NCBI GenBank assembly: GCA_029570385.1
Contig: JAKPXD010000009.1
Location: 1-54,924, forward strand
Reading direction: 5' to 3'
Source of the DNA: a bacterium
Lineage (GTDB): Bacteria > Patescibacteriota > Patescibacteriia > Patescibacteriales > Patescibacteriaceae
Length of the DNA stretch: 54,924 nt
This document shows, piece after piece, positions 1-54,924 of this stretch. The notes below the pieces were generated by a model. It had not been told where the DNA came from. It ran no database searches and was given only the letters and a program-made list of their open reading frames with translations. Numbering within the stretch: position 1 is the first letter of the stretch; each line of letters opens with the position of its first letter. The position numbers and the translations under genes were made by a program.

Positions 1-762
1 TATCTGGCTGTTTTTAACTACTCGGTTAATTGATTGCGGCTTTAAATTTGTTGGCTCTGCTTCAGTCATCGCTTCCGTCGGCTGCTTAACCATATTTTGA
101 ATCGCTTCGGAACTAGGCCAATCCATAGCTACTTCCGGCCATTCTTTATTATCATAATTAATACTAACAATATAGATTTGCGCTAAGCCGATCAATATTC
201 CCAAAATAATAGCTAAACCAAAATTAAGCGGTAAATTGGGCTTGGCCGGCCAACCAGAAACTAATGGCTCATCAATCACTTTTAAGGTCACTTTATCGCC
301 CAAACCGTGATAATAATTATTTTTGGTGATTAAATTATAATTAATAGCCCGCACCAATTTTTCAGCCTGTTGCTTGTCGGGATGATAAACCTTGACGCTG
401 ATAGCGCCGGAATCATTAATCGGCTTAACTTTGATAGTATTGCGCCAGTTAGTCATCCGTTTTTTAGCGGTATCGCCGAAATAGGTGGTATCAATCTGAT
501 ACTCCGGCTTGACCGTTGCTTCAAAAAAGGAGCTGGAATAAGTTACCTGCGCCAATAAAGAACTCAGATATTCATTAGTACGAGAGATCTGGTAAGGATC
601 ACTGGTTTGTTGGTAATCAGGCACTACCAGTAATTGGCTTTCAGCTGAATATTTTAAAGGTTGCAAAAAACTAACCAGTATAGCCGCAGCTAATAGACCG
701 ACTAACCACCACCAAATGATTGATTGTTTATCTTTAATTGTTTGCCACCAAGAATAAGGCAT
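1..762 (-). CDS. Wzz/YveK-like polysaccharide chain-length protein, 3' end cut by window
   Basis: The frame is open from an ATG at 762 to the window edge with no stop, so at least 254 residues are present and the C-terminal end is missing. There is a membrane segment near residues 16-34 (WWWLVGLLAAAILVSF), a long extracytoplasmic part, and a second membrane segment at about residues 180-200 (LNFGLAIILGILIGLAQ). This two-helix layout with an ordered domain between the helices is typical of Wzz/YveK polysaccharide co-polymerases, which set the chain length of exported glycans. The tail after helix 2 is short and polar within the window; whether a tyrosine kinase domain follows cannot be seen. 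It has its own promoter and is divergent in regulation from the trx genes upstream. Confidence 0.7.
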   Translation of the reverse strand, partial: MPYSWWQTIKDKQSIIWWWLVGLLAAAILVSFLQPLKYSAESQLLVVPDYQQTSDPYQISRTNEYLSSLLAQVTYSSSFFEATVKPEYQIDTTYFGDTAKKRMTNWRNTIKVKPINDSGAISVKVYHPDKQQAEKLVRAINYNLITKNNYYHGLGDKVTLKVIDEPLVSGWPAKPNLPLNFGLAIILGILIGLAQIYIVSINYDNKEWPEVAMDWPSSEAIQNMVKQPTEAMTEAEPTNLKPQSINRVVKNSQI

Positions 763-793
763 TGGAAATCAATGAAAAATTAATTGATTAACT

Positions 794-822
794 AGTTTAA
801 CATAGTTATCATTTTTTGTCAA
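794..822 (-). promoter_or_regulatory. Sigma-70 promoter for the Wzz-like gene
   Basis: On the minus strand TTGACA (822-817), a 17-nt spacer and TAAACT (799-794) precede the ATG at 762, giving a leader of about 25 nt. Just upstream, 832-850 holds a small GCCGC/GCGGC hairpin that may end trxB transcription, although its T tract is weak. Confidence 0.6.
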
Positions 823-879
823 GAGTAAGACGCCGCCCTTAAAGAGCGGCTTCTGGCAAAATTAAAAAATAATCTAGGC

Positions 880-1809
880 TTAATTCTTTTTTAAAAATCT
901 GAAGATACTATCGGCGGCAATCGCCCCTTCTGAGCAAGCAGTAATGATTTGTCGCAAGCCGTTAGAATTGCTTGTTGCATCACCGGCCGCCCAAACTCCA
1001 GCTACGGTCGTGGCTTGTCCGGCGTCAACGATGGCATAGCCGCGATCATTAATTTGTCCGTTCAATTGCTGTAATAATCCGGTAGCCGGATCGCTGCCAA
1101 TTTCTATAAACAAACCGTCTATGTTTAATTGGCTGGTTTGGTGGTCAGAGTTAATCAACTCTACTCCGGTTAAATGATTATCACCCAGCAGCTGATTCAC
1201 CTTAACATTGGGATAATGCTTAATATTGGCACGCTTATCTATTTCCTCCAGCCAGCTTGGCTCGGCTGCTTCAGGGCGATCACCCAAATAAAACCAATAA
1301 ACTTGTCGAGCTATGTCTGCTAAATATAGGGCTGCTGTGGCCGCGCTATTACCACCACCGAGCACCCCAACCAATTTATCTTTAAAAAATGGACCATCGC
1401 AGGTGGCGCAATAGGCCAAACCCTTGCCTAAGTATTGCTGTTCATTATCTAGTCCCAAGTGGCGGCGTTTAGTGCCAGTAGCCAATAAAATAGATTTAGT
1501 TAATAAAACTTGACCGCTAGCCAGTTCAACCGCAAAATTAGGATATTGTCCGCTAATTGCTACCGCCTCGCTAGTCATAAATTCAGCGCCCAATTGACGA
1601 GCATTGCTCTCAATCTTTTGCGCCAAATCCCAACCGTTAATATTGGCTTCACTAGGAAAATTACAGATCTTATGGGCTTCAGTTATGGTACCGCCTGGCA
1701 GGCTGCCGAGCACAGCGTGCTTAATCTTGTAACGGCTGGCATAGATAGAGGCAGTCAAGCCGGCCGGACCAGCTCCAATAATTAATAAATCGTAATTTTG
1801 GCCTTCCAT
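880..1809 (-). CDS. trxB: Thioredoxin reductase with atypical NAD(P)H-binding loop
   Basis: 309-residue flavoprotein that reduces thioredoxin in the cytoplasm. Visible motifs are the FAD site GAGPAG (residues 12-17), the redox-active CATC within YCATCDGPFF (about 133-142), the pyridine-nucleotide motif GGGNSA, and a C-terminal FAD-contact motif WAAGDAT. The second nucleotide-contact motif, HRRDxxRA in the E. coli enzyme, is replaced by YLGDRPEA, so the arginines that hold the NADPH 2'-phosphate are missing. Some archaeal reductases with this loss do not use NADPH, so the electron donor here is uncertain. The start ATG lies 1 nt beyond the trxA stop, which implies co-transcription with trxA and the csoR-type gene. 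Confidence 0.93.
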   Translation of the reverse strand: MEGQNYDLLIIGAGPAGLTASIYASRYKIKHAVLGSLPGGTITEAHKICNFPSEANINGWDLAQKIESNARQLGAEFMTSEAVAISGQYPNFAVELASGQVLLTKSILLATGTKRRHLGLDNEQQYLGKGLAYCATCDGPFFKDKLVGVLGGGNSAATAALYLADIARQVYWFYLGDRPEAAEPSWLEEIDKRANIKHYPNVKVNQLLGDNHLTGVELINSDHQTSQLNIDGLFIEIGSDPATGLLQQLNGQINDRGYAIVDAGQATTVAGVWAAGDATSNSNGLRQIITACSEGAIAADSIFRFLKKN

Positions 1810-1810
1810 A

Positions 1811-2143
1811 CTAAGCTATCTTCGCCAAAATATCCTGACGCAAACTATCTAGTTGGCGCATGCCGACAAAATCGGCAATCTCGTGACCGGCCTTAAATAA
1901 TTTCAAATTAGGTATGCCTTGAATGCCGTATTGAGCAGCTAACGGCTGATTAGCTGGGTCATCAACATTGATCTTGGCGATCTTAACCTTTCCCGCTAAC
2001 TCGGCGGCCAAGCTATCCAAAACCGGCGCCATCATCCGGCACGGGCCGCACCACGGCGCCCAAAAATCCACTAAAACTGGCAACTCACTCTGTAAAACCG
2101 CGGCGGCAAAATTACCCGGGTTTAATTCTAAAACCTGTGACAT
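1811..2143 (-). CDS. trxA: Thioredoxin
   Basis: 110-residue thioredoxin fold protein with the canonical active site WCGPC inside FWAPWCGPCRMM (about residues 28-39) and the cis-proline loop GIQGIPNLKLF. It is the usual length for TrxA, has no signal peptide and is therefore cytoplasmic. It would be reduced by the TrxB encoded immediately downstream and in turn reduce cytoplasmic disulfides, peroxiredoxins or ribonucleotide reductase; none of those partners is in this window. It is the second gene of csoR-trxA-trxB; 40 nt separate it from the repressor gene, with no terminator visible. Confidence 0.96.
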   Translation of the reverse strand: MSQVLELNPGNFAAAVLQSELPVLVDFWAPWCGPCRMMAPVLDSLAAELAGKVKIAKINVDDPANQPLAAQYGIQGIPNLKLFKAGHEIADFVGMRQLDSLRQDILAKIA

Positions 2144-2183
2144 AAGCTATCGTTAATTTTATTAGCAAAATACCAACCAATAA

Positions 2184-2444
2184 TTATTTGCGCACGACCT
2201 GGCTAAAAATCTTTTTAACCTCGGGCTTGCTTTTGGCTGTTTTGAGGCAACGATCCAGCTGCTCTTCCAAAATCTTTTCTAAAACAGCATCCAGCCCCGC
2301 TTTGGTGGCTTTAATCTGGGTAATTAAAGCATAACAATCGTAGCGGCCTTTGGCTAATGTTTTCTTTAGGCCATTTAACTGGCCAATAATAATATTTAAA
2401 CGCTGTTCCGGTGTTCTAGTACCGGCAAAAAAATTAGTTGCCAT
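2184..2444 (-). CDS. CsoR/FrmR-family repressor (DUF156), CstR-like residues
   Basis: 86-residue all-helical protein matching the CsoR/RcnR/FrmR family: RLNIIIGQLNGLKKTL, then DCYALITQIKATKAGLDAVL, then EEQLDRCL. The two family cysteines are present (in DCYAL and DRCL). The histidine that completes Cu(I) coordination in CsoR (usually in a xHLxxC motif) is glutamine here, giving a Cys-Gln-Cys pattern. Loss of that histidine with both cysteines kept is a feature of CstR-type persulfide sensors. The gene is the first in an operon with trxA and trxB, and the promoter contains a matching palindrome. Sensing of sulfane sulfur, redox state or copper is inferred, not shown. Confidence 0.85.
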   Translation of the reverse strand: MATNFFAGTRTPEQRLNIIIGQLNGLKKTLAKGRYDCYALITQIKATKAGLDAVLEKILEEQLDRCLKTAKSKPEVKKIFSQVVRK

Positions 2445-2474
2445 AATAATTATTTAAATTTTTAAAACTTATTT

Positions 2475-4493
2475 TTATTTTACACTATACCCCTCTGGGG
2501 TGTCAATAGAGCTAAAATACCATTGCCAAAAATCCTTGGCGATCGGTACCGCGGCATCAGTGCTTTCACCGCCTTCTTCCACTAAAATCGTTAGCACTAT
2601 TTTTGGCTGATTAAACGGCGCAAAGCCGGTAAACCAAGAATGGGTTGCCTTGCGGCTGTCAAATTGGGCTGTGCCAGTCTTACCGGCTACCGGTACCGGT
2701 AAGCTCTGCAAACTGCGCGCGCTGCCGGTCAGCACCGTCTGACGCATGGCTTGACGAACAGTTTGTAGATTATCTGGATTAACGATATCTTGACTCATAG
2801 TTTTCGGCACCATAGTTTGATAGACCGACTCGTCGCTATTAAGAATCTCTTTAACCAATCTGGGCTGATAAATCCGTCCACCATTAGCAAAAGCCATAGT
2901 ATAATTAGCCACCTGCAATGGCGTCACCAATAAATACCCTTGGCCAATAGCTAAATGGTAAGTATCGCCGATATACCAAGGCTCGCCAGTCTTTTCTTGT
3001 TTCCAGGCCGCCGTCGGGATAAAACCGCTGGCCTCGCCGGCCAAGTCAATACCGGTAGTTTTACCAAGACCAAATAATTGCAAATATTTAACTATTTTTT
3101 CTAGACCCAAACCATTGAATTGTTCATAACCGCCGCCAATATAATAGAAAAAGGTATTAACCGATTCCGCAATCGCTTTGGACACATCCGTCCAGCCATG
3201 ACCACCGCTCTTCCAATCAGGGAAAAACCACCGGCTGATTCGTAATCCGCCAGTACTCATAAAACCCGTAGTGGCGGTAATCACTTTCTCTTGCAAAGCA
3301 GCGGCCGCCATAACAATCTTAACCGTTGAACCCGATGGATACTCGCCGCTAACCGCCCGATTAAACATTGGCTTGGCTGGATCATTAATCAGCTTCTGAT
3401 AGGTCGCTTGATCAATGCCGTTGGCAAAATCATTGTTATCAAAACTGGGCTGGTTAACCATGGCTAAAATTGCGCCATTATTGGGATCTAAGGCAATGGC
3501 TACAGCCTTACGGCTATTAACGCGGTCTAAATGCTGACGAACTATTTCTTCCAATTTAGCCTGTAAGCGACTATCAATATTCAAAACTAAATGGCGGCCA
3601 TCTAACGGATTCTGCTGAGCGATTTTTTTCTTTTCATTACCAACGGCATCAACCTCAATCTGTTTGCTACCGCTTAGGCCGCGTAAATCTTTTTCATAAT
3701 AAGCCTCCAAGCCAACTTTGCCGATATAATCAATTGGTAAATAGTTGTCAGCCTTGTTTTTGCTTAATTCTTGTTCATTAATTTTGCCGATATAACCAAT
3801 AATCAAGCTCAGGCTATCGGAATCAAATGGTTGGCTGGAAGTGCCCAAGAATGAGCTGATTGGTAAATACTGGCGTTTATTGCGATTGGTTAACACAACC
3901 CCCGGCAGCTGGTGCGCCTGCACGGTCAACTGGACCGCTTGATCATAAGTTAAATTATCGCTGACAAAAATGGGTTGGTAAAAATCTAGTGATCGCGGTT
4001 GGATTGTCGCCAGATCACTCTCCAATTTTACACTAACCTCTTCACCCAACACTGCAGCCAGACGAGCCAAGACCGCCTGCCGGTCTACCGGTTTACTAGG
4101 TAAGTTACTGGGTGTTACATAGACTAAAAAATTAGCCACATTTTGCACTAACGGCTGCCGTTGGCTGTCATAAATAATCCCCCGCTTGGCCTCCAAACGC
4201 TCCAAACGTAATCGATTGCCTTCAGCCAAATTATAATAATAATCACCGCGATAAAGCTGTAGCCATATTAAACGAGCCAAAAGCAATAATAATGCCGCTA
4301 AACAAATCTGAGAAAAAATATAGCCACGAGTGTTAGAAAAATTATGACTAATGGTTTCATTATTGTCAGTCTGGCTTAAAAAAACTTCCTCGGTCCAGCG
4401 ATGGTTAGTTGAAGATAGTCGTAAAGCCTTCCGACGATGACTAATCGCCCCCAGGTCGTCGGAAAATGGATTGTTGGCATTATCTCTGGCCAT
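2475..4493 (-). CDS. mrdA: Penicillin-binding protein 2 (elongasome transpeptidase)
   Basis: 672-residue class B PBP that cross-links peptidoglycan during lateral growth. A single N-terminal membrane segment (about residues 57-77, IFSQICLAALLLLLARLIW) is followed by the PBP dimerisation region beginning RLERLEAKRGIIYD. The transpeptidase domain shows the catalytic SxxK as STVK in YPSGSTVKI, the SxN motif as SVN in ESVNTFFYY, and KTG in AGKTGTAQ. All catalytic motifs are intact. It is the last gene of mreB-mreC-mreD-mrdA, starting 3 nt after the mreD stop, as expected for the rod-shape machinery. Its 3' end contains the promoter of the csoR operon. Confidence 0.95.
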   Translation of the reverse strand: MARDNANNPFSDDLGAISHRRKALRLSSTNHRWTEEVFLSQTDNNETISHNFSNTRGYIFSQICLAALLLLLARLIWLQLYRGDYYYNLAEGNRLRLERLEAKRGIIYDSQRQPLVQNVANFLVYVTPSNLPSKPVDRQAVLARLAAVLGEEVSVKLESDLATIQPRSLDFYQPIFVSDNLTYDQAVQLTVQAHQLPGVVLTNRNKRQYLPISSFLGTSSQPFDSDSLSLIIGYIGKINEQELSKNKADNYLPIDYIGKVGLEAYYEKDLRGLSGSKQIEVDAVGNEKKKIAQQNPLDGRHLVLNIDSRLQAKLEEIVRQHLDRVNSRKAVAIALDPNNGAILAMVNQPSFDNNDFANGIDQATYQKLINDPAKPMFNRAVSGEYPSGSTVKIVMAAAALQEKVITATTGFMSTGGLRISRWFFPDWKSGGHGWTDVSKAIAESVNTFFYYIGGGYEQFNGLGLEKIVKYLQLFGLGKTTGIDLAGEASGFIPTAAWKQEKTGEPWYIGDTYHLAIGQGYLLVTPLQVANYTMAFANGGRIYQPRLVKEILNSDESVYQTMVPKTMSQDIVNPDNLQTVRQAMRQTVLTGSARSLQSLPVPVAGKTGTAQFDSRKATHSWFTGFAPFNQPKIVLTILVEEGGESTDAAVPIAKDFWQWYFSSIDTPEGYSVK
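2477..2506 (-). promoter_or_regulatory. Promoter with CsoR-type operator for csoR-trxA-trxB
   Basis: On the minus strand TTGACA (2506-2501), an 18-nt spacer and TAAAAT (2482-2477) form a good sigma-70 promoter about 33 nt before the repressor ATG. The spacer holds the perfect palindrome ACCCC-TCT-GGGGT (2489-2501, plus-strand reading), the C-tract/G-tract pattern bound by CsoR-family repressors. A bound repressor would block RNA polymerase directly. The element lies inside the last codons of mrdA. Confidence 0.75.
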
Positions 4494-4496
4494 AAA

Positions 4497-4997
4497 TTAG
4501 CGTCGTTTGAATAAAAACAATGGATTCAGCCGCCGATCTAACCAATAAATTAAATAATGAATAATGACCATCAACAACCAATTAGCTAAAATCTGTCCGC
4601 CTAGATCAAGCCACCACTGATTAACCGGCCAGTGGCGACTAATAATTATTCGTCCCAACCACTGAAAAATTGTGGCAATAACCACCAGCCCGGAAAAAGC
4701 TGTCAATGATTTATTAGTAAAAAAATTAACCAATAATAAATTCACCAAGCCCATCGTCAACATCCAAAGCAGAGTTTGACTACCAAACGGATAAAAAGCT
4801 AGACAATCTAAAAATAAGCCTAAAAATATTACCCACCAATTAACTCGCCGCCAGCCACTCAAAGCTAACCAGTTAATTAAAATTACCAATAACAAATTCG
4901 GTCGCAACCAAATTATTGGCAACTGATCAATCCACGACAGCTGGATAAGAGCCACTAATAACAACCACAAGGCATTGAACAATTGCAGCCAACCCAT
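4497..4997 (-). CDS. mreD: Rod shape-determining protein MreD
   Basis: Small, very hydrophobic protein with about five membrane segments rich in L, I and W, matching MreD, the integral membrane member of the elongasome. The frame is open back to a TTG at 5024, but the ATG at 4997 (MGWLQLFNALWLL) lies 4 nt after the mreC stop and is the more natural start, giving 166 residues. MreD is poorly conserved, so identification rests on hydropathy, size and position between mreC and mrdA. Confidence 0.85.
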   Translation of the reverse strand: MGWLQLFNALWLLLVALIQLSWIDQLPIIWLRPNLLLVILINWLALSGWRRVNWWVIFLGLFLDCLAFYPFGSQTLLWMLTMGLVNLLLVNFFTNKSLTAFSGLVVIATIFQWLGRIIISRHWPVNQWWLDLGGQILANWLLMVIIHYLIYWLDRRLNPLFLFKRR

Positions 4998-5001
4998 AAG
5001 C

Positions 5002-5820
5002 TTAAGGAATAATAACGCTAACAAAATTTAACTGATTGGCATCGGTTAGCGGTTCTAGCCCAGCATCCTGCCATAAAGCATTGTTTTCTTTATTGACCTG
5101 ATTGATCCGACCAATCAATAGATTGGGCGGCACAGCCGGCTCTAATCCTGAAGTGACAATATCTTGGCCAACTTGTAGCGGTTCATTTTGCGCAACCATT
5201 TCCAGCCTGATAGTCAGCCCCATCTCGCCACGGACAACGCCGATAGTTTGACTACTACTAGCTGTGGCCGCTGCTAAAAGACAATTTTTATTGGTGACCA
5301 ACAAAACTTCGGCTGAATTATCCTTGACCTGACCAATTTTACCGACAATAGCCCCCTGCTGATCAATAACCGCCAAATCAGTCGCTATCCCCTGTCGAGC
5401 TCCTTGGTCAATGATTAGAGTCTGGCTTGGCGCTAATAATCCACCAGATTGGCCGCGATAAACAATATTGGCTGTTACTAATTTAAATTCCCGAGCTTTT
5501 TGAAAATTTAAAAGCTGACGTAATTCTTTATTCTCTTCAACTAAACTGGCTAAACTGATGGTTTGCGCCGTTAGCCGACTATTCTGATTCTTAACTTCTG
5601 ATAACTCTGTTTGACAGGCCCGTCGTTCTCGCCAATTATTCAGCCAACCAGTTAATGATTGATTGCGAGATGAGAGTGTTCTAAGGACTGGCTGAACCGC
5701 TCGTCCAACCATATTTTCTACTCCAGTTAACAAGCCAACAAAATGCGCTAAAACCAGCATGACCAATAATAACCATGGCCAGGCTGACGATTTCTTACCA
5801 GGCAAACGAATTATGGCCAT
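5002..5820 (-). CDS. mreC: Rod shape-determining protein MreC
   Basis: 272 residues: one N-terminal membrane segment (SAWPWLLLVMLVLAHFVGLL), a coiled coil at about 75-110 (LSEVKNQNSRLTAQTIS and following), then the paired beta-barrel region with conserved phrases such as LIIDQGARQGI, VIDQQGAIVGKIGQV and VTSGLEPAVPPNLLIGRI. MreC links cytoplasmic MreB filaments to PBP2 outside the membrane. It begins 3 nt after the mreB stop within the mre operon. Confidence 0.95.
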   Translation of the reverse strand: MAIIRLPGKKSSAWPWLLLVMLVLAHFVGLLTGVENMVGRAVQPVLRTLSSRNQSLTGWLNNWRERRACQTELSEVKNQNSRLTAQTISLASLVEENKELRQLLNFQKAREFKLVTANIVYRGQSGGLLAPSQTLIIDQGARQGIATDLAVIDQQGAIVGKIGQVKDNSAEVLLVTNKNCLLAAATASSSQTIGVVRGEMGLTIRLEMVAQNEPLQVGQDIVTSGLEPAVPPNLLIGRINQVNKENNALWQDAGLEPLTDANQLNFVSVIIP

Positions 5821-5823
5821 AAT

Positions 5824-6867
5824 TTATAAATCAGTTAAGCTCGGAGCTACCACTTTATCCAATAGATTAGTATCGGTTAGCAGATGGGCTGCCCCGCGAA
5901 CAACGCTGCTGATGGGCTCATCAACAATATGAACACCGATTTTAGTAGCTCGGGCAATTGCTTGATCAAAGCCGGCTAATAATGAGCTGCCACCAGCTAG
6001 CATAATGCCCCGTTCATAAATATCAGCGACTAATTCCGGCGGCGTAACCTCTAAAGTCGCCTTAATATTATCAATAATCTGGCTAATCGGCCGAGCAATC
6101 GCCTCACGGACATGCTCATCATTAATAATGATTTCCTTAGGCAAACCATTGATTAAGTCGCGGCCACGAATCGCCATTGTTAATTCCTCTGGCTGTGGCG
6201 TGGCTGAACCGATTTTAATCTTTATTTCTTCAGCTAATTGCTCGCCAATTAACAAGCTGAACTCCTCACGGATATGTTGAATTATTTCATTATTAAAAGC
6301 ATTGCCGGCCAATCTCAGCGACTTCCAGGCCACACAACCCCCCAGAGCTAAGACCGCAATTTCGGTGGTTCCGCCGCCAATATCTACTAGCATAGTGGCC
6401 GTCGCCTCCATAATTGGCAAGCCAGCGCCAATCGCCGATAGCATCGGCTCCTCAACTAAAAAAACTTGGCGGGCTCCAGCCAACTTAGCCGCATCTTCCA
6501 CTGCTTTTTTTTCCACTTCGGTAATATCCAACGGAATACCAATCACAACGGCCGGCTTAGGAGTTAAAAAAGAATTGCTCTCCTGCGTTTGATCAATAAA
6601 ATATTTTAACAATTTTTCAGTTACTTCAAAATCAGAAACAACCCCATCCACTAATGGTTTAATAATCTCAATATGCGATGGATTTTTGCCAATCATTGCC
6701 TTGGCAGCACTGCCGACAGCTAATATTTGATCCGTTTTCTTGTTAACCGCCACAATGGTCGGCTCAGTTAAAAATAAACCGCTCTGCGGTTCACTAAGCA
6801 TAGTCTTGCAGGTGCCAAGATCGATAGCTAAATTACGGGTAAGTTTTTGCCGAAATCTCTCAAACAT
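5824..6867 (-). CDS. mreB: Rod shape-determining actin MreB
   Basis: 347-residue bacterial actin of standard length. Nucleotide-binding signatures are visible: phosphate-1 loop IDLGTCKTML near residue 16, GIPLDITEVEKKAVEDAAKLAGA, the second phosphate loop LVDIGGGTTEIAVL, and the adenosine motif GIMLAGGSSLLAG. MreB polymerises under the membrane and directs peptidoglycan insertion through MreC, MreD and PBP2, all encoded directly downstream. One small departure from the family is the phosphate-1 loop reading DLGTCKTM rather than the more usual DLGTANT. Confidence 0.96.
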   Translation of the reverse strand: MFERFRQKLTRNLAIDLGTCKTMLSEPQSGLFLTEPTIVAVNKKTDQILAVGSAAKAMIGKNPSHIEIIKPLVDGVVSDFEVTEKLLKYFIDQTQESNSFLTPKPAVVIGIPLDITEVEKKAVEDAAKLAGARQVFLVEEPMLSAIGAGLPIMEATATMLVDIGGGTTEIAVLALGGCVAWKSLRLAGNAFNNEIIQHIREEFSLLIGEQLAEEIKIKIGSATPQPEELTMAIRGRDLINGLPKEIIINDEHVREAIARPISQIIDNIKATLEVTPPELVADIYERGIMLAGGSSLLAGFDQAIARATKIGVHIVDEPISSVVRGAAHLLTDTNLLDKVVAPSLTDL

Positions 6868-6875
6868 GGCTAGTC

Positions 6876-8123
6876 TTAATTACTGCCAAAATAAGCGCTA
6901 ACTTGATCTATGGCCACCAATCGGCCAGCAGTGTCTTGACGGCGCTTAATTTCAAAACTCTTCTGACTTAAGGTTTTGTCACTAATAACCAAGCGATAAG
7001 GACAGCCAATAAGATCGGCATCGGCGAACTTGGTGCCAGCCGGCAAGTGGCGCCGATCATCCAATAATACTTCCATGCCCAATCTAACTAAAAGATCATA
7101 TAATTTTTCAGCTTGATTGTGACCGCTATCGCCAGTTGTTAGATCGATAAGATGAGCCTTAAACGGCGCAATTTCTTTCGGCCAAATCAAACCTTGATTA
7201 TCATGATTAACTTCAACAATCGCCCCCATTAATCGCGTAATGCCTAAGCCGTAACAGCCCATTAACACCGGTTGTTTAGCACCATCTGATCCAGTAACCA
7301 TAAAATCAAAAGCCTTGCTAAAACGAACACCTAATTTGAATATATTGCCAATTTCAATCGCTTTGCGCTCTAACAAATCCTTGCGGCCACAATTCGGACA
7401 AACCGACTGCTCGCTAATGATTTCTTTATTAATGGCCAAATTACAATCTTCGCAAATATGAATTATATCTTCACCGGCTTCGGTCACTGCTTGAAACTCA
7501 TGAGAATACTGACAAAAAGCCCCACCCGAAGCAAAGGTCAAATAGGTTTGATCCAATAAGCCGCAGCGCTTAAAAATCTGAAAATAGGCTTTTTGGGCCT
7601 GTAAATAATAGGCATTGAGGTCGTCTTGGTCCAAATGAAAAGAATACAAGTCCTTCATTAAAAATTCACGGCCGCGCAATAGCCCTGATTTGGCCCGCAA
7701 TTCATTGCGAAACTTAGTCTGTATCTGATAAACCCCTAAAGGCAGGTCGCGATAAGACTGAACAAATTTTTTGACTAACGGAGTAACCAATTCTTCATGG
7801 GTTGGAGCCAGAACATAAGACTTTTTGTCAGCACCAATGGTCTTAAATAGGACATCAAAACTAGTTAATCGACCAGTCTGTTTCCATGGTTCTTCGGTCG
7901 TCAAACTGGGCATTAAGACTTCTTGCGCTCCCAAAGAAGCCATTTCTTGACGAACAATCGTCTGAATTTTCTGAATTACTCGAAGACCCAGCGGCAAATA
8001 AGTATAGACACCAGCCGAACTTTTATCAATAAAACCAGCTCGCATCAATGTTTGAGCATTAAAACTGGTCTCGTCTTTAGGCAACTCCTTAAGACTATGG
8101 GTAAAAAGTTGGCTTTGGCGCAT
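6876..8123 (-). CDS. proS: Prolyl-tRNA synthetase, insert-less form
   Basis: 415-residue class II synthetase that charges tRNA-Pro. Motif 2 is in KFRNELRAKSGLLRGREFLMKD, and motif 3 is in GCYGLGITRLMGAIVE. The C-terminal anticodon-binding domain starts near IAPFKAHLIDL. It is far shorter than the roughly 570-residue bacterial ProRS because the editing (INS) domain between motifs 2 and 3 is absent. In its place is a short four-cysteine stretch, CEDC followed 16 residues later by CPNC, which looks like a small zinc ribbon. Editing of Ala-tRNA-Pro would need a trans factor, not seen here. It lies 8 nt upstream of mreB in the same direction. Confidence 0.94.
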   Translation of the reverse strand: MRQSQLFTHSLKELPKDETSFNAQTLMRAGFIDKSSAGVYTYLPLGLRVIQKIQTIVRQEMASLGAQEVLMPSLTTEEPWKQTGRLTSFDVLFKTIGADKKSYVLAPTHEELVTPLVKKFVQSYRDLPLGVYQIQTKFRNELRAKSGLLRGREFLMKDLYSFHLDQDDLNAYYLQAQKAYFQIFKRCGLLDQTYLTFASGGAFCQYSHEFQAVTEAGEDIIHICEDCNLAINKEIISEQSVCPNCGRKDLLERKAIEIGNIFKLGVRFSKAFDFMVTGSDGAKQPVLMGCYGLGITRLMGAIVEVNHDNQGLIWPKEIAPFKAHLIDLTTGDSGHNQAEKLYDLLVRLGMEVLLDDRRHLPAGTKFADADLIGCPYRLVISDKTLSQKSFEIKRRQDTAGRLVAIDQVSAYFGSN

Positions 8124-8150
8124 AAAATATAAAAAATAATTAATAGCTGC

Positions 8151-8168
8151 AAGACCATGGCCGGTCTT
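8151..8168 (-). terminator. Short hairpin between secF and proS
   Basis: AAGACC and GGTCTT form a 6-bp stem with a 6-nt loop in the 60-nt gap between secF and proS, followed on the minus strand by an A/T-rich stretch with a six-T run. It could attenuate read-through from secDF into proS; the stem is short, so this is tentative. Confidence 0.35.
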
Positions 8169-8183
8169 AGGTAAGATGCGACT

Positions 8184-9101
8184 TTATTTAGCTTTACGAC
8201 GATTACTCCAATCATTCCAAACCACTAATAGCGGTGAGGCAATAAAAATTGAACTATAGACACCGAAAAATGAACCGATCAATAGAATTAAAGCAAAATC
8301 ACGGATTGAGGCTCCGCCAAATAAAACGATCGCCACCAAGGTCAACATTACCGTCACTGAAGTATAGATTGAGCGAGTTAATGTCTGATTCAAACTAATA
8401 TTAACCGTTTCGGCAAAGCTCTGTCGAGTGCGTAATAAATTTTCCCTGGTTCGGTCAAACACTACAATCGTATCATTAATACTATAACCCAAAATAGTCA
8501 GCACGGCCGCAACCGAAGTTATATCTACTTGGTAACCATAATAATGCCCCAGCAAGGCCATAAAACTAACCATGATTAAAACATCATGAAAAAGAGCCAC
8601 CACGCCACAAACACCATATTTCCAAGAACTAACCGGTTGAGAAACTTTGCGAAAAGCCCAAGCTACATAAATAATAATTGCCACCAAAACCAAAAAAACG
8701 GCGGTCAAAGCTCGACTACGCAAATCACGGCCAACTGATGGCTCAATTGAATCATAACGCAATTCCTCAAAGCCTGGCTGGCCATCAACTTGCGGTGATA
8801 GCTCTCCCAGCTTGTTTAATATTTCTTGATGTTTAGCTTCATCAACCTCTTGAAAGCGCAATCTGATTTCATTATCACCAACTGGCTGGACAATTAAATT
8901 ATCTAGCCCCAATGGATCAAGGCTATCTTGAATTTTATCAACCGTCGGCCGATCTTGGGCATAGCGAGCTTCTAAAACGCTACCACCGGTAAAATCAATA
9001 CCAAAATGTAAGCCCCACGCCGCAATCGCTGCAATCGCTAAAGCGATGACGATAGCTGAAAATATTAACCAATATTTACTTTTTGCAATAATCTGATACA
9101 T
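8184..9101 (-). CDS. secF: Protein translocase subunit SecF
   Basis: Six-helix RND-type membrane protein that works with SecD to pull secreted proteins out of the Sec channel using the ion gradient. The first helix is LIFSAIVIALAIAAIAAWGL, followed by the family motif GIDFTGGSVLEARY. Later helices carry YSINDTIVVFDRTREN and the C-terminal LFGGASIRDFALILLIG. The frame extends to a TTG at 9119, but the ATG at 9101 (MYQIIAKSKYW) fits SecF better and lies 22 nt after the secD stop. The order secD-secF is conserved in bacteria. Confidence 0.95.
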   Translation of the reverse strand: MYQIIAKSKYWLIFSAIVIALAIAAIAAWGLHFGIDFTGGSVLEARYAQDRPTVDKIQDSLDPLGLDNLIVQPVGDNEIRLRFQEVDEAKHQEILNKLGELSPQVDGQPGFEELRYDSIEPSVGRDLRSRALTAVFLVLVAIIIYVAWAFRKVSQPVSSWKYGVCGVVALFHDVLIMVSFMALLGHYYGYQVDITSVAAVLTILGYSINDTIVVFDRTRENLLRTRQSFAETVNISLNQTLTRSIYTSVTVMLTLVAIVLFGGASIRDFALILLIGSFFGVYSSIFIASPLLVVWNDWSNRRKAK

Positions 9102-9123
9102 ATGGATGAATAATAGCAATTAA

Positions 9124-11187
9124 TTATTTATCTTCACCGGAACATTGTCGCCGACTAACTCCAAATAGCCAAGTTTTTTCAGCTAAACGCGGTGTAATCA
9201 TTAAACGCAAAAGGTTGCGAGTAACCACAATAGCGCTAAACATTGACACTAAAACACCCAGCGCTAAAGTAATGGCAAATCCTTTAATTGGACCGGTTAA
9301 AAACTGATACAGAATAAAACAAGTAATTAAAGTTGTATAATTACCATCACGAATTGAGGGCCAAGCGCGTGAAAAACCTTCATTAATGGAATTGCCTAAC
9401 GGTTTGCCAGCGCGCAGCTCTTCCTTGATACGCTCAAAAATAAGGATATTAGCATCAACTGCCATACCGATAGACAAAATAAAACCGGCGATACCTGATA
9501 AAGTTAAAGTGACGGGCCAAATCTTGAAGATGGCCAACAGCAATGAACCATAAATTGACAGAGATATAACTGACAACAAGCCGGGCAAACGATAAAAAAT
9601 AATCATGAATAGCGCTACTAAGGCTAAGCCGATCAAACCGGCCTGCAAACTATTATCAACCGATGATTGGCCAAGGCTAGCGCCAATGGTTTGTTGATTA
9701 ACCAAGCTGATCGGTACTGGCAAGGCTCCGGCATTCAAACGTTGCGCTAATGTTTTCGCCTCAATTTGACTAAAACGACCGGAGATTACTGCTTGACCGC
9801 CAGTAATCTTCTGGCTGACATTAGGCTGGCTAATAATATAACCGTCCAAAAAAATAGCCACTGGCTTATCAATATTGCGCCCAGTAATGTCTTCAAAAAT
9901 TTTACCACCTTCACTATCAAATTCTAGCGCTACTTCCGGCGAACCATCTTGCGGATTAAATTGAACCGTCGCTCGCTTCAAATATTTACCAGTTAATTCA
10001 GTGGTTTTCCATTCATCAATATTGCCAAGAATATCCACTGCCGACCGAGTCTTAATCAAGATGTGGCTTAATTTATAATCAATTACCGCGCGCTCGTCTT
10101 GCTTATAAAGCAAATGATAACCGAATTGACTTTCCACGACTTCAGAAATCTCTCCTTTTTTCATAGCAAAAGCCGCTTCTTCAAACTGCGGATCCATGGT
10201 GTCGCGACCAAACCAACCAAGCTCACCGCCACTGTCACGAGCTCCCGGCTCAGTCGAATTCTGTTTAACTAAATCGGTAAAATTTTGGACAGTAGCTTGC
10301 TCTTTTAACTTTTTAATTTTGTCTAAGGCTTGCTGCTTATCCAAACCGCTTTCACAGCTAACAGCGCCGTTATAACAAACTAATAAATGAGCCGCCTTGA
10401 CCTCAACTACTGGCTGGCCATCCTGAGTTTTGGGGCGCTTATCTTCTAACTTAACGATTTCATAACCAGCTGATGTTTTTTGTAAATTAGTATTGACTTG
10501 ACCCTTGTTTAATTTTTCAGCAATAGCAATTAACTCCGGATCTTCTTTGCTGCTTAGCCAACCCAAAGATCCACCCGCTGCCTTGGTATCATCATCTTCG
10601 CTTAAAGACTTAGCTAATTCGGCAAAATTACCACCGGACAAAACCTTACCCAAGACATCGCCAGCCTTGGTTTCGGCTTTTTTATTGTAATCATCAAGAT
10701 CTTTCTTTTCTTGATCAGTTAATTCTTTACGCTGATCATTAACTTCTTTAAATTGCAATAGCGGAGTTTCGCCAATCATCTTAATCGCCTGCTTAACATC
10801 GTTAATACCGGCCAATTCCACCGAAATCTGGTATTTGCCTTGAGTAGTTTTATTAATCTGAACATTGGGTTCACTAACGCCGAACATATTAACCCGGCGC
10901 TCCACCACATCGCGCGCCCCCTGAATGGCGTTCATGCGATCATTGACCGGAACGGCAGACAAATCAGCGTCATAGGTCAAACTAGTACCGCCAGACAAAT
11001 CCAACCCCAAACGAAATGGCACTTCTTTAACTTTTGGCAATGGCCAATTATGCTTGGTAATAAAATTATTATACTGCGGTCCTAGGTTAACCAGTAAACT
11101 AGCTACTACCAAAACCACCAATAGCCCGAAAAACTGCCAAGCGCGGCTTTTCTGTTTGGCTGATATTCTCTTTTCTGCGTGAGCCAT
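9124..11187 (-). CDS. secD: SecD with two inserted parvulin-like domains
   Basis: About 687 residues from the ATG at 11187 (a TTG at 11193 is less likely). The SecD framework is clear: an N-terminal helix, LGLDLSGGTSLTYDAD near residue 63, and a C-terminal RND part with GMAVDANILIFERIKEELR near 576. Between the first periplasmic segment (to about 150) and the usual SecD head (from about 405) lies an insert of some 250 residues. It resembles two PpiC/parvulin domains: one at about 165-250 (GGSLGWLSSKEDPELI, then GYEIVKLEDKRP) and one at about 266-365 (VKAAHLLVCY, GGELGWFGRDTMDPQFEEAAF, FGYHLLYKQDE). A third parvulin-like start, YKLSHILIKT, follows. Parvulins catalyse prolyl isomerisation or act as chaperones, so the protein may couple translocation to folding. 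Confidence 0.92.
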   Translation of the reverse strand: MAHAEKRISAKQKSRAWQFFGLLVVLVVASLLVNLGPQYNNFITKHNWPLPKVKEVPFRLGLDLSGGTSLTYDADLSAVPVNDRMNAIQGARDVVERRVNMFGVSEPNVQINKTTQGKYQISVELAGINDVKQAIKMIGETPLLQFKEVNDQRKELTDQEKKDLDDYNKKAETKAGDVLGKVLSGGNFAELAKSLSEDDDTKAAGGSLGWLSSKEDPELIAIAEKLNKGQVNTNLQKTSAGYEIVKLEDKRPKTQDGQPVVEVKAAHLLVCYNGAVSCESGLDKQQALDKIKKLKEQATVQNFTDLVKQNSTEPGARDSGGELGWFGRDTMDPQFEEAAFAMKKGEISEVVESQFGYHLLYKQDERAVIDYKLSHILIKTRSAVDILGNIDEWKTTELTGKYLKRATVQFNPQDGSPEVALEFDSEGGKIFEDITGRNIDKPVAIFLDGYIISQPNVSQKITGGQAVISGRFSQIEAKTLAQRLNAGALPVPISLVNQQTIGASLGQSSVDNSLQAGLIGLALVALFMIIFYRLPGLLSVISLSIYGSLLLAIFKIWPVTLTLSGIAGFILSIGMAVDANILIFERIKEELRAGKPLGNSINEGFSRAWPSIRDGNYTTLITCFILYQFLTGPIKGFAITLALGVLVSMFSAIVVTRNLLRLMITPRLAEKTWLFGVSRRQCSGEDK

Positions 11188-11244
11188 AAACAATTTTTAA
11201 AATTTAAAACGCCAAAATTAAATTAACTAAGGTTAATTTACTTC

Positions 11245-11273
11245 ATCATAGTCCACTTTGCTAAAAAAATCAA
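11245..11273 (-). promoter_or_regulatory. Promoter for secD-secF
   Basis: Minus strand TTGATT (11273-11268), 17-nt spacer, TATGAT (11250-11245). The leader to the secD ATG at 11187 would be about 50 nt and very AT-rich, with no clear Shine-Dalgarno. Confidence 0.5.
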
Positions 11274-11277
11274 CGAC

Positions 11278-11307
11278 TAAAAACGCCGCCCCAATCAAGG
11301 GCGGCGT
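11278..11307 (-). terminator. Rho-independent terminator of the RRM gene
   Basis: ACGCCGCCC (11283-11291) pairs with GGGCGGCGT (11299-11307) around a 7-nt loop. Read on the minus strand the stem is followed by a TTTTTAG tract, 30 nt after the RRM stop codon. Confidence 0.85.
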
Positions 11308-11334
11308 CTCTATAAACAATAGGCTAACTTGCAA

Positions 11335-11637
11335 TTAGAAACTGCGAGTTGAACGATTGTCCCAATTGTTGGTTCGTTCTGGGCGTTCAGTCAAAGGGCG
11401 AGCCTCATTGACAGTCACGCGGCGGCCAGCGATTTCCTGGCCATTGAACATATCAATTGCCTTTTGAGCTTCTTCCTCAGTAGCCATCTCCACAAAACCA
11501 AAACCTTTGGAACGACCAGACATCTTGTCAATAATGACAATAGCTGAATCGACGGTCCCGGCCTTAGCGAATTCCTCTTTCAAGGCTTCGCTGGTGAGGC
11601 TGTAAGACAATCCACCAACGTATAATTTTTTGGACAT
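11335..11637 (-). CDS. RRM-domain RNA-binding protein
   Basis: 100 residues, nearly all one RNA recognition motif: RNP2 is KLYVGGL at residues 4-10 and RNP1 is SKGFGFVEM at about 44-52, each keeping the aromatic residues that stack on RNA. A short Arg/Glu/Asn-rich tail follows (RPLTERPERTNNWDNR). Bacterial single-RRM proteins of this size, known best from cyanobacteria, are RNA chaperones often induced by cold. It is monocistronic, with its own promoter, an unusually long structured leader of about 85 nt and a strong terminator, so post-transcriptional control is plausible. Confidence 0.93.
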   Translation of the reverse strand: MSKKLYVGGLSYSLTSEALKEEFAKAGTVDSAIVIIDKMSGRSKGFGFVEMATEEEAQKAIDMFNGQEIAGRRVTVNEARPLTERPERTNNWDNRSTRSF

Positions 11638-11672
11638 ACAAACTTACGAACTTATACGTTTTAAATAAAAGT

Positions 11673-11759
11673 AAGTCGACCTATTTCTCGGCGACTTTTA
11701 GAGATCACACAAAGAAAAACTTACGTGATCAATATAACAGGAAAATAGGTAAAAGTCAA
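11673..11759 (-). promoter_or_regulatory. Promoter and structured leader of the RRM gene
   Basis: Minus strand TTGACT (11759-11754), 17-nt spacer, TATATT (11736-11731) predicts a start near 11724. A palindrome GATCAC/GTGATC (11703-11708 with 11725-11730) overlaps the start site and may be an operator. Within the leader, AAGTCG/CGACTT (11673-11678 with 11692-11697) can form a hairpin about 35 nt before the ATG. Confidence 0.55.
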
Positions 11760-11871
11760 ACTATGTAATGGTTCAATGCCTTTGCACCACTCTTAGTGAT
11801 ATAGTGTTAACTTGATTTATTAATTAAATACTGAAATAATGTTTTATGGTAATTAATTATTAATAAATTGT

Positions 11872-12549
11872 ATGCCTACATTATTTTTTTTCCTATCAAT
11901 TATTGCCCTAATCGGCCTTATAATTGGGATAATTAAACCATCAAAAGTAAAATTAACCTCTAGAAAAAAGGTTATTTTATGGTTCGGTGGATCATTCATT
12001 GTCTTTATTATTTTAATTGGTGCGACCTCTCCTGTTGATAAAACACAATTATCTGTTCAAGAAAATAAACCAGCAGACACTACCGTAGTAGCAGATCAAA
12101 CGCCTGAACAATTGTTAGAATCAAGCTATAAAGCTGAAATTAAAAAAATTGGCACGACCAAATTTTCTTATCGTGATATGAAAATTGAGGACGCCGATAA
12201 TTATCGGCCGGCCGGAAGCAAAATGGTTACTATTAGTGTTAATATTGATGATTTTTATAAAAAGGATTCTTTAATTAGAGATACTGGCATTTTATCGTCT
12301 AATTTATTCCAAAAAAGCCTCGACACTTCTATCCCAATGATTGATTATATTGTTTGGTTCTATGGTAATACAAGAGATTCTTATGGGAATGATAAACAAG
12401 ACGTAGTTTTAGTCTATGCAACATCCAAAGATACTCTAGAAAAAATAAACTGGGGTGGTTTTGACAGAGAAAATATGTGCGAATTCCTAAAAAGTCATCC
12501 AACTGAGAATATGGACAATGCTTGCAATGAAACTGCTATTATTAAATAA
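11872..12549 (+). CDS. Membrane-anchored protein of unknown function
   Basis: 225 residues. Two N-terminal hydrophobic segments (residues 3-22 and about 33-50, WFGGSFIVFIILIGA) are followed by a Thr/Gln-rich linker and a soluble domain of some 150 residues that would lie outside the cell if both helices span. I recognise no family or catalytic motif. The soluble part has mixed alpha/beta character and two cysteines near the end (ENMCEF and NACNE). It stands alone on the plus strand between two minus-strand genes and ends just before a strong bidirectional terminator. Confidence 0.7.
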   Translation: MPTLFFFLSIIALIGLIIGIIKPSKVKLTSRKKVILWFGGSFIVFIILIGATSPVDKTQLSVQENKPADTTVVADQTPEQLLESSYKAEIKKIGTTKFSYRDMKIEDADNYRPAGSKMVTISVNIDDFYKKDSLIRDTGILSSNLFQKSLDTSIPMIDYIVWFYGNTRDSYGNDKQDVVLVYATSKDTLEKINWGGFDRENMCEFLKSHPTENMDNACNETAIIK

Positions 12550-12566
12550 TATAAATAGTTGATTAT

Positions 12567-12599
12567 AAAAAACACCGGCCATTACAGTCGGTGTTTTTT
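12567..12599. terminator. Bidirectional terminator between the 11.9 kb gene and secA
   Basis: An 11-bp stem (AAAAAACACCG with CGGTGTTTTTT) with A and T tracts on both sides lies between the convergent stops at 12549 and 12616 and can end transcription from both directions. Confidence 0.85.
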
Positions 12600-12615
12600 A
12601 GTTATTATACCCTTT

Positions 12616-15360
12616 TTATTTTCCGCAGCACTTCTTATACTTTTTTCCGCTGCCACATGGGCAAAGATCGTTGCGACCAATTTTATGCCCCGCGCTATCT
12701 TTTAATTTTTGCGCCACTGGTGCCGCGTTGGTTTCATCGCCCGACTTAAAAACTAAATTCTTGGGAGTATCCGCTCCGGCAATCATTTGACCGATGGCTT
12801 GTTGATTGGAACGACTAAAATCAACAATCTTAAAGATAGAATAAACCACCTGTTTCTGAATCAGACTATTTAGTTCATTAAATAATCGATAAGCCTCTTT
12901 TTTATACTCAACTAATGGATCGCGTTGGCCATAACCCCTTAGCCCAATACCTTTACGCATATAATCCATCGCCTCCAAATGATCAATCCATAGTCCGTCA
13001 ATTGATCGCAATAAAACGGATTTTTCAATCGCCAGCCAATCTAAATTTAAGTCTTTGGCCAACACTAATAATTCGTTATAAGCCTGATGCACTAAATCAA
13101 ACAGATGTTTAACCAGCGCGTCGCGATAAGCAATTTTATCAATTTTGGCAGTTGAGCTCTCGCCCAGTTTAATCAACTGACTAGCCAGCTCGACCGGCCG
13201 AATGTCAATAATCGTACTCATTACTTGACTAATTTCCTGAATATTCCAATCTTCACTATTTTCACCTTGAGTATGAAAGCTAACAACCTGCTCAATCTCA
13301 GCATCCATCATTTCTAAAATCAAGCCGCTAAGTGGCGTAGCTGGCGACTGGTCCGTCTCCGTACTTGGTTCAGTTTCACTTAATTGCAAAATTTGGTGCC
13401 GCCGGCGATAAATACTTTCCCGATGTTTATTAATAACATCATCATACTCAACTAAATGTTTCCGCAGATCAAAATTATTACCCTCAACTCGTTTTTGGGC
13501 CGATTCAATTGATTTAGAAACTAGACTATTTTCAATCGGCATATCTTCCGGCAATTTCAAAGTTGACATCATCCTTTTCAGACGATCACCGCCAAAAATT
13601 CTCATCAAATCATCCTCGGTTGAAATATAGAATTGGCTAGAGCCGGGATCGCCTTGCCGACCGGCACGACCGCGCAATTGATTATCAATCCGCCGCGCCT
13701 CATGACGCTCAGTCCCGATAACATGCAGACCGCCAGACTCTAAAACTTTGGCTTGTTCGGCGCTATCGGGCGGATTGCCGCCTAAAATAATATCAACGCC
13801 GCGACCAGCCATATTGGTGGCAATAGTTACCGCTCCAGGCCGACCGGCTTGAGAAATAATTTGCGCCTCTTTCTCGTGATACTTGGCGTTCAAAATTTCC
13901 GCCGACACACCTTGCCGAGCCAATAAGTCGGCTAGAGCTTCACTTTTTTCAATCGAAATAGTGCCGACCAAAACTGGCTGCCCTTTGGCATGACGCTCTT
14001 TGATATCGTTAGCCACCGCTTGAAATTTACCGGCTTCCGTGGCGTAAATTAAATCATTAAAATCGCGGCGGACAGTTGGCTTATTAGTTGGAATAACAAC
14101 CGTTTCTAGATTATAAATCTTGGAAAATTCCTCGGCTTCGGTTAAAGCTGTACCGGTCATACCGGCTAACTTTTCATACATGCGAAAAAAATTCTGAAAA
14201 GTAATCGTGGCCAGGGTCCGGCTCTCTTTCTGAATTTCCACCCCCTCTTTAGCCTCAATGGCTTGATGTAGGCCCTCACTATAACGACGACCATACATCA
14301 GTCGGCCAGTAAACTCATCAACAATAATCACCTCACCGTCTTTAACCACATATTCCTTGTCTTTATGAAACAAGACGCGCGCTTTTAGCGCCTGTTCAAT
14401 ATGCATGACTTCGCGGACACCACCCTCAACATAAATATTTTCAACGCCCAAAAAATTTTCCATCCGATTCATGCCAGCCTCAGTCAATGTTACCGATCGC
14501 ATTTTTTCATCAACATTGTAATCAGTGGCTTCATCCAGTCTGGCGACTAATTCGGCAAATTTATAATATTTATCGGTAGATTCTTCGCCGGCGCTAGAAA
14601 TAATTAATGGCGTGCGGGCTTCATCAATTAAAATAGAATCAACTTCATCAACAATAGCATAATGCAGCGGCCGTTGAACCATTTGATTCTGATTAGCCAC
14701 CATATTGTCGCGCAAATAATCAAAACCGAATTCATTATTAGTGCCATAGAGAACATCACAATTATAGGCCTCCTGACGGCTGATTGGCCGAAAATGGCGC
14801 AAGCGCTCATCGTATTGAGTGCTATCTTCATAATCTGGATCATACTTGAGGGCCTGTTCATGAATAATGACTGCTGTTGTTAAACCAAGACGATGATAAA
14901 CTTGCCCCATCCAACCAGCACCAATTCTAGCCAAATAATCATTAACCGTAACCAGATGCGCCCCTTTACCGGTTAAGGCGTTTAAGTATAACGGCAAAGT
15001 CGCCACTAAAGTTTTACCTTCACCGGTTTTCATTTCAGCAATCTGTCCGCGATGAAGGATAATGCCGCCGATTAATTGGACATCGAAATGACGCTGGCCA
15101 ATTGTTCGCCGAGCCGCTTCACGCATCATAGCAAATGCTTCTGGTAAAATACTATCTAAATAATCCTGGGCCCCGCTGCTACCAGATTGTTGCAACGCCT
15201 GCTGGTAGTTGCTCTTGAATTCAGTGGTTTTTTGAACTAAATCTTCATCAGTGTATTGGCTAATAGTCGGCTCCAAATTATTTATTTGGTCAATCAATGG
15301 CTGCAAACCCTTAATTATCCGTTCGTTGGGATCGCCAAATATCTTTTGTAAAAAACTCAT
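12616..15360 (-). CDS. secA: Preprotein translocase ATPase SecA
   Basis: 914 residues, full length. Walker A is GEGKTLVATLPLYL near residue 110, Walker B is in AIVDEVDSILIDEARTPLI, and the second helicase half contains VTIATNMAGRGVDIILGG and RIDNQLRGRAGRQGDPG. The C terminus is the zinc-binding SEC-C motif CPCGSGKKYKKCCGK, preceded by a variable linker. SecA drives unfolded preproteins through SecYEG; SecDF is encoded 1.4 kb away. It starts at an ATG at 15360 and has its own promoter. Confidence 0.97.
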   Translation of the reverse strand: MSFLQKIFGDPNERIIKGLQPLIDQINNLEPTISQYTDEDLVQKTTEFKSNYQQALQQSGSSGAQDYLDSILPEAFAMMREAARRTIGQRHFDVQLIGGIILHRGQIAEMKTGEGKTLVATLPLYLNALTGKGAHLVTVNDYLARIGAGWMGQVYHRLGLTTAVIIHEQALKYDPDYEDSTQYDERLRHFRPISRQEAYNCDVLYGTNNEFGFDYLRDNMVANQNQMVQRPLHYAIVDEVDSILIDEARTPLIISSAGEESTDKYYKFAELVARLDEATDYNVDEKMRSVTLTEAGMNRMENFLGVENIYVEGGVREVMHIEQALKARVLFHKDKEYVVKDGEVIIVDEFTGRLMYGRRYSEGLHQAIEAKEGVEIQKESRTLATITFQNFFRMYEKLAGMTGTALTEAEEFSKIYNLETVVIPTNKPTVRRDFNDLIYATEAGKFQAVANDIKERHAKGQPVLVGTISIEKSEALADLLARQGVSAEILNAKYHEKEAQIISQAGRPGAVTIATNMAGRGVDIILGGNPPDSAEQAKVLESGGLHVIGTERHEARRIDNQLRGRAGRQGDPGSSQFYISTEDDLMRIFGGDRLKRMMSTLKLPEDMPIENSLVSKSIESAQKRVEGNNFDLRKHLVEYDDVINKHRESIYRRRHQILQLSETEPSTETDQSPATPLSGLILEMMDAEIEQVVSFHTQGENSEDWNIQEISQVMSTIIDIRPVELASQLIKLGESSTAKIDKIAYRDALVKHLFDLVHQAYNELLVLAKDLNLDWLAIEKSVLLRSIDGLWIDHLEAMDYMRKGIGLRGYGQRDPLVEYKKEAYRLFNELNSLIQKQVVYSIFKIVDFSRSNQQAIGQMIAGADTPKNLVFKSGDETNAAPVAQKLKDSAGHKIGRNDLCPCGSGKKYKKCCGK

Positions 15361-15411
15361 AATATTTATTAATTAAATCGCCTGCTTAAACGGCACTAAC
15401 TCATTTTTTCC

Positions 15412-15439
15412 ATTATAGTCTAAATAAAGCAAAAAGCAA
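15412..15439 (-). promoter_or_regulatory. Promoter for secA
   Basis: Minus strand TTGCTT (15439-15434), 16-nt spacer, TATAAT (15417-15412). The -35 box lies inside the terminator stem that follows the upstream hibernation-factor gene, a compact arrangement. Confidence 0.6.
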
Positions 15440-15459
15440 GGCCAACGCCTTGCTTTTTT
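15431..15459 (-). terminator. Terminator after the hibernation factor gene
   Basis: A 12-bp stem AAAAAGCAAGGC/GCCTTGCTTTTT with a 4-nt CAAC loop lies 18 nt after the stop at 15477. It separates that gene from secA. Confidence 0.85.
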
Positions 15460-15476
15460 CAACCTAAATTAGCCCT

Positions 15477-15788
15477 CTAACGACCGCTTTTCTTCTCTTT
15501 ATATTTGATAATCATCTGCGCCAAATGATCTTTAACTTTTTCAATCGCCTTATAAAGATCGGGTTCGGTTTTTTCAATCCGCAATAACTCCCCTGGCAAT
15601 TGTAAATTTATCTCCGCTCTAAATATATCACCCTTAGTGCGACGCCGACTCATTAATTCAACTTGCACATCACAAGCAATCGGCTGAATATCGCCCAAAT
15701 ACTTATCCAACATGTTGATCTTTTTTTTAATATAATTGGTTATGGCCAGTGTCAATTCAAAACCATGAGCTTTAATGTTGGCTTGCAT
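15477..15788 (-). CDS. hpf: Short ribosome hibernation promoting factor
   Basis: 103-residue member of the HPF/YfiA (RaiA) family: MQANIKAHGFELTLAITNYI at the N terminus, then DVQVELMSRRRTKGDIFRAEI and LYKAIEKVKDHLAQMI. The fold is beta-alpha-beta-beta-beta-alpha and binds the 30S decoding centre to silence idle ribosomes. Only the N-terminal domain is present; the dimerising tail of long HPF is absent. It lies upstream of secA, a neighbour relation common in many bacteria, but terminator and promoter elements separate the two. Confidence 0.92.
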   Translation of the reverse strand: MQANIKAHGFELTLAITNYIKKKINMLDKYLGDIQPIACDVQVELMSRRRTKGDIFRAEINLQLPGELLRIEKTEPDLYKAIEKVKDHLAQMIIKYKEKKSGR

Positions 15789-15813
15789 AGGCGTATATAT
15801 TTAAAAATAAAAG

Positions 15814-16737
15814 TTACTTAATCTTGTGCCGGCTGGGCTTATTAATTTTTAACCGGCTTAAAACCTGCTCAGCTGTTTTTTGTTCATAAATCATCGCCGC
15901 CAATCCACGCAGCCAATTACTGGCTTCCGTCAACGAGCGCTGATGGATATTACGGCCAATCGCCACACCGGCCGCGCCGGCCGCTAATTGAACTTGAATA
16001 TCTTTAAAAACTTGACCAGCCGTTCGACTGGACCCGCCGGCAAAAACAACCTTAGTTTTTCCAGCCGCCTGAACGATGCGTTGAATATTTTTAACTGTCA
16101 GTGGCTTAGGCGCCTTTAATTTAACAAAATCTGCTCCGAGACTAACCGCCACCCCAGCCGCGCCGGCAATTATTTCCGCATCATTTTCGTTTTTAACATT
16201 TACCCCCTTAGGGTATATCCAAACAATGGCTAGCAAACCTTGAGCATGCGCCTGACGAATAATCTCTGACGCTTCGGCCATCATCTGCCCTTCATGTTGA
16301 CTACCCAAATAAATAGTATAACCCACGCCAGCCAATCGAAAACCGGCCTGTTTGGCTAAAGCAATAGCTTGACCGACACCGGCCAAGCAACGACTAATCG
16401 GATCACCAGGTAATAAATTAGTCTTGCCGTTAAGCTTGATAACATAAGCGGTCCGGCGGTAATGCTGGCCATACCAACTAGCCAAACCATAATGGACGGC
16501 TGCTGCGCCAATCGGCATCTTATCGGCAATCTGAAAAAAATGCTCTGGATCATTGTCGGCTTGGTCAATGCCAGGGCCAAAAAAATCACTATTGAGATGC
16601 TCAATTCGCTGATCACCGGCTAATAATAACAAGCGGCCAGTCTTCTTGGTTAATAGCTGCCAATTGCTATTATAAAGACTACGCTTGGCCTTAGGCACAT
16701 CAGCCGGGTAGATTATTTTCGTGGGATGATTGGGCAT
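15814..16737 (-). CDS. Class I fructose-bisphosphate aldolase, archaeal/DhnA type
   Basis: 307 residues from the ATG at 16737 (MPNHPTKIIYP); the open frame to 16794 crosses its own promoter and can be set aside. It is a TIM-barrel of the FbaB/DhnA family: LLLLAGDQRIEHL near the start of the barrel, GVGYTIYLGS, AIVWIYPKGVNV, GADFVKLKAPKP with the likely Schiff-base lysine, and the phosphate-binding end VVFAGGSSRTAG and GAAGVAIGRNIHQR. It would cleave or form fructose 1,6-bisphosphate in central carbon flow. A sugar-phosphate lyase with another substrate in the same family cannot be excluded. Confidence 0.85.
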   Translation of the reverse strand: MPNHPTKIIYPADVPKAKRSLYNSNWQLLTKKTGRLLLLAGDQRIEHLNSDFFGPGIDQADNDPEHFFQIADKMPIGAAAVHYGLASWYGQHYRRTAYVIKLNGKTNLLPGDPISRCLAGVGQAIALAKQAGFRLAGVGYTIYLGSQHEGQMMAEASEIIRQAHAQGLLAIVWIYPKGVNVKNENDAEIIAGAAGVAVSLGADFVKLKAPKPLTVKNIQRIVQAAGKTKVVFAGGSSRTAGQVFKDIQVQLAAGAAGVAIGRNIHQRSLTEASNWLRGLAAMIYEQKTAEQVLSRLKINKPSRHKIK

Positions 16738-16765
16738 AAATAATGATTTAAGGTTTGACAATTTA

Positions 16766-16807
16766 ATTATAGCAAGATTTGGCTTTCTCGACAATTTTCT
16801 ATATAAT
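16766..16807. promoter_or_regulatory. Overlapping divergent promoters (aldolase and MFS)
   Basis: Minus: TTGTCG (16794-16789), 17-nt spacer, TATAAT (16771-16766). Plus: TTGGCT (16779-16784), 17-nt spacer, TATAAT (16802-16807). The two core promoters occupy the same 42 bp, so RNA polymerase cannot bind both at once, and this fixes the aldolase start at 16737. Confidence 0.7.
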
Positions 16808-16840
16808 AAAGCTATTCCGGTTTAACAGACTTTTTATTTT

Positions 16841-18007
16841 ATGCAAAAAACCAAATCAACCTTCTATCTGATTTACGGATTGGTCTTCATAACTGCCTTA
16901 ATTGACGCCATGGTTGGCTATGTCCAATCGTCTTTCTTGAATCAATTTTTACCACTAGAATATATTGGTCTATTCTGGTCGCTAGTAACAATTATCACGA
17001 TCGCCATCTCATTTATATATCCTCGTTTAGCCCGCCGCTATTCTACTTACCGGTTGATGATTATTACTTACTTCTTAGCTGTGGCCGCCAACTTTATTAT
17101 ATCTTCAGAAACAACCACCTGGCTGATTTTAGTTTCATTTATTGTTCGTTATCTATCCATTGTTTTTATTTTTGTTAACATGGATGTCTTATTAGAAAAT
17201 ATTTCTGACGATGGCTGCACTGGAGTTATCCGCACCAAATATCTGACAGCCATGAATGCTGCTTGGTTGATTTCACCATTAATTATGGGCTACTTAGTCG
17301 GCGCTGATAATAATTATCAACGAATTTATTATATCGGTGGACTTTTAATGTTGCCGGCCTTATTCCTAATAATCACTCGGCGCCGTCAGTTTATTGACGC
17401 CAAAAATCGCTATCGCCAGCAAGATGCCGCTATAACGATTAATCAACTACTGGGCCATCGCGATCGGCGCGGTATTTTTTTATCGTCCTTAACTTTACAA
17501 TTCTTTTATAGCCTAATGAGTCTTTATATACCGATTTATCTACACCAACACCTCGGACTGAGCTGGTCCACATTAAGTATTATCTTTACTTTCATGTTGC
17601 TGCCATTCGTTATAATTCAAATGCCGGCCGGCCTTTTAGCCGATCGTTTTTTTGGCGAAAAAGAAATGCTGACTATCGGCAACCTAATAATGATCATTGC
17701 TGTTGTTGGTATTATTTTTACAAAAACTGCCAACCCATTTGTTTGGGGTTTTCTATTATTTTTTAGTCGCGTCGGCGCTGCCTTGGCCGAAAGTATGCAT
17801 GAAACTTACTTTTTCAAAAAAGTTGGAAGCCGCGATATGGCTGTTATTAATCTTTATCGACAAAACAAACCGATTGGCTGGCTAATCGCCTCGCTGGCCG
17901 CCTTTATCACCTTAAGTTTTTTACCGCTAAAATCAATATTTATCGTTTTATTCGCTGGATTAGTCATCGGTTTGATACCGATTATCTATATCCGTGACAC
18001 TCGCTAA
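16841..18007 (+). CDS. Major facilitator superfamily transporter
   Basis: 388 residues with about 12 hydrophobic segments in two halves. The loop between helices 2 and 3 reads YPRLARRYSTYRL and that between helices 8 and 9 reads GLLADRFFGEKEML, both variants of the MFS motif A (GxLaDrxGrk). Substrate cannot be told; the family covers drug, sugar and metabolite carriers. Its stop at 18007 abuts the convergent rarA stop at 18008 with no room for a terminator, so the two messages must overlap. Confidence 0.85.
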   Translation: MQKTKSTFYLIYGLVFITALIDAMVGYVQSSFLNQFLPLEYIGLFWSLVTIITIAISFIYPRLARRYSTYRLMIITYFLAVAANFIISSETTTWLILVSFIVRYLSIVFIFVNMDVLLENISDDGCTGVIRTKYLTAMNAAWLISPLIMGYLVGADNNYQRIYYIGGLLMLPALFLIITRRRQFIDAKNRYRQQDAAITINQLLGHRDRRGIFLSSLTLQFFYSLMSLYIPIYLHQHLGLSWSTLSIIFTFMLLPFVIIQMPAGLLADRFFGEKEMLTIGNLIMIIAVVGIIFTKTANPFVWGFLLFFSRVGAALAESMHETYFFKKVGSRDMAVINLYRQNKPIGWLIASLAAFITLSFLPLKSIFIVLFAGLVIGLIPIIYIRDTR

Positions 18008-19198
18008 CTAAGCCAAATAATTCTTGGCTGGCAATTTGTCCGGCCAATAGCTCTGACCATCATCGCTTTCCAGCGGCGTATATTTATAATTCTTGCCATA
18101 GCCCATTTCTTTGGCCAATTTAGTGCTCGCATTGAGTAAATGCAACGGCACCGGCAAAGCGCCAAACTGATTAACATCAGCAGCCGCTCGCTGATAAGCT
18201 TGGTAGGCGGCAATACTCTTAGGTGATTTAGCTAAATAAATAACTGCCTGAGTTAAGACAACTTTACACTCCGGCAAACCAATCTGCCGGCAAGCTTCAA
18301 AACAACTAGTCGCCAACAATAAAGCTGTATTGTTAGCTAGTCCAATATCTTCACTAGCAAAACGAACTAAACGACGGGCGATATACAAAGGATCCTCACC
18401 CGACTCTAACATTCTAACCAACCAATAAACAGCCGCGCTAGCATCGTTGCCTCGTAAGCTTTTGTGCAGGGCGGATATCAAATGATAGCGTTCATCACCG
18501 GCTTGATTATAACTAAAAACAATCTGTCGGCTAATTTTATTGACAACTTCTAAATTTATTTCCGAACTGATTTTAGCGGCTGCTTCCAATAGATTAAGGG
18601 ATAATCGAGCATCACCATCGGCAATCTGAGCGATTCTGGCTAAAGCCGACGGATCGGCCTTGATATTTAATTTTCCCAAACCGCATTGCTTGTCTTTTAA
18701 GGCTCTTTCTAAAAGATTGATAATATCGTCAGCAGTCAATTGCTGAAAAATAACCACCTGGCAACGCGACAATAAGGCGGCATTGACTGAAAAACTAGGG
18801 TTTTCGGTGGTGGCGCCAATCAAAATAATTGTGCCGTCTTCCACATATGGCAATAATGCATCCTGTTGGCCGCGATTCCAGCGATGAATTTCGTCAACTA
18901 AGAGAATAGTCGGCTTATTGGCAATCTGGTTGCCCCTGGCTTGATCAATAACTTGCCGTAATTCTTTCAAACCACTGGTTACGGCTGACAAAGCGATAAA
19001 GTCAGCCTCCAAACTATTAGCCAATATTTTGGCCAAGGTTGTCTTACCGCAACCTGGCGGCCCCCAAAATAATAATGATGGTAAGTGTTGTTTAATTATT
19101 GCCTGACGCAAGAATGAGTCCGGACCGATAATTTCGGCTTGGCCGACAAAATTATCTAAATTATTCGGTCGCATGGCGCTAGCTAATGGTTCCGACAT
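18008..19198 (-). CDS. rarA: Replication-associated recombination ATPase RarA/MgsA
   Basis: 396 residues of the AAA+ RarA/MgsA/WRNIP1 family, which acts at stalled replication forks. The N-terminal phrase MRPNNLDNFVGQAEIIGP is characteristic. Walker A is GPPGCGKTTLAK near residue 48, Walker B is ILLVDEIHRWNRGQQDALLPYVE, and sensor 1 is LIGATTENPSF. The C-terminal half (SALHKSLRGNDASAAVYWLVRMLESGEDPLYIARR, given in part) matches the tetramerisation domain. It is full length. Confidence 0.95.
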   Translation of the reverse strand: MSEPLASAMRPNNLDNFVGQAEIIGPDSFLRQAIIKQHLPSLLFWGPPGCGKTTLAKILANSLEADFIALSAVTSGLKELRQVIDQARGNQIANKPTILLVDEIHRWNRGQQDALLPYVEDGTIILIGATTENPSFSVNAALLSRCQVVIFQQLTADDIINLLERALKDKQCGLGKLNIKADPSALARIAQIADGDARLSLNLLEAAAKISSEINLEVVNKISRQIVFSYNQAGDERYHLISALHKSLRGNDASAAVYWLVRMLESGEDPLYIARRLVRFASEDIGLANNTALLLATSCFEACRQIGLPECKVVLTQAVIYLAKSPKSIAAYQAYQRAAADVNQFGALPVPLHLLNASTKLAKEMGYGKNYKYTPLESDDGQSYWPDKLPAKNYLA

Positions 19199-19211
19199 AA
19201 ATCAATTTTAT

Positions 19212-19241
19212 TTGTCAGATTAAAAGTTTTTTTGCTACAAT
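19212..19241 (+). promoter_or_regulatory. Promoter giving a nearly leaderless Nramp-type mRNA
   Basis: TTGTCA (19212-19217), 18-nt spacer, TACAAT (19236-19241). The predicted start is about 19248, only one or two bases before the ATG at 19250; an upstream in-frame TTG at 19232 lies inside the -10 region and cannot be used. Confidence 0.65.
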
Positions 19242-19249
19242 CTTATTGT

Positions 19250-20632
19250 ATGACGACTAAATCTTTTCCGCAACCTATTTCTTTTATCAAAATGCTCGGG
19301 CCAAGTTTTATTATTCTGGCTCTTGGACTTGGTTCGGGCGAAGTTATTTTGTGGCCATATTTAGCTGCTAACTATGGTCTCGGCATTATCTGGGGCGCTT
19401 TGCTAGGACTGACTTGCCAATATTTTATCAATATGGAAATTGAACGCTACGCCCTGGTTAAAGGCGAAAGCGTTTTTAGCGGTTTGGCCAGATTATGGCA
19501 TTGGGTACCCTACTGGTTTATTTTATCAACTTTTATCGGTTGGGCACTGCCCGGCATTGCCGCTGCCAGCGCTCAAATCTTTGGTCACTTGCTTGGCATT
19601 CAAAATTTTCGCTGGCTAGCGATTGGCATCTTGCTATTAATTGGAGCTGTTCTGACCTTTAATCAAAGTGTCTATAAAACGCTAGAGAAGATAACTAAAA
19701 CAATACTCCTGGTGGGTATACCGTGCTTGCTGATATTAGTAATATTTTTAGCTAAACCGACTGATTGGTCAGCCTTGTTCCAAGGCTTATTAGGTTATGG
19801 CCATAATTATCGCTGGTTACCATCCGGTGTCAGTTTAATCACCTTTTTAGCTGCTTTCGCTTATGCCGGAGCCGGCGGCAATCTCAATCTATCCCAATCG
19901 ATTTATATTAAAGACAAAGGCTACGGCATGGGTCGCTATGCTCAAAAACTGAGCGGCTTATTTAATATTAATCAAACTCAAACTATCAATTTATCGGGCA
20001 CTGATTTTGTTGTTAATCAAACCAATCTACGGCGTTTCCGTCAGTGGTGGAAGCGTATCAGTTTAGAACATTTATTAGTATTTTGGTTACTCGGGTTTTT
20101 ATCAATGGCTCTATTAATGATTCTATCTTATAGCACCACTTATGGTCTTAGCGGCAATTTGTCTGGTTTAAATTTTATCCTCGCCGAAGGACGCTTAATT
20201 GGTCAAGCGACCGCGCCACTAGTTGGCAGCGCCTTCCTGGTCTTATTAGGTTTAATGCTCGCCCAAACTCAGCTAGGTGTTCTGGATTCCACTTCCCGTA
20301 TTATGTCAGAAAATGCCGCTTTACTTAAATTGCAAAATAACCCGGATAAACAGCTAAATCTATCTAAAATCTATTATCGTTTTCTGTGGGGGCAAATTGT
20401 TTTTGGTATTAGTCTCTTCCTGCTTAATTTTTATGAGCCAAAACAACTCATCGTCGCCGGGGCTATTGTTAACGCTCTAGCAATGTTTGTCCATATCGCT
20501 TTAGTTAATATCGGCAATTGGAAAACATTACCACCAGCCACCCAACCTGGCTGGCCAAGACGGATTATTATTTTAGTAATCTTTCTACTCTTTGCCGCCT
20601 TCGGCTTTATTACTCTCAAAAGCTATCTATAA
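19250..20632 (+). CDS. Nramp-related metal ion transporter
   Basis: 460 residues with about 11-12 membrane segments, of the Nramp superfamily (COG1914). The region that in classical Nramp reads DPGN in helix 1 is here GLGSGEVILWPYLAANYG, the variant of Nramp-related proteins lacking the canonical metal-binding Asp-Asn pair, and helix 6 contains AFAYAGAGGNLNLSQS in place of the MPH motif. Mn/Fe transport is therefore doubtful; Mg or another substrate is possible. The start is set at 19250 by the promoter. Confidence 0.8.
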   Translation: MTTKSFPQPISFIKMLGPSFIILALGLGSGEVILWPYLAANYGLGIIWGALLGLTCQYFINMEIERYALVKGESVFSGLARLWHWVPYWFILSTFIGWALPGIAAASAQIFGHLLGIQNFRWLAIGILLLIGAVLTFNQSVYKTLEKITKTILLVGIPCLLILVIFLAKPTDWSALFQGLLGYGHNYRWLPSGVSLITFLAAFAYAGAGGNLNLSQSIYIKDKGYGMGRYAQKLSGLFNINQTQTINLSGTDFVVNQTNLRRFRQWWKRISLEHLLVFWLLGFLSMALLMILSYSTTYGLSGNLSGLNFILAEGRLIGQATAPLVGSAFLVLLGLMLAQTQLGVLDSTSRIMSENAALLKLQNNPDKQLNLSKIYYRFLWGQIVFGISLFLLNFYEPKQLIVAGAIVNALAMFVHIALVNIGNWKTLPPATQPGWPRRIIILVIFLLFAAFGFITLKSYL

Positions 20633-21862
20633 TTATTCGGCCCTGAGCGCCTCCACCGGATCCAATTGAGCCGCTTTTTGTGCCGGTCTAATACCAAATA
20701 ACAAGCCGCAAGCTAAAGAAAAAATAATAGCTGTGATAACGCCCGACCAGGGTATGGTAAAATGCCAGACTAACCCTACATAATTAGCCGCCAAACTCAA
20801 AATCCAAGCCATGATCAATCCAAAAATAATGCCAATCAGTGACCCCCAAATGGTAATTAAAATTGATTCCACCAAAAATTGGCTGACAATATCCCGATAA
20901 GTCGCTCCCAAAGCCTTGCGCAGACCAATCTCCGGCGTGCGCTCGGATACGGTGACATACATAATATTCATAATACCAACTCCACCGACGATTAAAGAAA
21001 TAACCACAATTGCCAACAACAACCAAGTAATTGTGTTAGTTACCGTGTTTAGGGTCTTTAATAATTCCTCCATAGTTGTTACCAAGAAATCGTCCTTATC
21101 TGGGTCAGTAATATTATGTCTTTCGCGCATTAATAATTTTATTTCTTCAGCGGTATCATCGGCTCGAGAAACGTCATTAAGTTGATGCATCAAATATAGG
21201 ACATGATCCACCCCTAAAATTCTTTTCTGCAAGGTTTTTAATGGTAAATAAACAGTGTTATCAAAATCAATCATACTAACCGCACCACCCCGCTCCTCAA
21301 GCACGCCAATAACTTGAAACTTGCCATTGCCAATCTTAATCCACTGGCCGACGGCTGGCTGATTATTAAATAATTCTTGACGCAATTTATAACCAAGAAC
21401 GGCCACCATCGCCTGACCGCGATCTTCTTCGGCCGTAAAAAAACGACCTTCAATCGGCTGACTTTTCTTATCAATATCGGTGTAGGTTGCACTGACACCA
21501 AATAAAAAAACTCTTTTATTTTGACTTTGCCAGCTAACCTTTTGTTGACCAAAGATAGCGCCATAACTATACTTAACATTCTCCAGCCGATCAATCGCCT
21601 CCATATCGCTGGTCTTGAGCGTGGTGACTTGAGCTGACGGTGTGGTATTTTTCTTGGTTGGTGTCTTGGCTTCAGTTTCAATGATATCTGTGCCATAAGC
21701 GGCTACTTCGCCAACAACCAAACTTTTAATACCCTCACCAGCGGCAAAAACAACCACAATGGCCGCTACTCCAATGATAATACCTAGAACTGTCAAGCTG
21801 GTTCGCAAAAGATTTAAGCGCAATGATCGGATGGCTAATTGTAGGGCTGTCTGTAATCGCAT
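20633..21862 (-). CDS. MacB-type ABC permease (second of a pair)
   Basis: About 409 residues with MacB/FtsX topology: one N-terminal helix (TSLTVLGIIIGVAAIVVVFAA), a large extracytoplasmic MacB core domain, then three C-terminal helices containing GGVGIMNIMYVTVSERTPEIG and ending with the family phrase RPAQKAAQLDPVEALRAE. The ATG at 21862 lies 1 nt after the stop of the preceding permease; the frame open to 21886 would overlap that gene. With its sister permease it could form a heterodimeric mechanotransmitter driven by the single ATPase upstream. Confidence 0.88.
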   Translation of the reverse strand: MRLQTALQLAIRSLRLNLLRTSLTVLGIIIGVAAIVVVFAAGEGIKSLVVGEVAAYGTDIIETEAKTPTKKNTTPSAQVTTLKTSDMEAIDRLENVKYSYGAIFGQQKVSWQSQNKRVFLFGVSATYTDIDKKSQPIEGRFFTAEEDRGQAMVAVLGYKLRQELFNNQPAVGQWIKIGNGKFQVIGVLEERGGAVSMIDFDNTVYLPLKTLQKRILGVDHVLYLMHQLNDVSRADDTAEEIKLLMRERHNITDPDKDDFLVTTMEELLKTLNTVTNTITWLLLAIVVISLIVGGVGIMNIMYVTVSERTPEIGLRKALGATYRDIVSQFLVESILITIWGSLIGIIFGLIMAWILSLAANYVGLVWHFTIPWSGVITAIIFSLACGLLFGIRPAQKAAQLDPVEALRAE

Positions 21863-21863
21863 A

Positions 21864-23117
21864 TTATTCGTAACGCAAAGCCTCAATCGGGTCTAGCTGA
21901 CTGGCTCGCCGCGCCGGATAAAGACCGAAAATAACCCCAATGGCTATAGAGATAAATACGGCTAGCAATAAGGCTGACAAAGAAATAATAAAAGACCATT
22001 TATATTCCAATAAATTAGCTACCACCGCCACTAAATAAGAAACGGCGATACCGCTAGCGATACCCAAAAGACCACCAATTAAAGTTAAGCAGACTGATTC
22101 TAATAAAAATTGCCGCAAAATCTGGTTACTGGTTGCTCCGATAGCTTTACGCAAACCAATCTCTCTGGTTCTTTCGGTTACGCTAACTAACAATATATTC
22201 ATGATACCAATACCCCCCACCAGTAATGATAAAGCCGCCATAGCTGCCAAAAAATATTTTAAAGCATCAGTAATGGTAGTAATCATAGCAACGGCATCGC
22301 GAAAACTACGGACAGAAAAATCATCATCAACTGAGTTATCAATGTTGTGCTGTTCACGCAAAGTTTGTCGAGCTTCTTCTAGGGCCTGGTTAATATCGGC
22401 GCCCGGCTTTAATTTAATTCTAATAAAGCTGACATAATCAACACCGGCAATCATCTTTTGGACAAAAATAAGCGGCACAAAAACCTGGTCATCATAATCC
22501 TGAAAGCCCACCTTGCCTCGACTTTTCATTACTCCGATAACCTCGAGGGTCTGATTCTTAATCTTTATCTTTTGCCCTAAAGGATCAGTTGAACCAAATA
22601 ATTCATCGGCTACCGCACTCCCTAATACAGCCACTCGGGCCGCCGAATTGAATTCTTCGTCGGTAAAAAATCTACCCTGCTCCACAGTTCCATTTTCTAC
22701 ATCTAAATAACTGGTAGTTACCCCGTTTAGAGAAACATCGTAATCATTGTTCCGCCAACTGGCATTAATCGGCACCTGATAATAAGCATTAACCGCTTGA
22801 ACATTGGCTATATTCTTAGCCTGCTGTAACGCCTGGGCATCACTATATTTTAAAGTGGTAACCGTAATACCGAAAGCTTGGCTGGGCGGACCATTTTCAT
22901 CGGACTGACCGGGCAAAACAGCGATCAAATCACTACCCAATCCCTCCAACTGATTTAAAATTAAAGACTGAGCGCCAGCACCGACCGACATGATAATAAT
23001 TACTGCGCTAACGCCGATAACGATGCCCAGCATGGTTAAAAAACTGCGGACTTTATTGCTCATTAAAGCCCGCCAAGCTAAAATCAGTGATTGTCTAATG
23101 TCTTCCACTATAACCAT
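21864..23117 (-). CDS. MacB-type ABC permease (first of a pair)
   Basis: 417 residues with the same topology as its neighbour: N-terminal helix (FLTMLGIVIGVSAVIIIMSVGAG), extracytoplasmic core, and three C-terminal helices with GGIGIMNILLVSVTERTREIGLR and a terminal YPARRASQLDPIEALRYE. MacB proteins do not carry substrate through the membrane but transmit ATP hydrolysis to the outside, moving a periplasmic or surface substrate through a membrane-fusion protein. It follows the ATPase stop by 1 nt. Confidence 0.9.
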   Translation of the reverse strand: MVIVEDIRQSLILAWRALMSNKVRSFLTMLGIVIGVSAVIIIMSVGAGAQSLILNQLEGLGSDLIAVLPGQSDENGPPSQAFGITVTTLKYSDAQALQQAKNIANVQAVNAYYQVPINASWRNNDYDVSLNGVTTSYLDVENGTVEQGRFFTDEEFNSAARVAVLGSAVADELFGSTDPLGQKIKIKNQTLEVIGVMKSRGKVGFQDYDDQVFVPLIFVQKMIAGVDYVSFIRIKLKPGADINQALEEARQTLREQHNIDNSVDDDFSVRSFRDAVAMITTITDALKYFLAAMAALSLLVGGIGIMNILLVSVTERTREIGLRKAIGATSNQILRQFLLESVCLTLIGGLLGIASGIAVSYLVAVVANLLEYKWSFIISLSALLLAVFISIAIGVIFGLYPARRASQLDPIEALRYE

Positions 23118-23118
23118 T

Positions 23119-23844
23119 TTATTTTAAAACCTGTCCCTGACTAGCTAAACGCTGCTGTGGCACCAACTCGTCACTAACCAGCTGGCCATCGCGAATCCGA
23201 ATAATTCGCTGAGCATGCTCCGCGGTAAAAGTTTCATGAGTCACCAAAATAATTGTTTTACCTTGTTGGTTAAGCTCCTGCAAAATCTGCATTACCTGAT
23301 TGCCGGACTTAGAATCAAGATTGCCAGTCGGTTCATCAGCAAAAATAACCTCTGGATCGTTAACTAGTGCCCGGGCAATAGCGACTCGCTGCTTTTCGCC
23401 GCCAGATATCTGGTTAGTAAAATAATGTAGCCGATGTCCCAGGCCAACGCTTTCTAAAACCGCAGTGGCTCGTTCATCCATTCGTTCCTTGTCTTTAGAA
23501 TAAAGCAACGGTAGCTTAACATTATCCAAGACACTGGTTCTGGTTAACAAATTAAAAGCCTGAAAAACAAAACCAATATCATGATTACGCAAAGCCGCTA
23601 ATTGATCGTCAGATAATTCAGTAGTATTGTGGTGATTAAATAAATATTGGCCACTGGTTGGCCGATCTAACAAGCCTAAAATATGCATTAAGGTTGACTT
23701 GCCAGAGCCGGATGGGCCCATGATTGAAATAAATTCGCCGCGATTAATGGTGAAATTGATGTCTTTCAAAACATTAGTGACCACATCGCCACTTTGATAA
23801 ATTTTGTCTAGATGTTGTAGTTCAATCAAAGGATAATTAACCAT
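23119..23844 (-). CDS. MacB/LolD-type ABC ATPase
   Basis: 241 residues from the ATG at 23844, which sits 7 nt after the fusion-protein stop; a frame open to 23961 overlaps that gene and is not credible. Walker A is GPSGSGKST, the signature is [15 protein letters not shown] (ISGGE in place of LSGGQ), Walker B is [13 protein letters not shown] and the H-loop is LVTHE. It would power the two permeases downstream. Confidence 0.94.
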
Positions 23845-23851
23845 GGCTTTG

Positions 23852-25801
23852 TTATTGCTTATCAGCGGCGGTCTTTGGGTATTTAATAAAAGTAACCACC
23901 TGATCACCAGGCTGAACGCCACCAAGAACTTCAACCAACCCCTCGTCACCACGTAGACCAATGGCGGCTGGAATTTCCTGTAGCTTATTGTCTTTGAGAA
24001 TTCGCACTACCTTTACTCCATTATCTTTCTCAACAATAGCGCGACCTGGTATTTTAACAATATTCTCACGCTGATCGGTCGTAATGGTTGTGTTGGCAGT
24101 CATGCCAGCCTTAATCGAAATTTGTCGCGCTTCGGTCAGACTTTTTACTTCCTGTGAATCACTAAAACTGATCTTGACTTTATAATAAACCACATCCTGA
24201 ATAACTGTCTGGGCGGGCTCAATAAAATAAACCTGACCATGAAAAATAGTATCATCGCCAAAAGCATCTAAAGTAATCTCCACTAAATTACCAACTTTAA
24301 TTTTATTAATATCGGCTTCAGTGACATCAACTTCAATATCAAAACTATTATTAACTAAAACCATTATTAAAGCTTTACCAGCAGCTGAAAATTGTTCGCC
24401 AACCTCATAATTAACTTGAGTCACTACGCCATCAAGCGGCGAAAACAAACGGCTATCATCAATTTGTTTTTGCGCGCTAGCTAGATTGGCCTGTGCTTGA
24501 CTGATCTGTCCTTGAGCCAAGGCAATATCAGCCGACCGGGCTGGTGCAGTAATACTAGCTAGCTGAGCTTTAGCCACATCAACAGCCTTATTGGCATTAT
24601 CTAGCTGTGATTGAGCAGTAGATATTTGGCGATCACTGGCCAGCCGCACAGTAGATAAATTATTGGCTGCCGCTAATTTAGCATTCTCCAGAGCTACTCT
24701 GGCTTGTTCTAAACTATCTTGAGCGCTGGCCACAGTTGTTTCGCTATTAGATTGAGCGTTATGATAATTTTGCGCCGCTGTCTCGGCGGCTGTAATAGCT
24801 CCATTAATTTGGCTGCTCTGATTACTGACAATTCCCTTATAGTTATCCAGCTGTCCTTGAGTAAAGTTGTTGCTGGTAATTGTCGCCTCCAACATGGAAT
24901 AGCTATAGTTTATGGCTAAGGCAGTTTGATTCAAAAATTGCTTGGCTTTATTAGCAGCAACAATAAAACTTTGAGTATCGGAGGCGTTTTTGGCCGCACT
25001 GACTGCTTGGCTAACCGCCGCATAATTATCTAGAGCTAGATTGCGCGCCTCTTTGGTTCGTTGTAAGTATGAGCTATCTTTAACGCTTAGCACATATTTA
25101 GCATTATTATCAGTTAAGATAGTATTAATATTATCCAAAGCAATTTTGGCAGCCGCTATTTTATCGCCAAAGATAATTAAACCGGAACTACGACTGTTAT
25201 TAATATTCTGCTGACCGGTTCGTTGAGCATTATCTAAGTTAGTTTGCGCCGTAATCACTGCCTGCTCTTGGACTGTTGGGGTATCGGCGGCACTTGAATA
25301 AAGATCGTTAACCGATTTTTCGGCTTGCTTAATATTTTCCGCCGCCGTTTTTTTAACTTTATCCAATTCAATTTGCGCCATTCGCTGACTACTAATCGCC
25401 TGCTCAACACTAGATCGATTAACAGCAATGGCTTGTTGGCTAGCCCCAGACAATAATTTATTGAGATTAGCTTGAGCAATTTGTAAGCCGGCCTCGGCTT
25501 CGCTTTTACGCAACAATAGCGAGCCATAATCTAATTCGGCCAATAATTGTCCGGCGCTTACCTGGTCGCCGATTTTAACTGGTAAATTATTAATCCGACC
25601 GGCTGATAAAAAATTAAGGGCTAATTCCTTAACTGGTTTAACTGTACCAGTCAAACTAACGGTTTGTTTTAATGATCCGATTTCAGCCGCCACCGTCGTA
25701 TATTGCGGCTGATTTTTCTTCCGCCCCTGCCAAACCACTAAACTAATAATAACAATAACCACTCCTAAAATAATCCACCAAATTTTCTTACGTTTTTTCA
25801 T
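23852..25801 (-). CDS. HlyD/MacA-type membrane-fusion protein
   Basis: 649 residues. One N-terminal membrane anchor (IWWIILGVVIVIISLVVW) is followed by a split biotinyl-lipoyl-like domain (GSLKQTVSLTGTVKPVKELAL, VKIGDQVSAGQLLAEL), a very long Ala/Gln/Asn-rich coiled-coil hairpin of about 350 residues, the second lipoyl half (SRLFSPLDGVVTQVNYEVGEQF) and beta-barrel domains. MacA homologues link an ABC exporter to the exterior. The hairpin is much longer than in E. coli MacA, as if it must reach through a thick envelope. It is the first gene of fusion protein-ATPase-permease-permease. Confidence 0.92.
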   Translation of the reverse strand: MKKRKKIWWIILGVVIVIISLVVWQGRKKNQPQYTTVAAEIGSLKQTVSLTGTVKPVKELALNFLSAGRINNLPVKIGDQVSAGQLLAELDYGSLLLRKSEAEAGLQIAQANLNKLLSGASQQAIAVNRSSVEQAISSQRMAQIELDKVKKTAAENIKQAEKSVNDLYSSAADTPTVQEQAVITAQTNLDNAQRTGQQNINNSRSSGLIIFGDKIAAAKIALDNINTILTDNNAKYVLSVKDSSYLQRTKEARNLALDNYAAVSQAVSAAKNASDTQSFIVAANKAKQFLNQTALAINYSYSMLEATITSNNFTQGQLDNYKGIVSNQSSQINGAITAAETAAQNYHNAQSNSETTVASAQDSLEQARVALENAKLAAANNLSTVRLASDRQISTAQSQLDNANKAVDVAKAQLASITAPARSADIALAQGQISQAQANLASAQKQIDDSRLFSPLDGVVTQVNYEVGEQFSAAGKALIMVLVNNSFDIEVDVTEADINKIKVGNLVEITLDAFGDDTIFHGQVYFIEPAQTVIQDVVYYKVKISFSDSQEVKSLTEARQISIKAGMTANTTITTDQRENIVKIPGRAIVEKDNGVKVVRILKDNKLQEIPAAIGLRGDEGLVEVLGGVQPGDQVVTFIKYPKTAADKQ

Positions 25802-25839
25802 AATAAAGACTTATACTATCCATTAATTTAATAATTTTT

Positions 25840-25869
25840 ATTATAACAAATATCTGCCTAGCCAAACAA
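25840..25869 (-). promoter_or_regulatory. Promoter of the first MacB-type operon
   Basis: Minus strand TTGTTT (25869-25864), 18-nt spacer, TATAAT (25845-25840), about 40 nt before the fusion-protein ATG at 25801. Confidence 0.5.
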
Positions 25870-25873
25870 TCGA

Positions 25874-25900
25874 CAAAAAAACCCCGGGCTACCACCGGGG
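25874..25900 (-). terminator. Terminator of the HNH-like gene
   Basis: CCCCGG (25882-25887) pairs with CCGGGG (25895-25900) around a 7-nt loop, followed on the minus strand by seven T residues. Confidence 0.85.
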
Positions 25901-25906
25901 AAAATT

Positions 25907-26386
25907 TTAAATCAACAACGCCACTAGAGCTTTTTTAACTGGTAGGTAGCAATAATAAAATACCTGTTTGTGCTCAAGCGGCCATTTCTGGTATCTAGTC
26001 AGACAACAACTGACTCTGGGACAATTAATGCAACAATTATCCCAGATTAATTGATTAATTTTATCCCAAGAAACAATGTAGTTTCGGGGTAACCAATTGG
26101 TCATTATCTGACCCAATATTTTTTCTTGCGCCGATCCAGATTGAACCTCCTGCCAATGGCAGCCAAATAAAACCTTCCAGGCCATTTTTTTATTGGCCGT
26201 GTTAAACAGGTCCTCTGGAGTTGTGATCACTTGAGCACAAACTTCTTCCGGCAGTAAATTGTTGAATAGAGTATGCCAGGCATCATGTATTCGCCATGGC
26301 ACTCTTTTGATGTTATCTTTGGACGAGTCACCGCCCCGAGAGCGCGGAATCAGATGATGCACGGTTGACTTGTTACCATTATTCAA
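25907..26386 (-). CDS. HNH-like small protein, function unknown
   Basis: About 159 residues. The N-terminal stretch HHLIPRSRGGDSSKDNI followed by HDAWHTLF resembles the beta-beta-alpha metal core of HNH nucleases (two His, GG turn, Asn, second His), but a final catalytic His is not certain. A cysteine cluster near the C terminus (NCCINCPRVSCC) may bind metal. A perfect AAGGAGG lies 5 nt before a TTG at 26386, so I favour that start over the GTG at 26416. It is monocistronic with its own terminator. A nuclease role is inference from the motif only. Confidence 0.65.
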   Translation of the reverse strand: MNNGNKSTVHHLIPRSRGGDSSKDNIKRVPWRIHDAWHTLFNNLLPEEVCAQVITTPEDLFNTANKKMAWKVLFGCHWQEVQSGSAQEKILGQIMTNWLPRNYIVSWDKINQLIWDNCCINCPRVSCCLTRYQKWPLEHKQVFYYCYLPVKKALVALLI

Positions 26387-26503
26387 AACATCCTCCTTTT
26401 TGATTTTAGTAGTCACAAGGTACTATTTATAAAATAAAACTTTAATCATCTTTTGTAAACCCAATAAAAACTGACTAATATTAAAATAAATCAATCGATC
26501 CTC

Positions 26504-26543
26504 AAAACAGCCGCTTGTTGGCGGCTGTTTTTTTATCTATAAT
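26504..26543 (+). promoter_or_regulatory. Hairpin overlapping the ZIP promoter
   Basis: An 11-bp stem AAAACAGCCGC/GCGGCTGTTTT (26504-26514 and 26521-26531) with a T run looks like a terminator. Its loop TTGTTG (26515-26520) is also a plausible -35 box, 17 nt before TATAAT (26538-26543), giving a start near 26550 and a short leader for the ZIP gene. Confidence 0.55.
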
Positions 26544-26567
26544 ATAGTCAAACCACTTAATCGCTCT

Positions 26568-27305
26568 ATGCTCTATCTGTATCTATTTTTATCGTTAACG
26601 GTAATTTCCAGTGCTTCATTAATTGGAATAATTAGTTTACGCTGGTCAACCGACAAAATGGCCCGGATCAATTTCTGGCTAATCAGTATCGCCGCCGGTT
26701 CATTAATTGGCGACAGTTTTTTCCACCTACTACCAGAAGCCACCGAGGGCCGAACTGGTCTTACGCCCTGGTTATATTTAACTGGCGGAATGTTAGGCTT
26801 CTTTGTCTTGGAAAAAATAATTCATTGGCGTCATTGCCATATTCCAACATCTAGCCAACATCCACATCCACTAGGAACCATGAATCTGGTTGGCGATTTT
26901 TTACACAACTTTCTAGACGGCCTAGTTTTAGCTAATGCTTTTTTGGTTAATCCAATACTGGGACTAACTGCCGCCGTTGCTATTTTTATTCATGAAATTC
27001 CTCAAGAAATCAGCGACTTTGGTATTCTGCTCCATGCCGGCTATTCTCGAATTAAAGCAATCAAACTTAACTTCTTATCGTCGTTATCGGCCTTCATGGG
27101 AGCTCTTGTCGCTATTGTCTTAAGTCAAGATTGGCAGCCGACAAACTTGTTGGCCTTTACTGCTGGTAATTTTATTTATATCGCTGCTGCCGACTTATTC
27201 CCCGAAATGCAAAAAGAAACTACCTGGCAAAAATCTAGTCGCCAACTAATCGGCTTATTAATCGGCTTAACAATTATGCTATTAATGAAAATCTTTTTAG
27301 ACTAA
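26568..27305 (+). CDS. ZIP-family metal transporter
   Basis: 245 residues, eight predicted helices. Helix 4 contains HNFLDGLVLANAF and helix 5 contains FIHEIPQEISDFGILLHAG, the binuclear metal site of ZIP proteins (HNxxDG and HEIPQE). A histidine-rich loop (HWRHCHIPTSSQHPHPLG) lies between helices 3 and 4, as is common for metal capture. It would import Zn or a similar divalent ion. Four bases separate it from the HD-domain gene, so they are likely co-transcribed. Confidence 0.93.
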   Translation: MLYLYLFLSLTVISSASLIGIISLRWSTDKMARINFWLISIAAGSLIGDSFFHLLPEATEGRTGLTPWLYLTGGMLGFFVLEKIIHWRHCHIPTSSQHPHPLGTMNLVGDFLHNFLDGLVLANAFLVNPILGLTAAVAIFIHEIPQEISDFGILLHAGYSRIKAIKLNFLSSLSAFMGALVAIVLSQDWQPTNLLAFTAGNFIYIAAADLFPEMQKETTWQKSSRQLIGLLIGLTIMLLMKIFLD

Positions 27306-27309
27306 AATT

Positions 27310-27975
27310 ATGGAATTAAACTACCAAATGGTTAAAAATAACCAAAAAATTAATGGGTTTATCCGAGCTACTGAAAAATATATTATTGAACTGGGATATA
27401 CCGATCATGGTTTTCGTCATCTAACTATTGTCGCCGACCGAGCTAAAAAATTGGCCCGTGAACTGGGCTTAACCGCCAAAGAGCAAGAATTGGCTGCCGT
27501 CGCTGGCTATTGTCACGACTTGGGCAATTTTATGGGTCGCGACATGCACCATTACTGGTCAGCTTTATTGTTATCACAAATTCTCCTGCCGCACATTGAA
27601 CAGACCGCCGATTTAGCTAAAGTATTACAAGCTATTGTTAATCATGATAACAATAATCTTGAAACTAATAACGCTGTCGCCGCTGTTTTAGTAATTGCTG
27701 ATAAGTCAGACGTACACCGTAGTCGAGTTAAACAAAAAAGCTTGCGGAAAATTAAAGAAGATATCCACGACCGAGTTAATTATGCCGTCAATGATAATGA
27801 TTTATTAATCAACCGCCAAACCAAAGAAATTACCCTAAAACTAACCATTAACACCAATTGGGTTGATCCACTGGCCTACTTCCAAATCTTTATTGAGCGT
27901 ATGACTGCCTGCCAAAAAGCCGCCAAAGTATTTGGCTATAAATTTGTCCTGATTATCAATAACTTCCGTTTTTAG
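27310..27975 (+). CDS. HD-domain phosphohydrolase
   Basis: 221 residues with a metal-binding HD pattern: HGFRHLTIV (His), CHDLGNFMG (His-Asp), MHHYWSALL and a late Asp in VIADKSDVHRSRVK. This set of ligands fits the broad HD/YqeK-type hydrolase family acting on nucleotides or phosphoesters. The exact substrate is not apparent. It follows the ZIP gene closely. Confidence 0.8.
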   Translation: MELNYQMVKNNQKINGFIRATEKYIIELGYTDHGFRHLTIVADRAKKLARELGLTAKEQELAAVAGYCHDLGNFMGRDMHHYWSALLLSQILLPHIEQTADLAKVLQAIVNHDNNNLETNNAVAAVLVIADKSDVHRSRVKQKSLRKIKEDIHDRVNYAVNDNDLLINRQTKEITLKLTINTNWVDPLAYFQIFIERMTACQKAAKVFGYKFVLIINNFRF

Positions 27976-27978
27976 CAA

Positions 27979-28443
27979 TTAAGCTAATCCCGGCCACAGA
28001 TTGATAACATTACCTCTTGAGCCCACCAGCCAAATTTCTAAGAAACCGCTGCCCGATAATAATCGGAGATTTTTACTTTGCCAAACATTTAATTTATTCA
28101 GCGAAATCGGTCCAGAAAAATCTAATAACAAGAATAGGTCGGCTTTCTGCTCTGGCGAATAAAGTCCTTTTTTGCGCTGAATGGCCGCTGTTAAAGAATC
28201 AAACTTGGCTTTAGTAATCTGCAACCGCAACGGCCGACCTACTTCCTTGTCTCGATAGACATAAACATCCACTTCGCTTTGAAAATAATTAGCTTTCAGA
28301 CAACAATAACCAGTCTGATTGATTTTATTATAGGCTGTTAACCAACGCCGAGCACAATTCAATTCGGTAATCTTTTGCCGATCATTGTGGCTATTGACGA
28401 TTAGGCGCTGGCCATTGTTTTTATTTGGTGCCAGTAAATGCAT
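27979..28443 (-). CDS. Hypothetical protein
   Basis: 154 residues, soluble, no family recognised. The middle reads SEVDVYVYRDKEVGRPLRLQITK and later ADLFLLLDFSG, a beta-strand pattern with acidic residues faintly like PD-(D/E)XK nucleases, but a complete catalytic set is not evident and I do not assign one. It overlaps the start of convergent plus-strand gene ends only at the stop (4 nt gap) and overlaps a small hydrophobic frame at its own start. Confidence 0.6.
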   Translation of the reverse strand: MHLLAPNKNNGQRLIVNSHNDRQKITELNCARRWLTAYNKINQTGYCCLKANYFQSEVDVYVYRDKEVGRPLRLQITKAKFDSLTAAIQRKKGLYSPEQKADLFLLLDFSGPISLNKLNVWQSKNLRLLSGSGFLEIWLVGSRGNVINLWPGLA

Positions 28444-28549
28444 GGGTTAAATTAGAAATAACCGCCCAAGCTAAAAAGGCGGTGACTATCCGCCAAGTAA
28501 TGCCAACAATCAGCTGCCATTCGGTTGGACTAAAACTAACCACTACCAT
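28421..28549 (-). CDS. Possible small membrane protein
   Basis: A 42-codon frame from ATG 28549 with one clear membrane segment (LIVGITWRIVTAFLAWAVI) between polar ends. It overlaps the ATG of the downstream gene at 28443 by 23 nt, an arrangement typical of translational coupling, and fills the gap between the pseudopilin and that gene. No Shine-Dalgarno or family match is visible, so it remains tentative. Confidence 0.4.
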   Translation of the reverse strand: MVVVSFSPTEWQLIVGITWRIVTAFLAWAVISNLTHAFTGTK

Positions 28550-28576
28550 AAGAACACTTAAGAAACAATAAACACA

Positions 28577-29008
28577 CTAATTGTCGTCTGAATTAAAGCC
28601 TACTGGAGTGATAATATTCTCACCGGCTGGATAATCTAAAGTATCTTTTTCTAGGCTAAATATTAAATGATAGCCGCTAGTAGCCGAACTGCTGTAAGCA
28701 TAAGGCTGTCTAGTCTTAGGATCACTGGGCATGGGCGCCAGATAGGAACGGCCGCTTGAACCAACAAATGATTGCTGTGGCGCGGGTAATTGCTCTGGAT
28801 AATTGCCTTCAATATCTTTATAAAGCTCTAACGCTTGGCGAATATTATGAATATCAGCCAGACGACGCGTATCACGCCCCTTGGCTCGAGCATTTTCTAA
28901 CGAAACATAGGCCAAGGTCGAAAGTAACGCAATGATAAAAAAAACAATTAATAATTCCAACAGAGTAAAGGCTGAACTAGTGCGGTAAAATGACTTCTTC
29001 ATAAACAA
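28577..29008 (-). CDS. Type II/IV pseudopilin, GspG-like
   Basis: 143 residues with a class III signal: short positive leader, then FTLLELLIVFFIIALLSTLAY, the hydrophobic helix with Glu at +5. The residue before the cleavage site is Ala (SSAFTLLEL) in place of the usual Gly. The globular part contains RAKGRDTRRLADIHNIRQAL and YKDIEGNYPEQLP, the standard pseudopilin continuation. It would assemble into a type IV pilus-like fibre after processing by a prepilin peptidase not present in this window. Its promoter region (28.99-29.05 kb) is AT-rich. Confidence 0.9.
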   Translation of the reverse strand: MFMKKSFYRTSSAFTLLELLIVFFIIALLSTLAYVSLENARAKGRDTRRLADIHNIRQALELYKDIEGNYPEQLPAPQQSFVGSSGRSYLAPMPSDPKTRQPYAYSSSATSGYHLIFSLEKDTLDYPAGENIITPVGFNSDDN

Positions 29009-29068
29009 TAATTAGATTTATAATGATATTATACATAAAAAATAATTTATCGCCAAATAGTTGGTTAA

Positions 29069-29097
29069 TTGACAATCATCTCGGTTGATAATAGAAT
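29069..29097 (+). promoter_or_regulatory. Promoter of a candidate non-coding RNA
   Basis: TTGACA (29069-29074), exactly 17 nt, TAGAAT (29092-29097). The predicted start, about 29104, is the first base before a perfect 15-bp helix. No plus-strand gene follows, so the promoter appears dedicated to the RNA. Confidence 0.65.
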
Positions 29098-29103
29098 AAA
29101 GCC

Positions 29104-29298
29104 AGTCAAACTATTGCCAGTGGCAGCCAAAAATTGGCGTTTATTTAAGGCAATTAACCCAATCAGACCGGTAAGGGGCACCCCCCTCGCTGATTGGGCA
29201 CTCCCTTGAAGCGCTTGGCAATAGTTTGACCACTTGGGGTGTCCCTTTTTGGTAGGGAAATAAAAAATACCGCTTTACTTTAACGGTATTTTATTTTT
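29104..29298 (+). ncRNA. Candidate structured RNA of about 195 nt, class unknown
   Basis: The segment lacks any credible reading frame but is highly structured. A perfect 15-bp helix closes it (GTCAAACTATTGCCA at 29105-29119 with its complement at 29216-29230). Inside are a GCCAA/TTGGC hairpin and a 9-bp helix CCCAATCAG/CTGATTGGG (29158-29166 with 29190-29198). The loop CACCCC (29179-29184) can pair with GGGGTG (29236-29241), a pseudoknot. A TCCCT/AGGGA hairpin and a terminator (AATACCG 29266-29272, CGGTATT 29284-29290, T run) follow. Closing stem, large internal loop and apical stem recall 6S RNA, but the pseudoknot does not, and I cannot name the class. It lies antisense to no gene. Confidence 0.6.
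29266..29298. terminator. Bidirectional terminator (ncRNA and anti-sigma-like gene)
   Basis: A 7-bp stem AATACCG/CGGTATT flanked by A- and T-rich tracts. On the plus strand it ends the candidate RNA; on the minus strand it lies just beyond the stop at 29312. Confidence 0.7.
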
Positions 29299-29311
29299 TA
29301 AAAAATATAAA

Positions 29312-30103
29312 TTAACGACGACCGGGTCCGGGACCAGCAAAAGGCGGATTAATTAGCGGGCGAGGTTGGCCGAAAAAACCTTCACCGCTGCGCAATGGAA
29401 AAAATTCTCGAGCCTCAAACTGGTGATCAGTAATTTTTCTTCCCCAAAAACCGACTGGTCGACCGGCAACCCGATTGAAATCCGGCAATAATTGCCCACC
29501 TGGCGCTTGAAATCGACCGATACCCACCTGCCAGACCCGTCCTTGATGATCGGTCAAAAGCCAGCCCTGACCATTATGATCTTGGCCAATAACAATGCCA
29601 GACAGCCGACCATGGTCAATCTCTGACCAAAAACCAACTCGCGGGTTAATGACATGCTCATAGAATGGCAAACGACGTCCCAGAATATTATCAATTGTCC
29701 GGCTAAAACCACAAAAGAATAAAATAAAACCAGCAGTCAAGCTAATCAACAAAATAACTCCACCAACCAACCATGGCGAATAACGATAGCCGCGCTCAGT
29801 ATTTTTGACATTAATATAAGTCCAATAAATCAAACCAATAGTAATTGCCACCCAAAATAACGGCACTGACAATAAAAAAAGCTCGGCCGGACTGGCTCCA
29901 GCGCGCCGATGTAGGCTTACTGCCCCACCTTGAAAGAAATAAATCAAGAGCGCCGTAGATATCGATCCAAGCAATAAAGCAACCACTCCCAATAGCCAAA
30001 AGTTCAGATTCTTTAGAACAAATAGCCATTGTGGCCGCGGATGGATTTGACGGCGCTCAATTTGCTCCATGATTTCCTGTTCAAAATTATCTTCTTTGAT
30101 CAT
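29312..30103 (-). CDS. Membrane protein paired with the ECF sigma factor, possible anti-sigma
   Basis: 263 residues: a short acidic cytoplasmic N terminus (about 30 residues, MIKEDNFEQEIMEQIERR), four membrane segments (about 33-53, 74-90, 97-105 region and 115-135), then a beta-rich extracytoplasmic domain and a Pro/Gly-rich tail (GPGPGRR). It begins 10 nt after the sigma-factor stop. Position and topology suggest a membrane-bound regulator of that sigma factor, but no classical anti-sigma (ZAS) motif is visible. Family not recognised. Confidence 0.65.
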   Translation of the reverse strand: MIKEDNFEQEIMEQIERRQIHPRPQWLFVLKNLNFWLLGVVALLLGSISTALLIYFFQGGAVSLHRRAGASPAELFLLSVPLFWVAITIGLIYWTYINVKNTERGYRYSPWLVGGVILLISLTAGFILFFCGFSRTIDNILGRRLPFYEHVINPRVGFWSEIDHGRLSGIVIGQDHNGQGWLLTDHQGRVWQVGIGRFQAPGGQLLPDFNRVAGRPVGFWGRKITDHQFEAREFFPLRSGEGFFGQPRPLINPPFAGPGPGRR

Positions 30104-30113
30104 ATATAATTAT

Positions 30114-30704
30114 TTATAATATTTGTTTGCGATCAATTACCTTTTTTAATTCTAACTTAGCCCGATTAAGCATTGACCCCACCGTGCCCAATGGCTTTCT
30201 AATAATATCAGAAATTTCTTGATAATTCTTTTCCTCAACATATTTAAGGATTAAAATGTCTCTATATTTAGATTTCAATCTATATAATCCATCTGATACC
30301 ACACTAGCAATATTTTTTCTGTCTTGCTGATCAACTAAATTAAAACCAGCTGCCAATCTTCCAACCAACTGCTCATCTAAAACAACGGCATGGCCTTCGG
30401 GCCGGGAAGCTAAGCGACGATAGCGACTGATTACTTGATTTCTTGTTATGGCATAAATCCAGGAAGAAAATTTCATCTGCTGATTAAAACTATTGATGTT
30501 CAAGTAGACTTTCAAAAAAACGTCCTGCAGTAAGTCTTCAGCATCATCATCGCCGATATTGGTCAATCTTTGTATATAATTAAACAATTTAATCTTATAA
30601 CGAGCCATAATAACAACAAAAACATTGCGGTCTTGTATTATTAACGGAATCAACTGCTCGTCAGACAATTCGTTCAAACTGTTTTGATTAATAACCTCAG
30701 CCAT
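30114..30704 (-). CDS. ECF-type RNA polymerase sigma factor
   Basis: 196 residues with region 2 (NYIQRLTNIGDDDAEDLLQD then FLKVYLNINSF and FSSWIYAITRNQVISRYRR) and region 4 with a helix-turn-helix (DILILKYVEEKNYQEISDII then GTVGSMLNRAKLELKK). This is the two-domain layout of extracytoplasmic-function sigma factors. Co-transcription with the membrane protein downstream suggests control by an envelope signal. Nearby envelope genes (pseudopilin, DUF5666 protein, MacB exporter) are possible targets. Confidence 0.92.
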   Translation of the reverse strand: MAEVINQNSLNELSDEQLIPLIIQDRNVFVVIMARYKIKLFNYIQRLTNIGDDDAEDLLQDVFLKVYLNINSFNQQMKFSSWIYAITRNQVISRYRRLASRPEGHAVVLDEQLVGRLAAGFNLVDQQDRKNIASVVSDGLYRLKSKYRDILILKYVEEKNYQEISDIIRKPLGTVGSMLNRAKLELKKVIDRKQIL

Positions 30705-30719
30705 TAGATAGATATTTAT

Positions 30720-30892
30720 CTAATTATATAATCGGCTGCCTGTTGGCAATTCGGCCGATAATTCCCTAACTAACCGTCGATGAAGCGACGTATACGCACT
30801 ATATAAAATAACCATAACCTTTAAAAATTCTTCAGATAAATAACGAACTGGTTGATAATCATTAATGTGCGGTTTGGTGGCTAATAATATGG
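30720..30892 (-). pseudogene. Fragment of a reverse-transcriptase gene (3' end)
   Basis: The minus strand encodes about 54 codons without a stop, beginning LLATKPHINDYQPVRYLSEE and ending at a TAG at 30722-30720. This aligns with residues 342-395 of the RT encoded at 38.7 kb (LLAAKPQINDYQQMRYLAEK and following), including the shared YT..RRL stretch. Everything upstream of codon 341 is missing, and the fragment is fused directly to the repeat that lies upstream of the intact RT. Protein divergence is considerable, so the copy is not recent. Confidence 0.75.
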
Positions 30893-30946
30893 GGGTGATT
30901 CTAAAGAATACTTATTTAGTATAACAAAAAATATTATAAATTCCAA
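30893..30946. repeat. Repeat copy 1 of the RT upstream element
   Basis: About 52 bp beginning GGGGGTGATTCTAAAGAATA are nearly identical to 40083-40137 upstream of the intact RT. They contain the outer inverted arm and the TATACT -10 box (minus strand) seen there. Here the element abuts an RT fragment on one side and the stop of the DUF5666 gene on the other. Confidence 0.75.
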
Positions 30947-31360
30947 TTAAAAACGCGGTGGTTCTGCTTGATTAATCTGTAATGTTTTAACCAAGACCAC
31001 ACCGCCTTCCTCAGCACCGCTAGCCGTAATACTCTGTCCAACTACCAAATCTGCGCTAGTGGCACTGGCCGTTTTAGTGATTACTGCTTCGGATGGCAAC
31101 ATTAAAAGACGCGATCCACCATCTATTAATTTAATAGCCAACTGATTATCAGTAATCTTATCAATCTGACCGATTATTTGATTTTGGGTATTCTGATTAC
31201 CAAAACCTTGGCGTTGCCCAACCGCCATTGGTCCGGCTTGGCGCCGATTAGCTAAAGCCATGTTGGCATTGCCACGGCCGCTTAATCGTCCCAGCCAGAA
31301 GCTAATAGTTAAGGCTAATATAACTGTTAAGGCTAATAATAAATTCTTCTTGTTTTTCAT
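30947..31360 (-). CDS. Exported DUF5666-like protein
   Basis: 137 residues: a signal anchor (LLLALTVILALTISFWLGRL), a Gly/Asn/Gln-rich linker, and a small beta domain (IIGQIDKITDNQLAIKLIDGG then MLPSEAVITKTAS and VVGQSITASGAEEGGVVLVKTLQI), the pattern of the DUF5666 OB-like domain. It follows the permease of the second MacB system by 19 nt and is likely its last co-transcribed gene, suggesting an accessory role at the cell surface. A decayed second copy of its 3' half lies at 40.1-40.3 kb. Confidence 0.7.
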   Translation of the reverse strand: MKNKKNLLLALTVILALTISFWLGRLSGRGNANMALANRRQAGPMAVGQRQGFGNQNTQNQIIGQIDKITDNQLAIKLIDGGSRLLMLPSEAVITKTASATSADLVVGQSITASGAEEGGVVLVKTLQINQAEPPRF

Positions 31361-31379
31361 ATTATTCTTAATTTAATAA

Positions 31380-32597
31380 TTATTCATAACGCAAGGCATC
31401 AATCGGATTAAGCTTGGCGGCTCGCTGGGCCGGATAATAACCAAAAATTATGCCAATAGCCGCTGAAACGGCAAAAGCCAGTAGCACTGATGACCCGGAA
31501 ATACTAGTAGCCGTATTGGCAAATTTAGCAATGGCTAGCGAAGTCAGCCAGCCAAAAACAATGCCGATAGCTCCACCCAAAAAAGTTAATAAAACGGCCT
31601 CGGCTAAAAATTGCTGGCTAATATCCCGACGTTTCGCTCCGATAGACTTTCTAAGGCCAATTTCTCTAGTCCTCTCTGTAACTGTGGTTAACATCATATT
31701 CATAATACCTATACCCCCTACCAGTAATGAAATACCAGCGATTGCCGCCAATAAAGCCGTAAAAGTTCCAGCCACCGACGAAGCCGTCTCCACAATGTCG
31801 GCCTGATTCATAATCTGAAAGTCCGCCTTAGTGGAGTCAGTAATTTTGTGACGAGCCAATAATAATTGACTGACCTGATTTTGGACTTCAGTTAAAACAT
31901 CTTGACTATCCGCTTGAATACTAATAGTGCTTAGATACTCATTACCGGACAGATAAAGCTGAGCGGTTTTAAGCGGCACAAAGATACTGTCGTCCTGGTT
32001 ATTAAAACCGCTGCCGCCCTTGGCTTTAGTGACTCCGATAACTGTGAAATTAATTTTGTTAATACTGATTGTTTGACCAACTGGGTTAGTGCTAGTGCCG
32101 AATAAATCGTCGCGAGTGGTCGGCGCCAAGACCGCCACCTTGCTAGCACTAAGTGAATCTTTTGATCTGATAAATGAACCAAGATCTATTTCCAGACTGC
32201 GAACCGAAGCATAATCTGCAGTTACGCCAATAATCTGCGTATTGGTATTTTGCCCTTTGGCCGTCACCTGATAGCGACTAGATAGTTCTGGCGAAACAGC
32301 TTTAACTTTGGCAATTTGGCTGCCAATAGCTTCGGCATCACCGATGGTTAAAGTTTTGGCATTACCTCGACCAGCACTAACACCAGCTGAACGAACCGGT
32401 CCAGGTTGAACCATTAGCAAGTTTGAACCGATTGATTGGATACTCTCTTCAATGGATTTCTGCGCCCCTTGACCAACTGCCACCATGGCAATTACTGAGC
32501 CGATACCGATAACGATGCCCAGCATTGTCAAACTAGTTCTGGTTTTATTGGCAGTTACAGCCAAAATAGTTTCTTTAACTAAATCAGTCAACATCAT
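31380..32597 (-). CDS. MacB-type ABC permease, second system
   Basis: 405 residues with the MacB layout: N-terminal helix (SLTMLGIVIGIGSVIAMVAVG), extracytoplasmic core, three C-terminal helices with GGIGIMNMMLTTVTERTREIGLR and a terminal YYPAQRAAKLNPIDALRYE. Its start overlaps the ATPase stop by 4 nt (ATGA-type coupling). In contrast to the first system there is a single permease, so a homodimer is expected. Confidence 0.92.
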   Translation of the reverse strand: MMLTDLVKETILAVTANKTRTSLTMLGIVIGIGSVIAMVAVGQGAQKSIEESIQSIGSNLLMVQPGPVRSAGVSAGRGNAKTLTIGDAEAIGSQIAKVKAVSPELSSRYQVTAKGQNTNTQIIGVTADYASVRSLEIDLGSFIRSKDSLSASKVAVLAPTTRDDLFGTSTNPVGQTISINKINFTVIGVTKAKGGSGFNNQDDSIFVPLKTAQLYLSGNEYLSTISIQADSQDVLTEVQNQVSQLLLARHKITDSTKADFQIMNQADIVETASSVAGTFTALLAAIAGISLLVGGIGIMNMMLTTVTERTREIGLRKSIGAKRRDISQQFLAEAVLLTFLGGAIGIVFGWLTSLAIAKFANTATSISGSSVLLAFAVSAAIGIIFGYYPAQRAAKLNPIDALRYE

Positions 32598-33268
32598 ATT
32601 TCCCCCACTATTTGTCCATCACGGATATAAATTATTCGGTCAGCTTGCTTGGCCACTTCTAACTCATGAGTAATCAAGATGATGGTGTGACCAGAGTCTT
32701 GATTTAATTTCTTAAAAGTTTCTAAAACCACCTGCCCAGTTTTACTGTCCAGATTACCAGTCGGCTCGTCAGCCAGAATAATTGATGGATTATTAACTAA
32801 AGCTCTGGCAATAGCCACCCGCTGCATCTGTCCGCCAGATAATTGATTAGATAGGTGGTGCCAACGATCCTGGGCTAAGCCGCAAGCCCGCAGGGCTGCT
32901 TCCACCATTGCTTGCCTTTTTTCTAGAGGTATCTCGGCATAGATTAACGGCAAAGCCACATTACGCAAGACCGTGGCTCGAGATAAGAGATTAAATGACT
33001 GAAAAACAAAACCAATTTTATTCTTACGAATATCAGCCAAATCATCGTCGGACAAAGCTGAAACATCTTGGCCGTCTAATAGATAAGTGCCGCTAGTCGG
33101 CGTGTCTAATGCCCCGATAATATGCATGATCGTAGACTTACCTGATCCAGACGGACCGGTAATGGCGACAAATTCACCGTCGCTAATTTTAAGCGAAATA
33201 TCTTTTAGAACCTGCGTCTCGTTATCGCCAAGCTGATAAATCTTATTGATTTTCTTTAATTCAATCAT
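32594..33268 (-). CDS. MacB/LolD-type ABC ATPase, second system
   Basis: 224 residues. Walker A is GPSGSGKST, the signature is [15 protein letters not shown], Walker B is [13 protein letters not shown], and the H-loop is LITHE. All catalytic residues are present. It lies between fusion protein (13 nt upstream) and permease (4-nt overlap), so the three form one complex. Confidence 0.95.
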
Positions 33269-33281
33269 ACAAAATAATTAC

Positions 33282-35387
33282 TTAGCGAGGTCCGCCACCC
33301 ATACCGCCCATCATCTGAAAACCACCACGCTGGTTACTAGCTGACGGGGCTGTTTTATTGGCATTGCTGATAGACTGAACAACAATTATATCATCTGCGG
33401 TTAAACCGCTAACAACTTCGCTCTTGGTGTCATTAGACAGACCGATTTCAATATATTTAACTTCAGGCAAATCGGCAGTAGTAATTGTCTCGCCCAATTT
33501 CAAGCGGCGCTTACCGAATATCTCAACATAGGATAACCCCTGACTGTCTGTTTTAATTAAAGAATTATCTAAAACTAAAATATCGGTTTTACTATCAATA
33601 ACAATCTCGGCCGACACGCTCATTTGCGGCTTAACCCGTTCATCCTGATAATCCAAGCTAATTTTAATTTCATAGCTAACAACCCCTTGTTCGCTGGCGC
33701 CAATACTCTCCACCTCAGCCACTTGACCGGTTAATTTCAGCCCATCAATAGCCGTAAAACTGAGTGAAGCTTGCTGGCCAACTTTAACCTTGGCAATGTC
33801 TACTTCATTTAAAGAAATAACCGCTAATTGCTGATCGGTAATAATTGTGGCAATAGAATTGGCAGCAGAATCAGAGGCCGAGGCGGCATAACCAACCTTT
33901 TGATTAACTTTGGCCACCACACCATCAATAGGCGACCTTACTTCGGCATCGGCTAAATCTTGAACTGCCTGCTCGTAGTCTTGGGCGGCTTGAGCCACTT
34001 GAACCCGAGCACTAGCCAAATCTACTTCGCGCGGTGCCGCTGTTTTTTGTTCTAGTTGTATTTTAGCATTTTCATAAGCAATTTTACGCGAAGCTAATTC
34101 AGAGTTGGCTGAATCTAAACTCTTCTTATTGTCAGATTGGGCTTGGACCAAACTGCTTTGGGCGGTTACTAAATTGTTCTTGGCTGTATCCAATGATGAC
34201 TTAGCATTATTAACGCTAGCCGAAGAGGATAGTCCGGAAGATGATATGCCCAGTTTGATATTATTAATTGCCTGTTGGGCTTGATTAATACTATTAATAC
34301 CGTTTAACAATGAACTTTCCTGAGAAGAGACCGTTTGTTTGTAACCATCAATGGTTGACTGACTCAATTTGGCCGAAACAACTGTATTTAATAAAACATT
34401 ATAAACATCATGAGCCATAGTCTTGGCCGATTGTAAAGCTGCTTTAGTAGCTATTAATTGCTTTTCGACATCATCATTAGTCCAGCTGGTGGTAGCAGCT
34501 AAGCGATTACTGGCTTCTAGTTTAATGAATTCAGCCCGCGCCAACTCATAGGAATTATTAGCATTAATTATGGATTGAGAATCTCTGGCACCCAATAAAT
34601 AGAGATAAGGGTGATCAGCGTTGCTATAATTGTTCTTGCCCAAAATATCATCAGCAGAAACAATGGCCGAACGAACCGTTAATTGAGCCGACTCCAAGGC
34701 CGATTTGGCATCACTATAGGTCTTAGATAAATCATTGTCGTCACTTTCCCCGCTGATATTATGAGTAGCTAAAGTATTATCGTAATTTCTCTGAGCATTT
34801 TCCAGGCTAATTTGAGCGTTGTCTAGCTGGATTTGCGCCTTAGCTAATGACTGTTCGCCGCTGATCTTAACGTCGTTAACATTAGCGACTGCCTGTTCAT
34901 AACTGAGCTGAGCTGAGGCTACCGAGTTCTCGGCCAGTTTAATTTCTTGTTTAGTAGCTCCGGCCAACTTAAGATTTAAATTGGCTCGAGCTGAAGTCAA
35001 AGAATTGTTAGCTTGAGTAACTTTATTTTTTAAATCGCTGGCGTCAAGTTTAGCGATAACATCGCCAGCCTTAACTTTTTGTCCAGCTTTAATGTATATA
35101 GCAATAATATCAGCTGCCACATTAGGTTTAACATCAACTTGGTCAGAGGTCTCAATCTGCCCTGATCCAGAAACCGAAACAACAATAGAACCTTTTTCAG
35201 CCGTCCCCATTACATAGGTAGTGCTACTGATGCCGGCTTGTTTGTGATGATAAAAATAATAGCCGCCAACTATAATGACGACTAACAAGAAAAAAACTAT
35301 CCGCCGTCTCTGAATAAGCCGACGGGTCGCTAGTAATAATTTTTTCAATTGAGATAACCGGCTATTTTTTTCATTTTCCATAATCAC
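33282..35387 (-). CDS. HlyD/MacA-type membrane-fusion protein, second system
   Basis: 701 residues: a basic N terminus, one membrane anchor (RRIVFFLLVVIIVGGYYFY), lipoyl half (GSIVVSVSGSGQIETSDQV, IKAGQKVKAGDVIAKL), a very long Ala/Ser/Asn-rich coiled-coil hairpin of roughly 390 residues, the second lipoyl half (EVRSPIDGVVAKVNQKVG) and beta-barrel domains. The C terminus is Gly/Met-rich (GGFQMMGGMGGGPR). First gene of the second export operon. A TATAGT box lies only about 5 nt before the first possible start, so the mRNA may be almost leaderless. Confidence 0.92.
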   Translation of the reverse strand: MIMENEKNSRLSQLKKLLLATRRLIQRRRIVFFLLVVIIVGGYYFYHHKQAGISSTTYVMGTAEKGSIVVSVSGSGQIETSDQVDVKPNVAADIIAIYIKAGQKVKAGDVIAKLDASDLKNKVTQANNSLTSARANLNLKLAGATKQEIKLAENSVASAQLSYEQAVANVNDVKISGEQSLAKAQIQLDNAQISLENAQRNYDNTLATHNISGESDDNDLSKTYSDAKSALESAQLTVRSAIVSADDILGKNNYSNADHPYLYLLGARDSQSIINANNSYELARAEFIKLEASNRLAATTSWTNDDVEKQLIATKAALQSAKTMAHDVYNVLLNTVVSAKLSQSTIDGYKQTVSSQESSLLNGINSINQAQQAINNIKLGISSSGLSSSASVNNAKSSLDTAKNNLVTAQSSLVQAQSDNKKSLDSANSELASRKIAYENAKIQLEQKTAAPREVDLASARVQVAQAAQDYEQAVQDLADAEVRSPIDGVVAKVNQKVGYAASASDSAANSIATIITDQQLAVISLNEVDIAKVKVGQQASLSFTAIDGLKLTGQVAEVESIGASEQGVVSYEIKISLDYQDERVKPQMSVSAEIVIDSKTDILVLDNSLIKTDSQGLSYVEIFGKRRLKLGETITTADLPEVKYIEIGLSNDTKSEVVSGLTADDIIVVQSISNANKTAPSASNQRGGFQMMGGMGGGPR

Positions 35388-35439
35388 TATACCAAAAAAT
35401 TGGTTTATAAAATTAAACCTCTATCTCTTAGTACGCAGA

Positions 35440-35602
35440 TTATAAAAAAATCTTCAAATAATTTTAAAATAATGGCTCTGGGTTAATAATCTTGATGTCA
35501 ATACCCAGCTCTTCTTTAGCTTCCCTTTGTGCCGCATGATATAATTAACTTACCACCACAAAATTTCCAAAAGTCATCACCATGCTTGACTAATAATACT
35601 TG
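35440..35602 (-). pseudogene. Deletion-scarred copy of the NUDIX gene
   Basis: Two blocks match the NUDIX gene at 40.3-40.7 kb: about 68 bp near 35467-35535 with two differences, and about 51 bp at 35552-35602 without differences. An internal piece of roughly 20 bp and a 5' part of the alignment of roughly 170 bp are deleted, so no product is possible. The flanking TCTTCAAATAATTTTAAAAT at 35450 also matches 40281. The high identity means this copy is recent. Confidence 0.85.
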
Positions 35603-35686
35603 TTGTTAGGCACACACATTTTGCACTCTGGCTAACGCCTCATTCAGTGTTAGTTCTCCTAGAGTAATAGCTCTAAATTACTATAA

Positions 35687-35829
35687 CTAATCTTCCAGAT
35701 TATCCAACCACCCCCCATTTGTCGAGAATACCAATAATAGCATTGTTGCTAGAATGCTGATCAAATTAACAGCTAAGTAACTGATAGCTAACAAGCTGCC
35801 CAAAAAAACCAAGAGTGCTATACTTTGTT
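35687..35829 (-). other. Hydrophobic open frame without a good start
   Basis: After the PLD stop the minus strand stays open to a TAG at 35689-35687, reading IALLVFLGSLLAISYLAVNL and then another hydrophobic stretch ending GGWLDNLED. This looks like one or two membrane helices. No ATG lies ahead of the hydrophobic part (only TTG codons), so it is either a small coupled membrane protein or a remnant. The 85 bp between it and the NUDIX copy show nothing recognisable. Confidence 0.3.
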
Positions 35830-35832
35830 TGT

Positions 35833-37014
35833 TTATTGATTTTTTTGATAGTTAAATAAAAAGGATTGTCCAAACGACTGGACAAGCGAATCTATATTAG
35901 AGATAATTGTTGATTCATCATTATCAAAAAACCCGCCGGAACTCCAATTATTGGTTCCAAAAACAACCGTTTGATCATCTATTATTAGCGCGTGATGATG
36001 CAAGAATGAATTCAAATCATCCTGACCAGATAAATCTTTAACTTCTTGATTACGCCGATGATCAGTGATTATTTCCAGCTTATTAAATAGCGATTTAGTC
36101 ATTATCTGATTAACCGAATACTTACCAGTCCAATTGACATCATCAATGATCATGGTCACCGGATGACGGCGGGCGACTGTTAACATCGCATGGGCCAAAT
36201 CACGATCAGTAAAATTCCAAATCATACCCTTAAGACTATTCTTAGTGCCGTATATCAAATCAATCATACGGTTTCTTAATCCGCGATTCCGAGTTTGCGG
36301 TCCAAACCAAATCTCCAAAAAACCATTGGTATATTGGAATCTCTCTGCCAGACAATCACTGGCTAATATTTTTTTGCGGCCATAATTATTGTTGGCTAAC
36401 CGATCAATCTCCCGTCCGAAAGAGTCAACCAGCTCAGGTCTTGGACTAATTAATAAAAAACTAGGATCGTATCTGTCCTGCAGCTTAGTAAAATTATATG
36501 AACCGAATAAGAGCTGTCCTGACGATTGGCCACGATCAATTATGATAAATTTATGATGCATATAGCCACGTTTGGACTTGATGTCAATCCGCCGAATATT
36601 CTCTGGCAAATCACTCAGTAGCTGATTGTTAAATTGGCTCTTGCCAGCATCTAAAATTATAGTAACTTTAACTCCTCTGTTGGCGGCTTGATAAATAGCT
36701 TCTTTAATATCTTGATCACTAAAAGAATAAACTGCTAATTCAATAGTGGCCTGCGCACTGTCAATCGCCGCGATGACCAGTTGGGATAACTTATTCTGCC
36801 CCAGTTGATCATTGAAATAAAGCTGTCCGGAAAATGGCTCATTAATTTGCTGCACCGGTTCGGAAAAAACAAAAGGATTAAATAATAGATTGGCTTGCGG
36901 TTTCAACCAAATAACTAAAAAAATTATAAAAATTAAAAATAAAGCCAACCATATTAATTGAACCAATTGTGTGATTTTTAATTTTTTAACTGATTTCCTG
37001 AGCTTTAATGGCAT
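35833..37014 (-). CDS. Membrane-anchored phospholipase-D-family protein
   Basis: 393 residues. One membrane helix (about 17-40, LIWLALFLIFIIFLVIWL) is followed by two PLD domains. HKD motif 1 is MHHKFIIID, then GSYNFT. HKD motif 2 reads LHHHALIIDDQTVVFGTNNWS, where the lysine of HxK is histidine, while the later Asp, GTNNWS and NDES are kept. The family includes phospholipases and nucleases (Nuc, bacterial defence effectors); the substrate cannot be told. Its ATG overlaps the 3' end of the ABC-like gene by 29 nt, which ties it to the RT operon. Confidence 0.88.
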   Translation of the reverse strand: MPLKLRKSVKKLKITQLVQLIWLALFLIFIIFLVIWLKPQANLLFNPFVFSEPVQQINEPFSGQLYFNDQLGQNKLSQLVIAAIDSAQATIELAVYSFSDQDIKEAIYQAANRGVKVTIILDAGKSQFNNQLLSDLPENIRRIDIKSKRGYMHHKFIIIDRGQSSGQLLFGSYNFTKLQDRYDPSFLLISPRPELVDSFGREIDRLANNNYGRKKILASDCLAERFQYTNGFLEIWFGPQTRNRGLRNRMIDLIYGTKNSLKGMIWNFTDRDLAHAMLTVARRHPVTMIIDDVNWTGKYSVNQIMTKSLFNKLEIITDHRRNQEVKDLSGQDDLNSFLHHHALIIDDQTVVFGTNNWSSGGFFDNDESTIISNIDSLVQSFGQSFLFNYQKNQ

Positions 37015-38167
37015 AATGCTGATGATAATTTAAGAACTTATTAGCCTGACCGGAAAAACAAATTATAATACTATCCGACAATTGTTGGCTCATAATATTT
37101 AATATCACTCTTATATCGTTATAGCCCAGATCTAACCAAAAATTATCAACAACAATCAATGCTGGTCGATTAATTAAACAGTAAGCTGCTTGCAGAGCAA
37201 AAAAACTACTGTGATTATCAATAACTCGGACTGAACGATTTAAGTTACCGTCCGCTGCCACTAAATCTTTAATAATTTTTTGCTTATTTACAACTGCCAA
37301 AATTTTCTCAATATCAGCTAAGTCAATATTTTGCTTATCGCGACCCAACAAAAACTCCATCAAAGACTTTTCGGTGGTCGCCAAAGTCTGATCCAGTAAA
37401 TAAGCGCCGCCAAAAATTTCTTGCCACTGACAATAGTTAAAACGACGGCCGTCTATCTTAACATGAATAGATTTAGGTAAATAGGCGCCTTGACCAGCTA
37501 ATAAGCGAGCCAGCCTAGTCTTACCCGATAAATTTGGACCGGTAAACAAAATTCGGTCCCCCGGCTTAAAAGAAAAACTCAAGCGCCGATAATAAGCACT
37601 CTGCTGAAAAAGTTTAGTTTTTGGAGAATAAAAAACAATTGTTTTATCAATCTTAAATATTTGGGGAAATTTCAATTGGCCGACTGAACGAACAATAGTT
37701 AGATATAACCCCAGCTTAGCTGGAAACCAATAAAGGCCAATCCGTAAAGCTTCGTTAGCCAAGCGCGACAAATAAACTATTAAAAATAGCCGCGAAAAAT
37801 TATGACTATCGCTTAAATTAATTAACGATAATAAATTACCAGAATTAAGTTGTAAAAAACTAACCAATAATAATAAAACGATAAATAATAATCGCGAGCT
37901 AGCTTTCAGCCAAACATCGCGACGAATACGAAAAAAAGAATCAAGCGCTACCAGACGATCAAAATGACTTAACACTTGGCCTTCTTGATGAAAAATTTTT
38001 AAAAATTCTTTATCACTTAGATTATTATCTAAATAATAAATCAATCGGGAATAAAAAGTTACTTCTTGTGAAATATATCGACGAGCAATAAAATAGGCAC
38101 CAAAAAAATGGCAACAGAAAAAAGGATTAAAAATAAACCAACTAGCCACCAGGTTAATCCAGCCCAA
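36986..38167 (-). CDS. ABC-exporter-like protein, C-terminal part with degenerate ATPase domain
   Basis: This 393-codon frame holds the rest of a transmembrane domain (from about 38105, FGAYFIARRYISQEVTFYS, through two more helices SRLLFIVLLLLVSFLQL and ANEALRIGLYWFPAKLGL) and a nucleotide-binding domain. Walker A is GPNLSGKT, intact in outline. The signature LSGGQ is absent (VIDNHSSFFALQAA in its place), the Walker B segment reads LIVVDNFWL with Asn where the catalytic Glu should be, and the H-loop region IIICFSGQ has no His. ATP binding may persist, but hydrolysis is doubtful. It is in the -1 frame relative to the N-terminal part. Confidence 0.8.
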   Translation of the reverse strand: MGWINLVASWFIFNPFFCCHFFGAYFIARRYISQEVTFYSRLIYYLDNNLSDKEFLKIFHQEGQVLSHFDRLVALDSFFRIRRDVWLKASSRLLFIVLLLLVSFLQLNSGNLLSLINLSDSHNFSRLFLIVYLSRLANEALRIGLYWFPAKLGLYLTIVRSVGQLKFPQIFKIDKTIVFYSPKTKLFQQSAYYRRLSFSFKPGDRILFTGPNLSGKTRLARLLAGQGAYLPKSIHVKIDGRRFNYCQWQEIFGGAYLLDQTLATTEKSLMEFLLGRDKQNIDLADIEKILAVVNKQKIIKDLVAADGNLNRSVRVIDNHSSFFALQAAYCLINRPALIVVDNFWLDLGYNDIRVILNIMSQQLSDSIIICFSGQANKFLNYHQHYAIKAQEIS

Positions 38168-38691
38168 TAGGCCAACAAAATGGTAACTAAAAAACCAACT
38201 AGCCAGCGGACTATGCCAAATAATGAATTGGTCACCCCCATTGAAGCCAATGGCAAGTGATAATATACTTTAGCTAATAATTGAGATTTATACTTAGTTT
38301 GACTCTTGGCCAACGAGCGATTCAATTGAGAACGAACCAATCGCCGTCGAAGACTGTTAGCCAAAAGCACAGAAAAAGTTTTCTCCTGACGTAATGCCCA
38401 GTAAACAATAACAAAAAAACCAATTGCTAATAACCAAAAAATTAACCAAAAATTACTGAGTTGCCAACCGATTGGGCGACCCAACCAAAATCGACTAATG
38501 GCTATCAGAGCAGCCTCGACAATTCCTTGAAAAAACAACAAAATAATTAAATTAATTATTAGTCGTCGCTGTTTTTTGAAAAAATTCCATATATAAGACC
38601 ACTGCCATCTTTCTAGTTGGTAATTAGTATTATCACTCGCCTGTCGACGAGCCATTTGTAACAATCGAGCTTGTGATTTAAGATTTTCCAT
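38059..38691 (-). CDS. ABC-exporter-like protein, N-terminal membrane part
   Basis: 210 codons from the ATG at 38691, which overlaps the RT stop by 14 nt (ATGGAAAATCTTAA); the frame open to 38727 is less likely. It encodes about four membrane helices (LIINLIILLFFQGIVEAALIA; FWLIFWLLAIGFFVIVYWAL; VRWLVGFLVTILLAYWAGL; WLVGLFLILFSVAIF) and the coupling-loop region LRRRLVRSQLNRSLAKSQTK, the first four helices of a type IV ABC exporter. Reading on in this frame stops soon after IFHKK, but a -1 shift in the T7 run continues smoothly into the C-terminal part. Confidence 0.78.
   Translation of the reverse strand: MENLKSQARLLQMARRQASDNTNYQLERWQWSYIWNFFKKQRRLIINLIILLFFQGIVEAALIAISRFWLGRPIGWQLSNFWLIFWLLAIGFFVIVYWALRQEKTFSVLLANSLRRRLVRSQLNRSLAKSQTKYKSQLLAKVYYHLPLASMGVTNSLFGIVRWLVGFLVTILLAYWAGLTWWLVGLFLILFSVAIFLVPILLLVDIFHKK
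38102..38108 (-). other. Slippery T7 run joining the two ABC-like frames
   Basis: On the minus strand the 0-frame codons are ATT TTT TTG, so T-TTT-TTG fits the X-XXY-YYZ slippery heptamer. After a -1 slip the reading continues TTT TTT GGT GCC into FGAYFIARRY, giving an unbroken exporter of about 570 residues, the normal half-transporter length. The same site is also a typical place for a homopolymer error or an inactivating indel. Confidence 0.6.
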
Positions 38692-39886
38692 GATGAAAAC
38701 GCCAATAAATTTGATAGGGCGATTCAATACCTAATTGACGAAGCTGTTCCGCTGCTAATCGCCGTTGTCGCGGTGTATACGAACGATACAAAAATTTAGT
38801 CATAATTATAAAAAATTTCTCGGCTAAATAACGCATTTGCTGATAATCATTAATTTGCGGCTTGGCTGCCAATAAACGGCCAAATTGATAATTATAATTA
38901 GTGGCTAAGCTGGCCATTTGTTTTTTAAGCAGCTTATATTTAAGACCATAACTCCAATGTTGTCGAGTTAAAATCTGCCGCCAATTAGCTAATATCCTCT
39001 CCACCAAGGCTGGCTCTAAACTAATTTTGCCATTAGCCAATTTATAGCCCAAGAAATTAAAATCTCCAGCGGCTGGGCCAAGATAGATTTTATTTTTATT
39101 AAAGACTAGTTCTAACGCAGTTAAGTCAGTAAATAATTGATCCTTGGTTGAAGATAATCTTTGGTAATTATTATCCAAGAACGCAATATCATCGCCAACA
39201 CGAACATAAAAATTAGCCAGACGCTTATATTTTAAATCAATCTCGGTAAGATATAAATTGGCAAAAAGCGCAATTAGCGGAACCCCCTGGACAAGTCCTT
39301 GATCTAGTTGTCCAATTACTCCTTGGCGGCATATAGAATTACCAATAAATAATTTTAGCAAATTAAGAAGCGACTTATCGTTAAAAAAATTTTCCAGCTG
39401 ACTAATAAGAATATCTTGATTGATCTGCTCAGAATAATTTTTAAGATCTATAACTAATGCTTGGCTAGAGGAAAAATTTCGACGATAATTATGACAAAAC
39501 TGTTTAGCCGCCAAATATGGTGGACGACCGGGACGATAAGAAAATAGACGTTCGGAAAAATAATTATCCAGTGTTGGTAAAATAATTCGATAAATGGCCT
39601 GCGCTTTAATCCGTTCACGAATATTATAAACAAAAACTTCCCGGTAACTATCCGGTTTATTCCTTTTTGGTATCTTAATTGATATAGCTGGACTAATCGG
39701 CTGACCGGTCAATAACTCTTTTTGGCAGCTTATCAATAATTGTTGACTGGTTAAATCGTGATCGCACAAAAAATGGCCATCAAGGCCATGATAGCGCCTA
39801 TTTTTATGATCACTGATAAAACTGCCAACAATTTCTAAATAAGCCTGCTCAAAATTAGCTAGACTGATTATTTTATCTACCAACAT
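38678..39886 (-). CDS. Reverse transcriptase, group II-intron-like / unknown group
   Basis: 402 residues from the ATG at 39886 (a GTG at 39901 adds five). RT motifs in order, numbered from the GTG: RPGRPPYLAA near 123, catalytic Asp 152 in LVIDLKNYSEQINQDIL, DQGLVQGVPLIALFANLYLTEID near 200, the catalytic pair as VGDD at 235-238 (in YVRVGDDIAF, where YADD is usual), and FLGY at 283-286. No intron maturase, HNH or protease domain follows; a basic helical C terminus ends IYWRFHHGKS. Retron hallmarks (NAxxH, VTG) are not seen. The stop overlaps the next ATG by 14 nt, so RT, ABC-like and PLD proteins are translated from one message. The start codon lies in an arm of the upstream inverted repeat. 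Confidence 0.88.
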   Translation of the reverse strand: MLVDKIISLANFEQAYLEIVGSFISDHKNRRYHGLDGHFLCDHDLTSQQLLISCQKELLTGQPISPAISIKIPKRNKPDSYREVFVYNIRERIKAQAIYRIILPTLDNYFSERLFSYRPGRPPYLAAKQFCHNYRRNFSSSQALVIDLKNYSEQINQDILISQLENFFNDKSLLNLLKLFIGNSICRQGVIGQLDQGLVQGVPLIALFANLYLTEIDLKYKRLANFYVRVGDDIAFLDNNYQRLSSTKDQLFTDLTALELVFNKNKIYLGPAAGDFNFLGYKLANGKISLEPALVERILANWRQILTRQHWSYGLKYKLLKKQMASLATNYNYQFGRLLAAKPQINDYQQMRYLAEKFFIIMTKFLYRSYTPRQRRLAAEQLRQLGIESPYQIYWRFHHGKS

Positions 39887-40107
39887 ATTCTTGAGAATCA
39901 CCCCCAGGATAACTAACGACTACACGCTAGTTATAATTTAAATTCAAATGATGCCCGTTCCTGGGGAGCAATCCCCAGGGCGTGGCCTTTACCACCTACC
40001 GTTAACTTAAAACTAAACCGATATCAACGGCTGTATATTTAGTCTAATCTAACGATTATTGATATCCCCAATAGAGGTTGTGAGGGTGATTCTAAAGAAT
40101 ACTTGTT
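39882..40107 (-). ncRNA. Inverted-repeat-closed structured leader upstream of the RT
   Basis: Outer arms at 40107-40082 and 39905-39882 (minus strand) pair over about 22 positions with one 2-nt slip. Between them lie: a stem GATATCAA/TTGATATC with an inner CG pair and a TTAG/CTAA cap (40020-40066); an 8-bp stem CCTGGGGA/TCCCCAGG with a 4-nt loop (39960-39979); and a 10-bp stem ATAACTAGCG/CGTTAGTTAT with one G-U pair when read as minus-strand RNA (39909-39934). A TATACT box at 40115-40110 predicts a start near 40103, inside arm 1. The shape resembles a retron msr-msd with a1/a2 arms beside its RT, though it could be an RT translational control structure, since arm 2 covers the RT start. Confidence 0.6.
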
Positions 40108-40137
40108 TTAGTATAACAAAAAAATATTATAAATTCC
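40083..40137. repeat. Repeat copy 2 of the RT upstream element
   Basis: Matches 30893-30946 at about 90 percent by eye over the arm, the -10 box and the AT-rich stretch AACAAAAAAATATTATAAAT. It contains the first arm of the structured leader. Confidence 0.75.
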
Positions 40138-40262
40138 AGCTAAAGACACGCTATCTCTAATTGGTTAATCTATAATATTTTAATGATAGCTACGCCACCT
40201 TCTTTAGTGTCGCTAATAGTGAGTCTCTATTCAACTACCCCGCTACTAAATCTATAGCCATC
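40138..40262 (-). pseudogene. Decayed 3' half of a DUF5666-type gene
   Basis: The sequence aligns with the 3' end of the gene at 30947-31360: the minus strand still reads GGVAIIKIL then INQLE, against GGVVLVKTLQINQAE in the intact gene, but with in-frame stops and indels. It sits between the RT leader and the NUDIX gene, showing that a copy of the second MacB operon once bordered the RT here. Confidence 0.7.
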
Positions 40263-40287
40263 CTTAATCCGCAGCTTACAAAAATTT

Positions 40288-40680
40288 TCAAATAATTTTA
40301 AAATATTTGAGAGTAGGAATAATGTTCGGTGCCAAGTCTTCTTTATCTAAACTGCCCAGGTCAATCCAGGCCCATTGCTCAATATCCCCACCAGGTATTA
40401 TATCTCCAATAAAATCAGTCAAATAGTGGACCAAGATAATATCTACCAACCCATCACCGTTATTTTTTTTTACGTAAAACAAAAATGGCTCTGGATTAAT
40501 AATCTTGATGTCAATACCCAGCTCCTCTTTAGCTTCCCTTTGTGCCGCACTGATTAAACCTTCTCCATTGATATAATCAACCTTGCCACCACAAAATTTC
40601 CAAAAGTCATCACCATGCTTGACTAATAATACTTGTCTATTCCGGACAATAACCGGTCCGGAGGCGATTATGATTGACAT
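40288..40680 (-). CDS. NUDIX hydrolase
   Basis: 130 residues from the ATG at 40680 (MSIIIASGPVIVRNRQVLLV); a TTG at 40689 is less likely. The Nudix box is largely present: GGKVDYINGEGLISAAQREAKEELGIDI, with GG, REAKEELG and the spacing of GX5EX7REUXEEXGU roughly kept, the insertion INGEG lengthening the first part. Such enzymes hydrolyse nucleoside diphosphate derivatives, including damaged nucleotides. A damaged second copy lies at 35.4-35.6 kb. Not obviously part of the RT operon, being upstream of its promoter. Confidence 0.88.
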   Translation of the reverse strand: MSIIIASGPVIVRNRQVLLVKHGDDFWKFCGGKVDYINGEGLISAAQREAKEELGIDIKIINPEPFLFYVKKNNGDGLVDIILVHYLTDFIGDIIPGGDIEQWAWIDLGSLDKEDLAPNIIPTLKYFKII

Positions 40681-40760
40681 AAATAGCAAATTAACGATTT
40701 ATTAAATTATTAAGCCCAACCAGTAATGGTTTATATATATATCCAACTCGCTATCTATAA

Positions 40761-41006
40761 TTAGCTCACCCCCCTATCGACTGGATTATAATATTTAATT
40801 GGCGCGCCGCTAATCATGGCTAACGGCTGGCTCTCATCGCCTTCCCCCATACATAAAGCCGCGGCCGTAGCCAAACTGTCGGCAACATTAACCTTAGAAA
40901 ATTTGAATGGTCGACCAAATAAATCAAATTGACCACCATAATCTTTAATTACAGAAAATCCAGCATAACTCAAAGCCACAGCAATAATAATCTTGATGGT
41001 GCTCAT
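40761..41006 (-). CDS. C-terminal fragment related to CofE-type glutamyl ligase
   Basis: 81 residues. The phrases AGFSVIKDYGGQFDLFGRPFKF, ADSLATAAALCMGEGDESQPLAMI (given in part) match the C-terminal third of F420-0:glutamate ligase-like proteins (COG1478), which normally exceed 200 residues and carry their catalytic site upstream of this part. An ATG-led hydrophobic start (MSTIKIIIAVALSY) is present, so a short product could be made, but it would lack the active site. It is most likely a remnant; 15 nt separate it from the Gmad2 gene upstream. Confidence 0.6.
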   Translation of the reverse strand: MSTIKIIIAVALSYAGFSVIKDYGGQFDLFGRPFKFSKVNVADSLATAAALCMGEGDESQPLAMISGAPIKYYNPVDRGVS

Positions 41007-41020
41007 AATCTTTAATTATC

Positions 41021-41896
41021 CTAAGGCTGAAATAATTCTGCCGGCTGTAAATCAACGGCTTGCACTTCTGGAAATTGCCGAGCAACTGCTTCCAGCTGCT
41101 GCTTTAAAATCGACACTCGGCAAGACCCCCCGGAGGTCTTATTATAAGGATCGGACAATTTAATAATTAAATTGCCGTCACGCAACGCTAAATCAACTAA
41201 AGAAACGCCGGTTAACGGAAATTCACTAGCCAGGCCAGCCGCCCGGTCAGCTTCAGTTAATGGACTACTTAAAAATGCCTGGATGGTATCTTTAATCGGC
41301 GAGATTGACAGTGGCAGCTGACGATTAACTGCCACCAAGCCTGACTGACCACAACTAATATTGCCCTGTTCATCCAGGTCTTGAGCAGCATTATAATAAT
41401 AAAACTTAACTGTCCGCTGCGATTCAGCAGTTACATCAGTTGCAGTAAAAAATTTGACCGGTATCTTAACCTCCGCATCATGTTCGGGGAGTCCAGATGG
41501 ATTGTCCTTAAATAAAACAATAAAACCGGTACTGGTTGTCGGTTGAGAAAAATCAACTGTCGCCTTAAACGGGATAAAATCATTAGTCATCCAGTCGCTC
41601 TGCGCTTGAGCCGAAGCTAAACCTAAAACTTGGTTATGGGCATCAATTATTTTCACCGGAAAAGAGGCTTCAAAAAACCACTGGCCACGAGCTTGGCCGC
41701 TAATTATGACTGGACTATTTATTATTGATTCTGCCAAGGGACTCTCTAAAATAACCGGGCTATCGTTTGATAAACCGTCCGCCGGCAATTGATTGTCATG
41801 ACTAACTGCTAATTGCCCGGACCCAGCCAGATAGATAGCCAAAATAACCGCCGCCGTTAATGACAGCAATATTAGACCAATAATAGCCCGCTTCAT
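41021..41896 (-). CDS. Exported Gmad2-GerMN protein
   Basis: 291 residues. An N-terminal signal anchor (IIGLILLSLTAAVILAIYLAG) is followed by a Gmad2 immunoglobulin-like domain (about 50-150: SPLAESIINSPVIISGQARG, then FFEASFPVKIIDA and FIVLFKDNPSGLPEHDAEVKIPV) and a GerMN domain (about 160-290: VKFYYYNA, SPIKDTIQAFLSSPLTEAD, VSLVDLALRDGNLIIKL). The two domains occur together in Gram-positive envelope proteins, including spore germination proteins, where they are thought to bind cell-wall material. It starts 11 nt after asnS. Confidence 0.85.
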   Translation of the reverse strand: MKRAIIGLILLSLTAAVILAIYLAGSGQLAVSHDNQLPADGLSNDSPVILESPLAESIINSPVIISGQARGQWFFEASFPVKIIDAHNQVLGLASAQAQSDWMTNDFIPFKATVDFSQPTTSTGFIVLFKDNPSGLPEHDAEVKIPVKFFTATDVTAESQRTVKFYYYNAAQDLDEQGNISCGQSGLVAVNRQLPLSISPIKDTIQAFLSSPLTEADRAAGLASEFPLTGVSLVDLALRDGNLIIKLSDPYNKTSGGSCRVSILKQQLEAVARQFPEVQAVDLQPAELFQP

Positions 41897-41907
41897 AGGA
41901 TTAACTA

Positions 41908-43302
41908 TTAAAACTCAGCATTCTTAGGCGTGCGTGGAAATGGAATAACATCGCGGATATTGGCCATGCCAGTTAAGTACATAATCGCCCGCTCAAAGCC
42001 CAAACCAAAACCGGCATGGTTGACTGAACCATATTTTCTGGTATCCAAATACCACCAATAATCCTCCAATTTCATGCCTAGTTCTTTAATCCGCGCTTCT
42101 AGCAAATCCAACCGCTCCTCTCTTTGACTGCCGCCGATAATCTCGCCAATACCAGGCACCAATAAATCCATGGCCGCCACTGTTCGGCCATCATCATTTT
42201 GCCGCATATAGAAAGCCTTGATGTCTTTGGGATAATCAGTAATAAAGACCGGTTGGCCAAAAATTTTTTCGGTAATATAGCGCTCGTGCTCAGTCTGCAG
42301 ATCAATTCCCCAGGCCACTGGATAATTAAATTTTTCGCCACTCTCCAGTAATAAATCAATAGCCTGAGTATAAGTTAAACGGATAAAATCAGCCTCCAAG
42401 ACTTTATGCAGCCGCTCTAATAATCCGTGGTCAATAAATTTATTAAAAAATTCCATTTCTTCTGGTAATTCGTTCAGCACGCGGTTGATTAAATATTTAA
42501 TCATCTTCTCGGCCAAATCCATATCATCAGCCAAATCAGCAAAGGCCATTTCTGGTTCAATCATCCAAAACTCGCAAGCATGCCTGGTCGTATTAGAATT
42601 CTCAGCTCGAAAAGTCGGGCCAAAAGTATAGACTCGACTAAGTCCGGCGATTAATGTTTCCGCCTCTAATTGGCCGCTAACGGTCAAGCCCACTTTTTTA
42701 CCAAAGAAGTCTTGACTGTAATCAACTTGGCCGTGGTCGTTCTTAGCTAGCGGCTTAGTCAAATCTAGGGTGGTCACCGTAAACATCTCGCCAGCCCCTT
42801 CGCAATCGCTACCGGAAATAATTGGCGTATGAACATAACTAAAACCTTGCTCTTGAAAAAATTGATGGATGGCATAGCTTAATACCGAACGTAAACGAAA
42901 TATCGCTGAAAAAGTATTGCCCCGTGATCTCAGATGGGCGATTTCCCGCAAAAATTCAAAGCTATGCCCCTTCTTTTGGAGAGGATAATCAGCCGCCGCC
43001 TGATTAATAATAATCACCTCCTGAGCCGATAATTCAAAAGACTGACCAGCCGCCGGTGATTCAATCAACCGACCTCTGACTTCAATTGATGAGCCGATGC
43101 TGAGCTTTTCAACTTCTAAAAAATTAGGCAAATTATTATTAAAAACCACCTGCAGATTCTTGAAAAAACTGCCATCATTAATTTCAATAAAACCAACTCC
43201 TTTGGACACCCTTACCGTTCTGACCCAGCCGCCAACCTTAATTTCCTGGTTGATGTAAGTCGCTGTTTCACGATATAGGCCCTTAATCGCCGTTAATGAC
43301 AT
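41908..43302 (-). CDS. asnS: Asparaginyl-tRNA synthetase
   Basis: 464-residue class IIb synthetase. The N-terminal OB-fold anticodon domain begins [19 protein letters not shown]. The catalytic domain has motif 2 as [25 protein letters not shown] and motif 3 as [16 protein letters not shown], with the [12 protein letters not shown] block that favours AsnRS over AspRS. It is full length. It would charge tRNA-Asn directly, so this organism need not rely solely on the amidotransferase route. Confidence 0.95.
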
Positions 43303-43390
43303 AGGCTAACATTTAATGTAATAATATTTTAACTATACCGTAAATAAATCAGAAAAACAAATGACCCCCTATGCTTTCAGCGACAAGTTA

Positions 43391-43418
43391 TTGTTAAAAT
43401 AAAATATCCTGTTAAAAT
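43391..43418 (+). promoter_or_regulatory. Promoter of the large secreted protein gene
   Basis: TTGTTA (43391-43396), 16-nt spacer, TAAAAT (43413-43418), start near 43425, only about 10 nt before the ATG at 43435. Confidence 0.45.
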
Positions 43419-43434
43419 TTAATAAAACACTGCT

Positions 43435-46143
43435 ATGAAAAATAATTTAAATAAATTCTTAATTCTAGTCGCTTGTTTATTAGTGGGAGCCTGTTTGCAT
43501 ACGGCCAATGCAGCTAAAGATAATGGCTACCGACCCAAACTAGGTGGTCGCTGGTTAATACAGGTCGAAGAACTGGGGCAGGCCTATTATGTTAATCCCA
43601 CCGATCAATTAGCCTACCCCTTGGGGAAACTTAGCCAGACTCCTTGTCTAATAAAAACGTTGGCACTCGGTATTAATGAAACTGACTATTATAAATTCAC
43701 GCAAACTAGAGCGCCGAGCCGCCTGTCTGGTCGCTTGCTTTTGCGAGCCCACGCTCAAGGGCAGGCTTATTATGTAGACCCAATTAGCCGCCGCCTTTAT
43801 CCTATTAATAGCGTCAATGATGTTAGCCAACTACTAAAAACAGCTGGATTGGGTATTAACAATAATAATCTTAATAAAATCTTGGCTAAAAATAATAAAT
43901 CGCTACAAATCAAAACTTGCCAGCAATACCACCAAAGCCAACAATCCAATCACAATTCAGCTAATGATAACCAACAAATACCGACCAATAACCAGCCGCT
44001 TTGTTTTGGCGCACGTGTTTATATTCATCCTCTAACCCAAGAAATCTGCTCACAATTAACCTGTAATGCCATAACCAGATCAACTCTAAAAAGCCAATGT
44101 TTAAAAGGCGTTTGTGGCGCCGAATGTTCGGATAACGAAACTAGAGCCTGTACTATAAACGGAAAAATCGGCAAACAAGGTTGTAACCCGTCATATTGCC
44201 AATTCTTTACCTCTTGTGGATTACCAGTACTATCGAACGGCCAAACGTCAAATCCGACCTGTTCCGGTGGGAGACTTGAACCGAATATTACTATTAGCGA
44301 TGATCGCTCTAATGGGCTAGCGCCGAATTTTTGTTCTAACCAAACAATTACCTTTTCTACAGCTATAACTAACTGCCAACAACCCAGCTATCAATGGTTA
44401 ATTAATGATGTTGTGCAAGATGGACATACTGATTCACAATATTCAACTACTGTCAATGAAAATGATATTGTTAAAGTAGTTTTAAATTGCGCCGATGATT
44501 GTTTAACAACAGCTACGGCTAGCGCTGAATTATTATTTAATACAGCAATTACCAGCCTAACTACCGCTAATTTACAATTAACCGAGACAGATGACGATGC
44601 GGTGCATTTATCCTGGGATAATACTCCCTGCGCTGAGATTTATGAAGTTTGGCGTGGCTATGAAAATAATACTAGCACCATGTCTCTAATAGCCACTACT
44701 TCAGAGACTAGTTTTGACGACCAAGATCTCTATCTAGCTAATGATTATTATTACGCCATAAAACCACTAAATAATCAGCTATTATTGGCTAGTAACTGGT
44801 CTGACATTGTTGCCTACCACCGTTGTCAAGAATCTGGCCAATTATGCTTAATACAAAAATACAAACAAAATTTTGATGATATGGGGACTGGATTGACACT
44901 GCCCGACCAATGGACAATAGCCACAAGCAATCTAGTGCGCACGATTAATAATTTCACCAGCAGTAGTGCTAATATCAGTTATCTTGGCGGTAACCATTAT
45001 GATGGCTTTGAATCAGCGAGTAATGGAACATATAATTTTGGGGCTGGCGATAAAGACTCCGCCAGTGATCGGTCAGTTGGAGGACTTTCTTCTAATACTG
45101 GTTCTAGAAGTGTTAATATTTATTACGCTTTAACTAATACTACTGGCAACCGTATCAACCGGATTAACGTTACTTACGCGGCTGAAAAATATAGGAACGG
45201 TAGTAATCCGGCCGCTTTCGCCTTGAAATTTTATTATTCATTTAACGGAGTTTATTGGTGGCCGGTGCCAGATTTAACTGCTCAATTTGACGGACCCGAC
45301 GACGACAACTATGGCTTTACTCAGGCTCCAGGAGAAAGACAAGAATTATCTAGCAATATTGATCTAATCCAAGAATTAAACAATAACGAAACTCTATATC
45401 TAGCCTGGAATTACAGTGTCGCTAGCAATACTGCCGCCGGTAATGCCCGTGCTCTAGCTATTGACGACATCACGGTAAAAAGTTATATGGAAGTCGGACA
45501 AGAAATTGGTTACCAGCAAAATTTTGATGCTATTGGAACCAGCTCCACGGCTGTCTTACCTAGTAATTGGCAAACGGCTCGCGATAGTACCTCCCCAAGA
45601 GTCATTAATACTAACGGTACTCCAGAAAACAAAACTGGACAAGTTGGCGGTAATAATCTGTCAAGCGGAGCAGCTAGCGGCGTCTATAATTTTGGAGCGG
45701 GAACATCAACGACCGCCGTTGATCGATCAATCGGCGGACTATCATCTAGTAGTAATAATAAAAGTATTAACTTCTATTATACTTTTACTAATAACAGCAC
45801 TAACCCAATAACTGGCTTTGATGTTAGTTATGACGTAGAAAAATATAGGAACGGTAGCAATCCGGCCGGCTTTTCTATTAAGCTATTCTATTCCTATGAT
45901 TTTACCAATTGGAATAATGCCGGGTTGGGCACTTCATTATTAGCCGACTCGGACAATATCGGCTTTACTCAAGCCCCAAGCACAACGACAAATATTGCTG
46001 GCAGAATTTCATTACCGACCGCACTAAGTCCAGGAGATCCATTATACTTTGCCTGGAACTATAGTGTCACCACGGGAACAAGCACTTCTAACGCACAAGC
46101 TCTGGGTATTGATAATGTTCGATTAAAGTGGTTCAATCAATAA
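43435..46143 (+). CDS. Large secreted surface protein with duplicated modules
   Basis: 902 residues. The signal (FLILVACLLVGACLHTANAA) could be cut by signal peptidase I after ANA or read as a lipobox LVGAC. Two short modules, GRWLIQVEELGQAYYVNPTD (about 37) and GRLLLRAHAQGQAYYVDPIS (about 99), are of a type I associate with CPR surface proteins. A Cys-rich stretch (about 180-275), an Ig-like segment, a fibronectin III-like segment (about 385-460) and two tandem copies of a domain of about 215 residues follow. Each copy opens with QNFD, continues YNFGAG..DRS.GGLSS and ends with YFAWNYSV..ALGIDNVRL. The protein is probably displayed at the surface; its binding partner is unknown. Confidence 0.85.
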   Translation: MKNNLNKFLILVACLLVGACLHTANAAKDNGYRPKLGGRWLIQVEELGQAYYVNPTDQLAYPLGKLSQTPCLIKTLALGINETDYYKFTQTRAPSRLSGRLLLRAHAQGQAYYVDPISRRLYPINSVNDVSQLLKTAGLGINNNNLNKILAKNNKSLQIKTCQQYHQSQQSNHNSANDNQQIPTNNQPLCFGARVYIHPLTQEICSQLTCNAITRSTLKSQCLKGVCGAECSDNETRACTINGKIGKQGCNPSYCQFFTSCGLPVLSNGQTSNPTCSGGRLEPNITISDDRSNGLAPNFCSNQTITFSTAITNCQQPSYQWLINDVVQDGHTDSQYSTTVNENDIVKVVLNCADDCLTTATASAELLFNTAITSLTTANLQLTETDDDAVHLSWDNTPCAEIYEVWRGYENNTSTMSLIATTSETSFDDQDLYLANDYYYAIKPLNNQLLLASNWSDIVAYHRCQESGQLCLIQKYKQNFDDMGTGLTLPDQWTIATSNLVRTINNFTSSSANISYLGGNHYDGFESASNGTYNFGAGDKDSASDRSVGGLSSNTGSRSVNIYYALTNTTGNRINRINVTYAAEKYRNGSNPAAFALKFYYSFNGVYWWPVPDLTAQFDGPDDDNYGFTQAPGERQELSSNIDLIQELNNNETLYLAWNYSVASNTAAGNARALAIDDITVKSYMEVGQEIGYQQNFDAIGTSSTAVLPSNWQTARDSTSPRVINTNGTPENKTGQVGGNNLSSGAASGVYNFGAGTSTTAVDRSIGGLSSSSNNKSINFYYTFTNNSTNPITGFDVSYDVEKYRNGSNPAGFSIKLFYSYDFTNWNNAGLGTSLLADSDNIGFTQAPSTTTNIAGRISLPTALSPGDPLYFAWNYSVTTGTSTSNAQALGIDNVRLKWFNQ

Positions 46144-46145
46144 TA

Positions 46146-47264
46146 TTAATCTGACCGCTGCAAAAATAGGCTGGCCAATCCGGTAGCAATCGGCATAGAT
46201 AAAACAACACCGATACTACCAATAAGAGTCCGAACGATTTCGATACTAATTATTTCCATATTAAACACACGAATCAAACTAATTTGACCAGCATTAACAA
46301 TAAATAACAATAGAAGCGGCAGCGAAGTACTAGCGTAAGTCAAAAATAGTGTATTAATAATTGCTCCTAAATGAGCATTGCCAACTTTATAGGCCGAATT
46401 AAAAACTTGCCGAGCCGACAAAGCTGGGTTAAGTTTTTTAATCTGCTCCACAGCTTCAATCTGGCCAATAATAATATCATCTAAAACACCGATCGTTCCA
46501 ATAACAAATCCGGCCAACAAAAGACCACGAAAATTAATCGCCGTCGCGGTAGTGCCAATTAAAAAATTGCTTTCCTCTTGCGACATACCACTAAGCCGAG
46601 TCAGAGTTGTAAAAATAACTGATAAAATTGCTGTTACCGTTAGAGATAATAAAACCGAAAAGATAGCGATATGCGACTTACGCCGAAAGCCCTCGGACAA
46701 ATAAATAATGAAGGTTAAAATAATTACGCCACTAATTAAACTAATAACCAAAGGATTACCACCGGCCAAAATTCGTGGCAGCATTAATTTAATAATAATA
46801 AAAAAACTGATCAACAATCCGAGCAAAGCTCGCAACCCCTTGGACCGACCTATTAATAAAACGACTAAAACAAAAATAACGGTCAGCCAGATTAATGGTC
46901 CGCTGCGCACAAAATCAACTACATAATAAACTGTCTGACCAATATCGTTAACATAACTGTCAACGAAAACTTTGTCACCAATCTGGTAAACATTAGCATT
47001 GCCGACCTCAATATCGGAAACACCATAGTAAATTAGCTCTTGTCCCTTAAGCCGACCATCCAAAGCTCGCAAACGCAAATCTTGTTGCTCGAAAAATGTT
47101 CCGTCTTCACGGAGCTTGTTATCGGTATTAATTATTTCTATGACTTCAGCCTGAAAAGTGTCCGCTTGACCGGCCGGCTGCTCGGCCTGGGCTAAACTGC
47201 AACGGCCAAAGAAAAGTCCAATAAACAAAAATAAACAAAGGGCGACTTTTCCAAACTTAAACAT
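46146..47264 (-). CDS. YibE/F-family membrane protein
   Basis: 372 residues. An N-terminal signal-like helix (LCLFLFIGLFFGRCSLAQA) and an extracytoplasmic domain of about 100 residues are followed by about seven helices containing LPRILAGGNPLVISLISGV, FVIGTIGVLDDIIIGQIEAV and SAYKVGNAHLGAIINTLFLT, the conserved core of the YibE/F family. The molecular function of the family is not established. It begins 1 nt after the GGCT-like stop and converges with the large secreted protein gene (2 nt apart). Confidence 0.88.
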   Translation of the reverse strand: MFKFGKVALCLFLFIGLFFGRCSLAQAEQPAGQADTFQAEVIEIINTDNKLREDGTFFEQQDLRLRALDGRLKGQELIYYGVSDIEVGNANVYQIGDKVFVDSYVNDIGQTVYYVVDFVRSGPLIWLTVIFVLVVLLIGRSKGLRALLGLLISFFIIIKLMLPRILAGGNPLVISLISGVIILTFIIYLSEGFRRKSHIAIFSVLLSLTVTAILSVIFTTLTRLSGMSQEESNFLIGTTATAINFRGLLLAGFVIGTIGVLDDIIIGQIEAVEQIKKLNPALSARQVFNSAYKVGNAHLGAIINTLFLTYASTSLPLLLLFIVNAGQISLIRVFNMEIISIEIVRTLIGSIGVVLSMPIATGLASLFLQRSD

Positions 47265-47265
47265 A

Positions 47266-47817
47266 TTAATATTGTTCTAATTTCTTAACCCACTCAGCCG
47301 GTAAACCATTTTCTTTAGCTCCAGGAATTACCCGATTATTCATATAGCTTCGCGAAGGCCGGCCACCGGATTGATCAGCTGGCTCAATATAAACTATCGC
47401 CGTAATTGTCTGTTGCCTAAGAGCAACCTGAACAGCCTGCCGGTTATACATCCGCGGATAACCTTCGTAGCGATCTAACGCTTTTAAACAATGCTGATCG
47501 ATTTGCCAAGCAACTCCCCAAACCTGCTGACCAGCCTGCGGAATAATATTGGCATAACCGCGCTTATCAAAAGTTAATTCATAATCAGCTAAAAGTGCCG
47601 GACCAATTACCTTAGCGCCGGTTCCGCAGCGTCCGTTCATATTATCCAGACTCATATTGGAGCCGTAGGCAAAATAAAATTGCTTGCCGGGCTCCAGCTT
47701 TATTATACTGCTGGCGGATTGATTAATTATAAAACAATAAATCAACACGGCGGAGACAATCAACGCCAACGATATAACAACAATCAACAACCTATGTTTT
47801 ATCAAGAACTTAAACAT
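47266..47817 (-). CDS. Membrane-anchored gamma-glutamylcyclotransferase-like protein
   Basis: 183 residues from the ATG at 47817. A single N-terminal helix (LIVVISLALIVSAVLIYCFI) precedes a GGCT/AIG2 domain: FYFAYGSNMSLDNM is the substrate-binding YGSN motif, followed by YELTFDKRGYANIIPQ, VWGVAWQI and the catalytic-glutamate region ALDRYEGYPRMY. The family removes or cyclises gamma-glutamyl groups. Extracytoplasmic display by a membrane anchor is unusual for it and suggests action on an envelope or external peptide. Confidence 0.82.
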   Translation of the reverse strand: MFKFLIKHRLLIVVISLALIVSAVLIYCFIINQSASSIIKLEPGKQFYFAYGSNMSLDNMNGRCGTGAKVIGPALLADYELTFDKRGYANIIPQAGQQVWGVAWQIDQHCLKALDRYEGYPRMYNRQAVQVALRQQTITAIVYIEPADQSGGRPSRSYMNNRVIPGAKENGLPAEWVKKLEQY

Positions 47818-47841
47818 CAAAAAAAATATTTAATACTTAAA

Positions 47842-48417
47842 TTAATCATTCACAGGTGGCCTCATGACCTTTAATACTTGTTCTAAAACTTGTTTATTTG
47901 ACCCCCTGTTAATTTCAAAATAATGATCAGCCTCGGCAGCTATTGGAACTTCAAACCGATGAGTTTGAATATTGGTTAAAAAATGATTAAAGCCTTGTAT
48001 TTCCGCCTGATTACCCCCTAATCTCTGGTTATTATTAATCCTCTCAACTAAAACCTCATCGGCTATATTAAAATAAACCATAATGGTTGATCGGCCGCTC
48101 TCTTTAGCTAACCGACAAATTTCTTGGCGAAGCTGTTTCTTGGCATTAGAGGTAGTAAAGATAATTGGTAAATTGGTTGATAGTGCCGCCTTATAGATCT
48201 CAGCCACGACGGCCAATTTCAAATAATAACCACGAGTCGGCTGGTTACTGCCCTCTTCGTAATCAGCTTGATACAAATCAGAATAGGTTCTTTTTAAGAA
48301 ATCAGCCACTTCATCAGAATCTAAAAGGCAACACGGGCCCAGCTGCTGAGCCAGTTCGCGGCCAAAAGTGGTCTTGCCGGAATGAGTCTTGCCGACAGTC
48401 ATTAAAACGAAAGACAT
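47842..48417 (-). CDS. P-loop kinase-like protein
   Basis: 191 residues. The P-loop is TVGKTHSGKTTFGREL at residues 7-22 and a DSDEVADFLKR motif follows the first strand, as in AAA_33/zeta-type kinases that phosphorylate small molecules or polynucleotide ends. The lid region contains ERINNNQRLGG. The substrate is unknown and no antitoxin-like partner is adjacent, so a toxin role is not favoured. Confidence 0.75.
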   Translation of the reverse strand: MSFVLMTVGKTHSGKTTFGRELAQQLGPCCLLDSDEVADFLKRTYSDLYQADYEEGSNQPTRGYYLKLAVVAEIYKAALSTNLPIIFTTSNAKKQLRQEICRLAKESGRSTIMVYFNIADEVLVERINNNQRLGGNQAEIQGFNHFLTNIQTHRFEVPIAAEADHYFEINRGSNKQVLEQVLKVMRPPVND

Positions 48418-48497
48418 AGTAATCTATAAACAAGCTAACTTACTTAATTTTAATTATATTATCTCATTAATTTGCAGCAAAAGCAAAAATTACTATC

Positions 48498-48526
48498 TTG
48501 CTAAACCAGCTTATTTTGGCTATATT
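48498..48526 (+). promoter_or_regulatory. Promoter of the cyclophilin gene
   Basis: TTGCTA (48498-48503), 17-nt spacer, TATATT (48521-48526). Start near 48533, 24 nt before the preferred ATG at 48557. Confidence 0.55.
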
Positions 48527-48556
48527 AAAATTATCAATCTTTAAATGACTTTAGCT

Positions 48557-49225
48557 ATGAAAAAAATTTATTGCCTCCTGGCTGCCACCCTATTGTTAGC
48601 TGGCTGCGGACTGAAAAATCAAACAGTTTCAACCGAACAACAATTATCGACCGAAAAAACAGCCAAAGAAATTATTAATGACACTAATATCTCCACTATG
48701 AACACCGAAAACTCCATTAACAATCAAACTGACTTAGTTGGCCAATATAGCCAAGCTATCTTAAAAACTAATTTGGGTGATATCCAGATTAGTCTTTATG
48801 GCGCTGACTCGCCTAAGACAGTTAATAATTTTTTGAATTTGGCACAGCAAGGTTTTTATAACGGCACCAAATTTCATCGCGTCATTAAAGATTTTATGAT
48901 TCAAGGCGGCGATCCCAATAGCAAATCTGATGATTGGTCCACTCACGGTACAGGCGGACCTGGCTATCGTTTTGCTGATGAATTTAACAATCATCTTTTG
49001 GTTCGCGGTAGCCTGGCTATGGCTAACGCCGGTCCGGATACCAATGGTTCCCAATTTTTTATTGTTACCGCTTCGGCCACTCCATGGTTGGATGGCCATC
49101 ATACCAATTTTGGCCAAGTAACCGCTGGTATGGAGGTTGTCGATCAAATTGAAGCGGCTGAGGTTAACCAAAACGATCATCCGTTAGCAGATATTGTAAT
49201 CAACTCAATTGAGCTAATTAAATAA
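48557..49225 (+). CDS. Cyclophilin-type peptidyl-prolyl isomerase lipoprotein
   Basis: 222 residues from the ATG at 48557 (an in-frame ATG at 48545 is possible). The signal KKIYCLLAATLLLAGC ends in a lipobox LLAGC, so the protein is a lipid-anchored exported isomerase. After a Thr/Asn/Gln-rich linker the cyclophilin domain shows FHRVIKDFMIQGGDP, with the catalytic Arg, GGPGYRFADEF, SLAMANAGPDTNGSQFFI and the tail TPWLDGHHTNFGQV. It would assist folding of secreted proteins, complementing the parvulin-like parts of SecD. Confidence 0.93.
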   Translation: MKKIYCLLAATLLLAGCGLKNQTVSTEQQLSTEKTAKEIINDTNISTMNTENSINNQTDLVGQYSQAILKTNLGDIQISLYGADSPKTVNNFLNLAQQGFYNGTKFHRVIKDFMIQGGDPNSKSDDWSTHGTGGPGYRFADEFNNHLLVRGSLAMANAGPDTNGSQFFIVTASATPWLDGHHTNFGQVTAGMEVVDQIEAAEVNQNDHPLADIVINSIELIK

Positions 49226-49244
49226 ATTGCAGAACGACGGCTCG

Positions 49245-50966
49245 TTACCAACCGCCACCACCACCGCCGCCACCACCACCACCCGATGAACCGCTGCCGT
49301 AACTCCCGCCGCTGCTCCAATTGGAACCGGATAAATTATGAATCGATTGAGAAATTTGCGTAATAGAATTATTAAGACTGTCGGCTAAATCATTAATATC
49401 AGCCAGATGAAAATTGCCGCCGACATACCAGGTCGCCACTGTCGTCTCAATTTTTTCCGGGCCATAAATATCGGCCATTTTTTTGACCCACTGCTTAGTT
49501 AAACCAAAAATAATAGCATAGGGCAACAGCTGGTCAAAAATATTTTCCTGCTCATAAAATTGCTGGCGATGTTTTTCCGCCGTCTCCATATAAAGCTTTA
49601 AACCCTTAATCTTTAACAGAGCATCCATCCCCTTGGGGGTCTTTTTGTGGGAAGTGATGGCATAGAAAACAAACAAAATTATCCCCGCAATTGGACTAAC
49701 AGCCATTAAGACAATCGCGGCTATTAGCAGAATATTCCGCCACTTAAAAGTAGCTTTCTCAAAATAACCATTCTCTTTTAACTCGTTGACTGCTTGGTGG
49801 TGCAAGTTGAAAACTTTAGTATAAAAATTACTGCTCAATTCTGACTTCTTGACGACCGTTGCGCCGTCTTTAAATAATTCGTTAAGCAAAGTTTTTTCTG
49901 AATTGCTTAATGAATTTTCTGCCTCGGGATTGTCTGTCAGTTTATAGAAAATATGATCTTTAATCTCTTCTTTAATCTTAATTACGCCCTTAACGGCTAA
50001 ACTAATAATCAACGCGGTCATAAACTTATTAACCAAAAGACGATCTTGCCAAATTGTTCCGACCGCTAAAGGATCTAAATTATCCGGCGGACCATATTCA
50101 GCAATCACCGGCCGCTTATCTTTAGGGTTGCGACCATGCTTCAGATAAATAATTAAACCGGCAATCAGCGCTAAAAATGACAGTAGTAATAAATTAGCTA
50201 TGGCAAAAAAAGCCAAATATTTAGAAATTATTTTTTCCACTATTGTTGTTTTTCCAACTAATTCAGCTGATTCATCGGGAATAAAAATATTTTGCGCAAA
50301 GCTCAAAGAAATGGTAATGCCGTTATTTTTAGGAATAGTTTTAGTTGATTCAAAAACCAAAATATTGTTTAGCCAACGATAATTAGCCAAGTCTTTATTT
50401 TTTTGGCCAACTTGACCAGTATAATAATCTATTACAACTGAATCAGCCTTAATCTCTGGCGGGAAGATAATCCAAGCGCTAAAATTATCAATGTCCATAT
50501 CCCAAAAAGCGCCCAGAATATTCCAATAAAACTCATCAAAATTATCCTGTTGCCGAATAACATTGCTAACACGATACTTAATCTGATAATGATTTTCACC
50601 CTTAACCTCTTTGTGCGGATCACCAATTTTCCAAGTAACCGTCTGGTTAATTGAATCTTTAGTGGTTTGATACTTATAGGCTTGACCGTTTTGATCAGTA
50701 ATGCTAATTAATTCAACCGGTGTCTTGACCGCTTGATCGTCTCGGCCGACCTTGGTCGGAACAATTCGATAAATACCATGCTTGCCGCGAGATTGGCCAC
50801 AATCAGCTGTAATATACTCAGTGATGGTGGCCGAAGAATCCTTATTTAATTGAATATTAGTTTTAAAATCCTTAATATACCACCCATTAACCGACTGGCG
50901 CGCCAAAACTAAACTGGGCTGCAATAATAACCAGGCTATAATCGCATAAACTAATTTTTTCATCAT
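49245..50966 (-). CDS. DUF2207 membrane protein
   Basis: 573 residues. Signal peptide (LVYAIIAWLLLQPSLVLA), an extracytoplasmic beta-rich domain with the DUF2207 opening INGWYIKDFKTNIQLNKDSS-like segment, a membrane helix (about 255-275), a cytoplasmic part with EYGPPDNLDPLAVGTIW and a paired-helix segment further on (NILLIAAIVLMAVSPIAGII). The C terminus is SGSSGGGGGGGGGGGW, a glycine tail typical of the family. Function is unestablished. Confidence 0.87.
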   Translation of the reverse strand: MMKKLVYAIIAWLLLQPSLVLARQSVNGWYIKDFKTNIQLNKDSSATITEYITADCGQSRGKHGIYRIVPTKVGRDDQAVKTPVELISITDQNGQAYKYQTTKDSINQTVTWKIGDPHKEVKGENHYQIKYRVSNVIRQQDNFDEFYWNILGAFWDMDIDNFSAWIIFPPEIKADSVVIDYYTGQVGQKNKDLANYRWLNNILVFESTKTIPKNNGITISLSFAQNIFIPDESAELVGKTTIVEKIISKYLAFFAIANLLLLSFLALIAGLIIYLKHGRNPKDKRPVIAEYGPPDNLDPLAVGTIWQDRLLVNKFMTALIISLAVKGVIKIKEEIKDHIFYKLTDNPEAENSLSNSEKTLLNELFKDGATVVKKSELSSNFYTKVFNLHHQAVNELKENGYFEKATFKWRNILLIAAIVLMAVSPIAGIILFVFYAITSHKKTPKGMDALLKIKGLKLYMETAEKHRQQFYEQENIFDQLLPYAIIFGLTKQWVKKMADIYGPEKIETTVATWYVGGNFHLADINDLADSLNNSITQISQSIHNLSGSNWSSGGSYGSGSSGGGGGGGGGGGW

Positions 50967-50977
50967 AGCTGGTTTTA

Positions 50978-51448
50978 TTATCTAACCTGATCAACTAAAC
51001 CACCAATATAACGAGCTTCATAAATAGTCTTTCCATTATATTCTATGCGCTCTTGGCCAGAAAAATTATTAACCTCACCGCGATATTCATTGCTGTACCG
51101 ATAATCACCATCAACTAATTCCAGCGGCCCGCGATATGGGTGATCCTTGGGAGGCAATGATAACGCTTTTTGTAAAACACTATAAACACTATTGATATCG
51201 CCGGCTTCTTCAGCGACAAAACCATAATAAACCATCATATAGACTGGCGCGCCTTGATAAAAAACCACTTCCCGACCGCCATAAGGCTCACCGCCAAAAT
51301 AATTATCATGATATTTAAAATTGTCATCTTCAAAAACTAAAGTGGTTGATCCATCTTCTTCTTTGATTTTAATAGACTCATCACCGCTGGCGTAAGTTGA
51401 CTGCTTGGCTTTCACTAAAAAGCAGCAAAGCTCATTGAGGTTAATCAT
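50978..51448 (-). CDS. DUF5680-like protein
   Basis: 156 residues, soluble. The sequence FLVKAKQSTYASGDE, the block YHDNYFGGEPYGGREVVFY, PVYMMVYYGFV and the closing YEARYIGGLV recall DUF5680, a small domain of unknown function often found alone or fused to regulators. It is probably intact. Codons and content from here to the right end look more accessory than those to the left. Confidence 0.7.
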   Translation of the reverse strand: MINLNELCCFLVKAKQSTYASGDESIKIKEEDGSTTLVFEDDNFKYHDNYFGGEPYGGREVVFYQGAPVYMMVYYGFVAEEAGDINSVYSVLQKALSLPPKDHPYRGPLELVDGDYRYSNEYRGEVNNFSGQERIEYNGKTIYEARYIGGLVDQVR

Positions 51449-51472
51449 ATAATTATTATTTAATTAAACCGA

Positions 51473-52168
51473 TTAATATATTTTATTTTTAGAAAAATTA
51501 TTAATGGTCAATAATGTCCCCTCAAATAAATTATCTGGCAAATTGTTTAAATCAAACCATCGCCATTCCTCGCATTTATCTGGCTCCATCACAATCACTT
51601 CTCCGCCGTTATAAATACCCCTAACCCCTATATTCAAATAATGCTTCCCGTCACTTTGAAGATATCTTAACTCATCGGCCACTGAAATAATTTCAAATTT
51701 ATCAATATCAAGGTTAGTTTCTTCTTTTGTCTCTCTTTTAGCAGTTTCAAATATCGTTTCACCCATTTCTAAATGACCACCGGGAAAAGACCACTCTCCC
51801 GAACCATGTGAGCCCTTTCTTAAACCTAGCAATACTAACCCCTCGGCATTTTGGATCATCACGCCAATACCGACTTTGGGGTATTTCTTGTCTTCAAAAG
51901 ATATAATCTGGATTCCCTTGTCTTCAATTTCTTGACGACTCCACCATAAATCAGACAATTTAAATTTACGGACATAAGTCACTATTTTTTCTAACACCCG
52001 GCCGGTGAATCGCCGACTAACCGGATCAACTGATGTCCATTCCTCCAATACCAAAATGTCGCCCGGTTCCACTTCAAAATCATTAAGCCTTAATTCATAC
52101 TTCTTCTTACCATCAACAATATCTTGAAAATAATCGGGTAAAACTTTTTTAATTATTCTTTGAGACAT
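51473..52168 (-). CDS. ASCH/DUF3850-NUDIX fusion protein
   Basis: 231 residues in two domains. Residues 1-95 form an ASCH-like (DUF3850) domain: IIKKVLPDYFQDIVDGKKKY with the ELRLND motif, GDILVLEEW and FTGRVLEKIVTYV. Residues 96-231 form a NUDIX hydrolase with the box GGHLEMGETIFETAKRETKEETN (shown split: GGHLEMGET, then RETKEETNL), complete for metal binding. ASCH domains bind RNA or modified nucleosides, so the pair suggests handling of a modified nucleotide, perhaps a damaged or RNA-derived one. Confidence 0.85.
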   Translation of the reverse strand: MSQRIIKKVLPDYFQDIVDGKKKYELRLNDFEVEPGDILVLEEWTSVDPVSRRFTGRVLEKIVTYVRKFKLSDLWWSRQEIEDKGIQIISFEDKKYPKVGIGVMIQNAEGLVLLGLRKGSHGSGEWSFPGGHLEMGETIFETAKRETKEETNLDIDKFEIISVADELRYLQSDGKHYLNIGVRGIYNGGEVIVMEPDKCEEWRWFDLNNLPDNLFEGTLLTINNFSKNKIY

Positions 52169-52186
52169 ATTGATTGTAATATTATA

Positions 52187-52924
52187 TTATCTGAGTGTCC
52201 AACCGCCATCAACGACAATGACCTGACCGGTTATATAGCTTGATAAATCAGATGCTAAAAAAACAACAGCACCAGCAATATCTTCCGCCTGTCCCATTCG
52301 AGCAAGTGGAATCATTGATATTGTCTGTTTTTTGATATTTTCATCTGGGTTATTGGCGCCAGGAGTTTCAATAGAGCCTGGCGCAACTGCGTTGACTCTA
52401 ATTTTTCTATCAGCTACTTCTAACGCAAGAGCTCTAATCATGCTGTTTACCGCCCCCTTTGAAGCGCAATAATGAGTAAGGCTATTAAAGCCCACCAAAG
52501 ATGCAATGGAAGAAATATTGATTATACTTCCTCCGTTGGACATTATTTCTAAAGATTTTTGAGAACATAAAAAAACACTCTTTAAATTTACCGACAATAC
52601 CCTATCCCAATCATTCTCTGTTATTTCTGTAAAAGATTTAAATGGATAAATTCCGGCATTGTTTACTAAAATATCAAGTCCACCAAAAAATTCTTTGGTT
52701 TTATTAATCATATTGTCAACTTGATCTTTTTGTGAAACATCACATTTCACCGCTAATACTTTCACTCCCAGTAATGTGATTTCGGCTTCAACGTTTTTTA
52801 GCGCGGCATCATCAATATCGGAAATAACCACACTGCAACCTTGTTTTGCTAAAGCCAGCGCGATTCCTCTACCAATTCCTTTACTAGCCCCAGTCACTAG
52901 GGCAATTTTACTTTTTAATAACAT
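52187..52924 (-). CDS. Short-chain dehydrogenase/reductase
   Basis: 245 residues of the classical SDR family: cofactor motif TGASKGIGRG at about 11-20, NNAGIY at 87-92, catalytic Ser in INISSIASL and YxxxK in YCASKGAVNS, then VNAVAPGSIETPG. An Asp after the second strand (VISDIDD) favours NAD(H) over NADP(H). It resembles FabG, but no fatty-acid genes are adjacent, so the substrate is open. Confidence 0.92.
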   Translation of the reverse strand: MLLKSKIALVTGASKGIGRGIALALAKQGCSVVISDIDDAALKNVEAEITLLGVKVLAVKCDVSQKDQVDNMINKTKEFFGGLDILVNNAGIYPFKSFTEITENDWDRVLSVNLKSVFLCSQKSLEIMSNGGSIINISSIASLVGFNSLTHYCASKGAVNSMIRALALEVADRKIRVNAVAPGSIETPGANNPDENIKKQTISMIPLARMGQAEDIAGAVVFLASDLSSYITGQVIVVDGGWTLR

Positions 52925-52954
52925 AAATTTATGTTAATTTATTTATAAATTACT

Positions 52955-53393
52955 TTATTCATATCTATTTCCGTCCCCACTATAACATTTTTTCATAACT
53001 CCCCTAAATGACTCATTTAAATCAATACTTAAAGAGTTTGCCAGACAAATTACTATAAAAATAATATCTCCTAATTCATCTGACAATTCCCGTTTTTCTT
53101 CTTCTGATTTTTTCTGTTTGGGTCCATAAATATGATTTACTGCTCTAACTAACTCTCCTACTTCCTCCATGAGACGAGCAAGAATTTCGTGTAGGGGAAA
53201 ACCCAATTTTATATTGTTTTACCCAATCATCTACTTGTTGTAATTGCCTTATATTTATTATTTTAATAAAACTGTTTAGTTTTTTAAATAGTTCAAAACT
53301 AAAAACACCATCTAAATCATCATAAATTCCTATTAAAAATGCAATGGGTAATTCTTCTTCACTATATTCTAATTTTGGCAAAAAGTAAAACAA
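52955..53393 (-). pseudogene. MazG-like pyrophosphohydrolase, frameshifted
   Basis: Two frames together make one MazG domain. The upstream frame ends INIRQLQQVDDWVKQYKIG; the downstream frame resumes FPLHEILARLMEEVGELVRA and continues through SDELGDIIFIVICLANSL, with both metal motifs (EEVGE and DELGD) intact. They are joined if one base is removed from the A4 run at 53198-53201 (GGGTTTTCCCC on the minus strand). No ATG precedes the first part; a TTG at 53393 sits in a terminator-like T tract. It is either a recent pseudogene or an assembly indel. MazG enzymes remove abnormal NTPs. Confidence 0.7.
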
Positions 53394-53421
53394 AAAGACG
53401 TCTTAATAAATAAACGTCTTT
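53394..53421 (-). terminator. Hairpin upstream of the mazG remnant
   Basis: AAAGACGT/ACGTCTTT, 8-bp stem with a 12-nt loop, followed on the minus strand by a T-rich tract. The remaining bases to 53645 contain no frame I would defend. A GGTTCAAGACC-like stretch near 53490 resembles a tRNA T arm but no cloverleaf forms. Confidence 0.5.
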
Positions 53422-53645
53422 CGATTTAATATATGATTCTCGACGCAACTCGGTCACTCAAAACATACATCTTGGCTCCGCGAATCGGTCTTGAACCCAC
53501 CAACTAGCGACTTATAGGGGGTTTTAAAGATTTTTCTAAAGATAAAATAACGGGAGTCGGACGGACTTTTAAAGATAAAAGGGGGGCCTATAAAAAGAGA
53601 GAGAGATTAAAATTTGGGGTAAAATAAAACGTATTATTAGATATA

Positions 53646-53674
53646 TTGACAAATTCTGTCATAAATGCTATAAA
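53646..53674 (+). promoter_or_regulatory. Consensus promoter of the YdcF-like gene
   Basis: TTGACA (53646-53651), 17-nt spacer, TATAAA (53669-53674), then a strong AGGGAGG (53701-53707) 5 nt before the ATG. Such a full Shine-Dalgarno is rare among other genes in this window. Confidence 0.75.
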
Positions 53675-53712
53675 AAACAATCGCACCTAAAAATACAAAC
53701 AGGGAGGCTATT

Positions 53713-54219
53713 ATGGCCAACATTTTAGTGGTCCACGGGCATCAAAACCAAGGTTGGAATCTTAGTTATGATGCCGAAGCTCGTTGCCGTAAGGCAATAG
53801 AGCTAATTCGATCGGACCAACCGTTTGATCGAATTATTTGTTCGGGAGGTCTATTCTCTCCTGAACAACAAGGCGTAACCATCGCTGCGGCGATGGCTCA
53901 ACGCATTAGAGAGGAAATAGTCAATATAGATATTGAAGAGGAAGGCGAAAGTCTAACCACCATTGATAACTGCGAAAAAGTTATTCAAATGGTCGGCAAA
54001 GACAATAACTTTTTCGTGATATCCTCCGACTATCACGCCCTCCGCACAATGGTCATCTGGGACTTGGCTGGCAAAAAAATCAAATTCGTGTCAGCCCTCG
54101 GCCGAAAAACTGTCAAAAAATATATAGTAGAAGTGATCGGCATAGCCGTCGCTATCTGCTGGGGTTTGGGCTTGAAGTGGCCGGAAATGTATTTCCGGCA
54201 AAAAGCTCGTCAAGCCTAA
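53713..54219 (+). CDS. YdcF/SanA-like DUF218 protein
   Basis: 168 residues, soluble apart from one weak hydrophobic patch near 140. The DUF218 pattern is visible: ILVVHGHQN at the start, DFRIICSGG-type strand as FDRIICSGGLFSPEQ, then EEEGESLTTIDNCEKV and FFVISSDYHALRTMVI. Members are found near cell-envelope functions (ElyC, SanA), but the reaction is unknown. Near the 3' end a perfect 9-bp inverted repeat (GCCGGAAAT/ATTTCCGGC, 54180-54199) lies within the coding sequence. Confidence 0.8.
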   Translation: MANILVVHGHQNQGWNLSYDAEARCRKAIELIRSDQPFDRIICSGGLFSPEQQGVTIAAAMAQRIREEIVNIDIEEEGESLTTIDNCEKVIQMVGKDNNFFVISSDYHALRTMVIWDLAGKKIKFVSALGRKTVKKYIVEVIGIAVAICWGLGLKWPEMYFRQKARQA

Positions 54220-54239
54220 CCCCCCAACAAAAAAACTAT

Positions 54240-54275
54240 AAGCCCGATGAAAAATCATTCCGGGCTTTTATTTTT
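54240..54275 (+). terminator. Terminator of the YdcF-like gene
   Basis: AAGCCCG (54240-54246) pairs with CGGGCTT (54261-54267), with an inner ATGA/TCAT extension, followed by a T-rich tract 20 nt after the stop. Confidence 0.85.
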
Positions 54276-54739
54276 GCTTGTTTAAAAAATTTGTAATTAT
54301 TAACAACCCTCTTATTTGTAGAGATCGAAACATCATCTAACGAAAACCTCTTTAGCGGAACCAATCCTCTTCCAGTATATTCCAGTGTTCTATACAAATA
54401 ACCGAGCAATGATCCAGTATAACGAAATCGGCGAATACAGATATCAATATATTTATCTATCAAATTATCATAACCATTCCAAACAGACAAATACTTGTGG
54501 CATTCAATCTATCTATAATTAATGCTTTTCCACATATCTGACATGTATGTTTTTGTGGGGTGAACAGCAACTGCAATCCTTGTATAACAACCAGGCTCTA
54601 TTTTAAAACCGCGCTTTTTACACTGAGCATCCCACCATTTTCTTCTTAACAGGCCATTATCAGTTTTCCCAGTAACCACCCATTTCGCGTCACCATTAGT
54701 AGAACGATCAAAAAACCCACTTATAGTTGGGGCACTCAA
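54276..54739 (-). pseudogene. Broken gene, possibly a type II restriction endonuclease
   Basis: The minus strand from a TTG at 54739 reads SAPTISGFFDRSTNGDAKWV, then GKTDNGLLRRKWWDAQCKKR and IAVAVHPTKT. From memory this block (RSTNGDAKW, GKTDNG, KWWD, HPTK) is shared by some restriction endonucleases, possibly of the ScaI type; I cannot verify the name. After HPTKTY the frame breaks: the neighbouring frame offers CQICGKALII, a likely CxxC continuation. Beyond a TAG the first frame stays open (SVWNGYDNLIDKYIDI and on) into the terminator region. The N-terminal part is missing, with a stop about 27 bp upstream of the TTG. Confidence 0.5.
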
Positions 54740-54854
54740 CGATAAACTTGGTATATTTTCTAAAATTCAGGAGCCAAAACCTGGAAGAATCTTCTGATAT
54801 ATAATTTAAAACAAGTTATGTTAACTTTATCTTTATTTTTTAGCTAAGAATCAA

Positions 54855-54888
54855 AGCAAAAAACATCCCTTTAGGGATGCTTTTTGCT
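54855..54888. terminator. Bidirectional terminator near the right edge
   Basis: CATCCCT/AGGGATG (54864-54870 with 54873-54879) with a 2-nt loop, extended by AGCAAAAA and TTTTTGCT arms. Bases 54740-54854 show no other feature. Confidence 0.7.
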
Positions 54889-54924
54889 CAAAACACTAAT
54901 TTTGAAGAAACCGGACGTGTGTCG

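Follow-up and report, generated by a model that had tools for sequence, protein, structure and literature searches.

A structured RNA family of Patescibacteria without an Rfam 15 entry, probably a pseudoknot-terminated leader of prophage cargo genes

A folded RNA with its own promoter and terminators

The window, by which we mean the whole 54,924-nucleotide stretch of contig JAKPXD010000009.1 analysed here, carries on its plus strand a folded RNA belonging to a family that has no entry in Rfam 15 (Table 1). The RNA begins about 7 nt past the end of its promoter and is organised as P1-P4-P3, with a pseudoknot between the apical loop and the 3′ tail and a U-tract behind it. A pseudopilin gene adjoins the RNA divergently, a convergent gene lies opposite, and no same-strand reading frame of at least 45 aa follows downstream. 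About 3 kb from the RNA, amid host-type genes, there is an HNH endonuclease-like frame (25907-26416, minus strand), a possible mobile trace.

A preliminary description, made from the nucleotide letters alone, had proposed a structured RNA gene delimited by a TTGACA-17-TAGAAT promoter and a terminator, with a perfect 15-bp closing helix, a 9-bp apical helix and a pseudoknot of six pairs. The RNA is real, and its promoter, both helices, the U-tract and a second hairpin beyond it were all recovered; the pseudoknot is longer than had been described, at 10 bp. The plus strand folds at -73.8 kcal/mol, compared with -53.1 +/- 4.5 kcal/mol for shuffled sequences (z -4.6), and the minus strand folds better still (z -5.7). 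We assign the RNA to the plus strand because of its promoter and its homologs, folding energy being insufficient by itself when the minus strand folds better.

Table 1. Features of the RNA locus, in window coordinates
Feature	Position	Strand	Evidence and remarks
Promoter TTGACA-17-TAGAAT	29069-29097	+	11 of 12 consensus positions matched; best-scoring of the region
RNA core, transcript start through U-tract	29104-29250	+	Model R3: 77.7 bits, E 2.5e-19 (R3 training includes the window)
P1 5′ strand, 15-bp closing helix	29105-29119	+	Fold, ortholog; two-sided changes in 10 of 14 P1 pairs across 22 members
P1 3′ strand, 15 perfect pairs	29216-29230	+	Fold, ortholog, covariation
P2, small hairpin	29126-29138	+	Sequence varies and pairing persists in the ortholog (two-sided changes in 3 of 5 pairs)
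P4 5′ strand, 7-bp helix	29144-29150	+	Fold; P4 kept weakly in the ortholog, conserved well in the remaining family
P4 3′ strand	29204-29210	+	Fold
P3 apical helix 5′ strand, 9 bp, CCCAAUCAG	29158-29166	+	Fold, ortholog
P3 3′ strand, CUGAUUGGG	29190-29198	+	Fold, ortholog
Pseudoknot strand in the P3 apical loop, GGGGCACCCC	29175-29184	+	Complementary to 29236-29245; compensatory changes across the family
Pseudoknot 3′ strand, GGGGUGUCCC, just past P1	29236-29245	+	10 of 10 bases pair with GGGGCACCCC
U-tract UUUUU abutting the pseudoknot helix, terminator-like	29246-29250	+	UUUUU in window copy and ortholog; a U-tract in all members
Second, ordinary hairpin with T-tracts, back-up terminator	~29264-29298	+	Called on the minus strand by the terminator scan; counterpart in the ortholog

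Known RNA classes do not account for the locus. At gathering score, Rfam 15 gave zero matches in the window, riboswitch and leader families included, and permissive scans of the region, the ortholog and seven relatives returned sub-threshold matches, many of them on the wrong strand, or tRNAs only. Neither ARAGORN nor Rfam detected a tmRNA, and the covariance models for RNase P RNA and SRP RNA were unmatched in the window, the region and the ortholog, in agreement with the preliminary description, which could not place the RNA in any of these classes or among riboswitches. Its suggestion of a loosely 6S-like outline is not borne out: the 6S model (RF00013) found nothing in the window or in 16 relatives, while being positive in six control genomes. 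The family shares with 6S RNA a similar length range and the long closing helix, and nothing past that helix; it does not fold as one hairpin opened by a central bubble, and it has a 3′-tail pseudoknot. A conserved leader peptide is also unlikely, as the reading frames across the RNA vary by locus.

Relatives and covariation

A plain BLASTN search of 61 relatives returned only one ortholog, in another genome of the genus (G001:C3, Ca. Falkowbacteria UBA1359; L002:1505-1640, minus strand; E 1.4e-21). This copy has the promoter TTGACA-17-TAAAAT, P1 with a single A-U to G-U change, P3, an identical pseudoknot, and a P2 of new sequence in which pairing is maintained. The same pseudopilin gene adjoins both copies divergently, the convergent gene opposite differs, and the flanks align poorly. 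That the RNA is kept in two species despite these poorly alignable flanks argues for selection on it. A copy was not found in G002, of the same genus, whose assembly is rated 95% complete.

A model trained on the window copy and its ortholog alone (R2) picked up a third, diverged copy in G001, the RNA of which is also carried by contig L078 (taken to be G001:C4). The search pattern GGGTGTCCSTTTTTG, derived from the 3′ end of this diverged G001 copy, gave 13 matches in the 381 genomes of the class and none when reversed, and a longer pattern run on GTDB genomes gave 23 loci, 18 of which were judged members by inspection and a third model. Six loci with the pattern and no fold were discarded (L074, L075, L084, L085, L090 and L093). 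Model R3 includes the window sequence and its window score is thus not independent; R2 is the independent test. Run across 29 other loci (397 kb), R2 placed 20 of the 29 RNAs exactly (best E 6e-10), with one stray hit at E 2. Since R2 was built without those loci and recovers 20 of the 29, the window RNA belongs to the family.

Members occur in Falkowbacteria, Komeilibacteria, Moranbacteria and other Parcubacteria, with a patchy distribution: within the class, 17 of the 381 genomes have the RNA, and in four of these the copies are diverged; G001, G053 and G352 each have two diverged copies. Elsewhere in the phylum there are two moderate matches, one of which (L285) is a convincing member. The idea of a CPR-specific RNA in the preliminary description agrees with all searches, in that relatives were found only in Patescibacteria as far as searched. 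Two contigs filed under Tepidanaerobacteraceae and Planctomycetota (L081 and L092) bear typical members and are probably misbinned. The exact window-type pattern had zero matches in GTDB genomes and viral contigs because it is overly strict; the pattern GGTCGGGTGTCCGTTTTT had one match in viral contigs, by chance, and a loop pattern gave chance matches only. There was no copy in phage and plasmid collections.

We note a subgroup (L139:9976-10111, L141:9946-10092 and L285:1501-1630) in which P1 begins GUC(C/U)AAA and GACACC overlaps the end of P1, which puts P1 in competition with a local terminator hairpin; the window type seems nearest to this subgroup.

Covariation across CPR genomes, which the preliminary description had named as a check, is strong. 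The alignment A5 comprises 22 distinct members and 41 pairs, counting the pseudoknot; 94.5% of its cells are paired, and 26 pairs have two-sided changes. These amount to 128 two-sided cells versus 37.7 in shuffled alignments, and none of 500 shuffles equalled any measure. When the alignment is slid out of register, pairing is at most 45%.

For the pseudoknot, the 3′ strand was set by the search pattern in 20 of the 22 aligned members, and only members detected by other means (L134, L135, L138-L141, L285 and the window) contribute variation in it. In these, the 3′ strand varies with compensation in its partner: GAUC/GAUC in L134, CUGAC/GUCAG in L138, GGGACAAC/GUUGUCCC in L140 and CGGCACCCG/CGGGUGUCG in L139. 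The apical strand is the strongest partner of the 3′ strand at each of the 31 loci, at about -18 to -26 kcal/mol, a value equalled by at most 0.5% of shuffles.

Two stretches, CAGGAAC and GGAYACC, are conserved and unpaired in the family. The second lies between P4 and P1 and in most members could pair with the 3′ strand of the pseudoknot, which would likewise set a helix ahead of the U-tract; this pairing is above the shuffled mean in most members, modest, clear only sometimes, and absent in some. L135 carries an insertion of two bases on either side (GGAUACACC/GGUGUGUCC), in support of the pairing. The GGAYACC strand is absent from the window copy. An unrelated resemblance concerns the window loop strand AAGGGGCACC (29173-29182), which recurs in the tRNA-Ser(GCU) gene of a sister genome (L067:1105-1191); the 3′ strand could pair with this tRNA over about 12 bases, probably by coincidence.

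Genes around the family

Most members stand directly ahead of a gene. In 25 of 28 non-window loci the same strand carries an ATG reading frame that begins 3-66 nt past the U-tract, and L285 has one too, giving 26 of 29; the loci without a following start codon are L136 (a remnant near tRNA-Ser), L127 and L082. An equivalent -10 box lies immediately upstream of the RNA in the other members. The genes behind the leader vary, and include zinc-ribbon proteins, small membrane proteins and, in L140, a recombinase; one of the proteins resembles superinfection-exclusion families (phrog_4980, E 8.6e-6). No gene follows the window copy or its ortholog, and neither occupies a leader position. Thus the preliminary description of the RNA as free-standing applies to the window copy; the family is mostly a leader before integrated-phage genes.

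The surroundings of many members are those of prophages. In seven loci a divergent serine recombinase or integrase gene (Resolvase, Recombinase, or integrase phrog_95) lies 97-126 nt from the RNA, and nearby phage genes code for the terminase large subunit (phrog_38, E 8.8e-75) and small subunit, a ParB-methyltransferase (phrog_498) and a CI-like repressor. Of the 29 loci, 18 have one or more of these genes in the available DNA, several of the stretches being short, and in nine it is a terminase or methyltransferase gene. None of these phage genes surround the window copy or the ortholog. We found no copy at 126 viral-contig loci near related integrases (47) and terminases (79), which ties the RNA to some prophages and not to these phages generally.

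Two further observations concern these neighbourhoods. In L072, L081, L124 and L129 the interval from the integrase start to the promoter of the RNA contains a second conserved stretch, approximately GACGCAAAGCGGCAGGGAAGTCCAGACC..CTGTAGGTAACTTT, no more than about 130 nt from the RNA and perhaps an operator, an att site or another RNA. In genome G090 (L128:209-9332), the RNA follows genes that by eye resemble a type I restriction system, a patatin-like protein and a CD-NTase-like protein (possibly CBASS), with terminase genes shortly beyond this run.

Proposed function and comparison with known systems

We propose that the family serves prophage cargo genes as an attenuator leader with a pseudoknot as its terminator, a reading to which we give a probability of roughly 60%. 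We favour it because a promoter of its own, a stable helix at a U-tract and a gene right behind make up the anatomy of an attenuator. The family has all of this anatomy, namely a GC-rich helix, a U-tract directly behind it and then a gene, and the window copy has the helix and U-tract only. Transcription would start at the base of P1, and about 150 nt would fold as P1-P4-P3. The apical-loop strand of P3 would then pair with the strand just past P1, and the resulting pseudoknot helix of 9-14 bp, set against the U-tract, is predicted to act as an intrinsic terminator ahead of a short gene 3-66 nt further on. Where GGAYACC competes for the 3′ strand, the leader probably switches between states and so may set the level of read-through. 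The regulated gene would typically be integrated-phage cargo: a zinc-ribbon protein, a small membrane protein, a superinfection-exclusion-like protein or, once, a recombinase.

Both the downstream gene and GGAYACC appear to have been lost from the window copy and its ortholog, which have kept the promoter, fold, pseudoknot and second terminator; such a locus would make only a short stable RNA. This pattern of loss and retention suggests that the two copies are free-standing derivatives converted to a stand-alone RNA, which might act in trans. We put forward more tentatively a fuller version of the proposal: that these RNAs are a new class of phage leaders acting in cis, with a pseudoknot that closes over about 50 nt as the intrinsic terminator in place of a local hairpin; that they restrain the lysogeny cargo of Patescibacteria prophages; and that a Falkowbacteria lineage has domesticated one as a stand-alone RNA with its own function.

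The RNA could instead itself be the product, a trans-acting small RNA in immunity or antisense regulation comparable to the phage P4 CI RNA and c4 RNA, with the gene behind it a read-through passenger and the window copy domesticated. That the gene-less window copy and ortholog still keep the promoter, the fold and an identical pseudoknot would fit such a role, as would the two diverged copies in each of three genomes. However, a start codon right behind the U-tract in 26 of 29 other loci would be superfluous for a pure small RNA gene, and the pairing strands are matched inside each RNA, which fits internal pairing better than pairing in trans; we regard this explanation as unlikely. A protective or translational 5′ leader, in which P1 and the pseudoknot block decay from the 5′ end or influence how ribosomes load, the U-tract being no terminator, would suit the start of P1 at or beside the predicted transcript start and the direct junction of leader and reading frame. 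It leaves unexplained both the conserved U-tract behind the pseudoknot and the retention of the RNA where there is no gene, and we consider it distinctly improbable.

We give very little credence to a metabolite or ion riboswitch class; the leader position, the conserved unpaired CAGGAAC and GGAYACC and the terminator-like 3′ end would be compatible with one, but the downstream genes are mostly phage cargo without a common pathway, and known riboswitch models are unmatched. Finally, the end of a transposon (a MITE, the match that the preliminary description had named as fatal to its RNA) or a chance palindrome might be suspected from the perfect inverted repeat and the better-folding minus strand, but can be dismissed on computational grounds given a single copy in its genome (G000, where dispersed copies would be expected), covariation in 22 diverged members and conservation of the promoter on one strand.

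If the attenuator reading is right, the family offers a testable case of a pseudoknot serving as a terminator, and the window copy would show plainly how a phage leader turns into a stand-alone RNA. Very little is known about regulatory RNA in Patescibacteria or about gene control by their phages, and a covariation-backed family gives a means of searching their genomes for prophage cargo.

In the open-access literature searched, we found no earlier description of the RNA. The family is new to Rfam 15; structured phage leaders with a terminator are already known as a kind, with manA and wcaG as phage examples and crcB as a leader that a terminator overlaps (PMC2864571). The manA and wcaG motifs are leader RNAs of cyanophages (PMC2864571), and like the present family they are phage-carried structured leaders ahead of accessory genes, although in other hosts and before other genes, and their Rfam models are unmatched here. 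The crcB and pfl motifs are leaders or riboswitches in which a terminator overlaps the conserved fold (PMC2864571). They resemble the family in being conserved folded RNAs in a 5′ leader with a terminator-like 3′ end immediately ahead of the start codon; in the family, by contrast, the pseudoknot helix itself abuts the U-tract, the sequence is unrelated, the genes are phage cargo without a common pathway, and one branch is free-standing. The crcB RNA is also much smaller. The c4 antisense RNA and the P4 CI RNA are short phage-borne RNAs that regulate phage genes, partly via premature termination. They act in trans by antisense pairing, whereas in the new family, which has no Rfam match to them, the complementary strands share one RNA.
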